NCBI RefSeq assembly: GCF_016887565.1
Contig: NZ_CP069396.1
Coordinates: 10,770,001-10,834,000, forward strand
Direction of reading: 5' to 3'
Length of the DNA stretch: 64,000 nucleotides
Origin: Archangium violaceum
GTDB taxonomy: Bacteria; Myxococcota; Myxococcia; Myxococcales; Myxococcaceae
Position 1 is the stretch's first letter; every line of letters begins with the position of its first letter. The notes beneath the pieces are model-generated. The model saw only the letters and a program-made list of their open reading frames with translations, was not told the origin of the DNA and did not search any database. This document shows positions 1 to 64,000 of this stretch, one piece after another. Position numbers and translations under genes: made by a program.

Positions 1-407
1 GTCTCCACACCGCTTTCGTCGGTGAAGGAGGGCGTGCGCAGGCCGCCGAACTTCTCGGGGCCCAGCATCATGATGGTCTCCTCGCCGTGCATGCACTCCA
101 GGTAGGTGTCGTAGTCGCCGGAGGTGGGATCGAGCAGCTTGTGGTCCTTGTCCAGCGGATCATCCGCGCACAGCGGGTCGGACGCGCCGAGCCGCTGGTC
201 GGTGAAGTCCCAGAGTTGAATCTGCTCGGCCAGGTCATTGGCGATGTCGGTGGCCTGCATGAGCCGGCGTGCCTGGCCGGTGGCACTGCGCGCCTGCACG
301 AGCGCGCCGAGCAGACCGACCAGGCCCACGAGGAACACCACCGCGGCGATCAGCGCTTCGATCGTCGTGAAACCATTACGTGCGTGGAAAGGAACTCGTC
401 GCAGCAT
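1..407 (-). CDS. PilV-like type IV pilin/pseudopilin, partial
   Basis: The gene starts at ATG 407 and runs off the left edge, so only its first 135 codons are visible. Residues 11-35 form a class III prepilin leader: a short basic stretch (MLRRVPFHARNG), then FTTIEALIAAVVFLVGLVG with the conserved Glu at +5 of the mature protein. Prepilin peptidase would cut after the Gly and methylate the new N-terminus. This is the pattern of PilV/GspI-like minor pilins. It starts 11 bases after the stop of the GspH/FimT-like gene, with AGGTGA as ribosome site, so the two are co-transcribed and probably belong to one minor-pilin set. The exact subtype cannot be decided from the fragment. Confidence 0.75.
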   Translation of the reverse strand, partial: MLRRVPFHARNGFTTIEALIAAVVFLVGLVGLLGALVQARSATGQARRLMQATDIANDLAEQIQLWDFTDQRLGASDPLCADDPLDKDHKLLDPTSGDYDTYLECMHGEETIMMLGPEKFGGLRTPSFTDESGVE

Positions 408-418
408 GGGAGTCACCT

Positions 419-1225
419 CTAGGGCGATACCGATTTCGTCGTGTGCGCGTTGGCCGAGAAGGTTCGCACGAGGCCGGTATTGGTGATGACGACGGCCTGG
501 GCGTTCTCGACTCCGCCACCGCCCGTCGGCAGGAAGGTGATGGAACCGGCGCCAGCCGGCAGCCGATTGCCCTCGGCGTCGGCGAGCACCACCGAGCCAT
601 CCGGCTCGAAGAAGACGACGCCGCGCAAGGGCTGGCCCACGCCGTCCCCCGTGCAGAAGGTGCACGCCACGTCGTTGGGGACGAAGCAGAAGGGCGGAGG
701 GAAGGTGTCGGAGCCCGTGGTGGGGCCCTGGGCCAGGCCGATCTTCGCGTCCATCAGCGAGGTGCAGCCCGCGTGCGCCACCGAGCCGACGGCGCCCTTG
801 AAACCATCCTTCAGCACGCGCACCGACGGGTTGAAGTGCCCCGAATCGAGCAGCGGGAAGTAGTCCTTGCCCGCGGGCGCCGGGGGCGTGCCGGGCTTCA
901 GATCCTTCAGGCTGTTCCAGGGCGTGTCGTGCAGCACTTTCGCCAGGTTGGACCAGGAATCCACCACCACCCAGTACTCGATGGGGTTGCCCACCGCGTA
1001 CTTGTCCGCGTTGATGATCACCGCCACGCGCTGGTTGCGGCCATAGGCGTGGGAGCGCGCGCTCGAGAGCACCGCGGCGAACTCCAGCGCGCCTCCCGTC
1101 AACCGCGTACGCTGGGGGAGCACCTCCAGCGCGGCGTAGGAGAGCGCGGCGAGGATGCCCACAATGCCCAGGGCAGTCGCCATTTCCACCAGGGAGAAGC
1201 CGGCATTGCGACGGGTACGCTTCAT
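419..1225 (-). CDS. GspH/FimT-type pseudopilin
   Basis: This 268-residue protein has a prepilin leader: basic MKRTRRNAG, then FSLVEMATALGIVGILAALS with Glu at +5. The next stretch (about residues 45-75, RTRLTGGALEFAAVLSSARS) is typical of GspH/FimT minor pilins, where one helix packs under a beta-rich C-terminal head. The C-terminal two thirds carries four cysteines around residues 183-206 (CFVPNDVACTFC), possibly forming disulfides. Such proteins sit at the tip of type II secretion pseudopili or type IV pili. It is the first visible gene of a leftward pilin operon that continues into the PilV-like gene. Confidence 0.8.
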   Translation of the reverse strand: MKRTRRNAGFSLVEMATALGIVGILAALSYAALEVLPQRTRLTGGALEFAAVLSSARSHAYGRNQRVAVIINADKYAVGNPIEYWVVVDSWSNLAKVLHDTPWNSLKDLKPGTPPAPAGKDYFPLLDSGHFNPSVRVLKDGFKGAVGSVAHAGCTSLMDAKIGLAQGPTTGSDTFPPPFCFVPNDVACTFCTGDGVGQPLRGVVFFEPDGSVVLADAEGNRLPAGAGSITFLPTGGGGVENAQAVVITNTGLVRTFSANAHTTKSVSP

Positions 1226-1481
1226 AGGGAGTCCATCAGCAGGCGCCCCCGTGAGCCATCACCATCCTCGACCGGGCGCCCAGAAACGGGTCTGAATCCA
1301 ATTGACCTTCTACTGGTCCTCTGCGGGGCAGCTTACCGCAAATTCCGACGGTGGATCATCGCATCCTGGGCACCCCAGCGGGAGAGGCGACGGAGCGAGC
1401 ACTCGCCTTGGGAAATTTCTTTCCCCGCTGGAGCCATCCCGGCATCTTCCGGCAAGCAACGCCAGACGCGGGAAGGGCGCA

Positions 1482-2354
1482 ATGACGGGGACGTACCAGA
1501 CACTCACGGTGGATCTGCCGGAGACGGAGTCGGAGGCGGCGCAGGATCTGCTGCACGAGGCGGGGGCGATGGGACTGGAAGTGAGAGACCGGGAAGGTCC
1601 CACCATGCCAGGAGTGCGAGCGCCCGCGGTGGGCGAGTGCATCCTGGTCGCCTACTTCGAGGACGCGCAGACGGCGGAGGCGGCCCGGGCGGAGCTGGCC
1701 GAGGCCTTCCCCTCGGCGCGAATGCAGCTGGCCGAGGAGCAGCAACAGGACTGGAGCAACGCCTGGAAGGCGCACATCAAGTCCGTGCAGGTGGGCCGGC
1801 TGTGGGTGGGTCCACCCTGGGAAGCGCAGAACGCCCCCGCCGACAAGGTGCGACTCGTCATCGAGCCGAAGATGGCCTTCGGCACCGGCGACCACCCCAC
1901 CACCTCGCTGTGTCTGGGTGCGGTGGACGACTACATGGCCACCCATCCGGGTGCGAGTGTGCTGGATGTAGGGACGGGTACGGGCGTGCTGGCCATCGCC
2001 GCGAAGAAGCTGGGAGCGGGCCGGGTGGTGGGCACGGACAATGATCCGGTGTCGGTGGAGCTGGCGAAGGAGAACGCCCAGGACAACGGCACACCGGACG
2101 TGGAGCTGTCCGGCAAGGAGCTGACGGCGGTGGAGGGCACCTTCGACCTGGTGGTGGCCAACATCCTCGCCAACACGCTCATCGAGCTGGCCCCCCTCAT
2201 CGTCCCCAAGGTGAAGGACAAGCTGCTGATGGCGGGCGTGCTCGCGCACCAGAAGGCGGAGGTGGAGGCGGCGTACGTGAACCTGGGACTGGTGCCGGAA
2301 CCCGGCGCCCAGCAGGGCGAGTGGGTGCGGCTGGACTTCCACCGCGCGAAGTAG
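1482..2354 (+). CDS. prmA: Ribosomal protein L11 methyltransferase PrmA
   Basis: PrmA trimethylates ribosomal protein L11 using S-adenosylmethionine. The 290-residue product has the family layout: an N-terminal L11-recognition domain (about residues 1-100), then a class I methyltransferase domain. GTGDHPTTSLCL precedes SAM motif I (LDVGTGTGVLAIAAKKLGA, near residue 160), and VVANILANTLIEL is the post-I/IV catalytic stretch. ATG 1482 is chosen because MTGTYQTLTVDLP matches the usual N-terminus and GGAAGGG lies just upstream. The reading frame stays open for 60 codons further upstream, but that part looks non-coding. Length is normal for the family. Confidence 0.93.
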   Translation: MTGTYQTLTVDLPETESEAAQDLLHEAGAMGLEVRDREGPTMPGVRAPAVGECILVAYFEDAQTAEAARAELAEAFPSARMQLAEEQQQDWSNAWKAHIKSVQVGRLWVGPPWEAQNAPADKVRLVIEPKMAFGTGDHPTTSLCLGAVDDYMATHPGASVLDVGTGTGVLAIAAKKLGAGRVVGTDNDPVSVELAKENAQDNGTPDVELSGKELTAVEGTFDLVVANILANTLIELAPLIVPKVKDKLLMAGVLAHQKAEVEAAYVNLGLVPEPGAQQGEWVRLDFHRAK

Positions 2355-2387
2355 CCCGGCTCAGGGGCGCGGCTTAGAGTCGCCCCC

Positions 2388-2876
2388 ATGCTGAAGCCCC
2401 ACACCCAGGCGTTGTTCGACGAGTACACCTCGTCCCATCAGCACCCCACCAATCGCCTCACGCACAAGGTCGCCATTCCCCTCATCGTCCTGCACATCGT
2501 CGCCATGCTGGACTGGGTGCACCTGGTGTCCTTCCCCCTCATGCCCGGTGGCGAGCTGACCCTCGCCCACGTGGCCTGGGTGCTCGCGTCCATCTGGTAT
2601 CTGCGCGCTGATGCGAAGCTCGGGGGCATCGTCTCCGTCGCCATCGCCTTCTGCATGCCGCTCGGCCGGACCCTGCCCGGCTCGCTCGTCGTCGCCATCG
2701 CCATCTTCGGGTGGCTCGTCCAGCTCGCCGGCCACGCCGTCTGGGAAAAGAAGTCGCCCTCCTTCTTCACCAACCTCGTCCACGCCCTCGTCGGACCCCT
2801 GTTCTTCGTCGCCCTGCTCACCGGCGACTACAAGCTCGGGGCGCAGGCCCAGACCGCACCCCAGTCCGCCAGGTAG
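2388..2876 (+). CDS. DUF962/Mpo1-like membrane protein
   Basis: This 162-residue integral membrane protein carries the DUF962 (YGL010w/Mpo1-like) signature. SSHQHPTNRLTHKVAIPLIV near residues 15-37 holds the His/Asn pattern that binds iron in yeast Mpo1, and GHAVWEKKSPSFF near residues 117-129 is the second conserved block. Hydrophobic segments occur near residues 30-48, 60-75, 85-110 and 130-148. Yeast Mpo1 is an Fe(II) dioxygenase of fatty-acid alpha-oxidation; whether bacterial members share this activity is an inference. It lies 33 bp after prmA in the same direction and ends 10 bp from the convergent DUF4105 gene. Confidence 0.82.
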   Translation: MLKPHTQALFDEYTSSHQHPTNRLTHKVAIPLIVLHIVAMLDWVHLVSFPLMPGGELTLAHVAWVLASIWYLRADAKLGGIVSVAIAFCMPLGRTLPGSLVVAIAIFGWLVQLAGHAVWEKKSPSFFTNLVHALVGPLFFVALLTGDYKLGAQAQTAPQSAR

Positions 2877-2886
2877 GAAACCCGGC

Positions 2887-3915
2887 TCAGGGGAGGGTCG
2901 ACGCGGCCGGGGCGGAGACGGCCGGACCCCGCCCGCGGATGCGGAGCGAGAAGTCGTCGCGCCCCTGGGCGGCGAGCGCCAACGCGTTGATGAGGTGGCG
3001 CTCGCGCGTCCGGGCGAGGTCCACGTCGGTGTCGATCAACCCCAGCTCGAAGGCGAGCTCGTCCGAGTAGGCGGGAAGCAGGGTGCGGTGGTCGTAGGGG
3101 ACGTTGGTGGCGCTGACCTTCTCGAGGTGGCGCACGAGGTTGGTGGTGCAGTTGTTGGTGAGCGAGTCGTAGAACTCGGGCCGCTGCTGGAGGTCGTTCA
3201 TCCGCTGAACCATGTCGAGGAAGAAGGCGGTGGTGCGCTCCTTCGACGCGCGGATGGGATGGAGGTAGACGTCGTCGCGGCGGTAGTTGCTGCGGAGCTG
3301 GACCAGGTCGCGCTCGTCACCGACGACGTAGGTGAGCTCGAACTGGCGGAACAGGCCACCGACCGCCGAGAACGTCTCACCGCGCTCGCGGCGGATCTCC
3401 ACGGAGAAGACCAGGAAGCGATCTCCGGAGAACTCGAAGCTGACCATGGTGTGGGCGGCGCCCTCGAAGCCGGAGAAGGGCTCGACGATGAACCAGGCGC
3501 GGACGAGCTCGTGGGTGTCGTAGGTGGCGGAGTACCAGGCCTCGTCCCAGTCGGTGGTGCTGCGATAGCGGAAGTCGCGCAGGTCGTGGAAGGTGACGCG
3601 GGAGCCCTGGATGTCGGCTCGCGCGGAGCGGATGAGATCCGGCGCCCAGTCGCGGGTGAGCGAGGGCCGCACGGTCCGGGTCCAGGCGAACACGCAGACG
3701 CAGAGCACGGCGAGCACGCCCAACGCCCTCCCCCGGGACCCTCGGCGCCAGGCGACTCCCACGGCCACGACGAGGAGCAGGGCCACCCCATACCGCCACC
3801 AGGCGGGCCCCTGGGGTCCCACGCCGGTGAGGACGACGGTGGACACGAGCCACGTGAGGCCGAGGGCGAACAGGACGAAGAGACCGACGGTGCCGGCACG
3901 AGCGAGAAGACGCAT
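2887..3915 (-). CDS. DUF4105 (Lnb-like) membrane-anchored protein
   Basis: The 342-residue product starts with hydrophobic segments at about residues 8-32, 40-56 and 64-80, followed by a globular domain on the far side of the membrane. That domain fits DUF4105, the domain named after the N-terminal part of lipoprotein N-acyltransferase Lnb. It includes the catalytic-type LTNNCTTNLVRHLE stretch (about residues 250-263), with a Cys after two Asn, and a preceding run of aromatic and acidic residues. In Lnb, a Cys of this kind carries out acyl transfer. The role here is unproven. The gene converges on the DUF962 gene and has no same-strand neighbour close by. Confidence 0.7.
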   Translation of the reverse strand: MRLLARAGTVGLFVLFALGLTWLVSTVVLTGVGPQGPAWWRYGVALLLVVAVGVAWRRGSRGRALGVLAVLCVCVFAWTRTVRPSLTRDWAPDLIRSARADIQGSRVTFHDLRDFRYRSTTDWDEAWYSATYDTHELVRAWFIVEPFSGFEGAAHTMVSFEFSGDRFLVFSVEIRRERGETFSAVGGLFRQFELTYVVGDERDLVQLRSNYRRDDVYLHPIRASKERTTAFFLDMVQRMNDLQQRPEFYDSLTNNCTTNLVRHLEKVSATNVPYDHRTLLPAYSDELAFELGLIDTDVDLARTRERHLINALALAAQGRDDFSLRIRGRGPAVSAPAASTLP

Positions 3916-4071
3916 GGACCACCAGCATCGCAGGTGTGCCGCCGCTTTGCCTCGCTCCCGATGGCTCGTCCGCCCCCCATCCCTCCTCTACGGGAGGCTC
4001 GACGGGTTGGCGGAGACCCCTGGCCGCCAGAGATTGACGGGTAGCAGACCTCCACATCCCAGGAGTCCACC

Positions 4072-4377
4072 ATGGCAGGCAAGTTCAGCGGTCCCACGCC
4101 CCCCGCCCGGGGCTACACGGAAGCCGTCACCCAGTCGCGCGGGCCCACCGAACAGGCCGGGCGCGGTGTCCCCGACGAGCGGCGTGCCTTCTCCGAGCAG
4201 CGCGAGGGCCACTTCCCGGGCAACGCGGACGACGACACCGTGACCGGCCGCAAAGCGGGCTACGGGGCCGACCCCGGCAACACGCCTCCCGGCTCGGCGG
4301 TCGAGGCGGCGAGCGGCTCCGAGGACGCCGGCACGGAGAGCGACGAAGCACCCAGCGGTCGCGTGCAGGGCGGGTAG
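4072..4377 (+). CDS. Small hydrophilic hypothetical protein
   Basis: This 101-residue protein is rich in Gly, Pro, Asp, Glu and Arg and has no predicted membrane segment or signal peptide. It looks intrinsically disordered. Its composition (GRGVPDERRAF, HFPGNADDDT) resembles small myxobacterial proteins of unknown role. The start is supported by CAGGAG seven bases before ATG 4072, and codon use matches the genome. It lies 21 bp upstream of the EEP-family gene, so the two may be co-transcribed. No function can be named. Confidence 0.6.
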   Translation: MAGKFSGPTPPARGYTEAVTQSRGPTEQAGRGVPDERRAFSEQREGHFPGNADDDTVTGRKAGYGADPGNTPPGSAVEAASGSEDAGTESDEAPSGRVQGG

Positions 4378-4398
4378 TGCACACACAGTAGAGGACTC

Positions 4399-5640
4399 AT
4401 GCCAGGACAGGCCCTCTCGCGACTATTGGATCGCCTCCCCTTCGGGAGGAATGTCATCGACGGAGTCCCCGTCGCTCCACCCCAGCACCTGCCGCACCGC
4501 GAACCCACCCGGGTCTTCCAGGGGTTCGACCCGCTGCCACCGGCGGACGGTCCGCGCCAGCTCGGGACGGGCGACACGCTGCTGGTGCACCACCCCCAGC
4601 CGCGCCCGACCCGCGACCACCTTCTCCGGGTGATGACGTACAACATCCTCCTGGGTGGAACGCACCGGCAGTTGCTGGAGCGCTACTTCATCGAGCTGGA
4701 GACGAGCGGCCGGATGCCGGACGTCATCGCTCTCCAGGAGGCCAGCCAGCCCACCGCCATGGAGCTCGCGCGCGACTACGGCTTCCACGTCGCCTACCAC
4801 GGCCGCGACATCGGCGGCCCCGTGGTGAACGGCAAGGCCATCCTCAGCCGCCACCCCATCCTCGAGGCCGCGCACTACACCTACGCCTTCCCCGAGGAGG
4901 CACGCGCGGCGGCCATCGCCCGCCAGGGCTTCGTGGGCGAGCTGGACGAGGACCGGGGCGCCCTCTTCACGCTGCTCCAGGTGTTCGGCCAGACGGTGGC
5001 CCTCTACTGCGTGCACCACACCCTGGGCGACAGCGGCATCAACGCCGGCCAGCTCTGGCAGCTCCAGGCCGTCCTCCACTCCCGCGACGGCGTGCCCTCC
5101 ATCGCCCTGGGCGACTTCAACGCCAACATCAACGTCAAACACCACTACTCGCTGCTGCCCAACCCCCTGCGCAAGCACGAACCCACCGAGACGGTGAAGG
5201 ACTACGAGTCCCGCTACGGCGACGTGCACCCCAGCGTGGGCGACTGGGGCGTGGGCAACATCGCCGACGTGCGCGTGCGCCGCGCCCTCCACGCGCTCGA
5301 GCACGAGCTGCCGGATCCGCTCCACCGCGCCCGCGAGCGGCGCGTGCGGCTGCCGGACGGCACCTTGCTGAGTCCGGAGGAGGCCCGCGAGATGCTCGTG
5401 GCCGGCAAGGTGCCCAAGGGCTCCCCGCAGTGGCTGCGGCTCCAGGACGTGGCGGACCTGTCCACCCTCAACGCCCTGCCCGACGGCACGGGCGTACCCC
5501 CCGCCACCGGCAAGCGCTTCGACACCTTCTTCGCCTCCCGCCAGCTCGAGCCCTTGCTGCTGGAGGTGGACCACTCCACCGAGGCCTCCGACCACCTGCC
5601 CTCCTTCGCCGACTTCCAGCTGCGCGACACCCGCCACTGA
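4399..5640 (+). CDS. Endonuclease/exonuclease/phosphatase-family protein
   Basis: The 413-residue protein has the full EEP (DNase I-like) motif series after an approximately 75-residue N-terminal extension. The motifs are VMTYNILLGG (metal-binding Asn), DVIALQEAS (catalytic Glu), NGKAILSRHPI, ALGDFNANIN (Asp/Asn pair), and a C-terminal SDHLPSFADFQL with the Asp-His dyad. Members are Mg-dependent phosphodiesterases or phosphatases acting on nucleic acids, sphingomyelin or inositol phosphates; the substrate here cannot be read from sequence. A longer insert (about residues 250-370) between the Asp/Asn motif and the SDH motif is unusual. No signal peptide is seen, so a cytoplasmic location is likely. 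Confidence 0.8.
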   Translation: MPGQALSRLLDRLPFGRNVIDGVPVAPPQHLPHREPTRVFQGFDPLPPADGPRQLGTGDTLLVHHPQPRPTRDHLLRVMTYNILLGGTHRQLLERYFIELETSGRMPDVIALQEASQPTAMELARDYGFHVAYHGRDIGGPVVNGKAILSRHPILEAAHYTYAFPEEARAAAIARQGFVGELDEDRGALFTLLQVFGQTVALYCVHHTLGDSGINAGQLWQLQAVLHSRDGVPSIALGDFNANINVKHHYSLLPNPLRKHEPTETVKDYESRYGDVHPSVGDWGVGNIADVRVRRALHALEHELPDPLHRARERRVRLPDGTLLSPEEAREMLVAGKVPKGSPQWLRLQDVADLSTLNALPDGTGVPPATGKRFDTFFASRQLEPLLLEVDHSTEASDHLPSFADFQLRDTRH

Positions 5641-5709
5641 GTCCGCCCTGGTGGGGACGGCGGCTTCCTGCTGAAGTCGCCCCTCCCCCTTCAGGAGGAG
5701 AATCCCGCC

Positions 5710-6444
5710 GTGGTCCGACTCTTCGTCCCGCTCCCGGAGCCCACCCCCTCCGAGGTGACGCTCACCGGCGAGCGGCGTCACTACCTCGTCCACGTCCTGC
5801 GGCTCGGCGAGGGCGCCTCGCTCGAGGTCTTCGACGGCGCGGGCCGCTCCTGCCAGGCGCGCGTGGCCTCGGTGGACGCGGACGCGGTGCGCCTGGAGCT
5901 CGGCGAGGCCCGGCACGCTCCACCCCGGCGCCAGGTGCACATCCTCCAAGGGCTCCCCAAGGGCGACAAGCTGGAGTGGGTGCTGCAGAAGGGCACCGAG
6001 CTGGGCGCCACCGCCTTCCACCCCGTGGCCGCCGCGCGCAGCGTGGTCAAGCTCGAGCCCAAACGCGCCGAGGAGCGCACCGCCCGGTGGGCGAAGATCG
6101 TCGAGGAGGCCGCCCGCCAGTGCCGGCGCGATGACGTGCCCGTCGTCCACCCCCCTCGCCCGATGGTGGAGGCGGCACGCGCGCTCGCCCCGGGCACCAC
6201 CCTGCTGGTGCTCGACGAGGAGGAGTCCGCCGTCCCCCTGGGCGAGGCCTTCCGGAGCAGCGCCCCCGGCTCCCCCGTCGCCCTCGTGGTGGGCCCCGAG
6301 GGCGGACTGGCCCGCGAGGAAGTCCAGGCACTCCGGGCGCTCGGTGGACGTCCCGTCACCCTGGGCCGGCTCATCCTCCGCACCGAGACGGCCGCGCTCG
6401 CCGCCCTGGCGGTGATGGCGCACCTGGATGGGGAGCTCGGTTAG
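5710..6444 (+). CDS. rsmE: 16S rRNA m3U1498 methyltransferase RsmE
   Basis: RsmE methylates N3 of U1498 in 16S rRNA. The 244-residue product has an N-terminal PUA-like domain (RLFVPLPEP, RHYLVHVLRLGEG) and a C-terminal SPOUT knot domain. The hallmark knot motifs are present: LVVGPEGGLAREEV (about residues 193-206) and LGRLILRTETAALAAL (about 218-233). LPKGDKLEWVLQKGTELG (about 81-98) is also typical. Translation starts at GTG 5710, preceded by AGGAGGAG. The gene stands 69 bp after the EEP gene, possibly as part of the same transcript. Confidence 0.95.
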   Translation: MVRLFVPLPEPTPSEVTLTGERRHYLVHVLRLGEGASLEVFDGAGRSCQARVASVDADAVRLELGEARHAPPRRQVHILQGLPKGDKLEWVLQKGTELGATAFHPVAAARSVVKLEPKRAEERTARWAKIVEEAARQCRRDDVPVVHPPRPMVEAARALAPGTTLLVLDEEESAVPLGEAFRSSAPGSPVALVVGPEGGLAREEVQALRALGGRPVTLGRLILRTETAALAALAVMAHLDGELG

Positions 6445-6570
6445 ACGGGGCGCATGCCCAGGCGCCGGGAGGACGAGCGCCCGCCGCTCGCTCCCTGCCT
6501 ACCCGGTGGCTCCATCCCTATGTTTCCTCCGCGACAGCGACTTCTTCCCAAGGTCCGCAGAGAGGGATTC

Positions 6571-6840
6571 ATGGACGCCATCTTCGCCTACATCGCCATC
6601 GGACTCGTCGTGGGCGTCATCGTGCGCATTGCCTTGCCTCCGGCGCCGCAGGTGGGGTTCTGGGGGAGCGTGTTGCTCGGCATGGTGGGAGGACTCATCG
6701 GTGGGCTCATCGGCTCGACCCTCACCCCGAATGGGGCGCTCTACGCCCTCCATCCGGTGGGCGTCACGCTGGCCGTCATCATCTCGGCCCTGATCACTGT
6801 CGGAGTGACGCTGGTCACGCGCCGCCGACGCTTCGGATGA
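6571..6840 (+). CDS. GlsB/YeaQ/YmgE-family small membrane protein
   Basis: This 89-residue protein has three hydrophobic segments (about residues 4-21, 30-48 and 61-80). Glycine-rich turns (GMVGGLIGGLIGS) are the mark of the transglycosylase-associated GlsB/YeaQ family. These small inner-membrane proteins are often stress-induced, but their biochemical role is not established. ATG 6571 is preferred over an upstream in-frame ATG because AGAGAGGG precedes it and the family begins with a short N-terminus directly before the first helix. An inverted repeat 16 bp after the stop may end the transcript. Confidence 0.75.
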   Translation: MDAIFAYIAIGLVVGVIVRIALPPAPQVGFWGSVLLGMVGGLIGGLIGSTLTPNGALYALHPVGVTLAVIISALITVGVTLVTRRRRFG

Positions 6841-6855
6841 TGCCTCCTCGACGGT

Positions 6856-6877
6856 AACCAGGCGGGGAGCCCTGGTT
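6856..6877 (+). terminator. Possible terminator hairpin
   Basis: AACCAGG pairs with CCTGGTT across an 8-base loop, and a T-rich stretch (GGTTTTCTT) follows about 15 bases later. It lies between the stop of the small membrane protein gene and the RDD gene. The stem is only 7 bp and the T-run is distant, so the call is tentative. Confidence 0.3.
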
Positions 6878-6953
6878 TCCCGGTGGTTTTCTTGCCCCCG
6901 GCACGGAGAGGGCGTTTCATGGTGCTACAGCTCTCTCCAGCCCGGAGGAACGT

Positions 6954-8201
6954 TTGTCCAAGTGCTTGAAATGCGGAGCTCCGCTGCCGCCCGTCGGGGA
7001 ATGCCCCACCTGCGCCGCCGCGACCCAGCCCGCGGCCCGGGCCATCCCGAGTCTCCTGGACAAGGAAATCCAGATCGACCGCCGCCGTCCGGATCGCGAA
7101 GCGCCGGCGCCCGCCCCCTCCGCGCCCCCGGGAATGATGGCCCGCGCCCCGGTTCCTCCCGGGATGAATCCGGCGAACCCGCAGGGCCCGCGTCCCCAGG
7201 CCCCGGCTCCGGCCGCGCCTCGCGCTCCGGGTCTGCCCGTGATGCCGCCGCGCCCGCAGGCCCCGGCCGCCCAGATGGCCCCGGCTCCCGCGCCCCGTCC
7301 CCAGGCCCCCGCGGCTCCCGCCGCGCCTCGCGCCCAGGCTCCCGCGCAGGCCGCCGCGCCGCGTCCTTCGGCCCCGCCCCAGGCGACTCCCTCCTTCAAC
7401 CTGCCCGGCGTCGCCGCTCCGGCTCCGCGCCCGTCCGCCCCGCAGCCCGTCGTCGAGAGCGCCGCGGCTCCCGCCCCCGCTCCGCGACAGGCGTCCGCTC
7501 CGGGTCTGCCCGTGGTGCCTCCGCGCCCGCAGGCCGTGGCCCAGCAGGCGGTGGCTCATGCACCGCGACAGGTGGCCGCGGCCGAGGAGGAGGCGTCCTT
7601 CTCCGTCGATCTCGATGAGACCCTCGACGAGAGCGAGCCGGTCACCCTGCCCATGGGCGCCCCCGACAACCCGGCGCCGGTCCGCGCCGCTCCCGTCAAG
7701 GCTCCCGCCCTCCCGGAGACGGGCGTGACCGAGGTCCACGCGCGCCCGGCCTCGCTCTGGCGCCGGCTGCTGGCCTTCACCATCGACACCGGCGCCATCG
7801 GCGGAGTGGCGGCGCTCTACCTCATGCTCGCCTCCAGCGTGGCCGGCGTGCAGGCGCCCCAGACGGGCCTCTCGGGGTTGGATGCCTTCGTCATCCAGGT
7901 CCGCGCGCTCCAGTCCGTGCTGGTGCCCGGCGCCGTCCTCCTGCTGGTGCTGTCGCTCGTCTACTGCGCGGTGGCCGCCTTCCTCTGGAATGGCCGCACC
8001 CTGGGACGCCGGCTGCTCGGCTTGCGGCTCGTGGACACGCATGGGATGGCTCCGGCTCCCGGCCGCGCCGTGGTCCGCGCCATGCTCGCCAGCCTGTCCT
8101 TCGGACTCTTCCTCGCGGGCTTCTGGATGGCCCTCTTCGACCGCCGGGGCCAGACGCTGCACGACAAGCTCACGTCCACCTACGTGGTCCAGCCGAGCTA
8201 G
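6954..8201 (+). CDS. Zinc-ribbon/RDD-family membrane protein
   Basis: The 415-residue protein begins with a compact zinc-ribbon (Cys4, Cys7, Cys17, Cys20). An Ala/Pro-rich linker of about 220 residues follows, with an acidic patch near residues 205-225. The protein ends in an RDD domain (about residues 262-413) with membrane segments and the conserved Arg (SLWRRLLAFTIDTGAIGG) and Asp (FDRRGQTLHDKLTSTYVV) positions. RDD proteins are small membrane proteins of mostly unknown function, some linked to ion transport. Translation starts at TTG 6954, nine bases after GGAGG. The linker suggests a flexible tether between a membrane anchor and a cytoplasmic metal-binding head. Confidence 0.78.
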   Translation: MSKCLKCGAPLPPVGECPTCAAATQPAARAIPSLLDKEIQIDRRRPDREAPAPAPSAPPGMMARAPVPPGMNPANPQGPRPQAPAPAAPRAPGLPVMPPRPQAPAAQMAPAPAPRPQAPAAPAAPRAQAPAQAAAPRPSAPPQATPSFNLPGVAAPAPRPSAPQPVVESAAAPAPAPRQASAPGLPVVPPRPQAVAQQAVAHAPRQVAAAEEEASFSVDLDETLDESEPVTLPMGAPDNPAPVRAAPVKAPALPETGVTEVHARPASLWRRLLAFTIDTGAIGGVAALYLMLASSVAGVQAPQTGLSGLDAFVIQVRALQSVLVPGAVLLLVLSLVYCAVAAFLWNGRTLGRRLLGLRLVDTHGMAPAPGRAVVRAMLASLSFGLFLAGFWMALFDRRGQTLHDKLTSTYVVQPS

Positions 8202-8353
8202 TCCCCGGGCGCACCGGGTCTGGAGAGCAGGCAGGCGGCGCCCTTCGTCCTACACACCCCAGTTGGAGTCGGATAGAAGTCCCTTTCGGATACATCTACC
8301 CCCTTCTCCAGAGGAGAAACGGCAGGGACTTCCCGGTTTTTGAAGGATTCGTT

Positions 8354-11056
8354 GTGCCTGCCGGCCGCGGCTCTAAGATGCCGCGTCCCCCCATGCCTTC
8401 CCATCTTGCCCATACCCTGATCGCGCAAGGCCTCCTCTCCAGGGACAAGGCCGAGGAAGCCCTGCGGCATCAGGTAGCGCAGGGTGGCACCATCGACACC
8501 GCGCTGCTGGAGCGCCGGCTGCTGCCGGAAGCCCAGGTGCTGCAGGCGCTCGGAGATGCCTCGGGGCAACGCCCCGTCAACCTCGCCGACTTCGAGCCCA
8601 ACGCGGACGTCGCCTCCTTCATCCCTCCGAAGATCGCCGAGCGCCTGTGCGTGGTGCCGCTGTCGCTCGACGGCAGCACCCTGCACGTGGCCTGCGGCTA
8701 CCCGGTGCCCCAGAAGGAGCTGGACGAGGTGGGCTTCCTCCTCGGCAAGGCCCTGGAGCTCTGGGTGGCCACCGAGGTCCGCATCCGCGAGTGGATCTCC
8801 GTCATCTACCGGCAGCCGCTCGCCCCGCGCTACGCCACGCTCCTCGCCTCGCTCGACCCCGCGGCGGCTCCTCCCCCGGCGCCACCGCCCCAGGTGCAGG
8901 CCCAGCCCGCGCCGGCCCCTGCTCCGGCTCCGAAGCCCGCCGCCACCGCCGCTCCGGTCCCGGCTCCGAAGCCCGCCGCTCCGGCCCCCGCGCCGAAGCC
9001 CGCCGCCCCCGACGAGTCCGCGCTCACCATGGAAATGGTGGAGCGGCTGGCGCGCTCGGTGGCCGCCGAGCCCGTCGCGGTCGAGGAGCCGAGGCCCATC
9101 GCGCCGCCCGCACAGCCGCAGCGCACCAGCGCGCCCCCGGCCCCGCACGCCGCTCCCGTCCAGCCCGCGCGTCCGGCCGCCAACACCGCGCCCCCGGTCG
9201 CCGCGCCGCCTCCGGCCGCCATCCGTGAGCCGCTGCGCCTGAACATGTCCGAGCCCGCGCGTCCCGCGGCTCCGGCCCAGCCGCTCCAGGCCCAGCCCGC
9301 TCCCGTGGCACGCCCCGCGGCTCCGCCTCCGCAGGCCCAGCCCGCGGCTCCGGCCATCACGCGTCCGCCGGTGCAGCCGCAGGCCCAGCCTCCCGCGCCC
9401 GCGCCTCAACCCATCGCCGCCTCGGGCGGTGCCCAGCCGCGCCCGATGCTCGAGCCGCGCGCTCCGGCGGCCGCCGCGCCGCAGTCCCCCCGGGACGACG
9501 TGCCCGACTGGACGCTCGCGCAGGCTCGCGCCGCCCTCAAGGAGTCCACGAGGGACCGCGACCGGCTCATCGACACCGCCCTGCGCTTCGGGCGCCGCAC
9601 CTTCGACTACGTGGCCGCCTTCGCCGTGTTGCGCGGCGCGGCCGTGGGCTGGGACGCGCGCGGCGAGGGCCTGGCGAGCGACAAGCTGTCGCTGGTCTCC
9701 GTCCCGCTCGATGCCTCCAGCGTCTTCCGCACCGTGGCCATCACCCGCGGCAGCTACGCGGGCCCCATGCCGCCGGACAGCCTGACGAAGCACTACCTGG
9801 AGCTGTTCGGCCGCCAGCCGCCCCGGACCCTCTTCCTCTACCCGGTGGAGGTGCGCGGCCGGCTCGTGGCCGTCCTCTATGGCGACTGCGGGCAGAAGCC
9901 CATCAGCCAGCGCCGCCTCTCCGACTACATCCTGTTCTGCCAGGACCTGCCCGCCGCCTTCCAGGAGCTCATCCTCTTCCGCAAGCAGAGGCTGGGGGAG
10001 CTGCGCAACTCGCTGGACTTCGACGTGGACGTGGACGAGCAGCCCGCCGCCAGCACCGGCACGGCCCCGAGCGCCCCGCCCCCCGCGATGGCCGCGGGCC
10101 TGGGGTGGAGCCCCTTCGTCACGCGCTCCGCCAACGCGCTGGGCCGCGCCGCCGCCATGGCGCCGCTGGTCATGTCCCAGGAGGAGCGGCCGCCCCCGGA
10201 CTTCGGCCCCATCCTCAAACGCCTCACCGGCCCGGACGCCAACCAGCGCTCGAGCGCCATGGCCGAGCTGGCGCGCTCGCCCGAGGCCAGCGCCAAGGTG
10301 CTCGCCACCCACTTCCCCGGCCCCACGGCGTGGAGCCGCCTGCCGGTGGTGGACCTGCCCGAGGCCGACGAGCTGGGCCCCATCCCCGGCGCCCTGTCGC
10401 GGCTCGGCCGGCCCGCGGCCCAGGCGCTGGCGCCCCTGCTGGACTCGAGTGACGCGGACACGCGCTACTTCGCGCTCCTCACCGCCGGCAGCCTCCCGTA
10501 CGCGGAGCTGGTGGACGGGGTGCTGCGCGGCCTCTTCGACTACGAGCCGGACATCTCCAGCGCCGCGCGCGTGGCCGCCGCCGCGCTCAAGCACCTGCCG
10601 CGCCTGGACGCCGCGAAGAAGGATCTGCGTCAGGAGCTGGGCAGCCGGGACGCGCTGAGGCGCTCGCTGGCCGCGCGGGCCCTGGGCACGCTGCACGACC
10701 GGGAGGCCATCGAGGGCCTCATCAACCTCACCGGCACCGACGACGAGATGTGCGCCCAGGCCGCCGCCGAGGCGCTGCGCGAGGTGACGCGCGCCACGTT
10801 CGGCCTGGACAAGCGCGCGTGGACGGCGTGGTGGACGGACAACCGGCAGCGCCGCCGCGCGGACTGGCTGGTGACGGCGCTGCGTCACCCGGAGCTGGAC
10901 ATCCGCCTGGCCGCCATCGAGGAGCTCAGCCGCGGCATCAACGACACGCTCGGCTACTACGCGGACGCCCCCGAGCCCGAGCGCGAGGCCGCCGTGCGCC
11001 GGTGGGAGAGCGCGGTGGCGGACCCCGCCCGTGCGCGTCGGCTGGCCCTGCTCTGA
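8354..11056 (+). CDS. GspE-N/GAF-like/HEAT-repeat fusion protein
   Basis: The 900-residue protein has three modules. Residues 15-155 resemble the N-terminal domain of type II/IV pilus ATPases (GspE_N/MshEN), with repeats such as LLSRDKAEEALRHQVAQGG and PKIAERLCVVPL. In some proteins this domain binds c-di-GMP. A roughly 220-residue Ala/Pro linker follows. Residues 380-545 look GAF-like (AFAVLRGAAVGWDARGEG, LYPVEVRGRLVAVLYGD). Residues 620-830 form HEAT-like helices (ALGTLHDREAIEGLINLTG). There is no ATPase core, so it is not a secretion motor. GTG 8354 has AAGGA six bases upstream; ATG 8378 or 8393 are alternatives. A histidine kinase starts 21 bp downstream, so the pair probably works together in signalling. 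Confidence 0.7.
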   Translation: MPAGRGSKMPRPPMPSHLAHTLIAQGLLSRDKAEEALRHQVAQGGTIDTALLERRLLPEAQVLQALGDASGQRPVNLADFEPNADVASFIPPKIAERLCVVPLSLDGSTLHVACGYPVPQKELDEVGFLLGKALELWVATEVRIREWISVIYRQPLAPRYATLLASLDPAAAPPPAPPPQVQAQPAPAPAPAPKPAATAAPVPAPKPAAPAPAPKPAAPDESALTMEMVERLARSVAAEPVAVEEPRPIAPPAQPQRTSAPPAPHAAPVQPARPAANTAPPVAAPPPAAIREPLRLNMSEPARPAAPAQPLQAQPAPVARPAAPPPQAQPAAPAITRPPVQPQAQPPAPAPQPIAASGGAQPRPMLEPRAPAAAAPQSPRDDVPDWTLAQARAALKESTRDRDRLIDTALRFGRRTFDYVAAFAVLRGAAVGWDARGEGLASDKLSLVSVPLDASSVFRTVAITRGSYAGPMPPDSLTKHYLELFGRQPPRTLFLYPVEVRGRLVAVLYGDCGQKPISQRRLSDYILFCQDLPAAFQELILFRKQRLGELRNSLDFDVDVDEQPAASTGTAPSAPPPAMAAGLGWSPFVTRSANALGRAAAMAPLVMSQEERPPPDFGPILKRLTGPDANQRSSAMAELARSPEASAKVLATHFPGPTAWSRLPVVDLPEADELGPIPGALSRLGRPAAQALAPLLDSSDADTRYFALLTAGSLPYAELVDGVLRGLFDYEPDISSAARVAAAALKHLPRLDAAKKDLRQELGSRDALRRSLAARALGTLHDREAIEGLINLTGTDDEMCAQAAAEALREVTRATFGLDKRAWTAWWTDNRQRRRADWLVTALRHPELDIRLAAIEELSRGINDTLGYYADAPEPEREAAVRRWESAVADPARARRLALL

Positions 11057-11077
11057 CGCGGTGAGGACGAGGGAGTC

Positions 11078-12622
11078 ATGACGAGCCAGGCGTGGATCAG
11101 CCTCGGGGCCTGCGCGGGGCTGCTGGCGCTGGCGGGCCTGGCGCTGGTGCGCGTGGGGCGCAGCCCGATGGCGCTGCCGCTCTCGGTGCTGTGCATCACG
11201 CTGTCCACGTGGAACTTCGCCGACTTCGCGCTGGCGCACTCGGGTGAGCCGGGCTGGCGCATCATGGCCCTGGCCGCGGCGCTGATGAGCGTGCCGTCCG
11301 CGCTGCACTTCATCCTCGCCTTCGTGGGAGAGCGGCGCCGGCTGGCGGTGGTGATGTTCTCCAGCTACGGCGTCTTCGGGGCGATGACGGTCACGGCGCT
11401 GGCGGCGCTGGGCTCGGCGCGCGTGGCCCAGGTGGTGAGCTCGCGAGGCTTCGCGCTGCTGGTGCTGGCGTTCAGCGGGCCGCTGCTGCTCGGGGGCTTC
11501 GGCCTGCTCACCCAGCACCTGCGCCGCGAGGTGCGCTCCACCGAGCGCACCCGGGCGGGACTGCTGCTCACGGGACTGGCGCTGCTGGTGACGCTGCTGA
11601 GCACGGACCTGGTGGCGGTGCTGGGCCAGGACGTGCCGCGCCTGGGCAACCTGGGCACGCTGCTGGGCCTGCCGGCGATCGCCGTGGTGGCGCTGCGCCT
11701 GCGCCTCTTCGGACGGGATTTGTCCAACGTCCACGCCATGTACGCGCTGCTGCTGGCGCTGATGGGCGTGCTGTCCTACCTGGCCGTCTTCCAGTTGTTC
11801 GCCGCGCAGTACGGCGCGCTGGTGGTGGGGACGGCCGCCATCACCCTGGTCCTGCTGGCCACCATGCGCCGGGGCGTCATCGCCTACGTGGCCCAGCGCG
11901 AGCGGCTGGAGCAGATGGCCACCCTGGGCCGCTTCTCCGCGCAGATGGCGCACGACCTGAAGAATCCCATCGCCGCGCTCAAGGGCGCCGCGCAGTACCT
12001 CAAGGTGGAGCACGCCCAGGGCCGTCCCTGGGACGACAAGGGTGACTTCCTGGACCTGCTGCTGGAGCAGGTGGAGCGGCTGGACCGGGTGGTGAGCACC
12101 TACCAGCGCCTGGGGAGGGTGGAGCCGTTGCGAGCGCCGCTGGACCTGAACGAGCTGGTGGCGAGCGTGCTGTCCCTGCAGGCCTTCACCGGACGCCCGG
12201 AGGTGCAGCTGCGGCGCGAGCTGGCGGTGGATCCGCCGCGCTGCTCCGGGGATTGGGATCTGCTGGCCAACGCGCTGGAGAACCTGGTGCGAAACGCCTT
12301 CGAGGCCATGCCGCGCGGAGGCACCCTCACGGTGCGGACCCAGGTGGTGGGTACGGGCCTGGTGCTGAGCGTGGAGGACACGGGCGAGGGCATGAACGTG
12401 CGCACGCGCGAGCGGGCCTTCGACGACTTCTACACCACCAAGGCCATGGGGAGCGGACTGGGGCTCGCCTTCGTGCGGCGGGTGGTGGAGGCCCATGGCG
12501 GACAGGTCTCGCTGACGAGCCACGAGGGGCGAGGCACCACCGTGACGCTGCGCCTGCCGGCCTCCGAGGCACCCGCCGGTGTGCCCGTATCCGGACAGGG
12601 CGCTCCCTGGCCGAGCTGCTGA
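11078..12622 (+). CDS. Membrane-bound sensor histidine kinase
   Basis: The 514-residue kinase has about seven or eight N-terminal hydrophobic helices (residues 7-265) resembling the 7TM/MASE-like input region of histidine kinases. The HisKA domain follows, with phospho-acceptor His292 in the H-box QMAHDLKNPIAALKGAA. The HATPase domain carries an N-box (NALENLVRNAFEAMP), a G1 box (DTGEGM) and a G2 box (GSGLGLAFVRRVVEAHGG). It should autophosphorylate and pass phosphate to a response regulator; no receiver gene is adjacent, so it is an orphan by position. It is 21 bp downstream of the GspE-N/HEAT gene, suggesting one operon. Confidence 0.88.
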   Translation: MTSQAWISLGACAGLLALAGLALVRVGRSPMALPLSVLCITLSTWNFADFALAHSGEPGWRIMALAAALMSVPSALHFILAFVGERRRLAVVMFSSYGVFGAMTVTALAALGSARVAQVVSSRGFALLVLAFSGPLLLGGFGLLTQHLRREVRSTERTRAGLLLTGLALLVTLLSTDLVAVLGQDVPRLGNLGTLLGLPAIAVVALRLRLFGRDLSNVHAMYALLLALMGVLSYLAVFQLFAAQYGALVVGTAAITLVLLATMRRGVIAYVAQRERLEQMATLGRFSAQMAHDLKNPIAALKGAAQYLKVEHAQGRPWDDKGDFLDLLLEQVERLDRVVSTYQRLGRVEPLRAPLDLNELVASVLSLQAFTGRPEVQLRRELAVDPPRCSGDWDLLANALENLVRNAFEAMPRGGTLTVRTQVVGTGLVLSVEDTGEGMNVRTRERAFDDFYTTKAMGSGLGLAFVRRVVEAHGGQVSLTSHEGRGTTVTLRLPASEAPAGVPVSGQGAPWPSC

Positions 12623-12769
12623 GGAAGACTCGCGGCCGGACGCGCTCCCTCCTCTCACAAAAAGCACCGGGTCACTCCTTCCAGCGGGAGGCGCGCCGCC
12701 AGCGAATCCGCACGGCCGCACGCCCGTCCACCGGGCCGCGTGGGGCTCCCATTCCACCCCCCTGGAGCC

Positions 12770-14719
12770 ATGATGAACCCGTCCGTCGGCCCCCTTCCCT
12801 TCGAGGCGTCTCACCCCCCCACCCTGCTCGTCCTCGAGGCGAAGACCGGCCAGGGCCGCCGCGAGCACGTGGACACCTGGCTGCGACAGGCCCGGCGGCG
12901 AGGGGCTCGGACCTGGCACCTCTCCTGCGACTTCGACGAGGACGGCCCGTGGGCGGGACTGCGACAGCTGCTGGGCGAGCTGCTCCCCGAGTTGCGGCGC
13001 GGCGCGCCCGAGCTCGTCAGCCGGCACGACTACGAGCTGCTCACCGTGCTCCCGGCCCTGCGGCGCGAGATGGAGGTGCGCCATGCCTTCCTGACGGACT
13101 CCTCCATGGGAGACGAACGGGTGCGCAACTACCCCATGGATCGCGCCTTCCACGTCATCCACGGGCTCGTGGAGATGCTGGCGGACTGGAACGAGCGCTC
13201 GGGCGCCGCCCCCTGGGTCATCGCCTGTGAGGCGTTCGACCGGGCCAGCACGCTGGTGCAGCGCTTCTTCCTGGAGCTCATCCGCCGCCGTGGCCAGCGG
13301 CTCCAACTCACCCTGCTGCTCACCGTGGAGCCTGGAGCCAGCCAGGCGCTGGCCGATGTGCTCGCGACCGGAGCCACGCCCCCCCAGGTCGTGCACCTCC
13401 CGCTTCCGGACGAGCAGCCTTCCCGGTTGCCTCCAGAAGAGGCCCACCGCCGCGCCGAGGCGCTGTCACGACAGATGGGAGACGATCTCATCGAGCAGGA
13501 GCTGCACCTGCCGGAGCTGATCCGCCTCTGGGAGCAGGCGGAACAGACGGACAGCCTGCGCCGATGTCGCGCGATCGCCTTCGGGCTGGCCAACCACTAC
13601 GGCCTGTACACGGACGCCCTGCGCTACGGCCAGAAGCTGCTCGACGAGCTCGACGTGCTCGAGCGGGAGGATCCCGAGACCTTCTGGATGGCCGTGGGCA
13701 ACCTGCTGAACTGCTATCTCGCCTCCGGGAAGCCGACCCAGGCACTCGAGCTGGCATCGAGGATGGAGGCCCACCTCCACGACCCGGCGAAGCTGTTCCG
13801 CATCCACTACGTCCTGGCCATGCTGTACGGGCGCTTCCTGCCGAAGGCGGACCTGGACAGGGCCGAGGCCTACCTGGAGCAGGCGTTGACCGAGCTGGAG
13901 GCGGCCCACCTGCCCGCCGTGCAGTACCACTTCCACCACGTGTTCAACCGCAACGGGTTGGCGCTCATCCGCCACCGGCAGGGGCAGGCCTGGGAGGCCA
14001 TCGCGCTGTGCCAGCAGGGAGCCGCCCGGCTCGAGGCGCACCTGGCGCCCCACCAGCACCGGCTGCACCGCTCGGTGCTCCAATACAACGTGGCGCAGGT
14101 CTACGCCGCCATCGGCGAGCCCGAGCAAGCGGTCGCGCAGTACACGGCGGCCATCGAGATGGACCCCCACTACTCCGAGTACCACAACGAGCGCGGCAGA
14201 CTGCTGATGCGGATGGGCCGGCTGGAGGAGGCGCTCGCGGACTTCCGGCTCGCGGAGGAGCTGAGCCCGCCCTACCCCGAGGTGCGCATCAACCTGGGGC
14301 AGAGCCTGCGCCTGCTGGGACGCATGGCGGAGGCCTTCGAGGCGTACAGCAAGGCGCTCGACCTGAATCCGGGCTGGCTGCTGGCACGCATCGGCCGCGC
14401 ACAGACGGCCGAGGAGCTCGGACGAACGGACGAGGCGGTGGCGGACTACACCGCGGCGCTGGAGCTCGAACCGGCCCAACCCCTGGTGCTCGCCAACCGG
14501 GCCACCCTGCACTACGAGGCAGGCCGGCCCGAGGCGGCCCTGACGGACCTGAACGCGGCGCTCGCGCTGGCGCCCGAGGTAGCGGACCTCCACCTCAGCC
14601 GAGCCCGCGTCCTGAGCCTGCTGGGCCACACCGCGGCGGCGGCGGAAGCGCTGCGGACGTACCGGCGCCTCTCCCCCGAGGAGGAGGAGGAAATGGAGCT
14701 CGAAGCCGGAGCGATGTGA
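12770..14719 (+). CDS. TPR protein with degenerate N-terminal ATPase-like region
   Basis: This 649-residue protein has two parts. Residues 1-230 have the order and hydrophobic pattern of a STAND/AAA-type domain (TLLVLEAKTGQGRREHVDTW, then PWVIACEAFDRAS). The P-loop lacks the GKT/GKS core, so ATP binding is doubtful. Residues 245-640 are helical repeats. At least five clear TPRs run from about residue 430 (YNVAQVYAAIGEPEQAVAQYTAAIEMDP, FEAYSKALDLNPGW, ADYTAALELEPAQP, TDLNAALALAPEV). The C-terminus is strongly acidic. It probably acts as a protein-protein scaffold. Two ATGs (12770, 12773) follow TGGAGC, and either could be the start. Confidence 0.65.
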   Translation: MMNPSVGPLPFEASHPPTLLVLEAKTGQGRREHVDTWLRQARRRGARTWHLSCDFDEDGPWAGLRQLLGELLPELRRGAPELVSRHDYELLTVLPALRREMEVRHAFLTDSSMGDERVRNYPMDRAFHVIHGLVEMLADWNERSGAAPWVIACEAFDRASTLVQRFFLELIRRRGQRLQLTLLLTVEPGASQALADVLATGATPPQVVHLPLPDEQPSRLPPEEAHRRAEALSRQMGDDLIEQELHLPELIRLWEQAEQTDSLRRCRAIAFGLANHYGLYTDALRYGQKLLDELDVLEREDPETFWMAVGNLLNCYLASGKPTQALELASRMEAHLHDPAKLFRIHYVLAMLYGRFLPKADLDRAEAYLEQALTELEAAHLPAVQYHFHHVFNRNGLALIRHRQGQAWEAIALCQQGAARLEAHLAPHQHRLHRSVLQYNVAQVYAAIGEPEQAVAQYTAAIEMDPHYSEYHNERGRLLMRMGRLEEALADFRLAEELSPPYPEVRINLGQSLRLLGRMAEAFEAYSKALDLNPGWLLARIGRAQTAEELGRTDEAVADYTAALELEPAQPLVLANRATLHYEAGRPEAALTDLNAALALAPEVADLHLSRARVLSLLGHTAAAAEALRTYRRLSPEEEEEMELEAGAM

Positions 14720-14871
14720 CCGACCCGCATGGCAGTCCTGCTCGCCTGCCCTCCAGCCCGCCGAGGCCACGTCCACGACACATCGCGGCACGAAGCGCGC
14801 ACAGTCGCCACCCTTCCAAGCGACACGGGCCAGACGGTTCTGGCCTCCCACTTTGGGAAGGGAGACGTTCA

Positions 14872-15561
14872 ATGGATGCCATCGCGCTCCTGAAGGCGGA
14901 CCACAAGACGGTGGAGACGCTCTTCCGCAAGTTCGAGCAGGCCGGCCGCAACGCGAGGAAGCTCAAGCGCAAGCTGGTGGATCAGATCGTCCGCGAGCTC
15001 GCCGTGCACGCGGTCATCGAGGAGCAGGTCTTCTACCCGGCGGTGCGGAACAAGGCCGAGGCGCTGGAGGACGAGGTGCTCGAGGCGCTCGAGGAGCACC
15101 ACGTGGCCAAGTGGCTGCTGAAGGAGCTGGAGAACCTGCCGCCGGAGGCCGAGCGCTTCGACGCCAAGGTGAAGGTGCTGATGGAGAACATCCGCACGCA
15201 CGTCTCCGAGGAGGAGAAGCACCTGTTCCCGCAGGTGCGCAAGGCCTTCAGTCCGAGCGAGCTCAAGGACATGGCGGAGGCGCTGATGCTGGCGAAGAGG
15301 GCGTCTCCGACGAGGCCGCACCCGCGCGCGCCGGACACGCCGCCGGGCAACCTGGTGGCGGGCGCGGTGTCGTCCGTGCTCGACATGGGCAAGGACGCGA
15401 TGCGGGCCATGCGCCGCAAGGCCGAGGACCTGTCGCCCCTGCCCTCCACGAACAAGCGCACCCGCAAGGCGCGCGCCCGCAAGGGCGCCTCGAGCAGCAC
15501 GCGGCAGGCGGGCAACGGGCATGCGCAGGACCTGAGCCCCGAGTCCTCGTACCTGATGTGA
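14872..15561 (+). CDS. Hemerythrin-domain protein
   Basis: The 229-residue protein starts with a hemerythrin HHE domain (about residues 1-145). Ligand-type motifs appear in order: LLKADHKTVETLF, HAVIEEQVFYPAV, EEHHVAKWLL and IRTHVSEEEKHLFP. These supply the His/Glu set for a di-iron site. The remainder is a Lys/Arg-rich, disordered tail (KRTRKARARKGASSS) that could bind nucleic acid or polyphosphate. Such proteins sense or store oxygen or NO, or protect iron. GGGAAGGGAGA precedes ATG 14872. The gene is isolated by about 150 bp on both sides. Confidence 0.85.
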   Translation: MDAIALLKADHKTVETLFRKFEQAGRNARKLKRKLVDQIVRELAVHAVIEEQVFYPAVRNKAEALEDEVLEALEEHHVAKWLLKELENLPPEAERFDAKVKVLMENIRTHVSEEEKHLFPQVRKAFSPSELKDMAEALMLAKRASPTRPHPRAPDTPPGNLVAGAVSSVLDMGKDAMRAMRRKAEDLSPLPSTNKRTRKARARKGASSSTRQAGNGHAQDLSPESSYLM

Positions 15562-15705
15562 GCGGCCCCTCATCGGGCAGCTCCGCGAACGTCACAAATC
15601 CGTGGTGGCGGATCCCTCTTTTCTGAAGGATCGCCCCACGGCGTTCATCGCCCGGCGCGGTCCTCCCACCTTCTCTTCTCACGAAGGCAAGGAGGCTCCC
15701 CGGCC

Positions 15706-16299
15706 ATGGATCCCCTCACGCTGCGTTTCATCGAGCGGCTCACGGCCGTGCTCCTGGGTGGAATGACCATCTACCTGGGCTTTCGTCTCTTCCGTTCGGT
15801 CCCGAAGCAGCGAGACAGCAGCGGCAAGGTGACGCTGCCCCTCAACACCTCCATCGCGGTGACACGGGTGGGCCCCGGTGTGCTGTTCGCCCTGTTCGGC
15901 ATCGTGGCCGTCGGGCTCTCCCTGCTTCGTCCCCTCAACCTCTCCTCGGAGGAATCGGGAGGAGACGGAACGAGCTATTTCTCGAAGCCCGTCACCCGGA
16001 GCGAGGAGGCCCGCGCGAACGCACGGGCGCAGCTGCGCCGGGACATAGGCGTCCTGAACAACATTCCCCAGCAACTGCGCGAGGACCTGGCTCCCGAGGA
16101 TCGTGGCGCGATCTCTCGGAGCCTCACCCGCGTGAAGCTGTCCCTGATGGAGTCCGTCTGGGGCACGCCCCAGGAGGGCTTTGGCGACTTCGCCCAATTC
16201 GAGCAGTGGGTGCGGGACGGAGAGAAGGAGCCGCCTCCCGCCGAGATGGAACAAGCGCTCGCGCTGTACCGCTACGGCCGCCCGGGAGGCACGCCATGA
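15706..16299 (+). CDS. Membrane protein of unknown function
   Basis: This 197-residue protein has two hydrophobic segments (about residues 9-27 and 49-70), joined by a short basic loop (RLFRSVPKQRDSSGK), and a soluble C-terminal half rich in Arg and Glu. No family is recognised. GCAAGGAGG precedes ATG 15706. Its stop overlaps the start of the HExxH-protein gene (ATGA), so the two are translationally coupled and probably function together at the envelope. Confidence 0.6.
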   Translation: MDPLTLRFIERLTAVLLGGMTIYLGFRLFRSVPKQRDSSGKVTLPLNTSIAVTRVGPGVLFALFGIVAVGLSLLRPLNLSSEESGGDGTSYFSKPVTRSEEARANARAQLRRDIGVLNNIPQQLREDLAPEDRGAISRSLTRVKLSLMESVWGTPQEGFGDFAQFEQWVRDGEKEPPPAEMEQALALYRYGRPGGTP

Positions 16300-17537
16300 G
16301 GCGTGTCATCCCTCTCCTCGTCACCGTGCTGGCGCTCCAGACGGCGAGAGGCAACGACCTGTCGCGCATCTACGAACCCGACACCCTGGAGCAGGCACGT
16401 CCCGACCTGGAACGCACCACCCGGAAGATCCTCGACCAGGGAATCTGGCCCGTCCTGGAGGTCGAGGAGAAACGCCAGCTCGGAGGCAAGCCCCCGTTGG
16501 CATTCCCGCTCTACGGAGAGGAAGAAGCACGGATGAATCCGCTGAGCGTCTACGCCCACTACGGGCGCCGGGAGATCGTCTATCCCGTGCTGTCGCTGAA
16601 ATTCCTCGAGGATCTCTGCACCGCCTATGCATGGTTGCAGCTCAATGGCTATGGCGTGGAAACGGTCTCGGAGTACACCGCCATCCTCCGTTACAAAGAG
16701 GAACCGCCCGGCGGTTTCCCACCTCCCTTGCAGGCCCTCGGCATTCCAGCCGATGCACGGGCCGACTCCCGAGTGGATGAGCTCGCTCGCGCGCACTTCG
16801 TGACCGCCCGGCTCTTCATCCTCCTGCACGAGATGAATCACCTCATGCAGCAGCGCGCCCACGGACTGTCGGCTCCGTCCATCGAGAAGGAGAAGAAGGC
16901 GGACCGGTTCGCCATCACGGTCATGCAGCGTGCCGACCTGCCTCCCATTGGCGTCCTTGTGTTCTTCATGGTGGACGCCCACTGGTCGTCTTACCCCCAG
17001 AACGAGAAAGCGACCCATCCCCTGACGGGTGAGCGCGTCCGCGCCCTGGCCGACGCCGTGGAGGACCCCGATCTGAAGAAGCTCTTCCAGGATCTGGGGA
17101 GCCTCCTGGACGATCGAGACATCCGCACCGGCTTCGTCAGCTCGGGCCAGACGGGAGACCTCGCGGCACTGGCGCCCCGGCACCCCGGAGAGCTGCCCCG
17201 CCTCCAACACTCTTCAACCCCCTCCACCCACTCTGTCACCTTCGATGGCGTCTACCGCGGAGAGCTCACCCAGAGCCCCGACCCAGCCCCCGTTCCCATG
17301 GAGATGGTCCTGGAGCGCACGGGCTCGGAGGTCCGGGGCCGCTACAACTTCGGACTGGGAATCGGAACCATCGAAGGCACGGTCGATGGAGACAGCCTGA
17401 GCTTCCAATGGCAGTGGGGCATCAACCAGGGAGAGGGCGTCCTGAAGAGCCAGGGGAAGGACGCACTCACTGGCACCTGGGGATACCAATTGAACAAGAC
17501 CGGTGCTGGCACCTGGACCGGACATCGGGTCCGGTGA
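16296..17537 (+). CDS. Secreted HExxH (putative zinc metalloprotease-like) protein
   Basis: The 413-residue protein has a cleavable signal peptide (MRRVIPLLVTVLALQTARG). A helical domain follows, with an HEMNH motif near residue 182 (LFILLHEMNHLMQQ) and a downstream EKEKKADRFAITVM stretch that could supply the third zinc ligand. This is the arrangement of gluzincin-like peptidases. Residues 318-413 form a separate beta-rich domain (GVYRGELTQS, GTIEGTVDGDSLSFQWQWG, GAGTWTGHRV) of the type seen in small ligand-binding or inhibitor-like domains. The family is not recognised and catalysis is inferred from the motif only. The start overlaps the preceding stop. Confidence 0.6.
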   Translation: MRRVIPLLVTVLALQTARGNDLSRIYEPDTLEQARPDLERTTRKILDQGIWPVLEVEEKRQLGGKPPLAFPLYGEEEARMNPLSVYAHYGRREIVYPVLSLKFLEDLCTAYAWLQLNGYGVETVSEYTAILRYKEEPPGGFPPPLQALGIPADARADSRVDELARAHFVTARLFILLHEMNHLMQQRAHGLSAPSIEKEKKADRFAITVMQRADLPPIGVLVFFMVDAHWSSYPQNEKATHPLTGERVRALADAVEDPDLKKLFQDLGSLLDDRDIRTGFVSSGQTGDLAALAPRHPGELPRLQHSSTPSTHSVTFDGVYRGELTQSPDPAPVPMEMVLERTGSEVRGRYNFGLGIGTIEGTVDGDSLSFQWQWGINQGEGVLKSQGKDALTGTWGYQLNKTGAGTWTGHRVR

Positions 17538-17577
17538 AAGGGCTCGCACCTTCCCCTCCCCAACCCAGGAGCACGCC

Positions 17578-18171
17578 ATGAAATGGAAATTCCATCGGTT
17601 CGTCGTCCTCGGCATCGCGCTCATCGCCCTGCCGGTCCTGGCCGCGCAGGCCGGGCCCCCGAGTGGAGACACCGGAGCGGGCACGAAGAGAATCACCGTG
17701 AACGGAGTCCAACTCGATGACCAGGCGGTCCGGTCCCTGGAGGCGGCCTATGGCCCCCTGGCGAGCGGTGACGTCTGGTACGACCCGCTCTCGGGCCTCT
17801 GGGGATTGTGGGGCGGCCCGGCGGCCGGACAGATCGCGCCAGGACTGAAGCTGGGAGGCCCCCTGCCCTTCGATGCCTCGGGAGGAAGGACGGACTTCAT
17901 CATCAACGGACGAGCCATCCACCCGAGCGAACATCAAGCCCTCATCGCCATGTATGGACAGGCCATCCCCGGACGCTATTGGTTGGACGGAGCGGGAAAC
18001 TTCGGCGTCGAGGGAGGCCCCGCGCTGTTGAACATCCATGCGCTGGGCGCGGGCCGTGGAGGCCAGCCCTCGTACTATTCCGGACCGGGAGGAACGATCT
18101 CGAGTGACGGCAGGTGCACCCTCATCAACACCGCTGGAGGGGCCAGTGTCCTCACGGGGGATTGTCAGTGA
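17578..18171 (+). CDS. Exported hypothetical protein
   Basis: This 197-residue protein carries a signal peptide (MKWKFHRFVVLGIALIALPVLAAQA). Two related segments follow, each with a hydrophobic turn and an aromatic Trp/Tyr core: VNGVQLDDQAVRSLEAAYG...GDVWYDPLSGLWG, and INGRAIHPSEHQALIAMYG...GRYWLDGAGNFGVEGGP. It appears to be an internally duplicated domain of unknown function, with a C-terminal Cys pair (CTLINTAGGASVLTGDC). It starts 40 bp after the HExxH gene in the same direction and overlaps the convergent methyltransferase gene by 7 bp at its stop. Confidence 0.6.
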   Translation: MKWKFHRFVVLGIALIALPVLAAQAGPPSGDTGAGTKRITVNGVQLDDQAVRSLEAAYGPLASGDVWYDPLSGLWGLWGGPAAGQIAPGLKLGGPLPFDASGGRTDFIINGRAIHPSEHQALIAMYGQAIPGRYWLDGAGNFGVEGGPALLNIHALGAGRGGQPSYYSGPGGTISSDGRCTLINTAGGASVLTGDCQ

Positions 18172-18779
18172 GTGCCCTCGGGTGAGCTCTTGAGGACCAT
18201 GAGCTCGCCCTTGCCCACGGGGGCGAGCACGTGCGTCGCGCGAGGCTCCTGGCGGATGCGCTCGATCAGCGGCTCCATCTCGGCCGCGTGACTGAGGGCG
18301 TTGTCCACGACGAGCAGGCCGTTGGGCCGGAGCCCGCGCCACAGGTCGGGCCACCACGTCGCGTACGGCTTGCGGTCGGCATCGAGGAAGATGAGATCCC
18401 AGTGCTCGGAGTTCCCTCGGGCCAGTAGGGCACCGGCATCCTCCGTGCGCAGCTCCACCACGCCACTCAGACCCGCTCGCTCGAGGTTGTGTGCGGCGAG
18501 CTGGGTCTTCCGGGCGTCCACGTCGAGGGTCGTGACGCGACCACCCACCGCCGCGGCCGCCGACGCGAGCCACACGGTGGAGTAGCCGTTCGAGGTGCCG
18601 ATCTCCAACACGCGCCGGGCGGCCATCGAGCGCACGAGGACCGAGAGGAACACGCCCGTATCCGGCGTGATGTTGAGCATCCTCGACGCCCGGTCCTGGA
18701 CGGTCGCGTCGTTGTGCTCCCCGAATGTTTCGAGCTCTTGCAGCAGGCCACTCAGGCCAGGGGGATACCAGGTCGACAT
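18165..18779 (-). CDS. Class I SAM-dependent O-methyltransferase
   Basis: This 204-residue protein matches the small cation-dependent O-methyltransferase family (Methyltransf_3/24). It has the SAM motif VLEIGTSNGYSTVWLASAA (about residues 57-75) and the acidic strand VTTLDVDARK. The DLIFLDADRKPYATWW metal-binding stretch and a following DNALSH are also present. The family methylates catechols, flavonoids or related hydroxylated metabolites; the substrate is unknown here. ATG 18779 gives MSTWYPPGL. The gene runs opposite to its neighbours and shares its last 7 bp with the upstream hypothetical gene. Confidence 0.85.
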   Translation of the reverse strand: MSTWYPPGLSGLLQELETFGEHNDATVQDRASRMLNITPDTGVFLSVLVRSMAARRVLEIGTSNGYSTVWLASAAAAVGGRVTTLDVDARKTQLAAHNLERAGLSGVVELRTEDAGALLARGNSEHWDLIFLDADRKPYATWWPDLWRGLRPNGLLVVDNALSHAAEMEPLIERIRQEPRATHVLAPVGKGELMVLKSSPEGTH

Positions 18780-18881
18780 GGCCGTGACATAGCCCGCGCC
18801 CGCTCCGCGATGCTTCGAGACTCCTCGGGGGTGCCAGAGTCGGGCATCTCGCTCCGAGTGCCCGGCCTTATGATTCGGCGG

Positions 18882-19454
18882 ATGATGAGACGACTCGGAC
18901 CTGCCGACTACCGCGACATGCCCTGGAAGAACGGGGGCGGCGTCACCCGCGAGTTGCTGAAGCTGCCACATCCGTCCGACCCGGCCCGCTTCCTGGCGCG
19001 CCTGTCGATCGCCTCGGTCGCGGCACCTGGACCCTTCTCCGTGTTTCCGGGTGTCGACCGCGTCCTGATGATCCTGGAAGGAGCGGGCGTGGCGCTGTCC
19101 TTCGGAAGTGGGCCGGAGGTGGTGCTCGACCGGCGCTGGCGACCGCTCGCGTTTCCAGGCGAGGCGGAGGTCCAATGCCGGTTGCTCGGGGGTCCGGTGA
19201 GGGACTTCAACCTCATGGTCGACCGGGCCTCGGCCGAAGCCACGCTCGCGGTGGTGCACCTGGGTCCGGGCGAGACACGGACCCTCGCGAGCGCCAGCAC
19301 CGTGTTCCTCCATGTCCTGGAAGGACAGGCGTCCGTGCAAGGGACACCGCTGGCCGTGGAAGAGACGCTCTGGATGGAGGCTCCCGCGACGCTGGCCGTA
19401 CGGAGCGACGCGGGGGTGGTCGTGGTCGCCATCCACCTGAACCGCCGGACGTAG
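18882..19454 (+). CDS. HutD-family cupin protein
   Basis: The 190-residue product carries the HutD signature YRDMPWKNGGGVTREL at its N-terminus and a double-stranded beta-helix pattern throughout (FSVFPGVDRVLMILEGAG, RPLAFPGEAEVQC). HutD is a cupin often encoded near histidine utilisation genes and is thought to bind a metabolite. No hut genes are present here. An in-frame ATG at 18870 would add four residues; neither start has a strong ribosome site. Confidence 0.82.
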   Translation: MMRRLGPADYRDMPWKNGGGVTRELLKLPHPSDPARFLARLSIASVAAPGPFSVFPGVDRVLMILEGAGVALSFGSGPEVVLDRRWRPLAFPGEAEVQCRLLGGPVRDFNLMVDRASAEATLAVVHLGPGETRTLASASTVFLHVLEGQASVQGTPLAVEETLWMEAPATLAVRSDAGVVVVAIHLNRRT

Positions 19455-19472
19455 GGTAGATCTAGGGTCGCC

Positions 19473-20360
19473 ATGTCCGCGAACTGGAACTCCTTCGACG
19501 TCGCCCTCGTCACCTCATCTGCCTTCCCCGAGTGTCTGCCCGACGAGAAGCTCCTCACCGACGCGCTCGCCGCACGGGGAGTGAAGGCCGGGCCGGTCAT
19601 CTGGGACGATCCAACGGTGGACTGGAGCCGATTCCGGCTCGCGCTCATCCGCACCGCCTGGGACTCGGACGCGCGCCGTGACGAGTTCGTGCTCTGGGCC
19701 GACCGCGCCGGCGCCCGCTGCCCGCTGTGGAATCCGCCCGAGGTGCTCCGCTGGAACACGCACAAGGGCTACCTGAGGGAGCTCGAGGCGCGCGGCGTGC
19801 CCATCGTGCCCACCGCCTGGATGGAGCGCGGCACGAAGCCGGACGTGGGCGCGCTGCTCGCGGAGCGCGGCTGGACCGACGCCGTGGTGAAGCCAGCCGT
19901 GTCCGCGGGCGCTCGAGACACACTGCGGGTGCGCGGGCCCGGAGACCTCCCCGCCGCACGAGCACTCGTGGAGCGAGTCCTCCCGCACAAGGACATGATG
20001 GTGCAGCCGTACCTGGCCTCGGTGGAGAGCTACGGGGAGCGCTCCATCCTCTTCCTGGGTGGCGAGCACACGCACGCCATCAAGCGGCCTCCGGCCCTGT
20101 CCGGCGATCCCGGGTACGACGCCACCGCCGCCGAGCCCGCGCCTTCGGCCGAGGACGAGCGCGCCTTCGCCCGTCAGGTGCTCGCCGCCACCGGCTTCGA
20201 GCTGCTCTACGCCCGGGTGGACGTGGCGAGGGACGAGCGGGGCGGGCTGCGCTTGATGGAGCTGGAGGTGACCGAACCCAACCTCTTCCTCCGTCAGGGA
20301 GGACCACGCGCGGTGGAGCACCTGGCGAACGCCATCGTCCACAAGGCGCGCGGGCGCTAG
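19473..20360 (+). CDS. ATP-grasp family ligase
   Basis: The 295-residue protein has the ATP-grasp layout of the RimK/glutathione-synthetase group, resembling DcsG-like enzymes. The pattern includes an N-terminal pre-ATP domain (VALVTSSAFPECLPDEK), a central WTDAVVKPAVSAGARDT that places the nucleotide-binding Lys, and MVQPYLASVESYGERSILFLGG. Near the C-terminus, LRLMELEVTEPNLFLRQG contributes the Mg-binding Glu/Asn residues. Enzymes of this fold join a carboxylate to an amine or thiol using ATP. No substrate can be assigned. It is 18 bp after hutD and 46 bp before the MFS gene, so the three probably form an operon. Confidence 0.78.
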   Translation: MSANWNSFDVALVTSSAFPECLPDEKLLTDALAARGVKAGPVIWDDPTVDWSRFRLALIRTAWDSDARRDEFVLWADRAGARCPLWNPPEVLRWNTHKGYLRELEARGVPIVPTAWMERGTKPDVGALLAERGWTDAVVKPAVSAGARDTLRVRGPGDLPAARALVERVLPHKDMMVQPYLASVESYGERSILFLGGEHTHAIKRPPALSGDPGYDATAAEPAPSAEDERAFARQVLAATGFELLYARVDVARDERGGLRLMELEVTEPNLFLRQGGPRAVEHLANAIVHKARGR

Positions 20361-20406
20361 CAACACGTATACTTCGGACCCGGTTCCCCCTCCCCGCGAG
20401 TCCTCC

Positions 20407-21678
20407 TTGATCGAGTCCGAGGCGGCCCTTCCCGCCGCCACCCAAGAGCGTTGGTCCTGGCCTCCCCTGTTCGGCCTCCTCGAAATCCAATTCGGCGCCG
20501 CCGTCGGCTTCCTGCAGACGGCCGTGCCCTACTGGTTGGCCAGGGACGGCATGCCGCTGGCCGAGATTGGCCTGCTGTCCGGCACCGCCTTCTCGCCCCA
20601 CGCCTGGAAGCTGCTCTGGGTGCCGCTCATCGACCTCGGTCCGTGGCGGCGGGTCTGGTACGGCGTCTCCACGCTGCTCACCGCACTATTGCTCCTGGCG
20701 TGCGCGCTCCTGCCCGAGCCGGCGAAGCACCTCGGGCTCTATACGCTGTTGCTCACGGGCCTGCAGGCGGCCGCGACGACGGCGCACGCGGCGCTCAATG
20801 GACTGATGGCCATCACCACGCGCATCGAGGACAAGGGCCGCGCCGGTGGGTGGCAGATGGCTGGCAACGTGGGCTCGACGAGCCTGCTCGGCGCCCTCGC
20901 CATCTGGCTGGCCAGCGCCTTCTCCCGGCAGGTCACCGGGGTGGTGCTGGCGCTCCTCGTGCTCGCGAGCGGCGCCGGCATCTTCTGGGTCACCGAGCGC
21001 GAGGACGCCGCCAGGGCCGAGCGCGCCTCCGTGCTGCGCGCCGCCTGGGAGCGGGCGAAGGGCATCGTGGTCGACCTCTTCCGCACCGCCTTCAGCCGCG
21101 ACGGCCTCATCATGCTGGTGCTGTGCCTCATGCCGGTGAGTTGCGGGGCGCTCACCAACCTCTTCAGCGCGATGGCGGGCGACTATCAGGTGTCCGAGCA
21201 CGTGGTGGAGCTGGTGAACGGACTGGGCATGGGCGTCACCGGAGCCCTCGGCTCGCTGCTCGGCGGCTGGCTGTCGGACCGAATGAACCGCAAGCTCAAC
21301 TACGCGCTCATGGGCGGAGTCACCGGGCTGTGCGCGCTCGCCATGTCGGCCGCGCCGATGACGCAGACGACGTACATCTGGGGCACGCTCGCCTACAGCT
21401 TCGCCAACGGAGCCTCCTTCGCGGCCTTCGCAGGCATGGTGCTGGAGATGGTGAACGAGGGCGCGGCGGTGACCACCAAGTACACGCTCTTCGTCGCGGC
21501 CTCGAACCTGGCCATCAGCTACGTCACCGCCCTGGACGGCAACGCGTCGCGCTTCCAGGGGATCGGCACACGCGCGAGCATCGCGTTCGACGGCCTCATC
21601 ACCTTCGCCGGCATCACGGTGGTGGTGGCCATCTTCCTGATGTTCCTGCGCAAGAAGCCGCGGCCCGCGCTCGCCTGA
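20407..21678 (+). CDS. MFS transporter (AmpG-like)
   Basis: The 423-residue protein has about twelve hydrophobic helices in the major facilitator pattern, with a central cytoplasmic loop (about residues 193-225). MAITTRIEDKGRAGGWQMAGNVG and GGWLSDRMNRKLNY are characteristic inter-helix motifs, and the overall look is that of the AmpG/PAT family of muropeptide or acyl-CoA permeases. The cargo cannot be deduced. Translation starts at TTG 20407. It follows the ATP-grasp gene closely and may export or import a product of that enzyme; that link is inference. Confidence 0.82.
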   Translation: MIESEAALPAATQERWSWPPLFGLLEIQFGAAVGFLQTAVPYWLARDGMPLAEIGLLSGTAFSPHAWKLLWVPLIDLGPWRRVWYGVSTLLTALLLLACALLPEPAKHLGLYTLLLTGLQAAATTAHAALNGLMAITTRIEDKGRAGGWQMAGNVGSTSLLGALAIWLASAFSRQVTGVVLALLVLASGAGIFWVTEREDAARAERASVLRAAWERAKGIVVDLFRTAFSRDGLIMLVLCLMPVSCGALTNLFSAMAGDYQVSEHVVELVNGLGMGVTGALGSLLGGWLSDRMNRKLNYALMGGVTGLCALAMSAAPMTQTTYIWGTLAYSFANGASFAAFAGMVLEMVNEGAAVTTKYTLFVAASNLAISYVTALDGNASRFQGIGTRASIAFDGLITFAGITVVVAIFLMFLRKKPRPALA

Positions 21679-21751
21679 GCGGGTGCGTGTCCGAGGCAGG
21701 CCCCGGTTGGCCGGGGAAGAAGACACCGGGTAGGCTGGAAACCATCTCTGG

Positions 21752-23182
21752 ATGAGGAACACCGTGGCCGAGTTGCTGAAGGGAAGTGTGTTGCTGGTGG
21801 ATGACGACCCCGCCGTGGCCAAGGTGCTCGGCGCGCTGCTGGGCCAGGCGGGGCTCACCGTGCACACGGCCTCCAATGGACAGGAGGCGCTTGCCCTGCT
21901 GGGCCGCAAGCCCATCGACGTGGTGGTGAGCGACGTGCGCATGCCCGGCATGGGCGGCATGGAGCTGCTCGCCGAGGTAGGGCGCTCCTGGCCGGACGTG
22001 CCCGTCATCCTCCTCACCGCGCACGGCACGGTGCCGCTGGCGGTGGAGGCCATGAAGGCCGGTGCCGCGGACTTCGCCCTCAAGCCCTTCGACCGGGAAG
22101 AAATCCTCTTCAGCATCCGCAAGGCGCTGCTGCGCGCGCAGCAGCAGGAGGGGGTGCGTCCGATCGCGAAGGAGGCCAGTGGCTTCGTGGGGCGCAGCTC
22201 CGCCATGTCCGAGGTGCAGGCGCTGCTGTCGCGGGCGGCCACGGGCACGGCCACGGTGCTGCTGCGCGGCGAGTCCGGCACGGGCAAGGAGCTGGCCGCC
22301 AAGGCGGTGCACGACACGAGCCCCCGGCACAGCGGCCCCTTCGTGAAGCTGCACTGCGCCGCGCTGCCGGACACGCTGCTGGAGAGCGAGCTGTTCGGCT
22401 ACGAGAAGGGCGCCTTCACCGGCGCGGCCACCCGCAAGCCGGGCCGCGTGGAGCTGGCCCATGGGGGCACCCTCTTCCTCGACGAGATTGGCGACATCAC
22501 CCTCCAGGTGCAGGTGAAGCTGCTGCGGCTGCTGCAGGAGCGCGAGTTCGAGCGGCTCGGCGGCACGCAGACGCTGAAGGTGGACGTGCGCTTCGTGGCG
22601 GCCACGCACCGCAACCTCGAGGAGATGGTGCGCAAGGGCGAGTTCCGCGAGGACCTCTTCTACCGGCTCAACGTGGTGCCGGTGTGGCTGCCCCCGCTGC
22701 GCGCGCGGCCCGAGGACATCCAGCCCCTGGTGCTGCACTTCCTCGACGTGCACGCGAAGGCCAACGGCAAGCCGCCCTTCACCCTGACGCCGGAGGGACT
22801 CGCCGCCCTCCAGGCCCAGCCGTGGCCCGGCAACGTGCGCCAGCTCCAGAACTTCATCGAGCGTCTGGTGGTGCTCTCCGACGGGCCCATCATCACCGGG
22901 GACGACGTGAACCGCGAGGTCGCGCGGCAACCCGGCATCGTCCCCGTCGCCCCGGCCCCCACGGCGGCGAGCCCCGCGCCCAGTGCTCCGGCGCTCCCCA
23001 CGATGGGAGCCCCCGCTGGCGGCGAAGGGCGCACCCTGGAGTCCCAGCGCAAGGAGATGGAGCGGCAGGCCCTGGTGGATGCCCTGAAGCGCGCGGGAGA
23101 CAACCGCACCCTCGCCGCGCGCCTGCTCGGCATCAGCCGGCGCACCCTCTACAACAAGCTCGAGGAGCACGGGCTGGTGTGA
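21752..23182 (+). CDS. NtrC-family sigma-54-dependent response regulator
   Basis: The 476-residue regulator has a receiver domain (residues 12-130) with phospho-acceptor Asp61 (VVVSDVRMPGMGG) and Lys111. Its AAA+ domain carries Walker A GESGTGKE (173-180), the sigma-54 contact loop GAFTGA (220-225), and Walker B near TLFLDEIGD. A short Pro/Ala linker leads to a C-terminal Fis-type helix-turn-helix (TLAARLLGISRRTLYNKLEEHG). All key residues for sigma-54 promoter activation are intact. No cognate histidine kinase gene adjoins it; the orphan kinase 10 kb upstream is one candidate but there is no direct evidence. Confidence 0.93.
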   Translation: MRNTVAELLKGSVLLVDDDPAVAKVLGALLGQAGLTVHTASNGQEALALLGRKPIDVVVSDVRMPGMGGMELLAEVGRSWPDVPVILLTAHGTVPLAVEAMKAGAADFALKPFDREEILFSIRKALLRAQQQEGVRPIAKEASGFVGRSSAMSEVQALLSRAATGTATVLLRGESGTGKELAAKAVHDTSPRHSGPFVKLHCAALPDTLLESELFGYEKGAFTGAATRKPGRVELAHGGTLFLDEIGDITLQVQVKLLRLLQEREFERLGGTQTLKVDVRFVAATHRNLEEMVRKGEFREDLFYRLNVVPVWLPPLRARPEDIQPLVLHFLDVHAKANGKPPFTLTPEGLAALQAQPWPGNVRQLQNFIERLVVLSDGPIITGDDVNREVARQPGIVPVAPAPTAASPAPSAPALPTMGAPAGGEGRTLESQRKEMERQALVDALKRAGDNRTLAARLLGISRRTLYNKLEEHGLV

Positions 23183-23185
23183 GCC

Positions 23186-24031
23186 TCAGTCCTTCGTCGC
23201 GACGATGGGCGCCGTGGCCATGGCCTGGTAGTCCGCGAAGGCGGGCACATGGCAGGAGAATCCACCGTCCACCACCAGGGTCTCCCCGGTGATGAAGGCC
23301 GCCGCGTCCGACGCGAGGAAGACGACGGCCTCGGCGGCGTGCTCGGGCTCGCCCACGTAGGGCGTGAGGTGGTGGCGCTTGAGCGACTCCAGGATTTCGG
23401 GAGTGATGGCCGAGCGCACCGCCGCCGTCAGCACCAGCCCCAGCGCCACGGCGTTGCAGCGGATGCCCTGCTTGCCGTACATGGTCGCCACGTACTGGGT
23501 GAGCGAGTTGAGGCCCGCCTTGGTGGTGCCATAGGCGGCGCGCACCACGTCACCGTGCAGGCTCGCGGCGGAGGACGTGTTCACGATGGCCCCGCGCCCG
23601 CGCTTCATCATGTGCGGAATGGCGTGCTTGCAGCCCAGCATCACGCCCGTCAGGTTCACCTGCAGCGAGCGCTCCCAGGCGGAGAGTTCGAGCGACAGCA
23701 GGTCCCCATCCTTGCCCAGCGCGTCCGGGCCCGACGCCACGGCGTTGTTGTGGAGGATGTCCAGGCCGCCGTACGTGTCGACGGCCGCGGCCACCATCTT
23801 CAGGATGTCGCTCTCCTTCGAGACGTCGACCTCCACCGCCAGGGACTGGCCGCCGCTCCGGGTGATGGACCCGGCCAGCCGCCGGGCCCCCTCACCGTGG
23901 ATGTCCGCGACGACGACCCGCGCTCCCTCGCGGGCCATCAACTGCGCGGTCGCTCCTCCAATGCCGACCCCGCCTGCTTCGTCCATCGTGGCCCCGGTGA
24001 TGATCGCGACCTTTCCATCGAGCCTGCCCAT
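23186..24031 (-). CDS. Short-chain dehydrogenase/reductase
   Basis: The 281-residue protein is a classical SDR. It has a C-terminal strand typical of the family (ITGETLVVDGGFSCH), the NNA motif (LHNNAVAS), and the catalytic Ser (IVNTSSAASLHG) with YGTTK as the Tyr-x3-Lys pair. The cofactor loop is odd: instead of TGxxxGIG it reads TGATMDEAGGVGIGGATAQ, an insertion of about six residues. ATG 24031 has GGGAGGGG upstream. The gene lies 79 bp downstream of the large HEAT-like gene on the same strand and ends 3 bp from the convergent ntrC-type gene. The substrate is unknown. Confidence 0.85.
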   Translation of the reverse strand: MGRLDGKVAIITGATMDEAGGVGIGGATAQLMAREGARVVVADIHGEGARRLAGSITRSGGQSLAVEVDVSKESDILKMVAAAVDTYGGLDILHNNAVASGPDALGKDGDLLSLELSAWERSLQVNLTGVMLGCKHAIPHMMKRGRGAIVNTSSAASLHGDVVRAAYGTTKAGLNSLTQYVATMYGKQGIRCNAVALGLVLTAAVRSAITPEILESLKRHHLTPYVGEPEHAAEAVVFLASDAAAFITGETLVVDGGFSCHVPAFADYQAMATAPIVATKD

Positions 24032-24110
24032 GATGCCCCTCCCGTTTGACGATTGCCCGTCCACGCTGGCGCGCGGCCGCGACCGGAGTCAACCGGATGC
24101 ACCCGGAGCG

Positions 24111-27100
24111 TCAGCGGCCCTGCTCGACCATCTCCCGGGGCGGAAACACGAGCTGCGCGGCCCCCGATACCAGCGGTGAAACATCCGCCTGTGACGCGGT
24201 GAGCCGTGCCAGCCGCTCCGGCGTCCATCCGCGTCCGGTCCTCGCGTCGCGCACCAGGCACCACACGGCGACGCGCCGCGCCTCCTCGCTCCGGCTCGCC
24301 CGCAGCCGGGTCTCCACGGGCTCGAGAGCCTCCTCGGGCAACGCGTCCACCACGCTCCGGCACGTCTCCAGCGCGTCCGCGTTCAGCAGACCCGCCTCGC
24401 CCAGTTCCACCAGCCACTCCGCGAACGCCGCGGGCTCCATGGCGGCGGCCGCGCAACGCACGCGCAGAGAGGCGAGCCGGGGCTCATGCGCCAGCGCCCG
24501 CACCGCCGCGTCCGCCGCCTGGACGTACACCGCGCGCCGCTTCACCGGCAGCGCCAGCAGCACCTCCAGCGCCACGCTCAGCGCGCGGCGGTCCCCCACC
24601 ACGGCGGCGAGCATCCCCTCCAGCCGCTCCATGTCGTGCTCGTCCGAGCGGTGCAGCAGGGCCCCCATCGCAGCGCGCACCTCGTCGTCGTACCGCGAGC
24701 CCAGCCGCGCGCCGCAGGCCGACAGGAACGTCCGCTCCACGTCCCGCACGGCCAGCCGCGCCGAGCGCTCGAGCAGATCGATGCGGGCCTCGGCTTCCGG
24801 CCGCTGGAGCACCCGCCCCAGCAGCGCCGATAGCTTCCGATCCGTCGCGTCGGTGAGCCGGTCCGGGGGGATGTCGCCCACCCGCGAGGCCATGACCTGG
24901 TCCGTGCCGCTCACGGCGCGCTCGAAGACGCCCCACGTCGGCTCGCGATCGAGGTGGTCCCACAGCGCGCGCAGCATGGCGATGCGCACGTCCCGGTGGA
25001 GCGGCGTGGCATCCAGGGCGATCAACCGCTCGTAGGCGGCGTCCGAGCGCAGCTCTCCCAGCAGCCGGACGATCTCCTTGGCCACGGTGACCTTCGTCAT
25101 CGGCGCTTCCGCGAGCAGGGCGGCCACCCGCGCCGGAGGCATGCCGGCGAACGCGCGGCGCAGGCCGTAGATGGCGATGCGCGCGCGGGCATCCCCCAGG
25201 CAGCCCAGCAGCGTGGGGACGCCCTGGCCCTGGTCGCAGCGGGCCATCACGCGCAGGGCCTTCTCCTGCACGGCGGCACGCGAGTCCTCCGCCAGCGAGC
25301 ACAGGTAGTCCATGGGCGCGTAGTCGAGCGCCGCGAGCAGGGACACCGCCCAGAGCACGGTGGGGGTATCCCGATCCGTGTCCGCGCACAGGGCCGCGAG
25401 CGAGCGCGAGTACGTCGTGTTCTGCGCGGGCGTCCACCGGAAGAAGCCGCCATGGAAGGGCAGCAGCCAGCGCGTCTTGCCCGTCGCGTAGTGCCCGGTG
25501 ATGACCCGGTCTCCCAGGAAGGGCCCGAGCAGGTCCTGCCTCCGCCGGTGCAGGTGGAGGTGCACCACCGGCAGGCACACGATGCTCTCGTCCCGCGCCA
25601 GCAGCTCGGGCAGCAGCCGGTCGAAGTCCCGGATGGCCCGGTGCTGGAGCAGCTCCAGGGCCCAGCGGACGAGGCCGTTGTTGAGCTGAAGGGACCGCAC
25701 CACCACCCGCTCCAACGCGGCGAGGAGCTCCGGGTGGAGCGCGTCCTCCGCCTTCTCCGAGGCGACCAACGCGAGGACCTCGTTGAACCACCCGTGGTCG
25801 TACCAACGGCGGAGCATCCCGCCGAGCGCAGACTCGAAGCGCTCCCGATCGTTGCGGGAGGCCCACTGGGCAAGGGTCAGCGCCAGGTTCGACCACGGGG
25901 CCTCGTCACGCACGGTCGCGAACAGCTCGCACAGCCCCGGTGCCAGCTTCGCCCGCTCGCCCAGGCTCCGCGCGAGCTCCAGCAGGGGCCGCCCGCGCTC
26001 GCGCTCCGCCCAGATGCGAGCCACCGCGAGCAGGTGGGGCGCCGCCGCGCGGACGTCGTCATCCGACAGGTGGACGCCGAGCCGGGCGTCCTGGATGGAG
26101 CCGCGCTCCTTGAGCAGCGTCCCGAGCCACTTCGCCCCCCACACCGGATCGAGGCGGAAGGTGCGCAGCAGCAGGGTCTCGGCCGCGCTCGCGGTGGCGT
26201 GCGACAGGTCGGCGGCGTCGAGCGCATCGCGCAGCATCCGGCCGATGGACTCGGTGTGCTCCCGGCGCCAGACGCGGCGGGGCCACCGGGCGAGCGTCTG
26301 CAACATCGCCATGCGCACGGGGTCCTGCTCGTTCTTGCGCGCGAGCACCAGGGCGATGGCCTTGTCCACCAGGGCCGTCTCGGCGGGCCGGAAGCCCGGG
26401 ATGGCCAGCACCGTGGCGAGCGCCGCGCCCCGCATCTCGCCCTCGGGGTGGCCGATGTAGCTCTGCAGCGCGGAGAGCGCCTCGTCCCAGGGCAGGAAGC
26501 GCGCGTAGGGCATGCGCTCCGTCGGGCGGGTGCCCAGCGCCACCACCTCGTGCAGGTGCCGCCGCGCCTCGCGCTCCTGGAGCTCCGCCGGCAGCTTCGC
26601 CAGCACGTGGACCGCGATGACGCCGTTCGCGTTGCGCTGGGCGATGCTCCACCGGGTGAAGACGCGGTCGCGCGTGGCGGGCTCGGAGATGCGCTCGAAC
26701 AGCGCGGTGCCCCAGGCCGGCCCGGCGTCCACGGCCGCGCACCAGGCCTCGGTGACGGCCTGGCGCTGGGACTCGGACAGCTTCTCGAGCAGCTTGTCGG
26801 CATCCCCCAACGCGAAGGGATCGCGCCGGACGAGCCACCCGAGCGACGCCTCGTCGAGCCGGTGCGCGACGCGGGAGAACAGCGCCGAGGGAACCTCGAG
26901 CGCATGGCGCTGGAGGAGCGCCATCACCTCCGACGGCCTCTGCTTCACCAGGAACTGCCAGGCGCCCGGGTAGGGGTGGATGCGCCGGGACAGGAGCAGT
27001 TCGAAGAGCTCCAGCGCCCGGTCGGGCACGAACTCCGCGATGCGCTCGAGGCTCCAGTCCACCAGTTGCCGCGTCACCGGGTCCGCCTCGCCGGGCACGG

Positions 27101-27662
27101 CGCGCAGACGCTCGGCGAGCACCGCCCCGAGCGTGTCGGGGTAGTACCGGGCCAGACGCGACCAGAAGCGCACGCTCGGCTTCTCCAGCGCGCGGGCGAG
27201 GTAGCGGCGCAGGCCCTCCGGAGAGCCCAGGGGGACCACGTCCGCGAAGGAGTGGACGCCGGGGCGGGTGGCCAGCCAGTCGAGGTACTGGTCGATGACG
27301 GCGCGGCGCTCCTCCTGGACCAGGGAGCGCAGCAGCGCCTCGTCACGGCGCATGGCGTAGGCCATCCGCAGGGCCTCGAGGGCCTGCACGTCATCGCAGG
27401 CCAGGGCCACCAGCCGGAACGCCAGGGAGCGCACGAGGCGGGACTCATCGGAGGTGGCGTGGAGCACCCGCCCTCCCTCCCGCCAGGAGTACTGGGCCAC
27501 CAGGGCCAGACGCCGCTCGAAGGTGTCGCCTCGCGACATCTCGTCGAGCTGGGCGCGCACGCGGGCATCATCCCGCGCGCGTTGGCCCAGCTCGACCATG
27601 CGCTTCACGCGGCCATCGTGGTGGGAGGCGGAGAGCTCACTGCGAAGGTCGGAGAGGTTCAT
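24111..27662 (-). CDS. Giant HEAT-like repeat protein
   Basis: This 1,183-residue protein is almost wholly helical. It contains many degenerate 35-40 residue helical pairs (ALEALRMAYAMRRDEALLRSL, VPTLLGCLGDARARIAIYGLR, AALLAEAPMTKVTVAKEIVRLL) that resemble HEAT/ARM repeats. There is no signal peptide, membrane segment or catalytic motif. A large alpha-solenoid usually acts as a scaffold. ATG 27662 is chosen because MNLSDLRSELSASHHDGR begins the regular pattern; an upstream frame continues but looks non-coding. It is divergent from rsgA with a 119-bp gap and precedes the SDR gene on the same strand. Confidence 0.65.
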   Translation of the reverse strand: MNLSDLRSELSASHHDGRVKRMVELGQRARDDARVRAQLDEMSRGDTFERRLALVAQYSWREGGRVLHATSDESRLVRSLAFRLVALACDDVQALEALRMAYAMRRDEALLRSLVQEERRAVIDQYLDWLATRPGVHSFADVVPLGSPEGLRRYLARALEKPSVRFWSRLARYYPDTLGAVLAERLRAVPGEADPVTRQLVDWSLERIAEFVPDRALELFELLLSRRIHPYPGAWQFLVKQRPSEVMALLQRHALEVPSALFSRVAHRLDEASLGWLVRRDPFALGDADKLLEKLSESQRQAVTEAWCAAVDAGPAWGTALFERISEPATRDRVFTRWSIAQRNANGVIAVHVLAKLPAELQEREARRHLHEVVALGTRPTERMPYARFLPWDEALSALQSYIGHPEGEMRGAALATVLAIPGFRPAETALVDKAIALVLARKNEQDPVRMAMLQTLARWPRRVWRREHTESIGRMLRDALDAADLSHATASAAETLLLRTFRLDPVWGAKWLGTLLKERGSIQDARLGVHLSDDDVRAAAPHLLAVARIWAERERGRPLLELARSLGERAKLAPGLCELFATVRDEAPWSNLALTLAQWASRNDRERFESALGGMLRRWYDHGWFNEVLALVASEKAEDALHPELLAALERVVVRSLQLNNGLVRWALELLQHRAIRDFDRLLPELLARDESIVCLPVVHLHLHRRRQDLLGPFLGDRVITGHYATGKTRWLLPFHGGFFRWTPAQNTTYSRSLAALCADTDRDTPTVLWAVSLLAALDYAPMDYLCSLAEDSRAAVQEKALRVMARCDQGQGVPTLLGCLGDARARIAIYGLRRAFAGMPPARVAALLAEAPMTKVTVAKEIVRLLGELRSDAAYERLIALDATPLHRDVRIAMLRALWDHLDREPTWGVFERAVSGTDQVMASRVGDIPPDRLTDATDRKLSALLGRVLQRPEAEARIDLLERSARLAVRDVERTFLSACGARLGSRYDDEVRAAMGALLHRSDEHDMERLEGMLAAVVGDRRALSVALEVLLALPVKRRAVYVQAADAAVRALAHEPRLASLRVRCAAAAMEPAAFAEWLVELGEAGLLNADALETCRSVVDALPEEALEPVETRLRASRSEEARRVAVWCLVRDARTGRGWTPERLARLTASQADVSPLVSGAAQLVFPPREMVEQGR

Positions 27663-27781
27663 GGGGTGTCTGGGAGGATGCCCGGGCGACGGACGCCGCG
27701 TCCAATCCCACCTGACACGCGCGCGCCCTACCCCAACCCCGCCAAGATGGGCATAGTCTGGGCACCGAATGAGCACTGAGC

Positions 27782-28837
27782 ATGGATGAGCAGGCCTTGG
27801 AGAAGCTCGGCTGGGGACCTTCCTACCAGGAGGCCTGGCGCTCCCGGGCGAGCGAGGGCGAGGAGCCGGCGCGCATCGGCGCCGACTATGGGGTGGAGTA
27901 CGTGCTGTACTCGGCGCGTGGGGATCTGCGCGCCACCGTGCCGGGCCGGCTGCGCATGGCCATCCGCAAGGGAGAGTCCGTGCGCCCGGTCGTCGGAGAC
28001 TGGGTGACCTTCGAGCCCCGCCTCCAGGAAGGCACCTCCCTCATCCAGGCCGTGCTTCCCCGTCGCACCCAGCTCGCTCGCAAGGCCGCTGGCCGGACCG
28101 ACGAGGAGCAGGTGGTGGCGGCCAACGTGGACGTGGTCTTCATCGTCTCCGCGCTGACGCGCGACCTCAACCCGCGGCGGCTCGAGCGCTACCTGGCGCT
28201 CGCCGGGGACAGCGGGGCCTCGCCCGTGCTGGTCCTCACCAAGGCCGACCTCTGCGAGGACGTGGCCGCGACGCGCGAGAACATCGCCACCCTGGCCCCG
28301 GGCGTGCCCCTGCACGTCGTCAGCAGCGTCACCGGCGAGGGGCTGGACGTGCTCTGGCGCTACATCGGCGGCAACCGGACGGTGGCGCTCATCGGCTCGT
28401 CCGGGGTGGGCAAGTCCACGCTCATCAACCGCCTGCTGGGCTCCACGCGCCAGGTGGTGGGCGAGGTGCGCGAGGACGACAAGGGGCGGCACACCACCAC
28501 CCACCGGGAGCTGTTCCTGCTGCCCCAGGGAGGCCTCGTCATCGACACGCCGGGCATGCGCGAGCTCGGGCTGATGGAGAACGAGGAGGGCGTGCGCACC
28601 ACCTTCGTGGACATCGAGGAGCTGGCGGCCGGGTGCCGCTTCAGCGACTGCCGCCACGAGAAGGAGCCCGGCTGCGCCGTCCGGGAGGCGGTGCGCGAGG
28701 GGAAGCTCGCCCCGGAGCGCCTGGAGAGCTTCCACAAGCTCCACCAGGAAGTGGCCCGCCAGGAGCGCCAGCGCGATACGCAGACGAAGCGCCCCCCGCG
28801 CTCTTCCGCTGAAGCCCAGAAGAAGCGCGGGAGGTGA
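27782..28837 (+). CDS. rsgA: Ribosome small-subunit-dependent GTPase RsgA
   Basis: RsgA is a 30S ribosome maturation GTPase. The 351-residue product shows the circularly permuted GTPase order: an N-terminal OB-fold (VVGDWVTFEPR), then G4 (VLTKADLCED), G1 P-loop (GSSGVGKSTLINRLLG) and G3 (DTPGMRELG). A C-terminal zinc-finger (CRFSDCRHEKEPGCAV) follows. Length and motifs are normal. It starts at ATG 27782, divergent from the HEAT-like gene. The C-terminus carries a short basic tail. Confidence 0.95.
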   Translation: MDEQALEKLGWGPSYQEAWRSRASEGEEPARIGADYGVEYVLYSARGDLRATVPGRLRMAIRKGESVRPVVGDWVTFEPRLQEGTSLIQAVLPRRTQLARKAAGRTDEEQVVAANVDVVFIVSALTRDLNPRRLERYLALAGDSGASPVLVLTKADLCEDVAATRENIATLAPGVPLHVVSSVTGEGLDVLWRYIGGNRTVALIGSSGVGKSTLINRLLGSTRQVVGEVREDDKGRHTTTHRELFLLPQGGLVIDTPGMRELGLMENEEGVRTTFVDIEELAAGCRFSDCRHEKEPGCAVREAVREGKLAPERLESFHKLHQEVARQERQRDTQTKRPPRSSAEAQKKRGR

Positions 28838-28848
28838 ACGCGCCCTCT

Positions 28849-29193
28849 TCATCGGGCGCTCCGGGCGTACAGGGCCTGGTCCCGGAGCACCTCGGCCGCC
28901 AGGGCCAGCACGGCTCGCGCCTGGACGACCAGCAGCAGGGACAGCACCACGAGCACCACGAGGATGACGGGTCCCCGCTGCTTCCGCGGGAGTTGGGGAA
29001 TCCCCCTGTGGAAGAACAGCCAGGCGAACAGGAGTGAGAAGCCGGTCGAGCCACCGATGACCGCCGTCTGGAATCGCTCGGGAGGCGCGGCGTTGACGAC
29101 GAGCGAACCGGCGACCAGCAGGGCCACCGCCGTGGTTCTCACCCTCCGGGACGCGAGGGCATTGGCGATACGTGCATAGGTATCGGGGGGCAT
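28849..29193 (-). CDS. Small membrane protein
   Basis: This 114-residue protein has at least three hydrophobic segments (about residues 18-32, 45-60 and 74-95). Short basic loops lie between them (FFHRGIPQLPRKQRG). No family is recognised. AAGGAGGG is placed five bases before ATG 29193, a strong ribosome site, and codon use matches the genome. It converges on rsgA with an 11-bp gap. Confidence 0.62.
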   Translation of the reverse strand: MPPDTYARIANALASRRVRTTAVALLVAGSLVVNAAPPERFQTAVIGGSTGFSLLFAWLFFHRGIPQLPRKQRGPVILVVLVVLSLLLVVQARAVLALAAEVLRDQALYARSAR

Positions 29194-29650
29194 GGAACCC
29201 TCCTTGTGTCGGGGAAGTGGGGGGGGAAGTCGCGACTGCGTCTTCGCACCGCCCCAGGTCCACGCACGTGCACCGATGCCCATGCTCCCAACGGAAGGGA
29301 GAGCGAATCAGGGACGTGTGCCTCGGGCTGAAGTCAGCCGGGCACTGTCCCGAGATGGGAATGGGAGACGAGGGAGAGCCGACAGCCACCCGGCCGCGAG
29401 ATCAACGGCGACGGTGGTGGGCCTGGGCGATGTCGAAGCAGGCAAGCGAGAGAGAGATACCACCTCCCGCGCCGCCCGCGACACCGAGCAGGTCGTCGAA
29501 CATCCTGCCGTGGCGACGACCCGCATCAGCTCTCTGTTGCTTGCATGGCATGGCCATCGTCCTCAGGAGAGTCATCCATGAGGAAAGACGTGAAGGCCGG
29601 CGTTTGTGAGCGGACTTTTTCTCCGGCTCGCCTTCTCGGGGGAAGAGGGC
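29194..29650. other. Intergenic region without a supported gene
   Basis: This 457-bp stretch lies between the small membrane protein start and the WS/DGAT stop, both on the minus strand. No domain-bearing frame is seen. A 33-codon minus-strand frame at 29402-29503 (MFDDLLGVAGG...) is the only tempting small gene, but it has no clear ribosome site. The promoter of the small membrane protein gene should lie here. Confidence 0.5.
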
Positions 29651-31045
29651 TCAGTGCAGGGGAGGGGAATGTCCCATCGCCCTCACCGCCTCTGCCAGGG
29701 ATTCGAGCTCCGCCTCGAAGTCCGCGATGAGCTCCCGCGGCTCGGGCACCAGGCCCGCGTCCGCCGCCACGCCCAGCGTCACATGGCCCGAGTAGCTGAA
29801 GATGCTCAGGCCCACCCCCAGCCGCGCCGCCATGGGAACCCAGAACATCACTCCCGCCAGCCTCGCCCCCGCCAGGTACACCGGCCGCCTGGGCCCCGGC
29901 ACGTTCGTCATCACCAGCGAGGCCTTCCTCCGCATCACCTCCACCGCCGCCCGCTCCACCGGCGCCGGCGCCATCCCCGCCGCCGTCAGCATCCCGAACA
30001 TCACCGCCGCTTCCGGCGAGCGCTTCAGCCTGTCCATCCGCCGCTTCAGCTCCCAGAGCCGCTCCACCGGCGCCTCCACCCCGAGCGGCAGGGGCAGGAA
30101 CACCATGCCGAACCGGTTGCCCAGCTCGCGAGGGATGGGCTCGTTCATCGGCCGCAGGTTCACCGGCACCACCGCCCGCAGGTCCTCCGGCGATTGCCCC
30201 CGCGCCTCCACGTAGCGGCGCAGCGTGCCCGCCACCACCGCCATCACCACGTCGTTCACCGTGCTCCCGGTGCAGTGGCCGATCTCCCTCAGCTTCCCCA
30301 CCGGAACCGGCTGGGACCAGGCCACCCGCTTCTCCGCTCCGAGCGCTCCCTTGAAGGGGGATGGTGGGTCCTGCGTCAGCGTCAGCAGCCTGCTCAGCGC
30401 CGAGGCCCCTCGGGCCCCCTCCACCGCCATGTCCATGAGCTGGATGGGCTCGGCCAGCAGCTCCGAGCCCCGCTTCCAAGCCGACCGTGTCGAGCCCACC
30501 ACCGTCCGCGCACCCCGCAGCAGCCGCGCCAGCGCCCCCGGCGTCTCCTCCGCCTCGACCCCCGCGGACTCCGGGCCACCGCCCGCGCGCTCGTCCGTCA
30601 GCGACAGCAGCACCCTCGCCAGCGAGATGCCGTCCGCGATGCAGTGGTGCACGCGCATCAGCAGCGCGCCCCCCTCCTCGTACCCTTGGATGAGGTGCAG
30701 CTCCCAGAGCGGCCGCGAGAAATCCAGGGGCGTGCTCATGGACGCGCCCACCAGCGCCTCCAGCGCGGCGCGGTCTCCGGGCGCCCGCAGCTCCGTGTGC
30801 CGCAGGTGCGCCTCCAGCCGGAAGCCCGGGTCATCCTCCCAGCGGGGCGCCCCCAGCACGCCTCCCGTCACCACGCGCTGCCGGAAGCGCGGGTAGCGCT
30901 CCACCAGCCGCTCGCGCACCACCTCCGTCAGCCGCTGCCAGTCCACGGGCTCGTCGAACCAGAGCACCGCCGTGATGACCATCAGGCTCGTGGACTCCTC
31001 CATCTGGAGCCACGCCGCGTCCACATGGGACATCCGCTCGGACAC
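29651..31045 (-). CDS. WS/DGAT-type wax ester synthase/diacylglycerol acyltransferase
   Basis: The 464-residue protein has the WS/DGAT/MGAT signature HHCIADGISLARVLLSL (catalytic HHxxxDG, about residues 138-144). It starts with the usual SHVDAAWLQMEESTSLM pattern and has the C-terminal conserved block PGPRRPVYLAGARLAG. These enzymes esterify acyl-CoA to fatty alcohols or diacylglycerol, giving storage lipids; myxobacteria accumulate lipid bodies during development. GTG 31045 follows the stop of the Cys-rich gene by 5 bp; ATG 31033 is the alternative start. It is the last gene of a three-gene leftward operon. Confidence 0.88.
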   Translation of the reverse strand: MSERMSHVDAAWLQMEESTSLMVITAVLWFDEPVDWQRLTEVVRERLVERYPRFRQRVVTGGVLGAPRWEDDPGFRLEAHLRHTELRAPGDRAALEALVGASMSTPLDFSRPLWELHLIQGYEEGGALLMRVHHCIADGISLARVLLSLTDERAGGGPESAGVEAEETPGALARLLRGARTVVGSTRSAWKRGSELLAEPIQLMDMAVEGARGASALSRLLTLTQDPPSPFKGALGAEKRVAWSQPVPVGKLREIGHCTGSTVNDVVMAVVAGTLRRYVEARGQSPEDLRAVVPVNLRPMNEPIPRELGNRFGMVFLPLPLGVEAPVERLWELKRRMDRLKRSPEAAVMFGMLTAAGMAPAPVERAAVEVMRRKASLVMTNVPGPRRPVYLAGARLAGVMFWVPMAARLGVGLSIFSYSGHVTLGVAADAGLVPEPRELIADFEAELESLAEAVRAMGHSPPLH

Positions 31046-31050
31046 TCTTC

Positions 31051-31869
31051 CTACCTGGTCTCTTCCGGCTTCTGCCGGCGGAACTGGAACGTCTGCTTGG
31101 AGGGCGTCTGCGCCGTGAGCGTCAGCGTGTCCCCCTCCACATCATATTTGTAGGGACGCCCTGGCCCGAAGCGCTGTTTCGACAGGCCGATGACGCGGGG
31201 CTTGCCACACACCGTCCCCACCGCCTGGCCCGCCTTCGTCTTCAGGTCCAACGTGTCCTTCTTCTCGTCCACCTGGAAGGCGCCCCAGGAGCGGACCTGC
31301 AGCTCGTTGCCCTTGCCCAGCGTGGCGTCCTCCAGCTTCGTGCTCAGGACGAAACAGCCCTGGGGCGTCACCTCCAGCCAGCGCTCGTAGTCCGGACGAG
31401 GGTTCACGTCCTCCGCGCTCTCGCCACCGATGACCCGGGCCCTCTCGCTCGGCCGCAGGCTCGCCGCCTCCAGCGTCCAACGGCCCACCACCTCCTCGGG
31501 CACCTTTCCCGAGCCCACCGAGGCGTCCGCGCACGGATCCGTGGCCTCCTTCTCGGGGCTGGGCGGCGCGGGCTCGAAGGTGCGTCCGCACTGCGACTCG
31601 CAGGCGCGGGCCACGCAGGCCGAATCATCCGGGCCGCAGCCGGACTTCTCGGCGCACTGTTCGAGCGACTTCAACGCCTCCTCGCACCCCTTGGCCAGGC
31701 AGCGGTCCACGCATGTCACGTCGATGCACCGGGACACGCAGACCCAGTTGGCCGAGCCACACCGACCGGCCAGGGTGCGCGGCTTGCTCGCGGCCGGCTG
31801 GCCGCCCTCGGGCGACTGCGCCCCGGCGGGCAGGCTCAGCAACAGGAGGAGCGGAACGAGGCTGGAGAC
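31051..31869 (-). CDS. Cys-rich secreted protein of unknown function
   Basis: Starting from GTG 31869 the product is 272 residues with a signal peptide (VSSLVPLLLLLSLPAGAQS). The next 75 residues contain about a dozen cysteines spaced in Cx3C patterns (CVSRCIDVTCVDRCLAKGC, CVARACESQCG), typical of an extracytoplasmic disulfide-rich module. The C-terminal part has a beta-rich lipocalin-like look (GRWTLEAASLRP, RWLEVTPQGCFVLSTKLED). No family is recognised. The gene sits 16 bp after the PRMT-like gene and 5 bp before the WS/DGAT gene. Confidence 0.6.
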   Translation of the reverse strand, partial: VSSLVPLLLLLSLPAGAQSPEGGQPAASKPRTLAGRCGSANWVCVSRCIDVTCVDRCLAKGCEEALKSLEQCAEKSGCGPDDSACVARACESQCGRTFEPAPPSPEKEATDPCADASVGSGKVPEEVVGRWTLEAASLRPSERARVIGGESAEDVNPRPDYERWLEVTPQGCFVLSTKLEDATLGKGNELQVRSWGAFQVDEKKDTLDLKTKAGQAVGTVCGKPRVIGLSKQRFGPGRPYKYDVEGDTLTLTAQTPSKQTFQFRRQKPEETR

Positions 31870-31885
31870 ACGCAGGTGGTTACCC

Positions 31886-32881
31886 TCACTGGAAGCTCCA
31901 CCGCCATGTGGTGATGTCCGACAGCTCCGGCAACGAGAGCTCCACGTGAATCGTCTCGTAGCGGGCAAAGTCCCGCGGATCCATCCGCAGCAGTAGCACT
32001 GGCGTACATGCCCGCTGGCGCTCGGGGAAGGTGTCGAAGGACAGCTCCGAGTCGAAGCGGGACCGGTAGAAGAGGCACAGGCCGTCCATGCGCCCCTCGC
32101 GCACCACCGGCCGGGACAGGCGCAGGCGCTGCGGCAGCGCGCCGGCCCGCAGCGTCTCCAGGTCGAGGGCGAAGGCGGGCTCCGGATCGCACAGCGACCG
32201 CTCCACGTCCTGGGGCCGGATGAAGCGGGTGAAGTACGCGGGGTCCATCGTGTCCCGCAGCACCTGCAGGCAGCTGAAGTCCACGCTGGGCAGACGCTGG
32301 TTCCAGATGAAGGGCAGGCGCGCCTCCTCGCGCAGTTGCACCGGCTCGAAGAAGACCTCGAAGCGGTTGGGCAGGATGCGGCCGCCGCGCGCCAGCACCC
32401 GGTCGCGCAGGTTCAACAGCCGGGGCACCAGCCCCGTGTCGAAGAGCGCGTCCCCCACCTGGTCGTGCAGCAGGACGTCCGCCTTCTCCGAGGGCTGGAA
32501 ACGCGAGCTGTCCGCGCGCACGAACTCGATGTCGGAAAGCCCGTTGCGCCGGGCCACCCAGCGCGCCGTGTCCAGGTTGCGCGAGGCGTCCACCGCGTAC
32601 AGCCTCCGAGGACCGCGCTTCGCCGCGAGGAAGGCCCGCAGGCCGTTGCCCGTGCCCACGTCCACCACCACGTGGCCGGGCTTCACGTAGCGCTCGATGG
32701 CGCGCCGGTACGCCTCCACCCGCTCCGCGTCCACCAGGCCCGAGTCCCGGGGGACCGGGCTCGACAGCTCCGGTGGCGCGCTCACGAGCATGTTTCGCAG
32801 CGTCCCCACCAATGGCAGGTGACGCAGTCTCGATTGCAGATCCCCCAGGGCCTGACGCGGCAGATTCCTCAGGTTCGCCAT
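31886..32881 (-). CDS. PRMT-like class I methyltransferase
   Basis: The 331-residue protein has a class I SAM fold with motif I VVVDVGTGNGLRAFLAAKRG (about residues 71-90) and acidic strand LYAVDAS. A hairpin region (HDQVGDALFDTGLVPRLL, then RVLARGGRILPNRF) is placed like the double-E loop of protein arginine methyltransferases, but Asp replaces the first Glu. The C-terminal half is the beta-barrel type. It is likely a PRMT-related enzyme whose substrate is unknown; a small-molecule substrate is also possible. It is the first gene of the operon with the Cys-rich and WS/DGAT genes. Confidence 0.7.
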   Translation of the reverse strand: MANLRNLPRQALGDLQSRLRHLPLVGTLRNMLVSAPPELSSPVPRDSGLVDAERVEAYRRAIERYVKPGHVVVDVGTGNGLRAFLAAKRGPRRLYAVDASRNLDTARWVARRNGLSDIEFVRADSSRFQPSEKADVLLHDQVGDALFDTGLVPRLLNLRDRVLARGGRILPNRFEVFFEPVQLREEARLPFIWNQRLPSVDFSCLQVLRDTMDPAYFTRFIRPQDVERSLCDPEPAFALDLETLRAGALPQRLRLSRPVVREGRMDGLCLFYRSRFDSELSFDTFPERQRACTPVLLLRMDPRDFARYETIHVELSLPELSDITTWRWSFQ

Positions 32882-33053
32882 GACATCCCCCCACGGCGCG
32901 CGGCGCCGGATTCCCGATCCTCACCAGACCGGAACCCCGGGATACCTGGAATGCACGGAGTCAGGAAGGGGCAGGGCCTCCGACGTCAGCCCAAGGACGT
33001 CGAGAGGTTTCGCCGATGAACACTGACGCGCCGCGACAGATTTTCGCGGAAGC

Positions 33054-34010
33054 TCAAATCCGCACGAGGTTGGTGTTGAGCCACCCCTGGCGCACCTCCG
33101 CTCCGCGGAAGGAGGGCATGATCGCATCCGCCCGGGGCCGAGGATTCCAGTTGGCCGGAGCCAGGAAGATGGCGGTCCCGCGCTTCTCACTGTAGGCGCA
33201 GGCCCCGTAGGTGGAGATGTTCCACTTGGTCCGGTTGTGCGTGTCGTAGTCCTGCATGTGACGGGATTGCCGGGCCCAGGCCGCATCATAGAGGGTCGTC
33301 TGGTCCGTGGTCGGCCAACCCTCGAGCTGGAAGAAGGAGCAGTACGGCTCGCGGCTGGTCGTCCCCACCAGCAAGGAACAGATGAACGGACAGGGATTGG
33401 GCGCCCGATCCGTGACGACGGTGTTGGGATAGGCCAGACCGTTGGTGCTCACGACCGAGGCATAGTGGGAGTTACTCGCCCCGCCCTTGAAATGACCGGC
33501 GCACGCGGTCTGGAACTCGCCCTGCAGCCGTTGGTTCGCCGTCAGCGCGCTGTCCACGACGACGATGTGCGCGCCGAAGAGGAAGTAGCGCAGGAACTGC
33601 CGCACGGCCTCGTAATCCCAGGCGTTGTTGGCACGCAGCGCCACGGTGCTGTACCTCATCAACCGGTACCGGGGGACGGTCCCCCCGTACATCCCATCGG
33701 CGATGAAGAGGGGCATGTAGAGGACGAGCTGCCGCTGGCGGATGTACGAGGCCAGGAAGTGGATGAACGTGCGATCGCTCTCCGGGCAGCGATTGTGGAA
33801 CAGGTTCATCTTGCGGTCTTCGGCGTAGCGCCAGGTCGCGACGAGGCAGTCGAGGATCTGCTCGCTCTCTCCGTTGGTGAAGTCCGCGATGAATTGACCC
33901 GCACCGATCGCGGCGTTGAGGGCGGCGACCCCCCGGACACCCACGTTGAAGCAGCTATCCACGAACGCCTGGATGTTGGTGAAGTTGGCATTCAGGGATG
34001 TGATGGGCAT
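33054..34010 (-). CDS. Hypothetical protein, 318 residues
   Basis: I do not recognise this family. Starting from ATG 34010 (GAGGGA upstream), the protein has no signal peptide and no long hydrophobic run. It is rich in Asn, Tyr, Phe and Cys (WRYAEDRKMNLFHNRCPESDR, NISTYGACAYSEKRGTAIFL). Base use is a little less GC-biased than its neighbours. The spaced Cys and His residues (NRC, ACAGHF, NPCPFICS) could support a metal or thiol-based active site, but no motif is decisive. It lies 106 bp downstream of the methionine S-methyltransferase homologue on the same strand. Confidence 0.6.
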   Translation of the reverse strand: MPITSLNANFTNIQAFVDSCFNVGVRGVAALNAAIGAGQFIADFTNGESEQILDCLVATWRYAEDRKMNLFHNRCPESDRTFIHFLASYIRQRQLVLYMPLFIADGMYGGTVPRYRLMRYSTVALRANNAWDYEAVRQFLRYFLFGAHIVVVDSALTANQRLQGEFQTACAGHFKGGASNSHYASVVSTNGLAYPNTVVTDRAPNPCPFICSLLVGTTSREPYCSFFQLEGWPTTDQTTLYDAAWARQSRHMQDYDTHNRTKWNISTYGACAYSEKRGTAIFLAPANWNPRPRADAIMPSFRGAEVRQGWLNTNLVRI

Positions 34011-34116
34011 GTGTCCGTCCCTCGGCCGCGCATGGCGCCAGCTGGCTTTCACCGGATTTTACCACGGGCGCGCCCCACCTGACGGGTTGCATGGCGGAAA
34101 GACGGAGGAGCCGCTC

Positions 34117-37100
34117 CTACTCCGGATCTCGCAGGTCGGCCGCGAAGGCGAGCAACCGCTCCCGTGCCTTCAGCAGCTTCTCGCGGGGAATGGAGAAGAC
34201 CACGCGCATCCGCGCCGGGTCTCCACACCAGTCCCCGCCATTCACCACCACGTGCGTGCGCGCGTACACCACCGCCGGCAGGTTCTCCACGGTGAGCCGT
34301 TTTCCACCCACCTCCCGTCCCAGCCAGGAGGTCACCCTCGGCGCCAGGAAGAGGCCCCCGGCCTCCACCGTCTCGACCCGCCCGTCCTCCGGCAGCGCCT
34401 CGGCGATGAGCTCCCGCTTCTCCGCGAGGTCCCTCCGCATGCGCGCGAGGAACTCGCGCAGGGCCCGGTGCCGCTCCGGGTAGAGCAGCTTCCCCTCGGG
34501 GCTGCGCGCATAGGCCGCGTAGAGACGCGAGGCCGCCCGCGCCGTGGCCAGGTGCAATGCGCCCGGCGCGCTCTCCCGCACCGCCGCCGCGAGCGCCCGG
34601 TCCCGTGTCGCCATCCACCCCACGCGCAGGCCGCCCGCCGCGAACTCCTTCGACAGGCCCCCGAGCACCACCGTCCGCGCGCCGATGCCCGGCACCGTCG
34701 CCTCCAGCCCCACCGGACCCTGCACCGTCTCCGCCGTCGGGTTGGTGAGGTTCACCAGTCCGAAGATTTCATCCGAGACGAGCAGGCAGCGTTGCTCCAC
34801 CACGTACGCGGCCAGCCCCACCAGTTCCTCGTGGGACAGGTAGTACCCGGCGGGGTTGGAGGGCTGCGAGATGACGACCACGTCCGGAGCGCTCGGCCCC
34901 CGCCGCGCCTGGAGGGCGGACAGGGGCGCCAGGTCCACCTCGGCCCCGGCGGCCCCCCACGCGGGCCGCAACACGCCGTAGCAAGGGGTGGCCACGAAGA
35001 CGCGCGGAGCACGTCCCAACATCCGCCGCAGCGCCACGCCCAGGTGGTGCACCAGCGGCCACACCCCGGGCGCGAGCAATACCTCCTCGGGCGAGTAGCG
35101 CACGCCCCGCGTCTCCAGCAGGAAGGCCGCCACCGACTCCGCGAGCCCGTGCTGCGTCCCCGAGTCGCGCGGCGCCGCGCACGCCGCCACCAGCCCCTCC
35201 ATCAACGGTTGCGGCAGGGGGTACTCGTTCTCCCCGTAGTCCAGGCGGATGAGCTCCGGGTCGTCCCCGCGGAACACCTTGGGCGCGAAGGCCGGGAAGC
35301 CCGCCAGCCGCGCGATGCGCTTCGAGCGCGGCAGGGGCACCTTCGACTCCGGGCGCGCGGGCGGGGGCCTCGGCTCCGCGAAGGCGATGCGGAAGGTGAG
35401 CAGCTCCGCGAAGGTGCGCTCGTAGAACCACTGCACCAGCGTGCTGATGCGCGAGTACGTCACCTCCGCCGCCACCTCCAGGTCCTCCCGCAGGCGCGCC
35501 GGCACCGGCAGCAGCAGCGTCAGCTCCCAGTCCGGGAAGACGGCGTTCTTGATGAGCCCGTACAGCACCACCAGGTGCGAGGTGTGCGGCTCGCGCGCGA
35601 GGAACTCGAAGAGCGTGCGCGGCTCCACCTCGGCGGTGATGTTGAAGAAGGGGCTCTCGTCGAGCACCACCAGGATGCCCCGCCGCTCCGCCTCCGCGAG
35701 GATGTCCCGCAGCTCCGCCATGTTGGCGCGCTCCCCGGGCTCCACCGACAGCAACACCACCTTCACGTCGAAGGCACCCAGCAGCCGGCGGATCTCCCCC
35801 AGCGTGTTGTGCGTGACGGTGACGTGCACTCCCGCCTTGGCCAGCACCGGCGCGTACACGCCATGCAGGTTGTGCGACACGAGCACTCCGTCCCCCTCGT
35901 CGCAGGTGGCCAGCAGCAGCGAGTACACCGCCTGCTCGCGCTCGGGCGCGACGAAGAGCTCCTCCTCGGCGAGCCGCAGCTCGAAAAAGCGTCCCAGGTA
36001 GCGCGCCACGAGCTGGCGCAGACTGAGGTCCCCGGACTCGTGCGCGTACGGAAGGAAGGGCGAGCGGGCCAGACGCTCGGCCAGTCCGGCCACGAAGCCG
36101 AGCTGCTCGGGCGGGGAGGCCGCCAGGTCCAGCTCCTCCTGCAACCGGGGCAGGCCCAGGGCCCGCAGGGCGGCGCGCAACGCGAGCGTCTCGCGCGGCA
36201 GGGCGAGCCTCGCCTCCCACACCGCCACCTCGTGCCAGATGGGATGACCCGCGGCCAGCCACCCGAGCGCGGTGGCGGCGCGCAGGGGCTCGGGGCTGTG
36301 CGCCTCCATGAAGAACTCGAACTCGCGCTGCGTGCGCTGCTCCAGCGCCACCAGGGGGCGGATGTCCGTGTCCGCCGCCTGCATCACCCGCCGCGCCACG
36401 CGCACCCGGGTGGTGAAACCGCGCCGGGTGAACATGCGCTCGATGATGGGCCGCCCGGGCCGCCCCGCCAGATTGAGCAGCAGCCGCCCGTCCGGCGCCA
36501 GGCGCTCGGGCACCTCGTCCAGCAGCCGCGCGATGAGCCCCAGCCCGAAGTGGTCCTCGTAGACGTTCTGGATGGCGCAGTAGTTGGACAGGTCGTACAG
36601 GGCCTGCTCGTCCGCCTGGGACACCTCCGCCGGCAAACCCTCGCCGCGCAGCACCTGCGGGATGCAGCCCACCACGAAGTCCCACGGCTCCGGCCCGGAC
36701 ACCTGGCGCAGCAGGTCGCTCTCCCCGAAGGAGAGCCTCGACACCAGCGCCTCGTCCCCATTGAGCCAGGCGTTGCACCACGCCACGGGCGCCGAGTGGG
36801 GATTGAGGTCCACCCCGAGGACGTGCGCCAGCCGGGTGAAGCGGGCCAGCGCGATGCACACCCACCCCGAGCCCGCGCCCACCTCCACCAGCCGCTTGCC
36901 GGCGTACTCGTCGAGGGGGACCTTCAGCAGTCCCTCCAGGAAGGTATGGGCCCAGGCCTCGGGCGAGAAGATGGAGGGCAGCAGCAGCAACTCCAGCCGC
37001 TCCTGGGAGGAGCCCATCGCCACCACCACCGAGCCGAGCCGCAGGGGCGAGCCCTCGGGCTTGTCCCGGGCGAGCCCGGCCAGCTCCCGCAGCTCGGCGA

Positions 37101-37194
37101 GGGCGCGCGGGCGACTCTCGGGCACCGCGAGCTGCTCGGACAGGGCGCGGAGCTGCTGGAACGCTTCCCGGGGCGACGCGGGGTAGGTGGCCAT
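34117..37194 (-). CDS. Plant-type methionine S-methyltransferase homologue (methyltransferase-PLP fusion)
   Basis: The 1,025-residue protein has the three-part layout of plant methionine S-methyltransferase (EC 2.1.1.12). Residues 60-300 are a SAM methyltransferase with VEVGAGSG (103-110), GCIPQVL (176-182), LSNYCAIQNVYEDHFGLGLIA and NLAGRPGRP, matching plant blocks from memory. A degenerate PLP-like module follows (about 330-620), with GLIKNAVFPDWEL. A class I/II aminotransferase domain fills about 640-1025, with NPAGYY, DEIF, the PLP Lys849 in LSKEFAAGGLRVGW, and an Arg-bearing MRVVFSIP. The PLP Lys motif is intact. It starts 9 bp after the FAD monooxygenase. Specificity for methionine is inference. 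Confidence 0.82.
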   Translation of the reverse strand: MATYPASPREAFQQLRALSEQLAVPESRPRALAELRELAGLARDKPEGSPLRLGSVVVAMGSSQERLELLLLPSIFSPEAWAHTFLEGLLKVPLDEYAGKRLVEVGAGSGWVCIALARFTRLAHVLGVDLNPHSAPVAWCNAWLNGDEALVSRLSFGESDLLRQVSGPEPWDFVVGCIPQVLRGEGLPAEVSQADEQALYDLSNYCAIQNVYEDHFGLGLIARLLDEVPERLAPDGRLLLNLAGRPGRPIIERMFTRRGFTTRVRVARRVMQAADTDIRPLVALEQRTQREFEFFMEAHSPEPLRAATALGWLAAGHPIWHEVAVWEARLALPRETLALRAALRALGLPRLQEELDLAASPPEQLGFVAGLAERLARSPFLPYAHESGDLSLRQLVARYLGRFFELRLAEEELFVAPEREQAVYSLLLATCDEGDGVLVSHNLHGVYAPVLAKAGVHVTVTHNTLGEIRRLLGAFDVKVVLLSVEPGERANMAELRDILAEAERRGILVVLDESPFFNITAEVEPRTLFEFLAREPHTSHLVVLYGLIKNAVFPDWELTLLLPVPARLREDLEVAAEVTYSRISTLVQWFYERTFAELLTFRIAFAEPRPPPARPESKVPLPRSKRIARLAGFPAFAPKVFRGDDPELIRLDYGENEYPLPQPLMEGLVAACAAPRDSGTQHGLAESVAAFLLETRGVRYSPEEVLLAPGVWPLVHHLGVALRRMLGRAPRVFVATPCYGVLRPAWGAAGAEVDLAPLSALQARRGPSAPDVVVISQPSNPAGYYLSHEELVGLAAYVVEQRCLLVSDEIFGLVNLTNPTAETVQGPVGLEATVPGIGARTVVLGGLSKEFAAGGLRVGWMATRDRALAAAVRESAPGALHLATARAASRLYAAYARSPEGKLLYPERHRALREFLARMRRDLAEKRELIAEALPEDGRVETVEAGGLFLAPRVTSWLGREVGGKRLTVENLPAVVYARTHVVVNGGDWCGDPARMRVVFSIPREKLLKARERLLAFAADLRDPE

Positions 37195-37203
37195 GGATGA
37201 CTC

Positions 37204-38376
37204 CTAGCCCATGAAGTCGTGAGCCACCACGGGCCGGAGCTGGTTCAGTGCGACAGCGGGCGGAAGGGCCCGCATCAGGAGATCCCTCCCCCAACGCCCC
37301 AGCGGATTGCGCAGGTACCGGAGCGCTCCCGCGCGGAGGCTCAGCTCCGCCACGTGGGCCGTGCGGGGTCGACGTCTCGATTCGTAGGCCCGCAGCGCCC
37401 GGACCTTGTCGGTGTCCTCGCGCAGCCGTCTGGCCAGCACCAGCGCGTCCTCGATGGCCTGGCACGCGCCCTGGGCCATGTCGGTGACCATCGCATGCGC
37501 CGCGTCCCCCAGCAGCGAGACCGGACCGTCGCCCCAGCTCGGCAGCGGCGCCAGGTAGTGGATGTCCGTGCGCAGGATCTCCGCCTCGGGCGTGGCGTGG
37601 ACCAGGGACTCCACGGGCGCCATCCATCCGCGGACGTGGCTCAGCACCGCCTCCTTGTGTCCTCCCTCGGGGTCACACCCTCCCTCGGGAGCGGCCGTCA
37701 GCAGGAACCAGTACATCCGCTTCGAGCCCGACGCACCCGGACCGATGTGACAGATGCCGAAGCGCGCTCCCGGACCGTAGATCTCGAACTGCTCCCCTTC
37801 GGGAATCGGGGTGGAGGTGACGTCCACGATGCCACGCCAGGACGTCCTGCCGCCGTACCGGACTCGCACGTCCGGGAACAGCTGCTGGCGCACGACCGAG
37901 TGCAGTCCATCCGCGCCGATGAGACACTGGCCACGCACCTGCCTGCCATCGGCGAAGTCGATCCGCACCCCGTCGCCCTCGCGATGGAAGCCCGTGCAGG
38001 CGGCGCCTGGGAACACACCGTCCGGCCCGAGCGCTTCGAGCAGCACCCGCATGAGCTCCGCGCGGTGCAGCACCAGGGTGGGCTGTCCCAGCTCGCGGCA
38101 CAGCACCTCGACGGGGAGGCGGGAGAGCACCTTGCCATCCCAGCGGTGGATCACCGTCTGCCGCCAGGGAGCGCCCAGGGCGGCCACCTCCCCCGCCAGT
38201 CCCAGCGCCTCGAGCGCCCGCATCGCATTGGGCCAGAGCGACAACCCGGCCCCGGCGTGCCGCCAGGCCGCGGTCCGCTCGTACACCGCGACATCCAGTC
38301 CAGCCTGACGGAGCGCGATGGCGGCGCACAGCCCACCAATGCCTCCTCCAACGATGACGACTCCGTGTGATTCCAT
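37204..38376 (-). CDS. FAD-dependent monooxygenase
   Basis: The 390-residue protein is a flavoprotein hydroxylase of the UbiH/p-hydroxybenzoate hydroxylase type. It has the N-terminal dinucleotide fold VIVGGGIGGLCAAIALRQAG, a middle GADGLHSVVR (DG motif), and LLGDAAHAMVTDMAQGACQAIEDA (GD motif with FAD ribityl contact). Such enzymes hydroxylate aromatic or other small molecules using NAD(P)H and O2. ATG 38376 begins MESHGVVIVGG. The stop lies 9 bp upstream of the methionine S-methyltransferase homologue, so both are almost certainly on one transcript. Confidence 0.88.
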   Translation of the reverse strand: MESHGVVIVGGGIGGLCAAIALRQAGLDVAVYERTAAWRHAGAGLSLWPNAMRALEALGLAGEVAALGAPWRQTVIHRWDGKVLSRLPVEVLCRELGQPTLVLHRAELMRVLLEALGPDGVFPGAACTGFHREGDGVRIDFADGRQVRGQCLIGADGLHSVVRQQLFPDVRVRYGGRTSWRGIVDVTSTPIPEGEQFEIYGPGARFGICHIGPGASGSKRMYWFLLTAAPEGGCDPEGGHKEAVLSHVRGWMAPVESLVHATPEAEILRTDIHYLAPLPSWGDGPVSLLGDAAHAMVTDMAQGACQAIEDALVLARRLREDTDKVRALRAYESRRRPRTAHVAELSLRAGALRYLRNPLGRWGRDLLMRALPPAVALNQLRPVVAHDFMG

Positions 38377-38412
38377 GGGTCCCCCCCAGGAACTTCGGAG
38401 CCCCACGATAGA

Positions 38413-38904
38413 TCAGGCGCGGCGCAGCACCCGGACATTCACGCCGCCCTCGAGGGGCTGGCTGATGTCGACGCCGATATAGCCTCGCATCCGCAGGTGC
38501 GTCTCGGCTTCCGCGAGGGTGCGAAAGATGGTCCAGGGGCTCCTCGACAACGTGGCGACCGTATAGGCCATCATCCGAGGGATGGGACCCGGGATGGCGC
38601 ACACCACCTCCGTCACCCGGTCCGCCAGCTCACGGTCCAGCTCCTTGAATACGTTCGCGTAGCCGATCCTCGCGTTCACCATCCCCATGCCGTCGTAGAA
38701 GAAGCAGAAGGTGCCCTGCTGGTGCTTCAGGGCCTGACGGATCTCATCGCAGAGCGCCTTGGCGTTGAGCTCGTCGCCGTGCTCGGGGTGCTTCACCCTC
38801 ACCAGATTGCTGGCCACCGGTGGCAGCTTGAGGCTGCCTACCGCTGCTCGCGTCATGAGCGGCCGGTTGAACGCCTCGAGTTCTGACTTGGATGGAGCGG
38901 CCAT
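38413..38904 (-). CDS. STAS-like/DUF hypothetical protein
   Basis: This 163-residue protein has a short variable N-terminus and then an alpha/beta pattern (GTFCFFYDGMGMVNARIGYANVF, AIPGPIPRMMAYTVATLSRSP). It ends with WTIFRTLAEAETHLRMRG, the Trp/Phe...EAexhL ending seen in STAS-like proteins of myxobacteria. The same pattern occurs in the 41038 gene. Function is unknown; a signalling or anti-sigma antagonist role is possible. The upstream 270 bp is divergent from the 39181 gene. Confidence 0.5.
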   Translation of the reverse strand: MAAPSKSELEAFNRPLMTRAAVGSLKLPPVASNLVRVKHPEHGDELNAKALCDEIRQALKHQQGTFCFFYDGMGMVNARIGYANVFKELDRELADRVTEVVCAIPGPIPRMMAYTVATLSRSPWTIFRTLAEAETHLRMRGYIGVDISQPLEGGVNVRVLRRA

Positions 38905-39180
38905 GACATGGCGATTGTACCCACGAGAGCGACACGGACTAGAGCGACACGCGAGATACGAACGTCGGCGGCGGTCAGAACACGGCGAAGTTGGAAAGAT
39001 GTGCTTGGAGAGGCATCGGTTTTCCAGCGTGCTCCGGGAGAACGGGAAGACACATGGTGGGTGCGTGACGCCACAACGCGACTGGCGTGCATGGAGCCCG
39101 CGTTGTGCGCACCATGACACCCGCCCTTCACCCAGCTGCCCTGAGCCCGTGACCACCACCCACTCCGGAGGGGAGGAACC

Positions 39181-39888
39181 ATGAGAAAGAAGAAACAACG
39201 GGACGACGGCGCCTGGACCCCCATCCGCGAGAGTCTCGATGACTTCCATCCCGCGCAGCTCGCGGCGCGCCTGCGCGAGTACCTGGTCCCCCGCATCCCC
39301 CGGGGAGCGAAGCACCTGGACGAGCGGACGCGCCTGGCGCTCCTCGAAGGCGTCGGCGAGCTGCTCGCCGAGCACGCCGGGGCCTGGTACACGGAGGCCC
39401 ACGTCCAGCTCGGCAACGAGGTCCTCGGGGACTACTGCCGCTGTCACGGCTTCTTCAACCAGGGCGAACCCCCCGATGTCGGCGTGGAGAGCAACATCCA
39501 GCGCATCCTCTCCGCGCTCGGCGCCGCCCATGCGTGGCTGTGCACGCTCGACACGTACTTCCGCTCCCTGGCCCTGCCCCTGGACGAGACGGACCGCGCG
39601 GCGGTGCTGTCGGACGCGGTGCGGCGGGTCATCGACCTCACCGTCGAGGCGACCCGCCGCGAGGAGGGCTGGTCCCGCTACGCCCACCAGGCCCTCGGCT
39701 GGCTGTTGGAGTCACAGGGCCTCCCCCGGACCCAGCGCATGGATCGGGCGCTGGATACGGTGCTGGTGGGCTTCACGAGCGCGTCCGCGCCCTCCTCCGA
39801 CGAGGCCCGCCAGGCCGCGGACCTCATCGCCCTGGCGGCGGTGAAGGAGAACCTCCCCCGGAGCTACTCGGACGAAGGCGCCTCCTGA
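39181..39888 (+). CDS. Hypothetical protein, 235 residues
   Basis: The protein is helical and hydrophilic, with a basic N-terminus (MRKKKQRDDG) and a regular pattern of long helices (GVGELLAEHAGAWYTEAHVQLG, IQRILSALGAAHAWLCTLD). No family is recognised and no signal peptide or membrane segment is seen. GGAGGGGAGG precedes ATG 39181. It converges on the lipoprotein gene with a 7-bp gap. Confidence 0.62.
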   Translation: MRKKKQRDDGAWTPIRESLDDFHPAQLAARLREYLVPRIPRGAKHLDERTRLALLEGVGELLAEHAGAWYTEAHVQLGNEVLGDYCRCHGFFNQGEPPDVGVESNIQRILSALGAAHAWLCTLDTYFRSLALPLDETDRAAVLSDAVRRVIDLTVEATRREEGWSRYAHQALGWLLESQGLPRTQRMDRALDTVLVGFTSASAPSSDEARQAADLIALAAVKENLPRSYSDEGAS

Positions 39889-39895
39889 GCGGGAC

Positions 39896-40309
39896 TCAGA
39901 GCGTGCTCGGACGCTCCACGTGGAAGGAGGTGGACGTCACCTCCTGCCGCTCCCCATCCCATTCCACATCGATGAGGTAGCGGTACTCGCCCTCCTCCAG
40001 GGACTCCCGGAGGATGCGGCGCTCGGTGGACTCCTCTCCCGGATTCAACCGGTTCTGGATGGCCAGGCAGAACTCGTTGTCGATGATCGGCACCGTCTCC
40101 CAGGCCGCGCCCTCGTGACGCTGCAGCGTGGAGTAGCAGAGGTTGTAGCCGAGTGGCTGGAGCGACTCGTTGCGCAGCCGCAGCACCACCTCCGAGCCGG
40201 CCACGTACGAGTCCAGGTCCGTCTTCAGGACCGCGTTGCCCACCACGGGCGCGCCACAGGCCATCAGCCCGAGCGCCACACTGCCAAGAAACATGTTCCA
40301 ACGAGGCAT
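39896..40309 (-). CDS. Lipoprotein of unknown function
   Basis: The 137-residue protein has a lipoprotein signal (MPRWNMFLGSVALGLMAC, lipobox LMAC with Cys18). The mature part is beta-rich and resembles intracellular proteinase inhibitor BsuPI or immunoglobulin-like folds (KTDLDSYVAGSEVVLRLRNES, LEEGEYRYLIDVEWDGE). AGGAGGGG precedes ATG 40309. It would be anchored in the envelope; its partner is unknown. Confidence 0.65.
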   Translation of the reverse strand: MPRWNMFLGSVALGLMACGAPVVGNAVLKTDLDSYVAGSEVVLRLRNESLQPLGYNLCYSTLQRHEGAAWETVPIIDNEFCLAIQNRLNPGEESTERRILRESLEEGEYRYLIDVEWDGERQEVTSTSFHVERPSTL

Positions 40310-40389
40310 GTCGCCCCTCCTCTTCGTTCTCCGCCCGTGAATACGGGTCGTGGAACGAGGACGATGCAAGGCGCGTGCACCCGCCTGTC

Positions 40390-40944
40390 TCAGGCCGGCT
40401 GGATGCCGAGCCGCTCGTCTCTCCGTCGGAGCCAGGCGACGAGCGGCAGCGACAGCAACACCATCCACACTTTTCCCAGCACCTGCCCCATCAGAAATTC
40501 GAGGCCGCCAAAGGCGAGCTGGAGGAAGAGGACGCTGTCGACGACGAGGCCCACCACACTGCTGGCGAACACGGCCAGCACCAGCCCGCGCCGTTGCAGC
40601 GGCGTGTAGACGGCGAAGTCGGCCAGCTCCGAGATGGCGAAGGCGGACCCGGAGGCGACGACCAGCGGGGGCGGAGCGAGCAGCGCCGAGAGCAGCGCTC
40701 CCACGGCGATGGCCAGCAGCGTCCAGTTCTTGCCCAGCCGGCGCTGCACCAGGTCGCGCAGCACGAGGGCGATGCCGACGACGAGGACCCCGCTCGGAGC
40801 CAGGATGCCAGGTCCCACGGGGAGCAGGCAGGGTCCGTTGTCCGGACACACCACCCCCACGTGGCCAATCATCCAGTTGGAGAGCGGGATCGAGGCACCG
40901 AAGCCCAGCAAGTAGATGAATCCCTCGACTCGACGCTGATCCAT
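40390..40944 (-). CDS. VUT-family transporter (queuosine-precursor type)
   Basis: The 184-residue protein has six hydrophobic segments and the VUT family block APSGVLVVGIALVLRDLVQRRLG near residues 48-70. This is the region conserved in YhhQ-type transporters of queuosine precursors. SELADFAVYTPLQRRG (about residues 105-120) is a second hallmark. The family imports preQ0/preQ1; whether that holds here is inference. GGAG lies 11 bases before ATG 40944; an in-frame ATG at 40980 would add 12 residues. Confidence 0.78.
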   Translation of the reverse strand: MDQRRVEGFIYLLGFGASIPLSNWMIGHVGVVCPDNGPCLLPVGPGILAPSGVLVVGIALVLRDLVQRRLGKNWTLLAIAVGALLSALLAPPPLVVASGSAFAISELADFAVYTPLQRRGLVLAVFASSVVGLVVDSVLFLQLAFGGLEFLMGQVLGKVWMVLLSLPLVAWLRRRDERLGIQPA

Positions 40945-41037
40945 GTGCTTCTGCTCCACGACGAACGGATGTCCTGGCATCCGGGGCGCGCGCGGCATAA
41001 CACGTTTCCCCGGCGCTGTCAGAATGCGCCCCCCCTT

Positions 41038-41460
41038 ATGAAGAACGCGGCCCCGCCCATCTTCGACGACTCGCGCTGGCCCCTGCTGCACCTGCGGTTT
41101 CCGAGGGTGCTCTCCGCGATGGAGCACGAGACCTTCCTCGGCACCTTCGCCGACTACCTGCTGCGCTCCGAGAAGCTCTTCCTCTGCATCGACCTGCGCC
41201 GGGTCGGGATGGTGCCCATCGAGCAGCGCTGGCGCCAGGTCGAGTGGTTCGAGCAGTACGACCAGCGCCTGCGCGAGCAGGTGCTCGGAAGCGCCCTCAT
41301 CATCACCTCGCCCGTCATCCGGCTGTCGATCAGCGCCATCATGTACTTCAAGCCCCTGCCCAACCCCTTCGCCATCTTCGCCCGGCCGGAGGAAGCGGAG
41401 GCCTGGGCGGCCGAGCGCCTCCAGGAGGCGGGGCTCACCCAGGCCAGTCAGGGGCACTGA
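41038..41460 (+). CDS. STAS-like protein
   Basis: This 140-residue protein reads as a STAS-like alpha/beta domain. It has FLCIDLRRVGMVPIEQRWRQ, ALIITSPVIRLSISAIMYF and the ending PFAIFARPEEAEAWAAERL. The last block matches the C-terminus of the 38413 gene. STAS-like domains are non-catalytic signalling modules. ATG 41038 directly follows the divergent VUT gene region, and a 12-bp gap separates its stop from that of the M3 peptidase gene. Confidence 0.58.
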   Translation: MKNAAPPIFDDSRWPLLHLRFPRVLSAMEHETFLGTFADYLLRSEKLFLCIDLRRVGMVPIEQRWRQVEWFEQYDQRLREQVLGSALIITSPVIRLSISAIMYFKPLPNPFAIFARPEEAEAWAAERLQEAGLTQASQGH

Positions 41461-41472
41461 CGGCGGCGCGCG

Positions 41473-43605
41473 CTACATCATCGGCGCCGTCGTCTCGAGC
41501 TCCTGCGTCTCCAGCAGCCCCGTCTGCTTGAGCAGCGGATGGGTGCTGGGAGCGCGGCCTCGGAAGGACTGGAAGACCTCCAGCGGGTGGCGGCTGCCGC
41601 CGAGCGCGAGCACCGTGTCCCGGAAGCGCCGCCCGGTGTTGGCGACGGCCTGGGCGTCGGACAGGCCCGCCTCCTCGAAGGCGGAGAAGGCATCCGCGGA
41701 GAGGACCTCGGCCCACTTGTAGCTGTAGTAGCCCGCGGCGTACCCGCCCGCGAAGATGTGGGTGAAGCCGCACAGGAAGCGGTCCTCGGAGAGCGGCTTG
41801 AGCACCGTGTTGTCCGCGGCGATGCGCAGCTGCACGTCGAGGACGCTGGGGGCGTCATCGTCCCCGGCGGGGTAGCGGTGGTGCAGTTCCAGGTCCAGCG
41901 TGGCGAAGTACACCTGCCGCAGCGTCTGCGTGGCGGCGCGGTAGATGCGCCCGGCGCGGATCTTGTCCTGCAGGGCCTTGGGCAGCGGCGCGCCCGTGTC
42001 CACGTGGCGCGCGAGCCGGGAGAGCGTCTCCTCGTGGAAGCACCAGTTCTCCATGAACTGGCTGGGCAGCTCCACCGCGTCCCACTCCACGTTGTTGATG
42101 CCGGCGGCCTCGGGGTAGTCCACCCGGGTGAGCATGTGCTGCAAGCCGTGGCCGAACTCGTGGAAGAGCGTCTCCATCTCGCGGAAGGTGAGGAGCGCGG
42201 GCTTGTTGCCCACCGGCGGCGTGGCGTTGCAGACGAGGTAGGCCACCGGCAGGCGCAGGCTCCCGTCGGGCTTGCGCTTGCGGTCGATGGCGCCGTTCAT
42301 CCACGCCCCGCCACGCTTGGTGGCCGGGCGGCTGTAGGGGTCCAGGTAGAAGGCGGCGATGTCCTTGCCCGACTCGTCCGCCACGCGGAAGAAGCGCACG
42401 CTCGGGTCCCACACCGGGGCCTCGCCGTCGGCGGCGCGCACCGTGACGCCGAAGAGGCGTTTGGCCGTGTCGAAGAGGCCCTCCAGCACGCGAGGCATCG
42501 CGAAGTACGGCCGGAGCTCCTCGTCGGTATAGGCGTAGCGCTCCTCGCGCAGACGCTCGGCCCAGAAGGGCACGTCCCACAGCTTCAGCTCGAGCGAGGC
42601 GTTGCCCGTCTTGCGGCGCGCGTACTCCGTCAGCTCGGTGTGCTCATCCCTGGCGCGGGCACGGGCGGCCTTGCGCAGCTCGCCGAGCAACTGCTCGACG
42701 GCCTGCACGCCGGGGGCCATCTTCGCCGCCAGGCTCACCTCGGCGAACGAGCCGTGACCGAGCAGGCGGGACTTCTCGCGGCGCAGGGTGAGGACGCGCT
42801 CGATGAGGGGGTTGTTGTCCGTGTCTCCCGAGGAGGCGCGGGTGACGAAGGCGCGGTAGAGCTTCTCGCGCAGGTCCGGCCGGCGCGAGTGCTCGAGGAA
42901 GGGCACGTAGCTGGGCGCCTCCAGGGTGATGCGCCAGGGCCCCTTCTCGGGGGTGGGCTCGGGGGCACCCTCGGCCAGTCCCTGCCTGGCCGCCTGGGCG
43001 GCGGCGGCGAGCGCGCTGGGTGGCAGGCCCTCCACCTCCTCGGGCTTCGTGAGCGTCATGGACCAGGCCTTGTTGGCGTCGATGACGTTGTTGGCGAAGC
43101 GGGTGGACAGCTCGGCCAGCTCGCGCTCGATCTCCTGGAAGCGCGCGCGGGCCTCGCCCTGAAGCCCCACGCCGGACAGCTCGGCGTCACGGATGGAGGA
43201 CTCGACGATGCGGTGCTGGGCGTCGTCGAGCTTCTTCCACTCGGGCCCCTCGCGCAGCGCCTTGAGGGCCTTGTAGAGGGGCTCGCTCTGGCCGATGCGC
43301 ATGAAGGCCTCGACGACCTCGCCCTCGACGGCGGCATGGGCCTGACGCAGCTCCGGGCTGTTCTGCACGCCCATGAGGTGGTTCACCACGCCCCAGGCCA
43401 GGCCGATGGGCTCGGTGATGGCGGACAGGCGAGCAACCGTCTGCTCCCACGTGGGGCGCACGTCGCGCTCGAGCGCGTCGAGGTCGGTGTGCAGGCGCGT
43501 CAGCAGCTCTCGGATGGCGGGCTCGACGTGCTCCGAGCGGATGCGGTCGAACTTCGGAAGCGCTTCGTTCTGAAGCAGCGGATTGTCGGATGTAGACGCA
43601 GTCAT
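41473..43605 (-). CDS. M3-family oligopeptidase (OpdA/Dcp-like)
   Basis: The 710-residue enzyme is an M3 (thimet oligopeptidase) zinc metallopeptidase. The catalytic HEFGH motif is at residues 482-486 (METLFHEFGHGLQHML). The third ligand region follows (GINNVEWDAVELPSQFMENW). The N-terminal helical lid begins with NEALPKFDRIRSEHVEPAI, typical of oligopeptidase A. It degrades short peptides such as cleaved signal peptides in the cytoplasm. No signal sequence is seen. ATG 43605 is used. Confidence 0.94.
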   Translation of the reverse strand: MTASTSDNPLLQNEALPKFDRIRSEHVEPAIRELLTRLHTDLDALERDVRPTWEQTVARLSAITEPIGLAWGVVNHLMGVQNSPELRQAHAAVEGEVVEAFMRIGQSEPLYKALKALREGPEWKKLDDAQHRIVESSIRDAELSGVGLQGEARARFQEIERELAELSTRFANNVIDANKAWSMTLTKPEEVEGLPPSALAAAAQAARQGLAEGAPEPTPEKGPWRITLEAPSYVPFLEHSRRPDLREKLYRAFVTRASSGDTDNNPLIERVLTLRREKSRLLGHGSFAEVSLAAKMAPGVQAVEQLLGELRKAARARARDEHTELTEYARRKTGNASLELKLWDVPFWAERLREERYAYTDEELRPYFAMPRVLEGLFDTAKRLFGVTVRAADGEAPVWDPSVRFFRVADESGKDIAAFYLDPYSRPATKRGGAWMNGAIDRKRKPDGSLRLPVAYLVCNATPPVGNKPALLTFREMETLFHEFGHGLQHMLTRVDYPEAAGINNVEWDAVELPSQFMENWCFHEETLSRLARHVDTGAPLPKALQDKIRAGRIYRAATQTLRQVYFATLDLELHHRYPAGDDDAPSVLDVQLRIAADNTVLKPLSEDRFLCGFTHIFAGGYAAGYYSYKWAEVLSADAFSAFEEAGLSDAQAVANTGRRFRDTVLALGGSRHPLEVFQSFRGRAPSTHPLLKQTGLLETQELETTAPMM

Positions 43606-43755
43606 TGCCCTCTGACGTTAGGGCAGCGGCTCGCGGTTGGCAGCAACCGCGAAGGGGAGACCGGGCGGGGCGTCCGGGAGTGCACGCACGGGAACGGACA
43701 TGGCACGGCACTTCACCTTGACAGGTCACCGGGCGCGCTGCTCTCACGAGTGGCC

Positions 43756-45168
43756 ATGCTCTCCTTCGTTCTCGCGACCACGCTCGCCGCCGCCCCCGCG
43801 CCCCGCGCCACCACCGCCTCGGGAACCGTCGTCCACATTCCGCGGCTGGACGCGCTCAAGGGGGTCACCGCCTTCATGGACCGGGCCGGACAGAACGCCG
43901 CCCTGATGCGGCCCGTCGTCTGGTTCGCCGAGCTCCACCCCTACCTCTCGCTCGACCCCAGCCAGCCGGAGACCCTCACCCGTGCGGGCATCGACCCCAC
44001 CGGCCCCATCACCGTCTCCCAGCGCAGCACCGGCCGCATCTCCTGCACGCGACTGACGGACCCCAAGGCCTTTCAGGAGAGGGCCGCCGCGATGCTGGAG
44101 TCCGCGGGGAGCAAGGCGGAGGTGAAGCCCACCACCTCTGGAGGCGTCACCACGGTGAGCGTCCCGCGCGAGTCCGGTGGCCAGGCCGGCTATGCCCTCA
44201 AGGGCCAGGAGGCATGTGCCTTCGCGAGCTCCGGCGGAGGCTTCGTCGACGATGGGCAGGGTCAGGTGCTGTTGAAGGAGGCCTCACGGCTGGTGAGCAA
44301 GGCGCCCAAGGCGGACGCGCGGCTCGCGCAGTTGCCCGGGGTCGCCTACGTGCTCATGCCCGAGCGCGGCATGGTGGTGGGCGTGGATGGCAGCGGCTCC
44401 GAGCTGCGGCTGGAGGGCACCGCCACGGAGCTTCCACTGCCGCCCTTCCAGACCGCGGGGACGAGCCCCTACGGCGCGATGAAGCCCGAGGGGATGCTCG
44501 TCTCCCGGGCACGGGTGGCACCGTCCGGGGTGGCCCAGGCCGTGGGCGGCGTGCGCGCGAGCATCCAACAGGTGTGCCCCGCCTGCCCTCCGGCCCAGGT
44601 CTCCGCGGTGGCTCGCGCGGTGGCCGAGCGCCTCACCGGCAACGTGCTGATGGTGGTGGACAGCGTGAGGTCTCGCCCCAACCTCCGTACGCCCGAGGGC
44701 CGCTTCTTCGCTCCGCGTCAGGCGCTCGCCGCCGAGGTGACGGACACCGCGGCGATGAAGGCCGCGCTCGCGCCACTGGCGAAGTTCCCCGGCGCGAGGA
44801 CGTTGGAGGACGGGTATGCGCTGAACGTGCAGGGGGGTTCCGTCTTCGTCCGGTTGAAGGGCCGGCACCTCGTGCTGGGCAATGACGAGGCGGTGGCCCA
44901 GTCGCTCGTGACCGGCCTGCCCCAGGAGGGCGCGAAGCTGCCCCACGCGGTGGACTTCACGGTGGATCCGAAGCGGCTGTCGCGCGGGCTGAACCAGGTA
45001 TCGCTGATGGACGTGGTCTCCCAGCAGGAGCTCGCCGCCATCTTCGCCGTGGGACTGGAGTTGGGGCCCCTGCTGGCCAACAGCGAGCGGATCTCCGGCT
45101 GGCTCGACAGCACCTCCGGCGGTGCTCACCGCTTCTCCTCCACCTGGACGCTGCCGGCTTCGCCTTAG
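43756..45168 (+). CDS. Exported protein of unknown function
   Basis: The 470-residue protein starts with a signal peptide (MLSFVLATTLAAAPA). The rest is a mixed alpha/beta sequence with two blocks of similar architecture (about residues 15-215 and 230-460), each containing hydrophobic strands (VTAFMDRAGQ, GVAYVLMPERG, HLVLGNDEAVAQSL). It resembles the DUF3352-like class of secreted proteins in length and layout, but that link is tentative. A TTGACA element lies about 35 bp upstream. It is the last gene before the low-GC island. Confidence 0.5.
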   Translation: MLSFVLATTLAAAPAPRATTASGTVVHIPRLDALKGVTAFMDRAGQNAALMRPVVWFAELHPYLSLDPSQPETLTRAGIDPTGPITVSQRSTGRISCTRLTDPKAFQERAAAMLESAGSKAEVKPTTSGGVTTVSVPRESGGQAGYALKGQEACAFASSGGGFVDDGQGQVLLKEASRLVSKAPKADARLAQLPGVAYVLMPERGMVVGVDGSGSELRLEGTATELPLPPFQTAGTSPYGAMKPEGMLVSRARVAPSGVAQAVGGVRASIQQVCPACPPAQVSAVARAVAERLTGNVLMVVDSVRSRPNLRTPEGRFFAPRQALAAEVTDTAAMKAALAPLAKFPGARTLEDGYALNVQGGSVFVRLKGRHLVLGNDEAVAQSLVTGLPQEGAKLPHAVDFTVDPKRLSRGLNQVSLMDVVSQQELAAIFAVGLELGPLLANSERISGWLDSTSGGAHRFSSTWTLPASP

Positions 45169-45679
45169 AACGTATCTCGGTAACAGCCAGGAAGCTCGCA
45201 GCCTGGGATGTTGGCAGCAGAGCGCGGCTCCAGATAGCCCCTTCTCCAATGGGAAACGAGCGAGGACCTTCGGAGTTTACTTTGTAGAAGATTGGGAGCT
45301 GAAGAGTGGGACTGGTAAAGCAGGACGGCTGGAAGATGCCAGACAATCTGAGGGCCAAACAAGATGGAGCCTCTTCTGCCGCCGCGTCCGCCGCCCCCTG
45401 TGGGCTGCCACAACCCGGAAGTGGATGACAGACGAGCAGCGGGCGCCATCCCGTTGGTGCGGCGCACGGGCATGAGTGACAGGGGCTGAAGGCAAATGGT
45501 AACTGGGACGTCTTCTGTCGCCGAACAGCTGCTCTATCTACCCAGCCCCGTCGAGCCTACTCACCCGGTTAGGCATCCACCCTGGGGGCCTTCACATTCA
45601 CGAGCGTCATTGCCCAGACCTACCCAGAACCAGTCAGCTCCACCGAGGTCACTATCGAGCAACCTCCAAGCATTAGACA
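45169..45679. other. Intergenic region at the left edge of the low-GC island
   Basis: This 511-bp stretch holds no supported gene. Base composition falls compared with the genes to its left. It starts directly after the stop at 45168 and ends at the nuclease stop at 45680. A minus-strand frame ends in GCYRDTF at 45168 and looks like decayed insertion-sequence coding, but no inverted repeats were found. It is probably a recombination scar. Confidence 0.4.
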
Positions 45680-46870
45680 TCAGGGCTCATGACGAAAGCC
45701 CCTAGCCCAGTTGAGATTTCCAGCCTTTGCAGCTAGATTCTTTAACAACCAATCATACGTGTGAACATCTACCCCCCTGGGCAAAGTATTCGTCGTTTTG
45801 TCTGACCATTTATATTGTTCGCTGCCTTGCCGACCAATCAGGACCAGACCCGGCGTATCAATTTCTATGTCCGTGAGCCCAAGGCCGCTGTGTTCCTTAG
45901 GACGACGCGCGAAGTCGATGTTGCGTTTTAGCCAGCGCCGCCAGCGCCTTATCCTGGATACAGCAGATGCAAGAGCGGCCTCGTGCGATTCTCTGGCAAA
46001 ATCTAGCTGTGGGTTTTCCAATTCAACCACAAACCACTCATGGCCCATTGTTGAGTTTTCGCTAATCAGGAAGTCCACTGAAGGAGCCACCGTGAGTTCG
46101 GCTCCAGGTATGACGTAGCGACCATGTCCTCCACGGAGATGCTCAATTAGAAGATGCCTATGCTCAACTACGTAATCGCACAATTCGTTTTCGGAACACC
46201 GGCTAATCGCCGCAGCAAATTCAGTCACGTCCTCTTCAGTGACACGATCCCACCACACATGGAATTCGCGAAGAGGATCTCCTTCGAGCAAGTCCAAGGC
46301 ACTGACGATTGTGAAGGGGCTGCCTATTTGAGGGGTGAACTGGGCCGAAAAAGGAGCTTTCTCCAAGAAACGTTCGGGAAACAAATCCTTGGCAGACACA
46401 AAACCGTCACTTGATTCATCTGCCCTTCTCTTCTTGGCCTTGAGCAATTCAATAAGTCCAACCTTGCGCTCTATGATGGCGTAGATATCTTCTCTATCCA
46501 TACCAATGAGCGCCGTGGGCCGACCGACAGGATACGCTTTCCGCGCATCTTCAGTAAACCCTGCGATGCTGACAAAGAGACCACGGGTGCTCTTGGTCTT
46601 TGCCTGTACCTTCCCATGAAGCACGAGCAGGTCTTTCAGGTCAGCCGAATCCTGTCGCCATCGCGCTTCGACAAGATACGTCTCGCTGCCCAGAATCAAG
46701 CTCCCATCGATTTGTTCGCCAATATTGCGGAAGGACTTGCGTGGCTTCAAGCCGCTCCACTTAAAAAGCTCGTGAAGCCATACCTCAAACAGATAGCCCC
46801 GCTTCTGCGTATTCTCCTCCAAGAGTAGTTGTAGAAAAAGATCTTTCAGCTCACTTATTGGGACGGTCAT
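45680..46870 (-). CDS. Predicted defence nuclease: Mrr-like plus Shedu-like (DUF4263) domains
   Basis: The 396-residue protein appears to contain two nuclease-like domains. Residues 20-120 resemble the Mrr-type restriction endonuclease core: GYLFEVWLHELFKWSG, then Asp55 in IGEQIDGSLI and Glu68-Ala-Arg70 in YLVEARW, where the usual Lys of ExK is Arg. Residues 215-320 resemble the Shedu SduA/DUF4263 core: SVDFLIS with Asp266, and WFVVELENP with Glu283, where the usual Lys is Glu. Both are PD-(D/E)XK folds. Such proteins cut invading DNA. Codon use is clearly less GC-rich than the flanking genes. The start is ATG 46870; an IS element lies 118 bp upstream. Confidence 0.62.
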   Translation of the reverse strand: MTVPISELKDLFLQLLLEENTQKRGYLFEVWLHELFKWSGLKPRKSFRNIGEQIDGSLILGSETYLVEARWRQDSADLKDLLVLHGKVQAKTKSTRGLFVSIAGFTEDARKAYPVGRPTALIGMDREDIYAIIERKVGLIELLKAKKRRADESSDGFVSAKDLFPERFLEKAPFSAQFTPQIGSPFTIVSALDLLEGDPLREFHVWWDRVTEEDVTEFAAAISRCSENELCDYVVEHRHLLIEHLRGGHGRYVIPGAELTVAPSVDFLISENSTMGHEWFVVELENPQLDFARESHEAALASAVSRIRRWRRWLKRNIDFARRPKEHSGLGLTDIEIDTPGLVLIGRQGSEQYKWSDKTTNTLPRGVDVHTYDWLLKNLAAKAGNLNWARGFRHEP

Positions 46871-46988
46871 TTCGCGATGCGCTCCGACTCATCTACGCCA
46901 CTCCAGAGCAGCGTAGTCTTGAAACGAGCCTGCATCAATCTCGTAACTCTCCCGCTTCCCATGTGGTTCAGCGACAACGGGCACGTAA

Positions 46989-47010
46989 GAGCTCGTTTCA
47001 AAAATGGACC
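46989..47010 (+). repeat. Left terminal inverted repeat of the IS
   Basis: The 22 bp begin GAGCTCGTTTCAAAAATGG and are identical to the reverse complement of 47958-47979. The preceding TAA (46986-46988) is the left copy of the target duplication. Confidence 0.9.
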
Positions 47011-47035
47011 TGAGAGGTCAGGTAACATGCCCTGC

Positions 47036-47871
47036 CTATTCAGGGCCATTTCGTAAATGGCGCTCAAGCACGCGATAGAGAAGGAGGCAGTGGCCAAGGC
47101 GAAGGAGTGCCAGGTGCATCTGTGGGTTCCGCTCTTCGCGAATCCGCAGGCGTTTCATCTGGTGGAACCAGTCCAGGGAGCGCTCCACCACCCAGCGATG
47201 GCGTCCCAAACGCTCCTTCGACTCCACGCCTCGGCGGGCGATGCGGGGAACGATGTGGCGCTTCCGTAATCCCCGGCGGGTATCGGCATAATCGTACCCC
47301 TTGTCGCCGTGCCCTTTCGCCGGACGCCTGCGTGGCCTGCCTCGTGGCCCCTTGATGGGGAGGATGGCGTCGAGGAGCGGCAGCGCCTCGCGCTTGTCGT
47401 GCACGTTGGCGGCCGACAGCAAGGTGGCCAGCGGCAGGCCCCGGCGGTCTACGACCAGGTGGTGCTTGCTGCCCGCCTTTCCTCTGTCCGTTGGATTCGG
47501 GCCTGTTTGGGCCCCCCTTTTATCGCCCGTAGGCTGCTGGAGTCGAACGAGGCCCGGCTCCAGTCAATGAGCCCCTTGTGCCCCAACTCGTTCAGCAACA
47601 CCCGCTGGAGCTTCTCGAAGACTCCTGCTCGGCTCCACTTTCGCAGCCTCCTCCAGCACGTCGCCCCGCTGCACCCGAACACCTCGGCTGGCAGGTCTCT
47701 CCAGGCGATGCCCGTCCTGAGCACGAAGATAATGCCCCGCAGGCACGCCCTATCGTCGCGCAATGGACGACCTCTTCTCCCTTTGCGGCGATGTCGTGGC
47801 AGCAGCGGCTCCACCCTCGCCCACAGCTCGTCCGGGACCAGTTCGCGCCTCATGCTTGCGAGGATGAGCAC
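47036..47871 (-). CDS. IS5-family transposase with programmed -1 frameshift
   Basis: Two overlapping frames encode the transposase. The first (47871 to 47449, 140 residues) has the IS5 N-terminal domain (LPRHRRKGRRGRPLRDDRACL, GIAWRDLPAEVFGCSGATCW) and the first catalytic Asp in LIDWSRASFDSSSLRA. At ATAAAAGGGGGG (47512-47523) a -1 shift enters the second frame. That frame continues GAQTGPNPTDRGKAGSKHH and then LSAANVHDKREALPLLD, with the last Glu in GRHRWVVERSLDWFHQMKRL. The fused product is about 275 residues, the usual size. Frameshift expression of this kind is known in the IS427 group. Confidence 0.88.
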
Positions 47872-47957
47872 CAGGTACGTAGAGGGAAGTCTGGATACCT
47901 CTGCGGTTCATTTATGAAACAATCCCGGGGAGGCAGGTCAGATGACCTAGGCTCCCT

Positions 47958-47979
47958 GGTCCATTTTTGAAACGAGCTC
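47958..47979 (-). repeat. Right terminal inverted repeat of the IS
   Basis: This 22-bp repeat is the perfect reverse complement of 46989-47010. The following TAA (47980-47982) matches the TAA at the left end and completes the target duplication. Confidence 0.9.
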
Positions 47980-48242
47980 TAAGCAGCATCGCGCCACCAT
48001 CCCCATGCGCTCAGGAACCACACAAAGTGCGAGAGAGCCAATTTCGTGGACTGCCCATATGGTATTACGGGATTACTTCCTCTACGGGCGAAGCACATCT
48101 CCAAGGAAAATCCCCTCGGAGCACCGTCCAAGTGACCGGGTAGTAACAGAGCCTGTTTCGGCAAGTGCTGCTCCTAACGGACGGCTCCTCAACAGACAAG
48201 GTAGATGGAAAACCTACCGAAACAGATTCCAAATAAGCTTAT

Positions 48243-48596
48243 TCATTCAGGATCTAGCGCCCAGGTACCTTCCTCCCACCGCTTCAACGCTTCGGAGGAC
48301 TCAAATGCGACCAGTCCCTCTCCCTTCGCGGCCTCCTCCAAGACCGCCTTGGCCTCCGCTGTCCGGTAGCGAAGAAGGAACGAGGCCGCCGTGGTCCTCA
48401 CATCCACGTTGGGATGCATGAGCAGTACGGTGAGCGCATCTCGCCCGGCATCACCGTGGGCACGTAGCTTCTTGAACGCGGCGATGTACCGATCCGCGTG
48501 CTTGTTGCCGGTCTTGGCGTCCCCGCGAAAGATAGCATCCGACTGCGCGGCTACGCTTCGAGCGAACTCCTGGACCAGTTCTTCGAGCTTCGTCAC
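48243..48596 (-). CDS. DUF2019 HEAT-like protein, candidate immunity protein
   Basis: The 117-residue protein matches DUF2019: MTKLEELVQEFARSVAAQSD, then YIAAFKKLRAHGDAG and a HEAT-like tail (VDVRTTAASFLLRYRTAEAKAVL). DUF2019 proteins often lie next to polymorphic toxins in myxobacteria. Here its ATG (48596) overlaps the toxin stop (48593-48595) by ATGA, so the two are translationally coupled. The immunity role is inferred from this position. It should neutralise the HNH-like nuclease tip of the toxin in the producing cell. Confidence 0.75.
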   Translation of the reverse strand: MTKLEELVQEFARSVAAQSDAIFRGDAKTGNKHADRYIAAFKKLRAHGDAGRDALTVLLMHPNVDVRTTAASFLLRYRTAEAKAVLEEAAKGEGLVAFESSEALKRWEEGTWALDPE

Positions 48597-49927
48597 CAGA
48601 TACCTCTTCTTACGTAATCGATGGCTCGCAGTCCGAATTGACGCTGGGCTTCATAGGATTGCGTGCTCAGCCACTGCCTGACGGTCAGGGTATCCGAACC
48701 TGTGATCCTGGGCCGCTTGGACGAATAGAGCGCGCTGACATCCATGTGCAGGCCCTCTTCCAACCGAACGACGTTCTCGGTGTTGTGAATGGCCTCGGAG
48801 CCGAACCGGCCGACATTGCGCTGCTCGACAATGTGGTGCCATTGCTTGCCCTCGCCCGCCGGCCCCATGAAGTCCTTGAAGTCATCGAAGGACTTGAAGG
48901 CGCGGTGACCATTGGGAAGAACCCAGCCGTCCCTCCCTCCGTTCCGTGCGGCCATCGCAACGGCATTGAGAGGCAGGACAACGCGGATGGAGCCCTCGGC
49001 GGCCGAGATGACGACCTTTTCCGTCTCGGCAACGGCCGCGAGCATGCGCACGCCGCCATGTTGCGCCCCCGAGCCCGCGGCCTGCGCGAAGCCAGGCAGC
49101 TTCGGCGCCTTGGACATGAGCGCTGCGGTCTCCCCGAGCGCCGCCGTCCCTACCATGACGAGGATGCGCACACTGTTGGGCCCGATGCGCTGGCCGAACC
49201 GCTCTCCCGCCTCACGTAGTTCCGTGAAAGAGGTAGCTCGCGCTGAATCCTCCGAGAGCACCATCCATCCTTCGATGAGCTCCCACAACTCCATCCCCAG
49301 ATAGCCCCACATGAGAACCGCGAAGGCAGCGGCGGCCCCCTTGGACACCGGTTCCGGTGCCACCAGTAGCGCCATGTAGGCCGTGAGGGTGATGCTCACC
49401 ATGGCCGTCACACGCGCGGGGCTGAGCATGGCTCGCACCTCCGCATCCACACCCTCCAAGGCCGGGCCTACGGCTAACGCCAGCGCAATGCGACGCTTGT
49501 CGTCATCTCGCAGGTGTGGACCATCCTCGAAGAGCGTGAGGCAGTCGCCTGGAGTGCCACGCCTTTCGCAGAAGCGCCCGTAGGACCGGGCCAATTCTGA
49601 CTGCCACGTCCCACCCACCAGGGGTCCAGAGGCCAGCGCCAACCTGCGGCCAGGAAGCAACGGAACATGAGAGGGCGCCAACCGCAGCGGCATCTCCAAA
49701 ACCAGATGCGCCACGGCGTCCAAGAACTCCGCCTCGCCCACCCGCACCGGCCCGAAACTCGTAGGCAATGCGGCGAAGACCCGCTCATGCTCCCCGAGCG
49801 CCACTTCCCGCATAGAGGATGCCCCGGTGGCGCATCCCCCCAGCAGCACGAGCGCCGCCAGCACCAGGACGGGCATCCAGGGACACCGCTGCTGGCCCTC
49901 GGGGTATGAGGCGAAACGAGCGAACAT
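48593..49927 (-). CDS. Sit-like polymorphic toxin lipoprotein, HNH-like nuclease tip
   Basis: The 444-residue protein has a lipoprotein signal ending in lipobox LGGC (Cys32). A trunk (about residues 40-330) includes the hydrophobic block TAYMALLVAPEPVSKGAAAAF and RFGQRIGPNSVRILVMV, which also occur in the toxin at 57464. The C-terminal tip (about residues 345-444) carries GKQWHHIVEQRNVGRFG (His364, His365), AIHNTENVVRLEEGLHMDVSALY and a basic end, matching an HNH-like toxin of the SitA5 type. SitA lipoproteins of Myxococcus move between kin cells by TraA-dependent outer-membrane exchange. The immunity gene overlaps its stop. The start codon is not firmly fixed. Confidence 0.78.
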   Translation of the reverse strand: MFARFASYPEGQQRCPWMPVLVLAALVLLGGCATGASSMREVALGEHERVFAALPTSFGPVRVGEAEFLDAVAHLVLEMPLRLAPSHVPLLPGRRLALASGPLVGGTWQSELARSYGRFCERRGTPGDCLTLFEDGPHLRDDDKRRIALALAVGPALEGVDAEVRAMLSPARVTAMVSITLTAYMALLVAPEPVSKGAAAAFAVLMWGYLGMELWELIEGWMVLSEDSARATSFTELREAGERFGQRIGPNSVRILVMVGTAALGETAALMSKAPKLPGFAQAAGSGAQHGGVRMLAAVAETEKVVISAAEGSIRVVLPLNAVAMAARNGGRDGWVLPNGHRAFKSFDDFKDFMGPAGEGKQWHHIVEQRNVGRFGSEAIHNTENVVRLEEGLHMDVSALYSSKRPRITGSDTLTVRQWLSTQSYEAQRQFGLRAIDYVRRGIW

Positions 49928-49945
49928 GCCGCATTGTGCACTTCA

Positions 49946-49963
49946 CTTGCGGACGTCCGTAAG
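49946..49963. promoter_or_regulatory. Palindromic operator candidate 1
   Basis: CTTGCGGACGTCCGTAAG is an 18-bp near-perfect palindrome in the divergent region between the Sit-like toxin gene and the carboxyltransferase gene. A near-copy lies exactly 42 bp downstream, four helical turns, so dimers would bind the same DNA face. TTGCGG within it, followed 16 bases later by TACACA, could be a -35/-10 pair. Confidence 0.6.
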
Positions 49964-49987
49964 CGGCGTACACATTTCCCCACATCG

Positions 49988-50005
49988 CTTGCGGACCTCC
50001 GTAAG
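49988..50005. promoter_or_regulatory. Palindromic operator candidate 2
   Basis: CTTGCGGACCTCCGTAAG differs from the first palindrome by one base. It lies 88 bp before the carboxyltransferase ATG at 50093. TetR-type repressors of fatty-acid and acyl-CoA metabolism use palindromes of this kind, but no regulator gene is adjacent to name the protein. Confidence 0.6.
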
Positions 50006-50092
50006 TGATGCTCATCCATCGCCGTCAACGGCCTCTCGGCACATGCACCCCAGGTGCCCGGCACGGGCCCAATCGTGCTAGATGCGCGCACC

Positions 50093-51655
<1,563 letters not shown>

Positions 51656-51766
51656 GCAGGCGAGCAGGCAAGGGTTTCTGACACAGAAGTGACAGAACGC
51701 CTCCCCGGGGAAATTTTAGGGGGGGCGTTCACGCTTTGAAGGAGCGCACCAGATAAGGAGCCCCTT

Positions 51767-52408
51767 TTGTCTCAACCCCGCCTCATCCTCTTCCTCGCTG
51801 ACATCGAAGGCAACCTCACCGCCCTGCGCCAGACGCTCACCCGCGCCTGTGAGGCCGCCAACGTCCCCATGCCGGAGGTCCGCTGGGTCGAGTCCGCCAC
51901 CTCCCTGGCCGATGCCGGCTGGCGAGTGGCCGAGCTGAAGCTGACCCCCTCTGGTGGCAAGGCCGTCCCCGAGGACCACCTGGACTCCCTCATCCGCTCC
52001 GTGGCCCGCGACTTCCGTGACCAGGCCGTCGGCCTCTACACCGACAAGGCCGGCAGCTATGGCCGCGCCTCCTTGAGCGAGCCCGGCCGTCCCTCCCGCT
52101 CCCTCGAGGGCGAGTACATTGACGTGGTGCGTCAAACGGCCCGCTGGCTGGGTGTGGAGGCTCCCCTGCTCGGCCGCCTGCTCGATGGTGGTGCCACGGC
52201 CCGCAACCTGCTCGCCGCGGCGGTGGACTTCGGCGGTGACGAGCCCCACTCCCCCGCCCCTGCCAAGGGCAAGGGCCAGGGCAAGGCCCGGCACCCGGCG
52301 GAGCAGCCCCCGGCGCCCCCCGAGCCGGACGAGGATGACCGCTTCGTCGAGGCCAAGCTGAGCGAGGCCCGCCGGCTGATGGAGCAGTACCTCAGCAGCC
52401 GCAAGTAG
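51767..52408 (+). CDS. Hypothetical protein in the propionate cluster
   Basis: The 213-residue protein has an alpha/beta N-terminal domain (LILFLADIEGNLTALRQTLTRA, SLIRSVARDFRDQAVGLYTDKAGS) and a Pro/Lys/Glu-rich disordered stretch. It ends in a helix (DRFVEAKLSEARRLMEQYLSS). No family is recognised. Translation starts at TTG 51767, with AAGGAG upstream. It lies between the carboxyltransferase and biotin carboxylase genes on the same strand, so it may help the carboxylase complex; that is inference. Confidence 0.65.
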   Translation: MSQPRLILFLADIEGNLTALRQTLTRACEAANVPMPEVRWVESATSLADAGWRVAELKLTPSGGKAVPEDHLDSLIRSVARDFRDQAVGLYTDKAGSYGRASLSEPGRPSRSLEGEYIDVVRQTARWLGVEAPLLGRLLDGGATARNLLAAAVDFGGDEPHSPAPAKGKGQGKARHPAEQPPAPPEPDEDDRFVEAKLSEARRLMEQYLSSRK

Positions 52409-52522
52409 CCACCGCCGGAGCTACACGCTCCGAGTAGCGCGACGTATCGGCGGCCAGTGCCCGACACCGGGCACCATCGCGCTCGCCCGAGCATGCGCTC
52501 CCCTGTGCTAAAGGGAGCGTCC

Positions 52523-54037
52523 ATGCCCAAGATCCGCAAAATCCTCGTCGCCAATCGCGGCGAGATCGCCGTCCGGGTGATGCGCACCTGCAAGGAGCTC
52601 GGCATCTCCACGGTGGCGGTCTACTCCGAGGCGGACCGCTCCGCCCTTCACGTCCGCACCGCCGACCAGGCCTTCCTGGTGGGCCCCCCGCCCTCGCGCG
52701 AGAGCTATCTCGTGCAGGAGCGGATTCTGGAGGCCGCCAAGAAGGCCGGCGCGGACGCCATCCATCCCGGCTACGGCTTCCTCTCGGAGAACGCGTCCTT
52801 CGTGCGCGCGTGCGAGAAGGCCGGCATCACCTTCATCGGCCCGCCCGCCTCGGCCATGGACGCCATGGGCGAGAAGACGCGCGCCCGGCAGAACATGATC
52901 AAGGCCGGCGTGCCCGTGGTGCCTGGTACCGCCGAGCCCATCGCCACCATCGAGGAGGCGCGCGCCTACACCGAGAAGATCGGCGTGCCGGTGATGCTCA
53001 AGGCGGCCGGCGGCGGTGGCGGCAAGGGCATGCGCAAGGTGGAGCGGCTCGAGGACTTCGAGTCCTCCTGGCGCGCGGCCAAGAGCGAGGCGATGAACGC
53101 CTTCGGCAACGACGCCGTCTACATCGAGAAGTACCTCGAGAAGCCGCACCACGTGGAGATTCAGGTGTTCGCCGACCAGTACGGCAACACCATCCACCTC
53201 AACGAGCGCGAGTGCTCGGCGCAGCGCCGCCACCAGAAGGTGGTGGAGGAGACGCCCAGCCCCATCCTCACCCCGGAGATGCGGGCGAAGATGGGCGAGG
53301 TGGCGGTGAAGGCCGCCAAGGCTGTGGGCTACGTGGGCGCGGGCACGGTGGAGTTCCTCGTGGACGTGCACCGCAACTTCTACTTCCTGGAGATGAACAC
53401 CCGTCTCCAGGTGGAGCACCCGGTGACGGAGTGGGTGACGGGGCTGGACCTGGTGGCCTGGCAGATCAAGGTCGCCGAGGGCGAGAAGCTGCCGTACACC
53501 GAGGCGCCCAGGCCGAACGGGCACTCCATCGAGGTGCGCATCTACGCGGAAGACCCCGCGCGCAACTTCATGCCGAGCCCGGGCCGCATCAGCTACCTGC
53601 GCGTGCCGGGAGGCCCGTACCTGCGTGACGACTCGGGCGTGTTCCCCGGGTACACGGTGCCCAACACGTATGACCCGATGATCTCCAAGCTGTCCGTGTG
53701 GGCCCCCACGCGGCGCGAGGCCATCGAGCGGGCGAAGCGGGCGCTGAGCGAGTACGTGGTGAAGGGCATCACCACCAACGTGCGCTACCTGAAGGGAATC
53801 CTGTCGCACCCGGAGTTCGTCGAGGGTGACTACGACACGAGCTTCCTCACGCGCGAGCACGAGACACTGCTGGGCAAGACGGAGGATCCGCAGCTGACCG
53901 AGGCGGCGCTGCTGGCGAGCGTGGTGTACGCGTACCAGCGGGACCAGAAGCGGGCGAAGACCCTGACCCAGGCGCCGTCGCAAGGCGGCAAGGGCGGAAT
54001 CTCCGCGTGGCGGCTGTCGAGCCGCCGCGGGCGCTAA
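52523..54037 (+). CDS. Biotin carboxylase subunit (acyl/propionyl-CoA carboxylase)
   Basis: The 504-residue enzyme carboxylates biotin using ATP and bicarbonate. It has ILVANRGEIAVRVMRTCKELG at the N-terminus and the glycine-rich loop KAAGGGGGKGMRKV near residue 165. The ATP-grasp segment HVEIQVFADQYGN and the conserved EMNTRLQVEHPVTEWVTGLDLV follow. A separate biotin carrier protein gene lies 20 bp downstream, so the carrier domain is not fused. ATG 52523 follows AAGGGAG. With the carboxyltransferase upstream it makes a propionyl-CoA carboxylase. The C-terminus carries a basic tail. Confidence 0.92.
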   Translation: MPKIRKILVANRGEIAVRVMRTCKELGISTVAVYSEADRSALHVRTADQAFLVGPPPSRESYLVQERILEAAKKAGADAIHPGYGFLSENASFVRACEKAGITFIGPPASAMDAMGEKTRARQNMIKAGVPVVPGTAEPIATIEEARAYTEKIGVPVMLKAAGGGGGKGMRKVERLEDFESSWRAAKSEAMNAFGNDAVYIEKYLEKPHHVEIQVFADQYGNTIHLNERECSAQRRHQKVVEETPSPILTPEMRAKMGEVAVKAAKAVGYVGAGTVEFLVDVHRNFYFLEMNTRLQVEHPVTEWVTGLDLVAWQIKVAEGEKLPYTEAPRPNGHSIEVRIYAEDPARNFMPSPGRISYLRVPGGPYLRDDSGVFPGYTVPNTYDPMISKLSVWAPTRREAIERAKRALSEYVVKGITTNVRYLKGILSHPEFVEGDYDTSFLTREHETLLGKTEDPQLTEAALLASVVYAYQRDQKRAKTLTQAPSQGGKGGISAWRLSSRRGR

Positions 54038-54057
54038 CACCACACGGGACCACTCCA

Positions 54058-54567
54058 ATGCGTTACTTCGCGAAGCTGCAGGGACAGAAGGAAGCGGTGC
54101 CGGTGGACATCGAGCCGGCCGGAGAGAACCGCTTCAAGCTCACGCACGGCGGAAAGACGTTCCTCGTGGACGCGCTGACGCTGGACCACGGCGCGGTGTC
54201 GATGCTGGTGGACGGCACGTCCTACGGCGTCGAGTTCGACGAGCAGGGCGACGAGGTGCAGGTGCTGGTGCGGGGGCAGGTGACCCGCATCGACGTGGCG
54301 GACGAGCGCCGGTTGCGCCTGCGCGCGGGCTCGGCGGCGTTCTCGGTGGAGGGCAAGCAGCTCATCGCCGCCCCCATGCCCGGCAAGGTGGTGAAGGTGC
54401 TGGTGAAGCTCGGCGACGAGGTCAAGGAGGGCCAGGGGCTGGTGGTCGTCGAGGCGATGAAGATGGAGAACGAGCTGAAGAGCCCCAAGGCCGGCAAGGT
54501 GGTGGAGCTGCCCGCCAAGGAAGGCACCGCGGTGGAGATCAACGCGAAGCTCGTGGTGGTCGAGTAG
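54058..54567 (+). CDS. Biotin carboxyl carrier protein
   Basis: The 169-residue protein ends in a biotinyl/lipoyl domain with the biotin attachment motif EAMKMENELKSPKAG (Lys of AMKM). APMPGKVVKVLVKLGDEVKEGQ precedes it. An approximately 90-residue N-terminal beta-rich part probably docks on the carboxylase subunits. The carrier swings biotin between the biotin carboxylase and carboxyltransferase. It lies 20 bp after the biotin carboxylase and 21 bp before the mutase gene. Confidence 0.92.
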   Translation: MRYFAKLQGQKEAVPVDIEPAGENRFKLTHGGKTFLVDALTLDHGAVSMLVDGTSYGVEFDEQGDEVQVLVRGQVTRIDVADERRLRLRAGSAAFSVEGKQLIAAPMPGKVVKVLVKLGDEVKEGQGLVVVEAMKMENELKSPKAGKVVELPAKEGTAVEINAKLVVVE

Positions 54568-54588
54568 ACGCGACTCCGAGGAAGCGCC

Positions 54589-56250
54589 ATGGCAGACACG
54601 AAGGCAGAGAAGGCCCGCTGGAAGCAGAAGACGTACGAGAAGGCCAAGGGAAAGGCCGGCGAGCGCCATCCGGAGTTCCGCACCTCGAGCGGCGTCACGA
54701 TGGAGCCGCTCTACACCCCCGATGACGTGACGGGGGCGTACGAGGAGAAGCTGGGCTTCCCGGGCGAGTACCCCTTCACCCGTGGCGTGCAGCCCACCAT
54801 GTACCGGGGCCGCTTCTGGACGATGCGCCAGTACGCGGGCTTCGGTACCGCCGAGGACGCCAACAAGCGCTACCACTACCTGCTCCAGTCGGGGCAGACG
54901 GGTCTGTCCGTGGCCTTCGACCTGCCCACGCAGATGGGCCGGGACGCGGACCACGCGCGTGCGCATGGCGAGGTGGGCAAGGTGGGCGTCTCCATCTCCT
55001 CGCTGCAGGACATGGAGGTGCTGCTCAAGGGGATTCCCCTGGACCAGGTGTCCACCTCGATGACCATCAACGCCACGGCGCCCATCCTCCTGTGCCTCTA
55101 CGCGGCGGTGGGAGAGAAGAACGGCGTGGCGCTGGAGCAGCTCTCCGGCACGGTCCAGAACGACATCCTCAAGGAGTACATGGCGCGCGGGACGTACATC
55201 TACCCGCCGCAGCCCTCGCTGCGCCTCATCACCAACCTCTTCGCCTTCTGCGCGAAGCGGGTGCCCAAGTGGAACCCCATCTCCATCAGCGGCTACCACA
55301 TCCGCGAGGCCGGCAGCACCGCGGCCCAGGAGATCGCCTTCACGCTGGCGGACGGCATCGCCTACGTGGACGCGGCGCTGAAGGCGGGGCTGGAGGTGGA
55401 TGACTTCGCCGGCCGGCTGTCCTTCTTCTTCAACGTCCACAACAACTTCCTCGAGGAGATCGCCAAGTTCCGCGCGGCGAGGCGGTTGTGGGCGCGCATC
55501 ATGAAGGAGCGCTTCAAGGCGAAGGATCCGCGCTCGATGATGCTGCGCTTCCACGCGCAGACGGCGGGCAGCACGCTGACGGCGCAGCAGGTGGACAACA
55601 ACGTGGTGCGCGTGGCGCTGCAGGCGCTCGCGGCGGTGATGGGCGGAGCCCAGTCGCTGCACACCAACAGCCGGGACGAGGCGCTCGCGCTGCCCAGCGA
55701 GGAGTCGGCGCGGCTGGCGCTGCGCACGCAGCAGGTCATCGCCTACGAGTCGGGCGTGGCGGACATCATCGATCCGATGGGTGGCGCGTTCGCGGTGGAG
55801 CGGCTGACGGACGAGCTGGAGGCCAAGGCCGAGGACTACATCCGCCGCATCGACGACATGGGCGGCATGGTGGAGGCCATCGCGAAGGGCTACCCGCAGG
55901 GGGAGATCCAGGACGCGGCCTACGAGGCGCAGCGGGACGTGGAGCAGAAGCGCACGGTGGTGGTGGGCGTGAACCAGTTCCAGGTGAAGGAGCCACCGCC
56001 GTCGGGGCTGCTGCGCGTGGACGAGGCGGTGGAGCGCACGCAGCTGGAGCGGATGAAGAAGCTGCGGGCCGAGCGGGACAACGGGGCGGCGCAGCGGACG
56101 GTGGACGCGCTGCGCAAGGCGGCGGGGAATGCGGACGAGAACCTCATCCCGCTCATCCTGGACGCGGTGAAGGCGTACGCGACGCTGGGAGAGATTTCCG
56201 ACGCGATGCGCGACGTCTTCGGAGAGCACCGAGAGCACGTGGTGCTGTGA
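54589..56250 (+). CDS. Methylmalonyl-CoA mutase catalytic (large) subunit, no B12 domain
   Basis: The 553-residue protein is the TIM-barrel substrate-binding subunit of a coenzyme-B12 acyl-CoA mutase. The substrate contacts Tyr72 ([19 protein letters not shown]) and Arg200 ([11 protein letters not shown]) match methylmalonyl-CoA mutase; isobutyryl-CoA mutase has Phe and Gln there. The protein ends at residue 553, so the C-terminal cobalamin-binding domain (DxHxxG) is missing and a separate small subunit must exist elsewhere. It converts methylmalonyl-CoA to succinyl-CoA, completing the propionate route in this cluster. ATG 54589 is preceded by GAGGAAG. Confidence 0.88.
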
Positions 56251-56262
56251 GAGAGCCACTTC

Positions 56263-56283
56263 CCCTCTCCCTCCGGGAGAGGG
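56263..56283. terminator. Hairpin (possible terminator or REP-like element)
   Basis: CCCTCTCCC and GGGAGAGGG form a 9-bp stem with a TCC loop, 12 bp after the mutase stop. The sequence resembles a hairpin repeated in many GC-rich genomes. No T-run follows, so a REP-like role is as likely as termination. Confidence 0.35.
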
Positions 56284-56341
56284 ACGGGGTGAGGGTATGT
56301 CGAATCCCGGGCTCCCCCCGTGACCCGAGCAGGAGAGACGG

Positions 56342-56857
56342 ATGGAAATGCTCTGCACGCTGCGCAGCCTGACGGAGAACCAGCGCCAGAAGCTGCTGGA
56401 GCACCCCGACAAGCTCGAGGAGTTCATCGACGACGAAGAGGACTTCGGCGACGCCGAGGGTGCGCGCTTCCTGGACCTCGACATCGGGGAGACGTGGCAC
56501 GGCCTGCAGTACCTGCTGACGGGCACGGCGTGGGAGGGCAAGGCGCCGCTGGACTTCCTGGTGCGAGGGGGCGAGGACGTGGGCGACATCCCCTCGGACG
56601 AGGGCACCGCGCGCGTCTTCACGGCGGACGAGGTGAAGGCGCTCGCCAAATCCCTCGGAGCCCTCACCGAGAAGACGCTGCTGGGACGTTACGACCCGGC
56701 GCGGATGCAGGAAGAGGACATCTACCCGGGCTTCTGGGAAGAGCCTCCGCCGGACCTCGACCCGAAGGAGGAGCTGTCGTCCTACTTCGAGGAGCTGAAG
56801 AAGTTCACGGCCACCGTGGCGAAGCGTGGCCACGGCCTGCTGGTGTTCATCGGCTGA
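56342..56857 (+). CDS. DUF1877 family protein
   Basis: The 171-residue protein matches DUF1877 (YfbM-like): MEMLCTLRSLTENQRQKLLEHP at the start, DLDIGETWHGLQYLLTGT, then TADEVKALAKSL and FEELKKFTATVAKRGHGLLVFIG at the end. The function of the family is unknown; members are often found beside toxin systems or as single genes. It sits between the mutase gene and the convergent immunity gene. Confidence 0.8.
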   Translation: MEMLCTLRSLTENQRQKLLEHPDKLEEFIDDEEDFGDAEGARFLDLDIGETWHGLQYLLTGTAWEGKAPLDFLVRGGEDVGDIPSDEGTARVFTADEVKALAKSLGALTEKTLLGRYDPARMQEEDIYPGFWEEPPPDLDPKEELSSYFEELKKFTATVAKRGHGLLVFIG

Positions 56858-56879
56858 GCGGACGCGGCGGTGGCCGACG

Positions 56880-57443
56880 TCACACCTCGACGAAGCGCGT
56901 GCCGCTCACGTGCTCGCGCTCCAGTGCCTCCTTGATGTCCTCGGAGACGACGAGGGTCACCACCCAGCCCCAGGTGCGGAAGATGCGCGCATCACCCACC
57001 TTCGTCGGGTCGATGCGCAACCGATGGACGGCCCGGTAGGTACCGACCTTGGCGGGCTGACCATCCTCGGGCTTCCAGTAATTCACCTGACCGCTGCGGG
57101 CGTCATCGATGCACTTCACCACCCGGGTGGCGTTGAGGATGAAGTAGCGGTCCGGTTGGGATTCAATCTCGACAGGGATGAACTGGACATCCTTCACTCC
57201 GAGCCGCTCGAAGATGTCGACGACTCGGGCGTGAGCGACAGGAATGGCGAAAGACGCCTGATCGAGCTCCAAAGGTGTTCCCTGCTGAAGAACTGGAAGG
57301 CGGAGTTCCTCGTCGAGATCGAGCCGAATCCCTTCTGTGAATTGCCAGGGGTTGAGTTCTTGCCCTCGCGCGTCAACAGGAGCACCCAGAAACCATCTGT
57401 CAGGCACGTACTTGTCATCTACCAGGTCGAAGTATCTCAGCAT
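56880..57443 (-). CDS. Imm11/DUF1629-like immunity protein
   Basis: The 187-residue protein matches DUF1629/Imm11: MLRYFDLVDDKYVPDRWFLG at the start, RYFILNATRVVKCIDDARS in the middle, and SEDIKEALEREHVSGTRFVEV at the C-terminus. Proteins of this family commonly follow AHH-type nuclease toxins. It starts 20 bp after the toxin stop, on the same strand. It should protect the producer from the GHH nuclease tip encoded upstream. Confidence 0.82.
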   Translation of the reverse strand: MLRYFDLVDDKYVPDRWFLGAPVDARGQELNPWQFTEGIRLDLDEELRLPVLQQGTPLELDQASFAIPVAHARVVDIFERLGVKDVQFIPVEIESQPDRYFILNATRVVKCIDDARSGQVNYWKPEDGQPAKVGTYRAVHRLRIDPTKVGDARIFRTWGWVVTLVVSEDIKEALEREHVSGTRFVEV

Positions 57444-57463
57444 GGGTTGCGATCACCTCAGCA

Positions 57464-58816
57464 TCAGCGCTTCCGCATCAGAAGCTCGCTCAGCACGGTT
57501 CCGGGAGTACAGATCTCCGCTGCAAGCGCCTTGAGTTCTGAGCTCAGGACTCTTCGACACTCATCCACACCATTGCATCCTCGAAGCGCGGTCGAGATCC
57601 GTCTGAAGACCTCCGAATGGTACTCCTCGGAATGAGGGCCCTTGTGTCCTCTGACCCGAACGATGTTCTCAGGCGCATCGAGACTCATTCCGGCCTTTTT
57701 GAAGAGGGGTTCGAAGACCAATGTCCAGGGTCCTCCACGTACGTTGGAAGCCCTGTTCCGGATGGTGGCGATGTGGTGTCCCGGAACTCCGTCGTCCTCT
57801 GAGCCGTCGCTGCAGAGGCTTTCCTGGCGTGCGGCTGAGGCCGCGGTACCACTCGCGATCCCCGTCATGACGAGACTGCCGTCGGCGACTACCTGACCGG
57901 AGGAGATGAGGCTGCCATCAGGGAGTCTCGGACCCGAGGGTGCCATGAGCCGCCCTCCCATACCTCCGCGAGGTACAGGAGGCAGTGCTTTCCCCACGGT
58001 CCAGCCCGCCACCATCACCAGAATCCGCAACAGCGTCGCTCCCGCTGCCCGGCCGAAGCGCCCCGCGACCGCCTCCAGTTCGGCCAGGGTGCGTGCCTTC
58101 CGCGCGTCACGCTCCAGACGCAACAACACGACAGCTGCGTTCCGGATCTCCGCCACCGTGAAGCTCATCATCAGGACGAAGGTCAGAGTTGCCGCCGTCG
58201 CCTTGGAGAAGAGCGGTTCCGGCATGGCCCACGCAGCCATGTAGAGGGTCATCGAAACGATGACGCCCGTAACGAAGAGCGGATCGGTGAGAAGAGCCTC
58301 CGCGGCATCTCGCACGCCCTCGCCCATGTATCCAGGCGCGAGACGCAATGCGAGACGGAGACGCGCATCCGCCAGTTCACCCAGTGGAGGTAGAGAGGAC
58401 GCACCGTACCTGGCCGCATAATCGGACCACAACCGGCGCTCCCAACCGGACGGTCCGTCCTCATCGTCCAAGCCATTCGTTTTCTGAGTGAGCTGAAAGA
58501 CAGCGGGCTGTGCACGAGGCTGGGTGCGGCCGTCATGGAGCACGGAGAGCACGCTCCGCGCCTCTTGAAGGGTGAACTCCCTGGAATGGGGCGCATCCGG
58601 AGGGGACTGCACGACGAGCCGCCATCTCCCATCCGGAAGCGGCGTCAGCGCGAAGGGCGCGGGAGACGCTCCCGCCCGGTGCTCCTCCGTGACGGGGCGC
58701 ACCCACTCCGCTCGAGGCGGCCCTTGCACCCGAGGCCCCGTGCACGCGGACAACACGAGGAGCACCAGCAGACCCGCCCCCACGCGCGAAGGCACACGGC
58801 GTTCCTGCCTCGACAT
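57464..58816 (-). CDS. Sit-like polymorphic toxin lipoprotein, GHH/AHH nuclease tip
   Basis: The 450-residue protein begins with a lipoprotein signal (lipobox LSAC, Cys25). Its trunk (about residues 60-280) contains TLYMAAWAMPEPLFSKATAAT and RFGRAAGATLLRILVMV, matching the trunk of the toxin at 48593. The tip (about residues 340-450) carries GHHIATIRNRASNVRGGPW (His347, His348), then GMSLDAPENIVRVRGHKGPHSEEYH. This is the AHH/GHH nuclease pattern with a downstream His. The mature lipoprotein could be passed between cells by outer-membrane exchange. The immunity gene follows. It lies directly next to the TSUP transporter gene (12-bp gap). Confidence 0.8.
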   Translation of the reverse strand: MSRQERRVPSRVGAGLLVLLVLSACTGPRVQGPPRAEWVRPVTEEHRAGASPAPFALTPLPDGRWRLVVQSPPDAPHSREFTLQEARSVLSVLHDGRTQPRAQPAVFQLTQKTNGLDDEDGPSGWERRLWSDYAARYGASSLPPLGELADARLRLALRLAPGYMGEGVRDAAEALLTDPLFVTGVIVSMTLYMAAWAMPEPLFSKATAATLTFVLMMSFTVAEIRNAAVVLLRLERDARKARTLAELEAVAGRFGRAAGATLLRILVMVAGWTVGKALPPVPRGGMGGRLMAPSGPRLPDGSLISSGQVVADGSLVMTGIASGTAASAARQESLCSDGSEDDGVPGHHIATIRNRASNVRGGPWTLVFEPLFKKAGMSLDAPENIVRVRGHKGPHSEEYHSEVFRRISTALRGCNGVDECRRVLSSELKALAAEICTPGTVLSELLMRKR

Positions 58817-58828
58817 GCGGCCTCCCGC

Positions 58829-59596
58829 CTACCCGACGAGCACGTCTCGGCCCAGCTTGATGACGAGCGCCACCACCACCAGAAGCACCACCTTGCGCAC
58901 CAGCTTGTCGCCTCCTCGCACGGCCATATGCGCGCCGATCCACGCGCCGGTGAACTGGGCCGCGGCCATGGGCAGGGCCACGTGCCACAGCACCAGGCCC
59001 CGGTACGCGAAGAGGCCCACCGCCGCGAGGTTCGTCGCGAAGTTCACCACCTTCGCGTCCGCCGAGGCCTTCGTCAGGTTGTGCCCCAGCAGCCCCGAGA
59101 AGCAGATGATGAGGAACGTCCCCGTCCCCGGCCCGAAGAAGCCGTCATAGGTGCCGATGATGAGCGCGATGACCGCGCCCAGCGTCATCATGCGCCGGGC
59201 CGGCGGTTCCGGCCTCTCGCCCGGCGGCGGCCCTCGGCGGAAGGCCAGGAAGGCGGCCACTGCCACCAGCAACACGAGCACCACGGGCTTGAGCACCTCG
59301 GGGCGCAGCAGCAGCACCAGCGCCGCCCCGAGCAACGAGCCCACCAATCCCATCGGGAAGGTGATGACCGCGAGCTTCCCCTTCACCAGCCCTGCCCGGG
59401 AGAAGCGCACCAGCGCCGCGAAGGCGCCGAACACGGACTGGCCCTTGTTGGTGCCCAGGACCACGTGCGGCGGCAGACCGGTCGCCAGGAGGGCGGGCAG
59501 CGTCACCAGCCCTCCTCCTCCGGCGATGGCATCCACCACACCGGCCGTGAGGGCCGCGACGCACAACAGGACGATTTCGAGCGGGGTGACGTCCAC
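58829..59596 (-). CDS. TSUP (TauE/SafE) family transporter
   Basis: The 255-residue protein has about eight hydrophobic helices and the TSUP family repeats DAIAGGGGLVTLPALLATG and GTYDGFFGPGTGTFLIICF. NKGQSVFG and FATNLAAVG are further hallmarks. Members export sulfoacetate, sulfite or other organosulfur anions; the cargo here is unknown. Translation starts at GTG 59596, after AGGTGG. It is the first gene of a leftward run that continues into the Sit-like toxin pair. Confidence 0.85.
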   Translation of the reverse strand: MDVTPLEIVLLCVAALTAGVVDAIAGGGGLVTLPALLATGLPPHVVLGTNKGQSVFGAFAALVRFSRAGLVKGKLAVITFPMGLVGSLLGAALVLLLRPEVLKPVVLVLLVAVAAFLAFRRGPPPGERPEPPARRMMTLGAVIALIIGTYDGFFGPGTGTFLIICFSGLLGHNLTKASADAKVVNFATNLAAVGLFAYRGLVLWHVALPMAAAQFTGAWIGAHMAVRGGDKLVRKVVLLVVVALVIKLGRDVLVG

Positions 59597-59686
59597 GAGC
59601 GGCCACCTACCACGTCCAAAGCTTGCGCGCGCGGCGACTCTGGGCGTCAATCGGGGTCCCCGCCCCCCGTCGAGGTTCCATCCATC

Positions 59687-60490
59687 GTGCTCGCGTCCCT
59701 CGTCTCCGTGATGACCCTCGCGCTGCTGTCGGCGGCGCCAGTGGACCCGAAAGGACCCACCTGCCGCTCCATCGACGGTCACGTGGCCTGCGGATACCAG
59801 TGCAAGTCGGATGGACAGCGCGTCCGGTGCGCCCAGACCCCCCAGGGGTATTGCCAGGTCGTCGATGGCCAGGCCGTCTGCTTCGACCCTCCCCCCCACA
59901 TCGTCCGCATCTACGGCGACGCGCTGCCCCAGCCCGAGTGCAAGACCATCGACGGGCAGGTCGCCTGCGGCTACCAGTGCGCCACCCAGTTCGGCAAGGT
60001 GAAGTGCGCTCGCACCCCGGCGGGCATCTGCTCCGGCCGCAACGACGAGATCGTCTGCTTCGACCCTCCCCCCGAGGTGTACGCCGTCTACGGCCGGGAG
60101 ACGCCCAAGGCCGAGTGCCGCGGCAATGGCACGGAGCTCGCGTGCGGCTACAAGTGCACCCTCGGCGCTGGCAAGGTGGCCTGCGGCAAGACGCCTGTGG
60201 GCATCTGCAAGAGCGATGGCCTCCAGCTCAGCTGCTTCGACCCACCCGCCCAGGCGTTCTGCGCCTGGGGCAAGTCGCTGCCCCCGCTGCAGTGCCAGCT
60301 CAGCGACAACCAGCCGGTGTGCGGCTACGGCTGCACCAAGGCCTATTCCAAGGTGGCCTGCGCGGCCACCCCCAAGGGGATCTGCAAGGTGTTCGACACG
60401 GAAGTCCACTGCTTCGACCCACCGAGCATCCAGGACGCCGACCCCGCCTGCTTGAGCCTGATCGGCCTGGCCGCGATGGAGGCGCCCTAG
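59687..60490 (+). CDS. Exported four-repeat Cys-rich protein
   Basis: The 267-residue protein has a signal peptide (VLASLVSVMTLALLSAAP) and four tandem repeats of about 59 residues. Each has six cysteines in the pattern C-x8-C-x3-C-x9-C-x7-C-x9-CFDPP. Representative pieces are VACGYQC, TPQGYC and CFDPPP, followed by a linker such as IYGDALPQPE. The layout suggests a chain of disulfide-locked modules exported from the cell. No family name is known to me. GTG 59687 is chosen because the signal peptide begins there. A 16-bp palindrome overlaps the stop. Confidence 0.7.
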   Translation: MLASLVSVMTLALLSAAPVDPKGPTCRSIDGHVACGYQCKSDGQRVRCAQTPQGYCQVVDGQAVCFDPPPHIVRIYGDALPQPECKTIDGQVACGYQCATQFGKVKCARTPAGICSGRNDEIVCFDPPPEVYAVYGRETPKAECRGNGTELACGYKCTLGAGKVACGKTPVGICKSDGLQLSCFDPPAQAFCAWGKSLPPLQCQLSDNQPVCGYGCTKAYSKVACAATPKGICKVFDTEVHCFDPPSIQDADPACLSLIGLAAMEAP

Positions 60491-60496
60491 GGCGCC
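60481..60496. repeat. Perfect 16-bp palindrome at the stop codon
   Basis: GGCGCCCTAGGGCGCC is a perfect palindrome spanning the TAG stop of the Cys-repeat gene. It could form a loop-less hairpin; it may be a coincidence of codon choice. Confidence 0.25.
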
Positions 60497-60566
60497 CGGC
60501 AGCTTGCTTTCCCATGACCCGAGACAGGGGTAGGGTGGCTGACGCACACAAGGAGTGACATCGGAG

Positions 60567-63206
60567 ATGGCGGAGGGAGACGTCCGGCAATATTTCGTGC
60601 GGAACGAGACGGGGATGATCTGGGGTCCGCTGGCCCTGCCGACCATCGAGCTGCTCATCGATAACGGCAGCATCCAGGGCCGGCTCCAGGTCTCCGAGGA
60701 CGGCATCAACTTCGCCTTCCCGGGGCGCTTCCCGCACATCCGCGATGCCTTCCCTCGCGAGATGTGGGGAGACGTCGTGGTCCCCGGCCCCACCACTCCG
60801 ATGGCTCCGGCCGTGGCACCCGCGCCCACCACCGCGCCCACCGGACCCCAGCCCGCCAGGCCCGCCACTGGAGCCGCGCCGCGAGGGCCCGCCGGAGCGC
60901 CCATGGCCGGCCCCGGGGCCGTCGCCGCCTCACGCCCCGGTGTCCCCGTCGCGGGTCCGGGTGTCCGGCCCGCCGCACCTTCAGGAGCCGTTCCTCCCGG
61001 GGCTCCCCCGGGGGCCGCCCGCCCGCCTGGCACGACGCTCGCGCCCGGAATGCCCGGAGCGGTCCCCACCGTGGCTCCGCGTCCTGGCGCTCCCGCCGCC
61101 GCGCCCCAGCGGCCTCCCGCGCCCGCCACCACCGCGCGTCCCGTCGGGCCCGGAATCCCCACCCAGCCTGCTCCTGGCACTCCTCCACAGGCCGCCGCTC
61201 GTCCCGTACCTCCCGGCGCCGCGCCCCAGCAGGCCCCCGCGCCCGCCACCACCGCGCGTCCCGTCGGACCTGGCATCCCCACCCACCCCGCTCCCGCGGC
61301 GGCCACGGGCCCGGCGGAAGTGCCTCCCAGCAGCGGACAGCTCGAGACGCACTCGCTCGTGCGCCTCTACGGCCTGCTCGCCGCCGGCAACCACACGGGT
61401 CTGCTCACGCTCACCCTCGCCGACGGCACCGTCAGCATCCACTTCCGCAAGGGCAATCCCGAGTTCATCGACTCCTCGCACCCCGAGGACGCGCTGAGCA
61501 CCTCGCTCCTCCAGGCGAAGCTCGTCACCCCGGAGCAGCTCCAGCAGGCCGAGGCCGCCCGGGGCCGCTTCGGTGGTGAGTTGCTCGCCGCCCTCTTCGG
61601 CCTGGGCCTGCTCCAGCCCACCTCCGCCTTCACCCAGCTGGCGCACCGCGCCCAAGCCATCCTCCTCAAGGGCCTGCGCGCCGAGTCCGGCGCCTTCTCC
61701 TTCGAGCCCAAGGACCTGCCCCCCGCCAAGGCCATGCCCCTGGGCAACAAGTGGGCGGTGCTGAGCGACCTCGTGCGCCGCCTGCCCAGCGCGGACCTCC
61801 GGCGCAGGCTCCAGCCCATCCTTGGCCTGCCGGTGATGAAGTCCAACGGACGCGTGGCCACCGGCGACCTGCGCCTCACCCCTCACGAGGTGCGCGTGCT
61901 CGCCCTCATCGACGGAGTGCGCTCCACCGGCCAGCTCCTCACCGACGTCCCCCAGGACGCCGACCACGTGCTGCGGCTCGTGTTCCTCCTCAAGGATCTC
62001 GACGGGGTGTCCTTCGCGGCCGTGGCCCAGCGCGCGGCCCCTCCTCCGCCACAGGCCCCTGCCTCGGCGCCCCAGGCCGGCGCGCCCGCGCCTGGACGTG
62101 CTGTCACTGCCCCTGGTGTCACCCAGGCCGGCGCACCCGCGCCTGGACGTGCCGTCACCGCTCCTGGTGTCGCCCAGGCCGGTGCCACGCCCCAGGCCGG
62201 TGCACCCAACGCTGGACGCGCGGTCACCGCTCCAGGTGTCGCTCCGGCCGGCGCACCCGCGCCTGGACGCGCTGTCACGGCTCCGGGTGTCGCCCAGGCT
62301 GGCACCACGCCCCAGGCGCCACGCCCGGCGGCGCCCGCCCCCACCACTCCCGCGGCGAAACCGGCTGCTCCCGCGGCGAAACCGGCCGCTCCCGCGGCGA
62401 AACCAGCGGCCCCCGCTCCCGTGGCGAAACCGGCCGCTCCCGCTCCGGCCCCCGCCGCTCCCGCCGCCAAACCAGCCGCTCCCGCACAGGCTCCCGCCGC
62501 CTCGGGAGCCACTCCGGGTGCCGACGAGATTCCCGTCCTCCGCGAGCTGGCCGAAAAGCTCAAGGAGCAGAACCACTTCGAGCGCCTGGGCCTGGGGGCG
62601 GACACCAACGGCCCGGCGGTGAAGATCGCCTACTTCAAGCTGGCCAGGCAGTACCACCCGGACACCCTGCCGCCCGGCGCGCCTCCAGAGCTGGAGAAGC
62701 TCAAGGCCGACGTCTTCGCCTACATCGGCGAGGCCTACCGGACGCTCTCGGACGACAAGGGCCGCGCCGCGTACATCGAGGAGCTCAAGCACGGCGGCGG
62801 CAAGCAGGAGCAGCAGGTCGACGTGGAGGCCATCCTCAAGAGCGAGGAGCTCTTCCGCAAGGCCGGCCTGCACATCAAGGCCAGGAAGTTCGCCGAGGCG
62901 GTGAAGATCCTCGACGAGGCCATCCAGCTCAACGGCGAGGAACCCGAGTTCTACGCCTGGCGCGGCTACGCCCGCTTCTTCACCTTCGAGGACAAGAAGG
63001 TGGCCTACACCGAGGCCTTCAAGGACATCCAGTTCTGTCTGAAGAAGAACGAGAAGGTCGCCTCGGCGCACTACTTCCTGGGTGTCATCGCCAAGCTTTG
63101 CGGAGACAACAGCGGCGCGCTGAAGCACTTCCAGAAGACGGTGGAGATTCAGCCAAATCACATCGACGCGCAGCGGGAGATCCGCATGGCGGCGCAAAAG
63201 AAGTAG
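60567..63206 (+). CDS. GYF/DUF4388/DnaJ/TPR fusion protein
   Basis: The 879-residue protein has four modules. Residues 5-60 form a GYF_2-type domain ([20 protein letters not shown]). An Ala/Pro linker of about 190 residues follows. Residues 255-410 resemble DUF4388/PATAN ([34 protein letters not shown]). A second Ala/Pro linker with 17-residue repeats (62076-62297) leads to a J-domain (about 670-745) with [12 protein letters not shown] as HPD motif, then a TPR region ([21 protein letters not shown]). It should recruit Hsp70 to a client complex. AAGGAG lies 11 bases before ATG 60567. Confidence 0.75.
62076..62297 (+). repeat. Tandem 17-residue (51-bp) coding repeat
   Basis: Four copies of the [15 protein letters not shown] unit (51 bp each) lie inside the second linker of the fusion protein, with an 18-bp insert between copies two and three. 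Copies differ at only a few bases, so recent slippage is likely. The number of copies may vary between strains. Confidence 0.8.
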
Positions 63207-63260
63207 GGTGCGCCACCTCGGGAGCGCCACCGTGGGCTCCCCCACACGAGGAGAAGAGTC

Positions 63261-63551
63261 TTGCCGTTGACCGGAAAACAGCGCCGCCAGCTTCGCGGGC
63301 TGGGACACCACCTGGAGCCGGTGGTCATCGTGGGCCAGTCGGGCGTCACCGAGGGCGTCATCGCCGCCGTCGAGCAGGCGCTGCACGACCACGAGCTCAT
63401 CAAGGTGAAGATCCACGAGGGTCCAGAGGACCGCCACGAGGCCGCCGAGAAGCTGGCCCAGGGCACCAGCGCCGAGCTGGTCCAGCTGCTGGGCCGCACC
63501 GCGCTGCTCTTCAAGAAGCGCGCGGAGGACTCGGAGTTCGAGGACTACTGA
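63261..63551 (+). CDS. YhbY-family RNA-binding protein
   Basis: The 96-residue protein is a single CRM domain: LTGKQRRQLRGLGHHLEPVV, then VGQSGVTEGVIAAVEQAL with the GxxG loop, and LIKVKIHEGPEDR. YhbY binds pre-50S ribosome particles. Translation starts at TTG 63261 with GAGGAGAAG upstream. It follows the GYF/DnaJ gene by 54 bp and converges on the ceramidase-like fragment. Confidence 0.9.
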   Translation: MPLTGKQRRQLRGLGHHLEPVVIVGQSGVTEGVIAAVEQALHDHELIKVKIHEGPEDRHEAAEKLAQGTSAELVQLLGRTALLFKKRAEDSEFEDY

Positions 63552-63561
63552 GGCAGCGCCC

Positions 63562-64000
63562 TCAGCGGGTGAAGCCCGCGGCCTGGGCCGCCACTTCCAC
63601 CCCCGCGCCCAACCTGTCGAGCAGCGCGGGGCCGAAGTACTGGTGACGGGCCTCGCCCTGTCCCGCCGTCACCAGTTCCGGCGTGTCCACGTACCCCACG
63701 TAACCGTCCGCCAGTCCCAGCACCCCCGTGGCGCCCGTGCGCCGCAACAGCGCCGACCCCGCCGCCACCGTGGGCTCGCCCGGCAGCAACAGCAGCTCCA
63801 GCGGACCCAGCACCAGCGCCCCCACCTCCGCCGTCCGGGAGGACGACGCACACAGGAAGTTGTCCCCCGCCGCCCGCGAGTACGACGGCACCAGCCGCGA
63901 GGCGTCTGGCCTCGGCAGCGCCACCTCCGCTCGCGCAAAGGCCAGCCTCGACGTGCCGGCCGCCACCGGCGCCGCTCGCTCGGCCAGCCCCGCCACCGCC
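63562..64000 (-). CDS. Neutral/alkaline ceramidase-like protein, C-terminal fragment
   Basis: Only the last 145 codons lie inside the window; the start is beyond the right edge. The visible segment has LGLADGYVGYVDTPELVTAGQGEARHQYFG, which resembles the conserved C-terminal part of neutral/alkaline ceramidases (NGYIGY, E..HYFG). Neutral ceramidases cleave ceramide to sphingosine and a fatty acid. The catalytic Ser lies outside this fragment, so the call rests on the C-terminal similarity. Confidence 0.55.
   Translation of the reverse strand, partial: AVAGLAERAAPVAAGTSRLAFARAEVALPRPDASRLVPSYSRAAGDNFLCASSSRTAEVGALVLGPLELLLLPGEPTVAAGSALLRRTGATGVLGLADGYVGYVDTPELVTAGQGEARHQYFGPALLDRLGAGVEVAAQAAGFTR

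Follow-up and report, generated by a model that had tools for sequence, protein, structure and literature searches.

Shedu systems have been described, in passages of PMC12409362 and PMC12904381, as a shared nuclease core placed behind varied N-terminal domains, some of which sense DNA ends. For Escherichia coli Shedu, parts of PMC12904381 assign the binding of DNA ends to an N-terminal clamp and nicking to the Shedu nuclease domain, and in a different defence protein an N-terminal Mrr-family domain has been found on a beta-propeller (passages of PMC9519451). Outside Gu et al. 2025 and Loeff et al. 2025, the two principal papers on Shedu, the literature listings searched contained no report of a fusion between Mrr and Shedu domains. 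Such a fusion is described here from the window, i.e. the whole stretch of 64,000 nucleotides of Archangium violaceum DNA that was analysed. The protein, P0001, has 396 amino acids and is encoded at 45680..46870 on the reverse strand, with its ATG at 46870. Its N-terminal part is a Mrr_cat / FokI-BspD6I-like PD-(D/E)XK domain (residues ~20-168, 46367..46813, reverse strand), delimited by Pfam, the structural model, fold matches and conservation, and its C-terminal part is a SduA_C (Shedu) PD-(D/E)XK domain (residues ~201-387, 45710..46270, reverse strand), delimited by Pfam, fold matches and profile-profile comparison. The layout is that of type I Shedu, a single gene in which a different domain stands N-terminal to the nuclease domain.

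Mrr_cat and SduA_C, the latter being the domain named DUF4263 by PADLOC, are the only Pfam domains in the protein. Mrr_cat matches residues 26-113 with 30.6 bits (E 3.9e-7; cut-off 21), and SduA_C matches residues 231-376 with 25.8 bits (E 1.4e-5), which is 1.2 bits under its cut-off of 27. The C half is also matched by the PADLOC SduA models (best E 1.5e-8), whereas the N half gave weak PADLOC matches to PDC-S02 (0.0012) and mREase_IV (0.0062), and a search of NCBIfam with the protein rendered no match. The four relatives of the C-terminal branch that were tested all pass the SduA_C cut-off (L069, 58.3 bits; L025, 52.7; L070, 50.4; L114, 31.6), and the profile of this branch matches E-x-K Shedu domains with E 7e-8, its E-x-E being aligned on their E-x-K. 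The protein is counted as a member of the SduA_C family on the strength of its relatives and its fold, and not of the cut-off alone. A sequence search of the PDB with the protein, the N profile and the C-branch profile gave nothing real, the one row obtained (E 0.76) being due to chance as judged from its alignment; a sister E-x-E profile, A5, matched the Shedu entry 8ti9 (1.5e-4), although unrelated helicases began to appear at 2.7e-4. No match to each other was detectable between the profiles of the N half and the C half (probability 0.2), and tandem copies of one domain were rejected on this ground. The first-pass annotation had proposed two different PD-(D/E)XK domains in one protein, and on this point it is borne out by Pfam, the fold matches described below and the mutually unmatched profiles; the domain search that it had called for found both Mrr_cat and DUF4263. 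Its suggestion of a variant of Shedu is also the classification that suits the protein best. The protein is not filed as a Mrr type IV restriction enzyme, a kind with a Mrr-type N-terminal DNA-binding domain and restriction of methylated DNA; Pfam shows its two domains and no others.

In the full-length AlphaFold2 model, built from 14 alignment rows, the mean pLDDT reached at least 90 in 14 of the 17 blocks that make up the N half (residues 1-170). The C half lay mostly below 65 for want of relatives, and was therefore modelled a second time, alone and from 9 rows, with middling confidence (pLDDT 64.6, pTM 0.64). Rows of the fold searches less than 1 Z apart were counted as tied. The best match of the N half was to the nuclease part of Nt.BspD6I (Z 11.3, 162 residues, 3.8 A), followed by that of R.BspD6I2 (2p14; Z 10.2), AF1548 (9.6), FokI (9.2), HindIII (8.1), AspBHI (7.8) and MspJI (7.4), and MspJI was also the first Foldseek match (E 2.3e-4). 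For the C half, the first four rows were all Shedu (E. coli, with and without DNA, Z 9.3 and 9.2; Bacillus cereus, 8.9 and 7.7), with the next row at 6.9, and 8ti9 came first with Foldseek (E 2.1e-4); the alignment from which this half was modelled included known-type Shedu homologs, so that its match to the Shedu fold is supportive and not independent. Cross-matches were found as well, the N half aligning to Shedu entries at Z 6.8 and 6.6, amid RNA polymerase subunits at about Z 7, and the C half to BspD6I (Z 6.7) and FokI (Z 6.1), and they can be ascribed to the fold that the two halves share. According to the predicted secondary structure, D55 and E68 are located in a pair of strands ahead of a helix with K87, whereas D266 immediately precedes a strand and E283 lies close to the end of the strand after it, ahead of a helix with W310 and R311. 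In the models, therefore, the putative site residues of both domains lie where the fold wants them.

Computed from the open reading frame, the N-terminal site is at 46661..46708 on the reverse strand (D55, 46706-46708; E68, 46667-46669; R70, 46661-46663). Its D and E are thus present, and Arg is found at position 70 in place of the Lys of a D...(E/D)xK site. Among 37 aligned Mrr-like rows, which are a convenience set and not a random one, 29 have Lys at position 70 and 8 have Arg, and the residues kept elsewhere are D55 in 36/36 readable rows, E68 in 37/37, E29 in 32/35 and K87 in 28/37. The Arg rows are the window protein, four loci of its own genus (L002 and L016-L018) and a diverged group (L012-L014); one protein of each of these two groups was tested (L016 and L014) and neither gave a Mrr_cat match, which indicates that those Arg groups are distant. 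In the ortholog from Corallococcus that is described below, the N-terminal site is a regular EAK.

The C-terminal site, also computed from the open reading frame, is at 46016..46075 on the reverse strand (D266, 46073-46075; E283, 46022-46024; E285, 46016-46018). Its motif is E283-L-E285, i.e. E-x-E, compared with E-I-K in B. cereus Shedu (8ti8). The catalytic E-x-K Lys of characterised Shedu nucleases, which is not part of the Pfam definition of SduA_C, is therefore replaced by Glu in the window protein, and it is replaced by Gly in the ortholog. In type II restriction enzymes this Lys can be replaced by Glu (BamHI), Gln (BglII and NotI) or Asn (MspI), as passages of PMC4081073 describe. Pfam matches to SduA_C were found in 12 of 195 genomes of the phylum, the domain of the window, under the cut-off, being excluded; this search missed the genome of the window as well as G050 and G063, which hold such domains, and none of 14 control genomes gave a match. 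E-x-E is present in five of the 11 matches that could be read at the site (L058, L059, L060, L061 and L064) and E-x-K in the other six (L057, L062, L063, L065, L066 and L068); L067, unreadable at the site, is omitted from this count, and if L068, which like L067 scores below the cut-off, is set aside too, the figure becomes 5/10. In the Shedu branch to which the window protein belongs, six of the seven members read have E-x-E (L025, L042, L069, L070, L114 and the window), the seventh, with E-x-G, being the Corallococcus ortholog.

Arg70 and Glu285 stand in place of the ExK Lys exactly as the first-pass annotation had it, but its view that the loss of both lysines is unusual was rejected in view of these counts (5/11 SduA_C domains and 6/7 members of its own branch with E-x-E, 8/37 rows with Arg70) and of the EAK of the ortholog. 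Counted in relatives of both domains, the two replacements recur in sub-branches, a recurrence that does not by itself imply that activity is spared, and both sites, as read from the sequence, keep their carboxylates. The second Glu is invariant in the five E-x-E Shedu domains, from which constraint on it might be argued; this was discarded as circular, the five having been picked as being of the E-x-E type. E-x-E is a common form of the site among SduA_C domains, and a search demanding E-x-K would have missed 5/11 of the readable domains of the phylum.

One ortholog with the full layout was found, a protein of 391 residues and 47% identity from Corallococcus praedator (L028, the same as L005; genome G063), and its existence rules out an assembly or frameshift fusion, or a chance run of motifs. 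Identity amounts to 76/149 in the Mrr-like part, 91/186 in the Shedu part and 7/26 in the linker. The two orthologs share G25, E29, E52, D55, E68, K87 and K91 in their N halves and, in their C halves, D266, E283, W310, R311, H370 and D373, which, together with the low figure for the linker, suggests that both halves of the fusion are maintained, conservation here being that of one pair, the two fusions found. SduA_C matches the ortholog with 19.7 bits, 7 bits under the cut-off, and no Mrr_cat match was obtained for it at 0.01. Full-length matches were found in two of 147 genomes of the class, and the same two among 195 of the phylum, and none in a sample of 296 genomes of the phylum to which a Balneolaceae MAG belongs or in 386 from that of a Prauserella; in the whole-genome profile searches fusion status was judged from the range of the match, and their tallies are lower bounds because only some of the first-look candidates were scored. 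Two scans of collections, made with short peptide patterns that can miss relatives, found the full layout nowhere but at this Corallococcus locus. Of the seven loci that one of them gave, L033 and L034 (25% identity) were dropped, since they appeared by eye to encode an unrelated isomerase-like protein; the genome of L033 was used only as an entry point to actinobacteria. No match to the fusion protein was found in phage records by tblastn, nor in PHROGs to either of the two fusions.

The ortholog is located inside the head module of a prophage, on the strand opposite to the head genes, in the order terminase, portal, two unknown genes, fusion, prohead protease and major capsid, and the DNA of this prophage is also present in IMG/VR (100% over 11,149 bp). 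The two unknown genes between portal and fusion (L028 9644-10720 and 9330-9647, both on the reverse strand) rendered no Pfam, PADLOC or PHROGs match. One of them encodes a 358-aa protein that reads by eye like a PD-(D/E)XK protein (DLVV...FEVK) and whose start we take to be EVE-like. This site of the prophage could be one at which defence genes are carried as cargo.

In the window, the fusion gene and an IS element make up an insert of ~3,080 bp (~45167..48246), as deduced from congeners in which the DNA is joined across the region. In G046 the matching DNA stops at 45166 and resumes, after 57 bp, at 48247; in G045 it passes from 45166 to 49956 with 9 bp in place of 45167-49955, and in G043 from 45164 to 48771 with ~540 bp in place of 45165-48770. 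Three of the five congeners thus lack the insert at this site, the other two (G044 and G047) having the left flank and no right flank in the compared stretch, and no full-length relative of the fusion was found in any of the five. The gene has a GC content of 0.510 and a GC3 of 0.534, compared with a GC3 of 0.955 and 0.957 for two nearby genes and of 0.720 and 0.773 for the adjoining DUF2019 and lipoprotein genes, two further genes that had been cut out of frame being excluded. That the gene had been acquired, as was first suggested from its codon use, is upheld by both kinds of evidence.

The IS element, with an IS4/5-family (DUF4096) transposase, is at 46988..47980, ~117 bp upstream of the start codon of the fusion. 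The matches listed for it in the genome include ten that are near full length and at 100%, that of the window being one of them, and for this reason the transposase was rejected as part of the system. Its ends, as read, are imperfect over 72 nt and have TAA on both sides, and the transposase is apparently split in two frames (47449-47871 and 47036-47422). Among the larger open reading frames of the insert, no gene besides those of the IS was recognised with the fusion, and no defence gene beside it, which fits a single-gene system. Next to the insert, at 48243-49927, a DUF2019/HEAT-type small protein adjoins a lipoprotein-like protein that is without a Pfam match and whose C-terminal part contains a HNH-like stretch, KQWHHIVEQ. 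DNA resembling the DUF2019 gene is present at many places in the genome of the window and in the congeners, and our guess is that the two genes form a dispersed pair of the toxin-immunity type.

Both modules are also found apart. A search of 72,556 plasmid records with the fusion protein gave matches in 1402, most of them from Klebsiella (1139), and none of these matches covers 80% of the query; since the C part alone matches six records, nearly all plasmid matches correspond to the N module. In the four plasmid proteins that were read, this module is C-terminal, behind other N-terminal parts, and one of the four adjoins qatABCD. In a Sulfitobacter plasmid (L024), a PDC-S01 candidate at 4304-6429 (annotated as ATP-binding, E 2.3e-175) overlaps the gene of a 301-aa Mrr-module protein, and the pair is located directly before a qatABCD system. 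At another locus (L107, in genome G742; frame 367-1971 of the reverse complement), a protein of 535 residues (Pfam RVT_1 and Mrr_cat) carries the N module behind a retron-type reverse transcriptase, which matches, from E 1.1e-139, PADLOC single-gene retron types that have TIR, protease or Toprim tails. It looks, from this arrangement, like a single-gene retron with a Mrr-like effector; among the best matches of a literature search for retron and Mrr, no title dealt with such a fusion. The location of the N module where related retrons carry TIR, protease or Toprim tails points to an effector, and in these other proteins the module looks like a swappable one. The C branch without the head is found in Rhodococcus plasmids (five of the six plasmid records matched by the C part) and in three of 394 actinobacterial genomes, two of which (L069 and L070) were read and scanned. 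A Klebsiella plasmid (L027) has a gene for a Mrr-module protein (5581-6444) and an annotated Shedu immune nuclease gene (10873-11673), unfused and ~4.4 kb apart.

The fusion is probably a defence nuclease, and the reading that we prefer, tentatively, is that of an acquired single-gene nuclease of the Shedu type with a Mrr/FokI-like module in the slot of the sensor, in which the N head would cut and the Shedu tail would engage DNA. The Shedu domain would assemble an oligomer and help to engage invading DNA, the N-terminal Mrr-like site would cut it, with or without a contribution from the E-x-E Shedu site, and the two heads would check each other until foreign DNA is bound. The role of the protein would be anti-phage. 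The N head is narrowly favoured as the cutter because its module is effector-like elsewhere, its acidic residues are present in both orthologs, and Gly is found at the Shedu site of the ortholog. Counting against this reading, the third catalytic position is other than Lys in both sites of the window protein and is Gly at the Shedu site of the ortholog, the SduA_C scores of both proteins are under the cut-off, and the ortholog lacks a Mrr_cat match. The middling confidence of the C-half model, the cross-matches between the folds, the finding of two fusions only and the lack of a recognised defence gene beside the fusion in the insert weigh on the same side. Moreover, by analogy with E. coli Shedu, in which it is the N-terminal clamp that binds ends, the N half would be the sensor, which counts against the N head as cutter.

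It is possible, although in our opinion less probable, that the protein is an ordinary type I Shedu in which only the Shedu domain cuts, by means of a BamHI-like E-x-E, the Mrr-like domain being a DNA-binding sensor that confers specificity, as is the case with other N-terminal domains. Passages of PMC12137116 and PMC12409362 describe type I proteins as having one nuclease domain in common, preceded by N-terminal regulatory domains of various kinds; the end-binding clamp of E. coli Shedu (part of PMC12904381), the prevalence of E-x-E in the branch and a possible weakening of the N site by Arg70 also speak for this reading. However, E29, D55, E68 and K87 are kept in both orthologs, that of Corallococcus having a regular EAK, the Gly at the third place falls on the Shedu site of the ortholog and not on its N site, and the N module is effector-like elsewhere. 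It could also be the case, and we regard this as rather doubtful, that the sensor slot has been filled with an effector module of which a single-gene retron has its own copy, and that the E-x-E Shedu domain is, partly or wholly, the sensing half that licenses a second nuclease; if true, Shedu would have been turned from an effector into a sensor.

A pseudo-nuclease Shedu domain, serving as a DNA clamp or as the core of an oligomer while the Mrr-like head does all the cutting, appears to us unlikely. The Lys of E-x-K is missing from the Shedu site of both orthologs (Glu in the window, Gly in Corallococcus), and its counterpart K557 is needed in Vibrio cholerae Shedu, where K557A abolished protection according to part of PMC12137116; but D and the first E are kept, and E-x-E works in BamHI (part of PMC4081073) and is common in SduA_C. 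That the gene is decaying cargo, brought by a mobile element and drifting with both sites already damaged (Arg70 and Glu285), is highly improbable in spite of the recent insert, the IS close to its start codon and a low GC not adapted to the host, since the frame is open over its full length, the residues that are near-invariant in relatives of the N module are present, and both substitutions recur in relatives. What matters is that a nuclease module, effector-like elsewhere, makes up the N-terminal part, with two sets of acidic site residues in one chain.

A comparison with the known proteins situates the fusion as follows. Like the Mrr_cat family (PF04471), MspJI and AspBHI, and the cleavage domains of FokI and Nt.BspD6I, its N-terminal domain has core strands with D55 and an E-x-K/R followed by a helix with K87; unlike enzymes of the Mrr_cat type, it has Arg at position 70, no other domain of such enzymes according to Pfam, and a Shedu domain fused to it. 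The module is shared with a family of plasmid 'restriction endonucleases' of ~300 aa (WP_165989367 and WP_138925266), with at most 47.6% identity among the matches listed, but in that family it is C-terminal (four proteins read) and no Pfam Shedu domain was found in the three proteins tested. The C-terminal domain is 38.2% identical over 173 query residues to the SduA-domain protein WP_065353053 of a Rhodococcus plasmid, with GGHGR and VELE shared, although this protein, of 251 aa, is without the Mrr-like head. Many types of Shedu N-terminal domains are reportedly listed by Gu et al., and the Mrr-like head may be among the published ones. As in Shedu (B. cereus 8ti8/8ti9, E. coli 8ps4/8ps5 and V. 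cholerae VcSduA), a C-terminal PD-(D/E)XK domain stands behind an unrelated N-terminal domain in one gene, its identity to the Shedu PDB entries being 11-13% in structural alignments. Unlike in Shedu, E-x-E is found instead of E-x-K and the N-terminal domain has itself a nuclease fold, and the interest of the fusion would lie in this apparently effector-like module, placed where a Shedu protein usually has its sensor.
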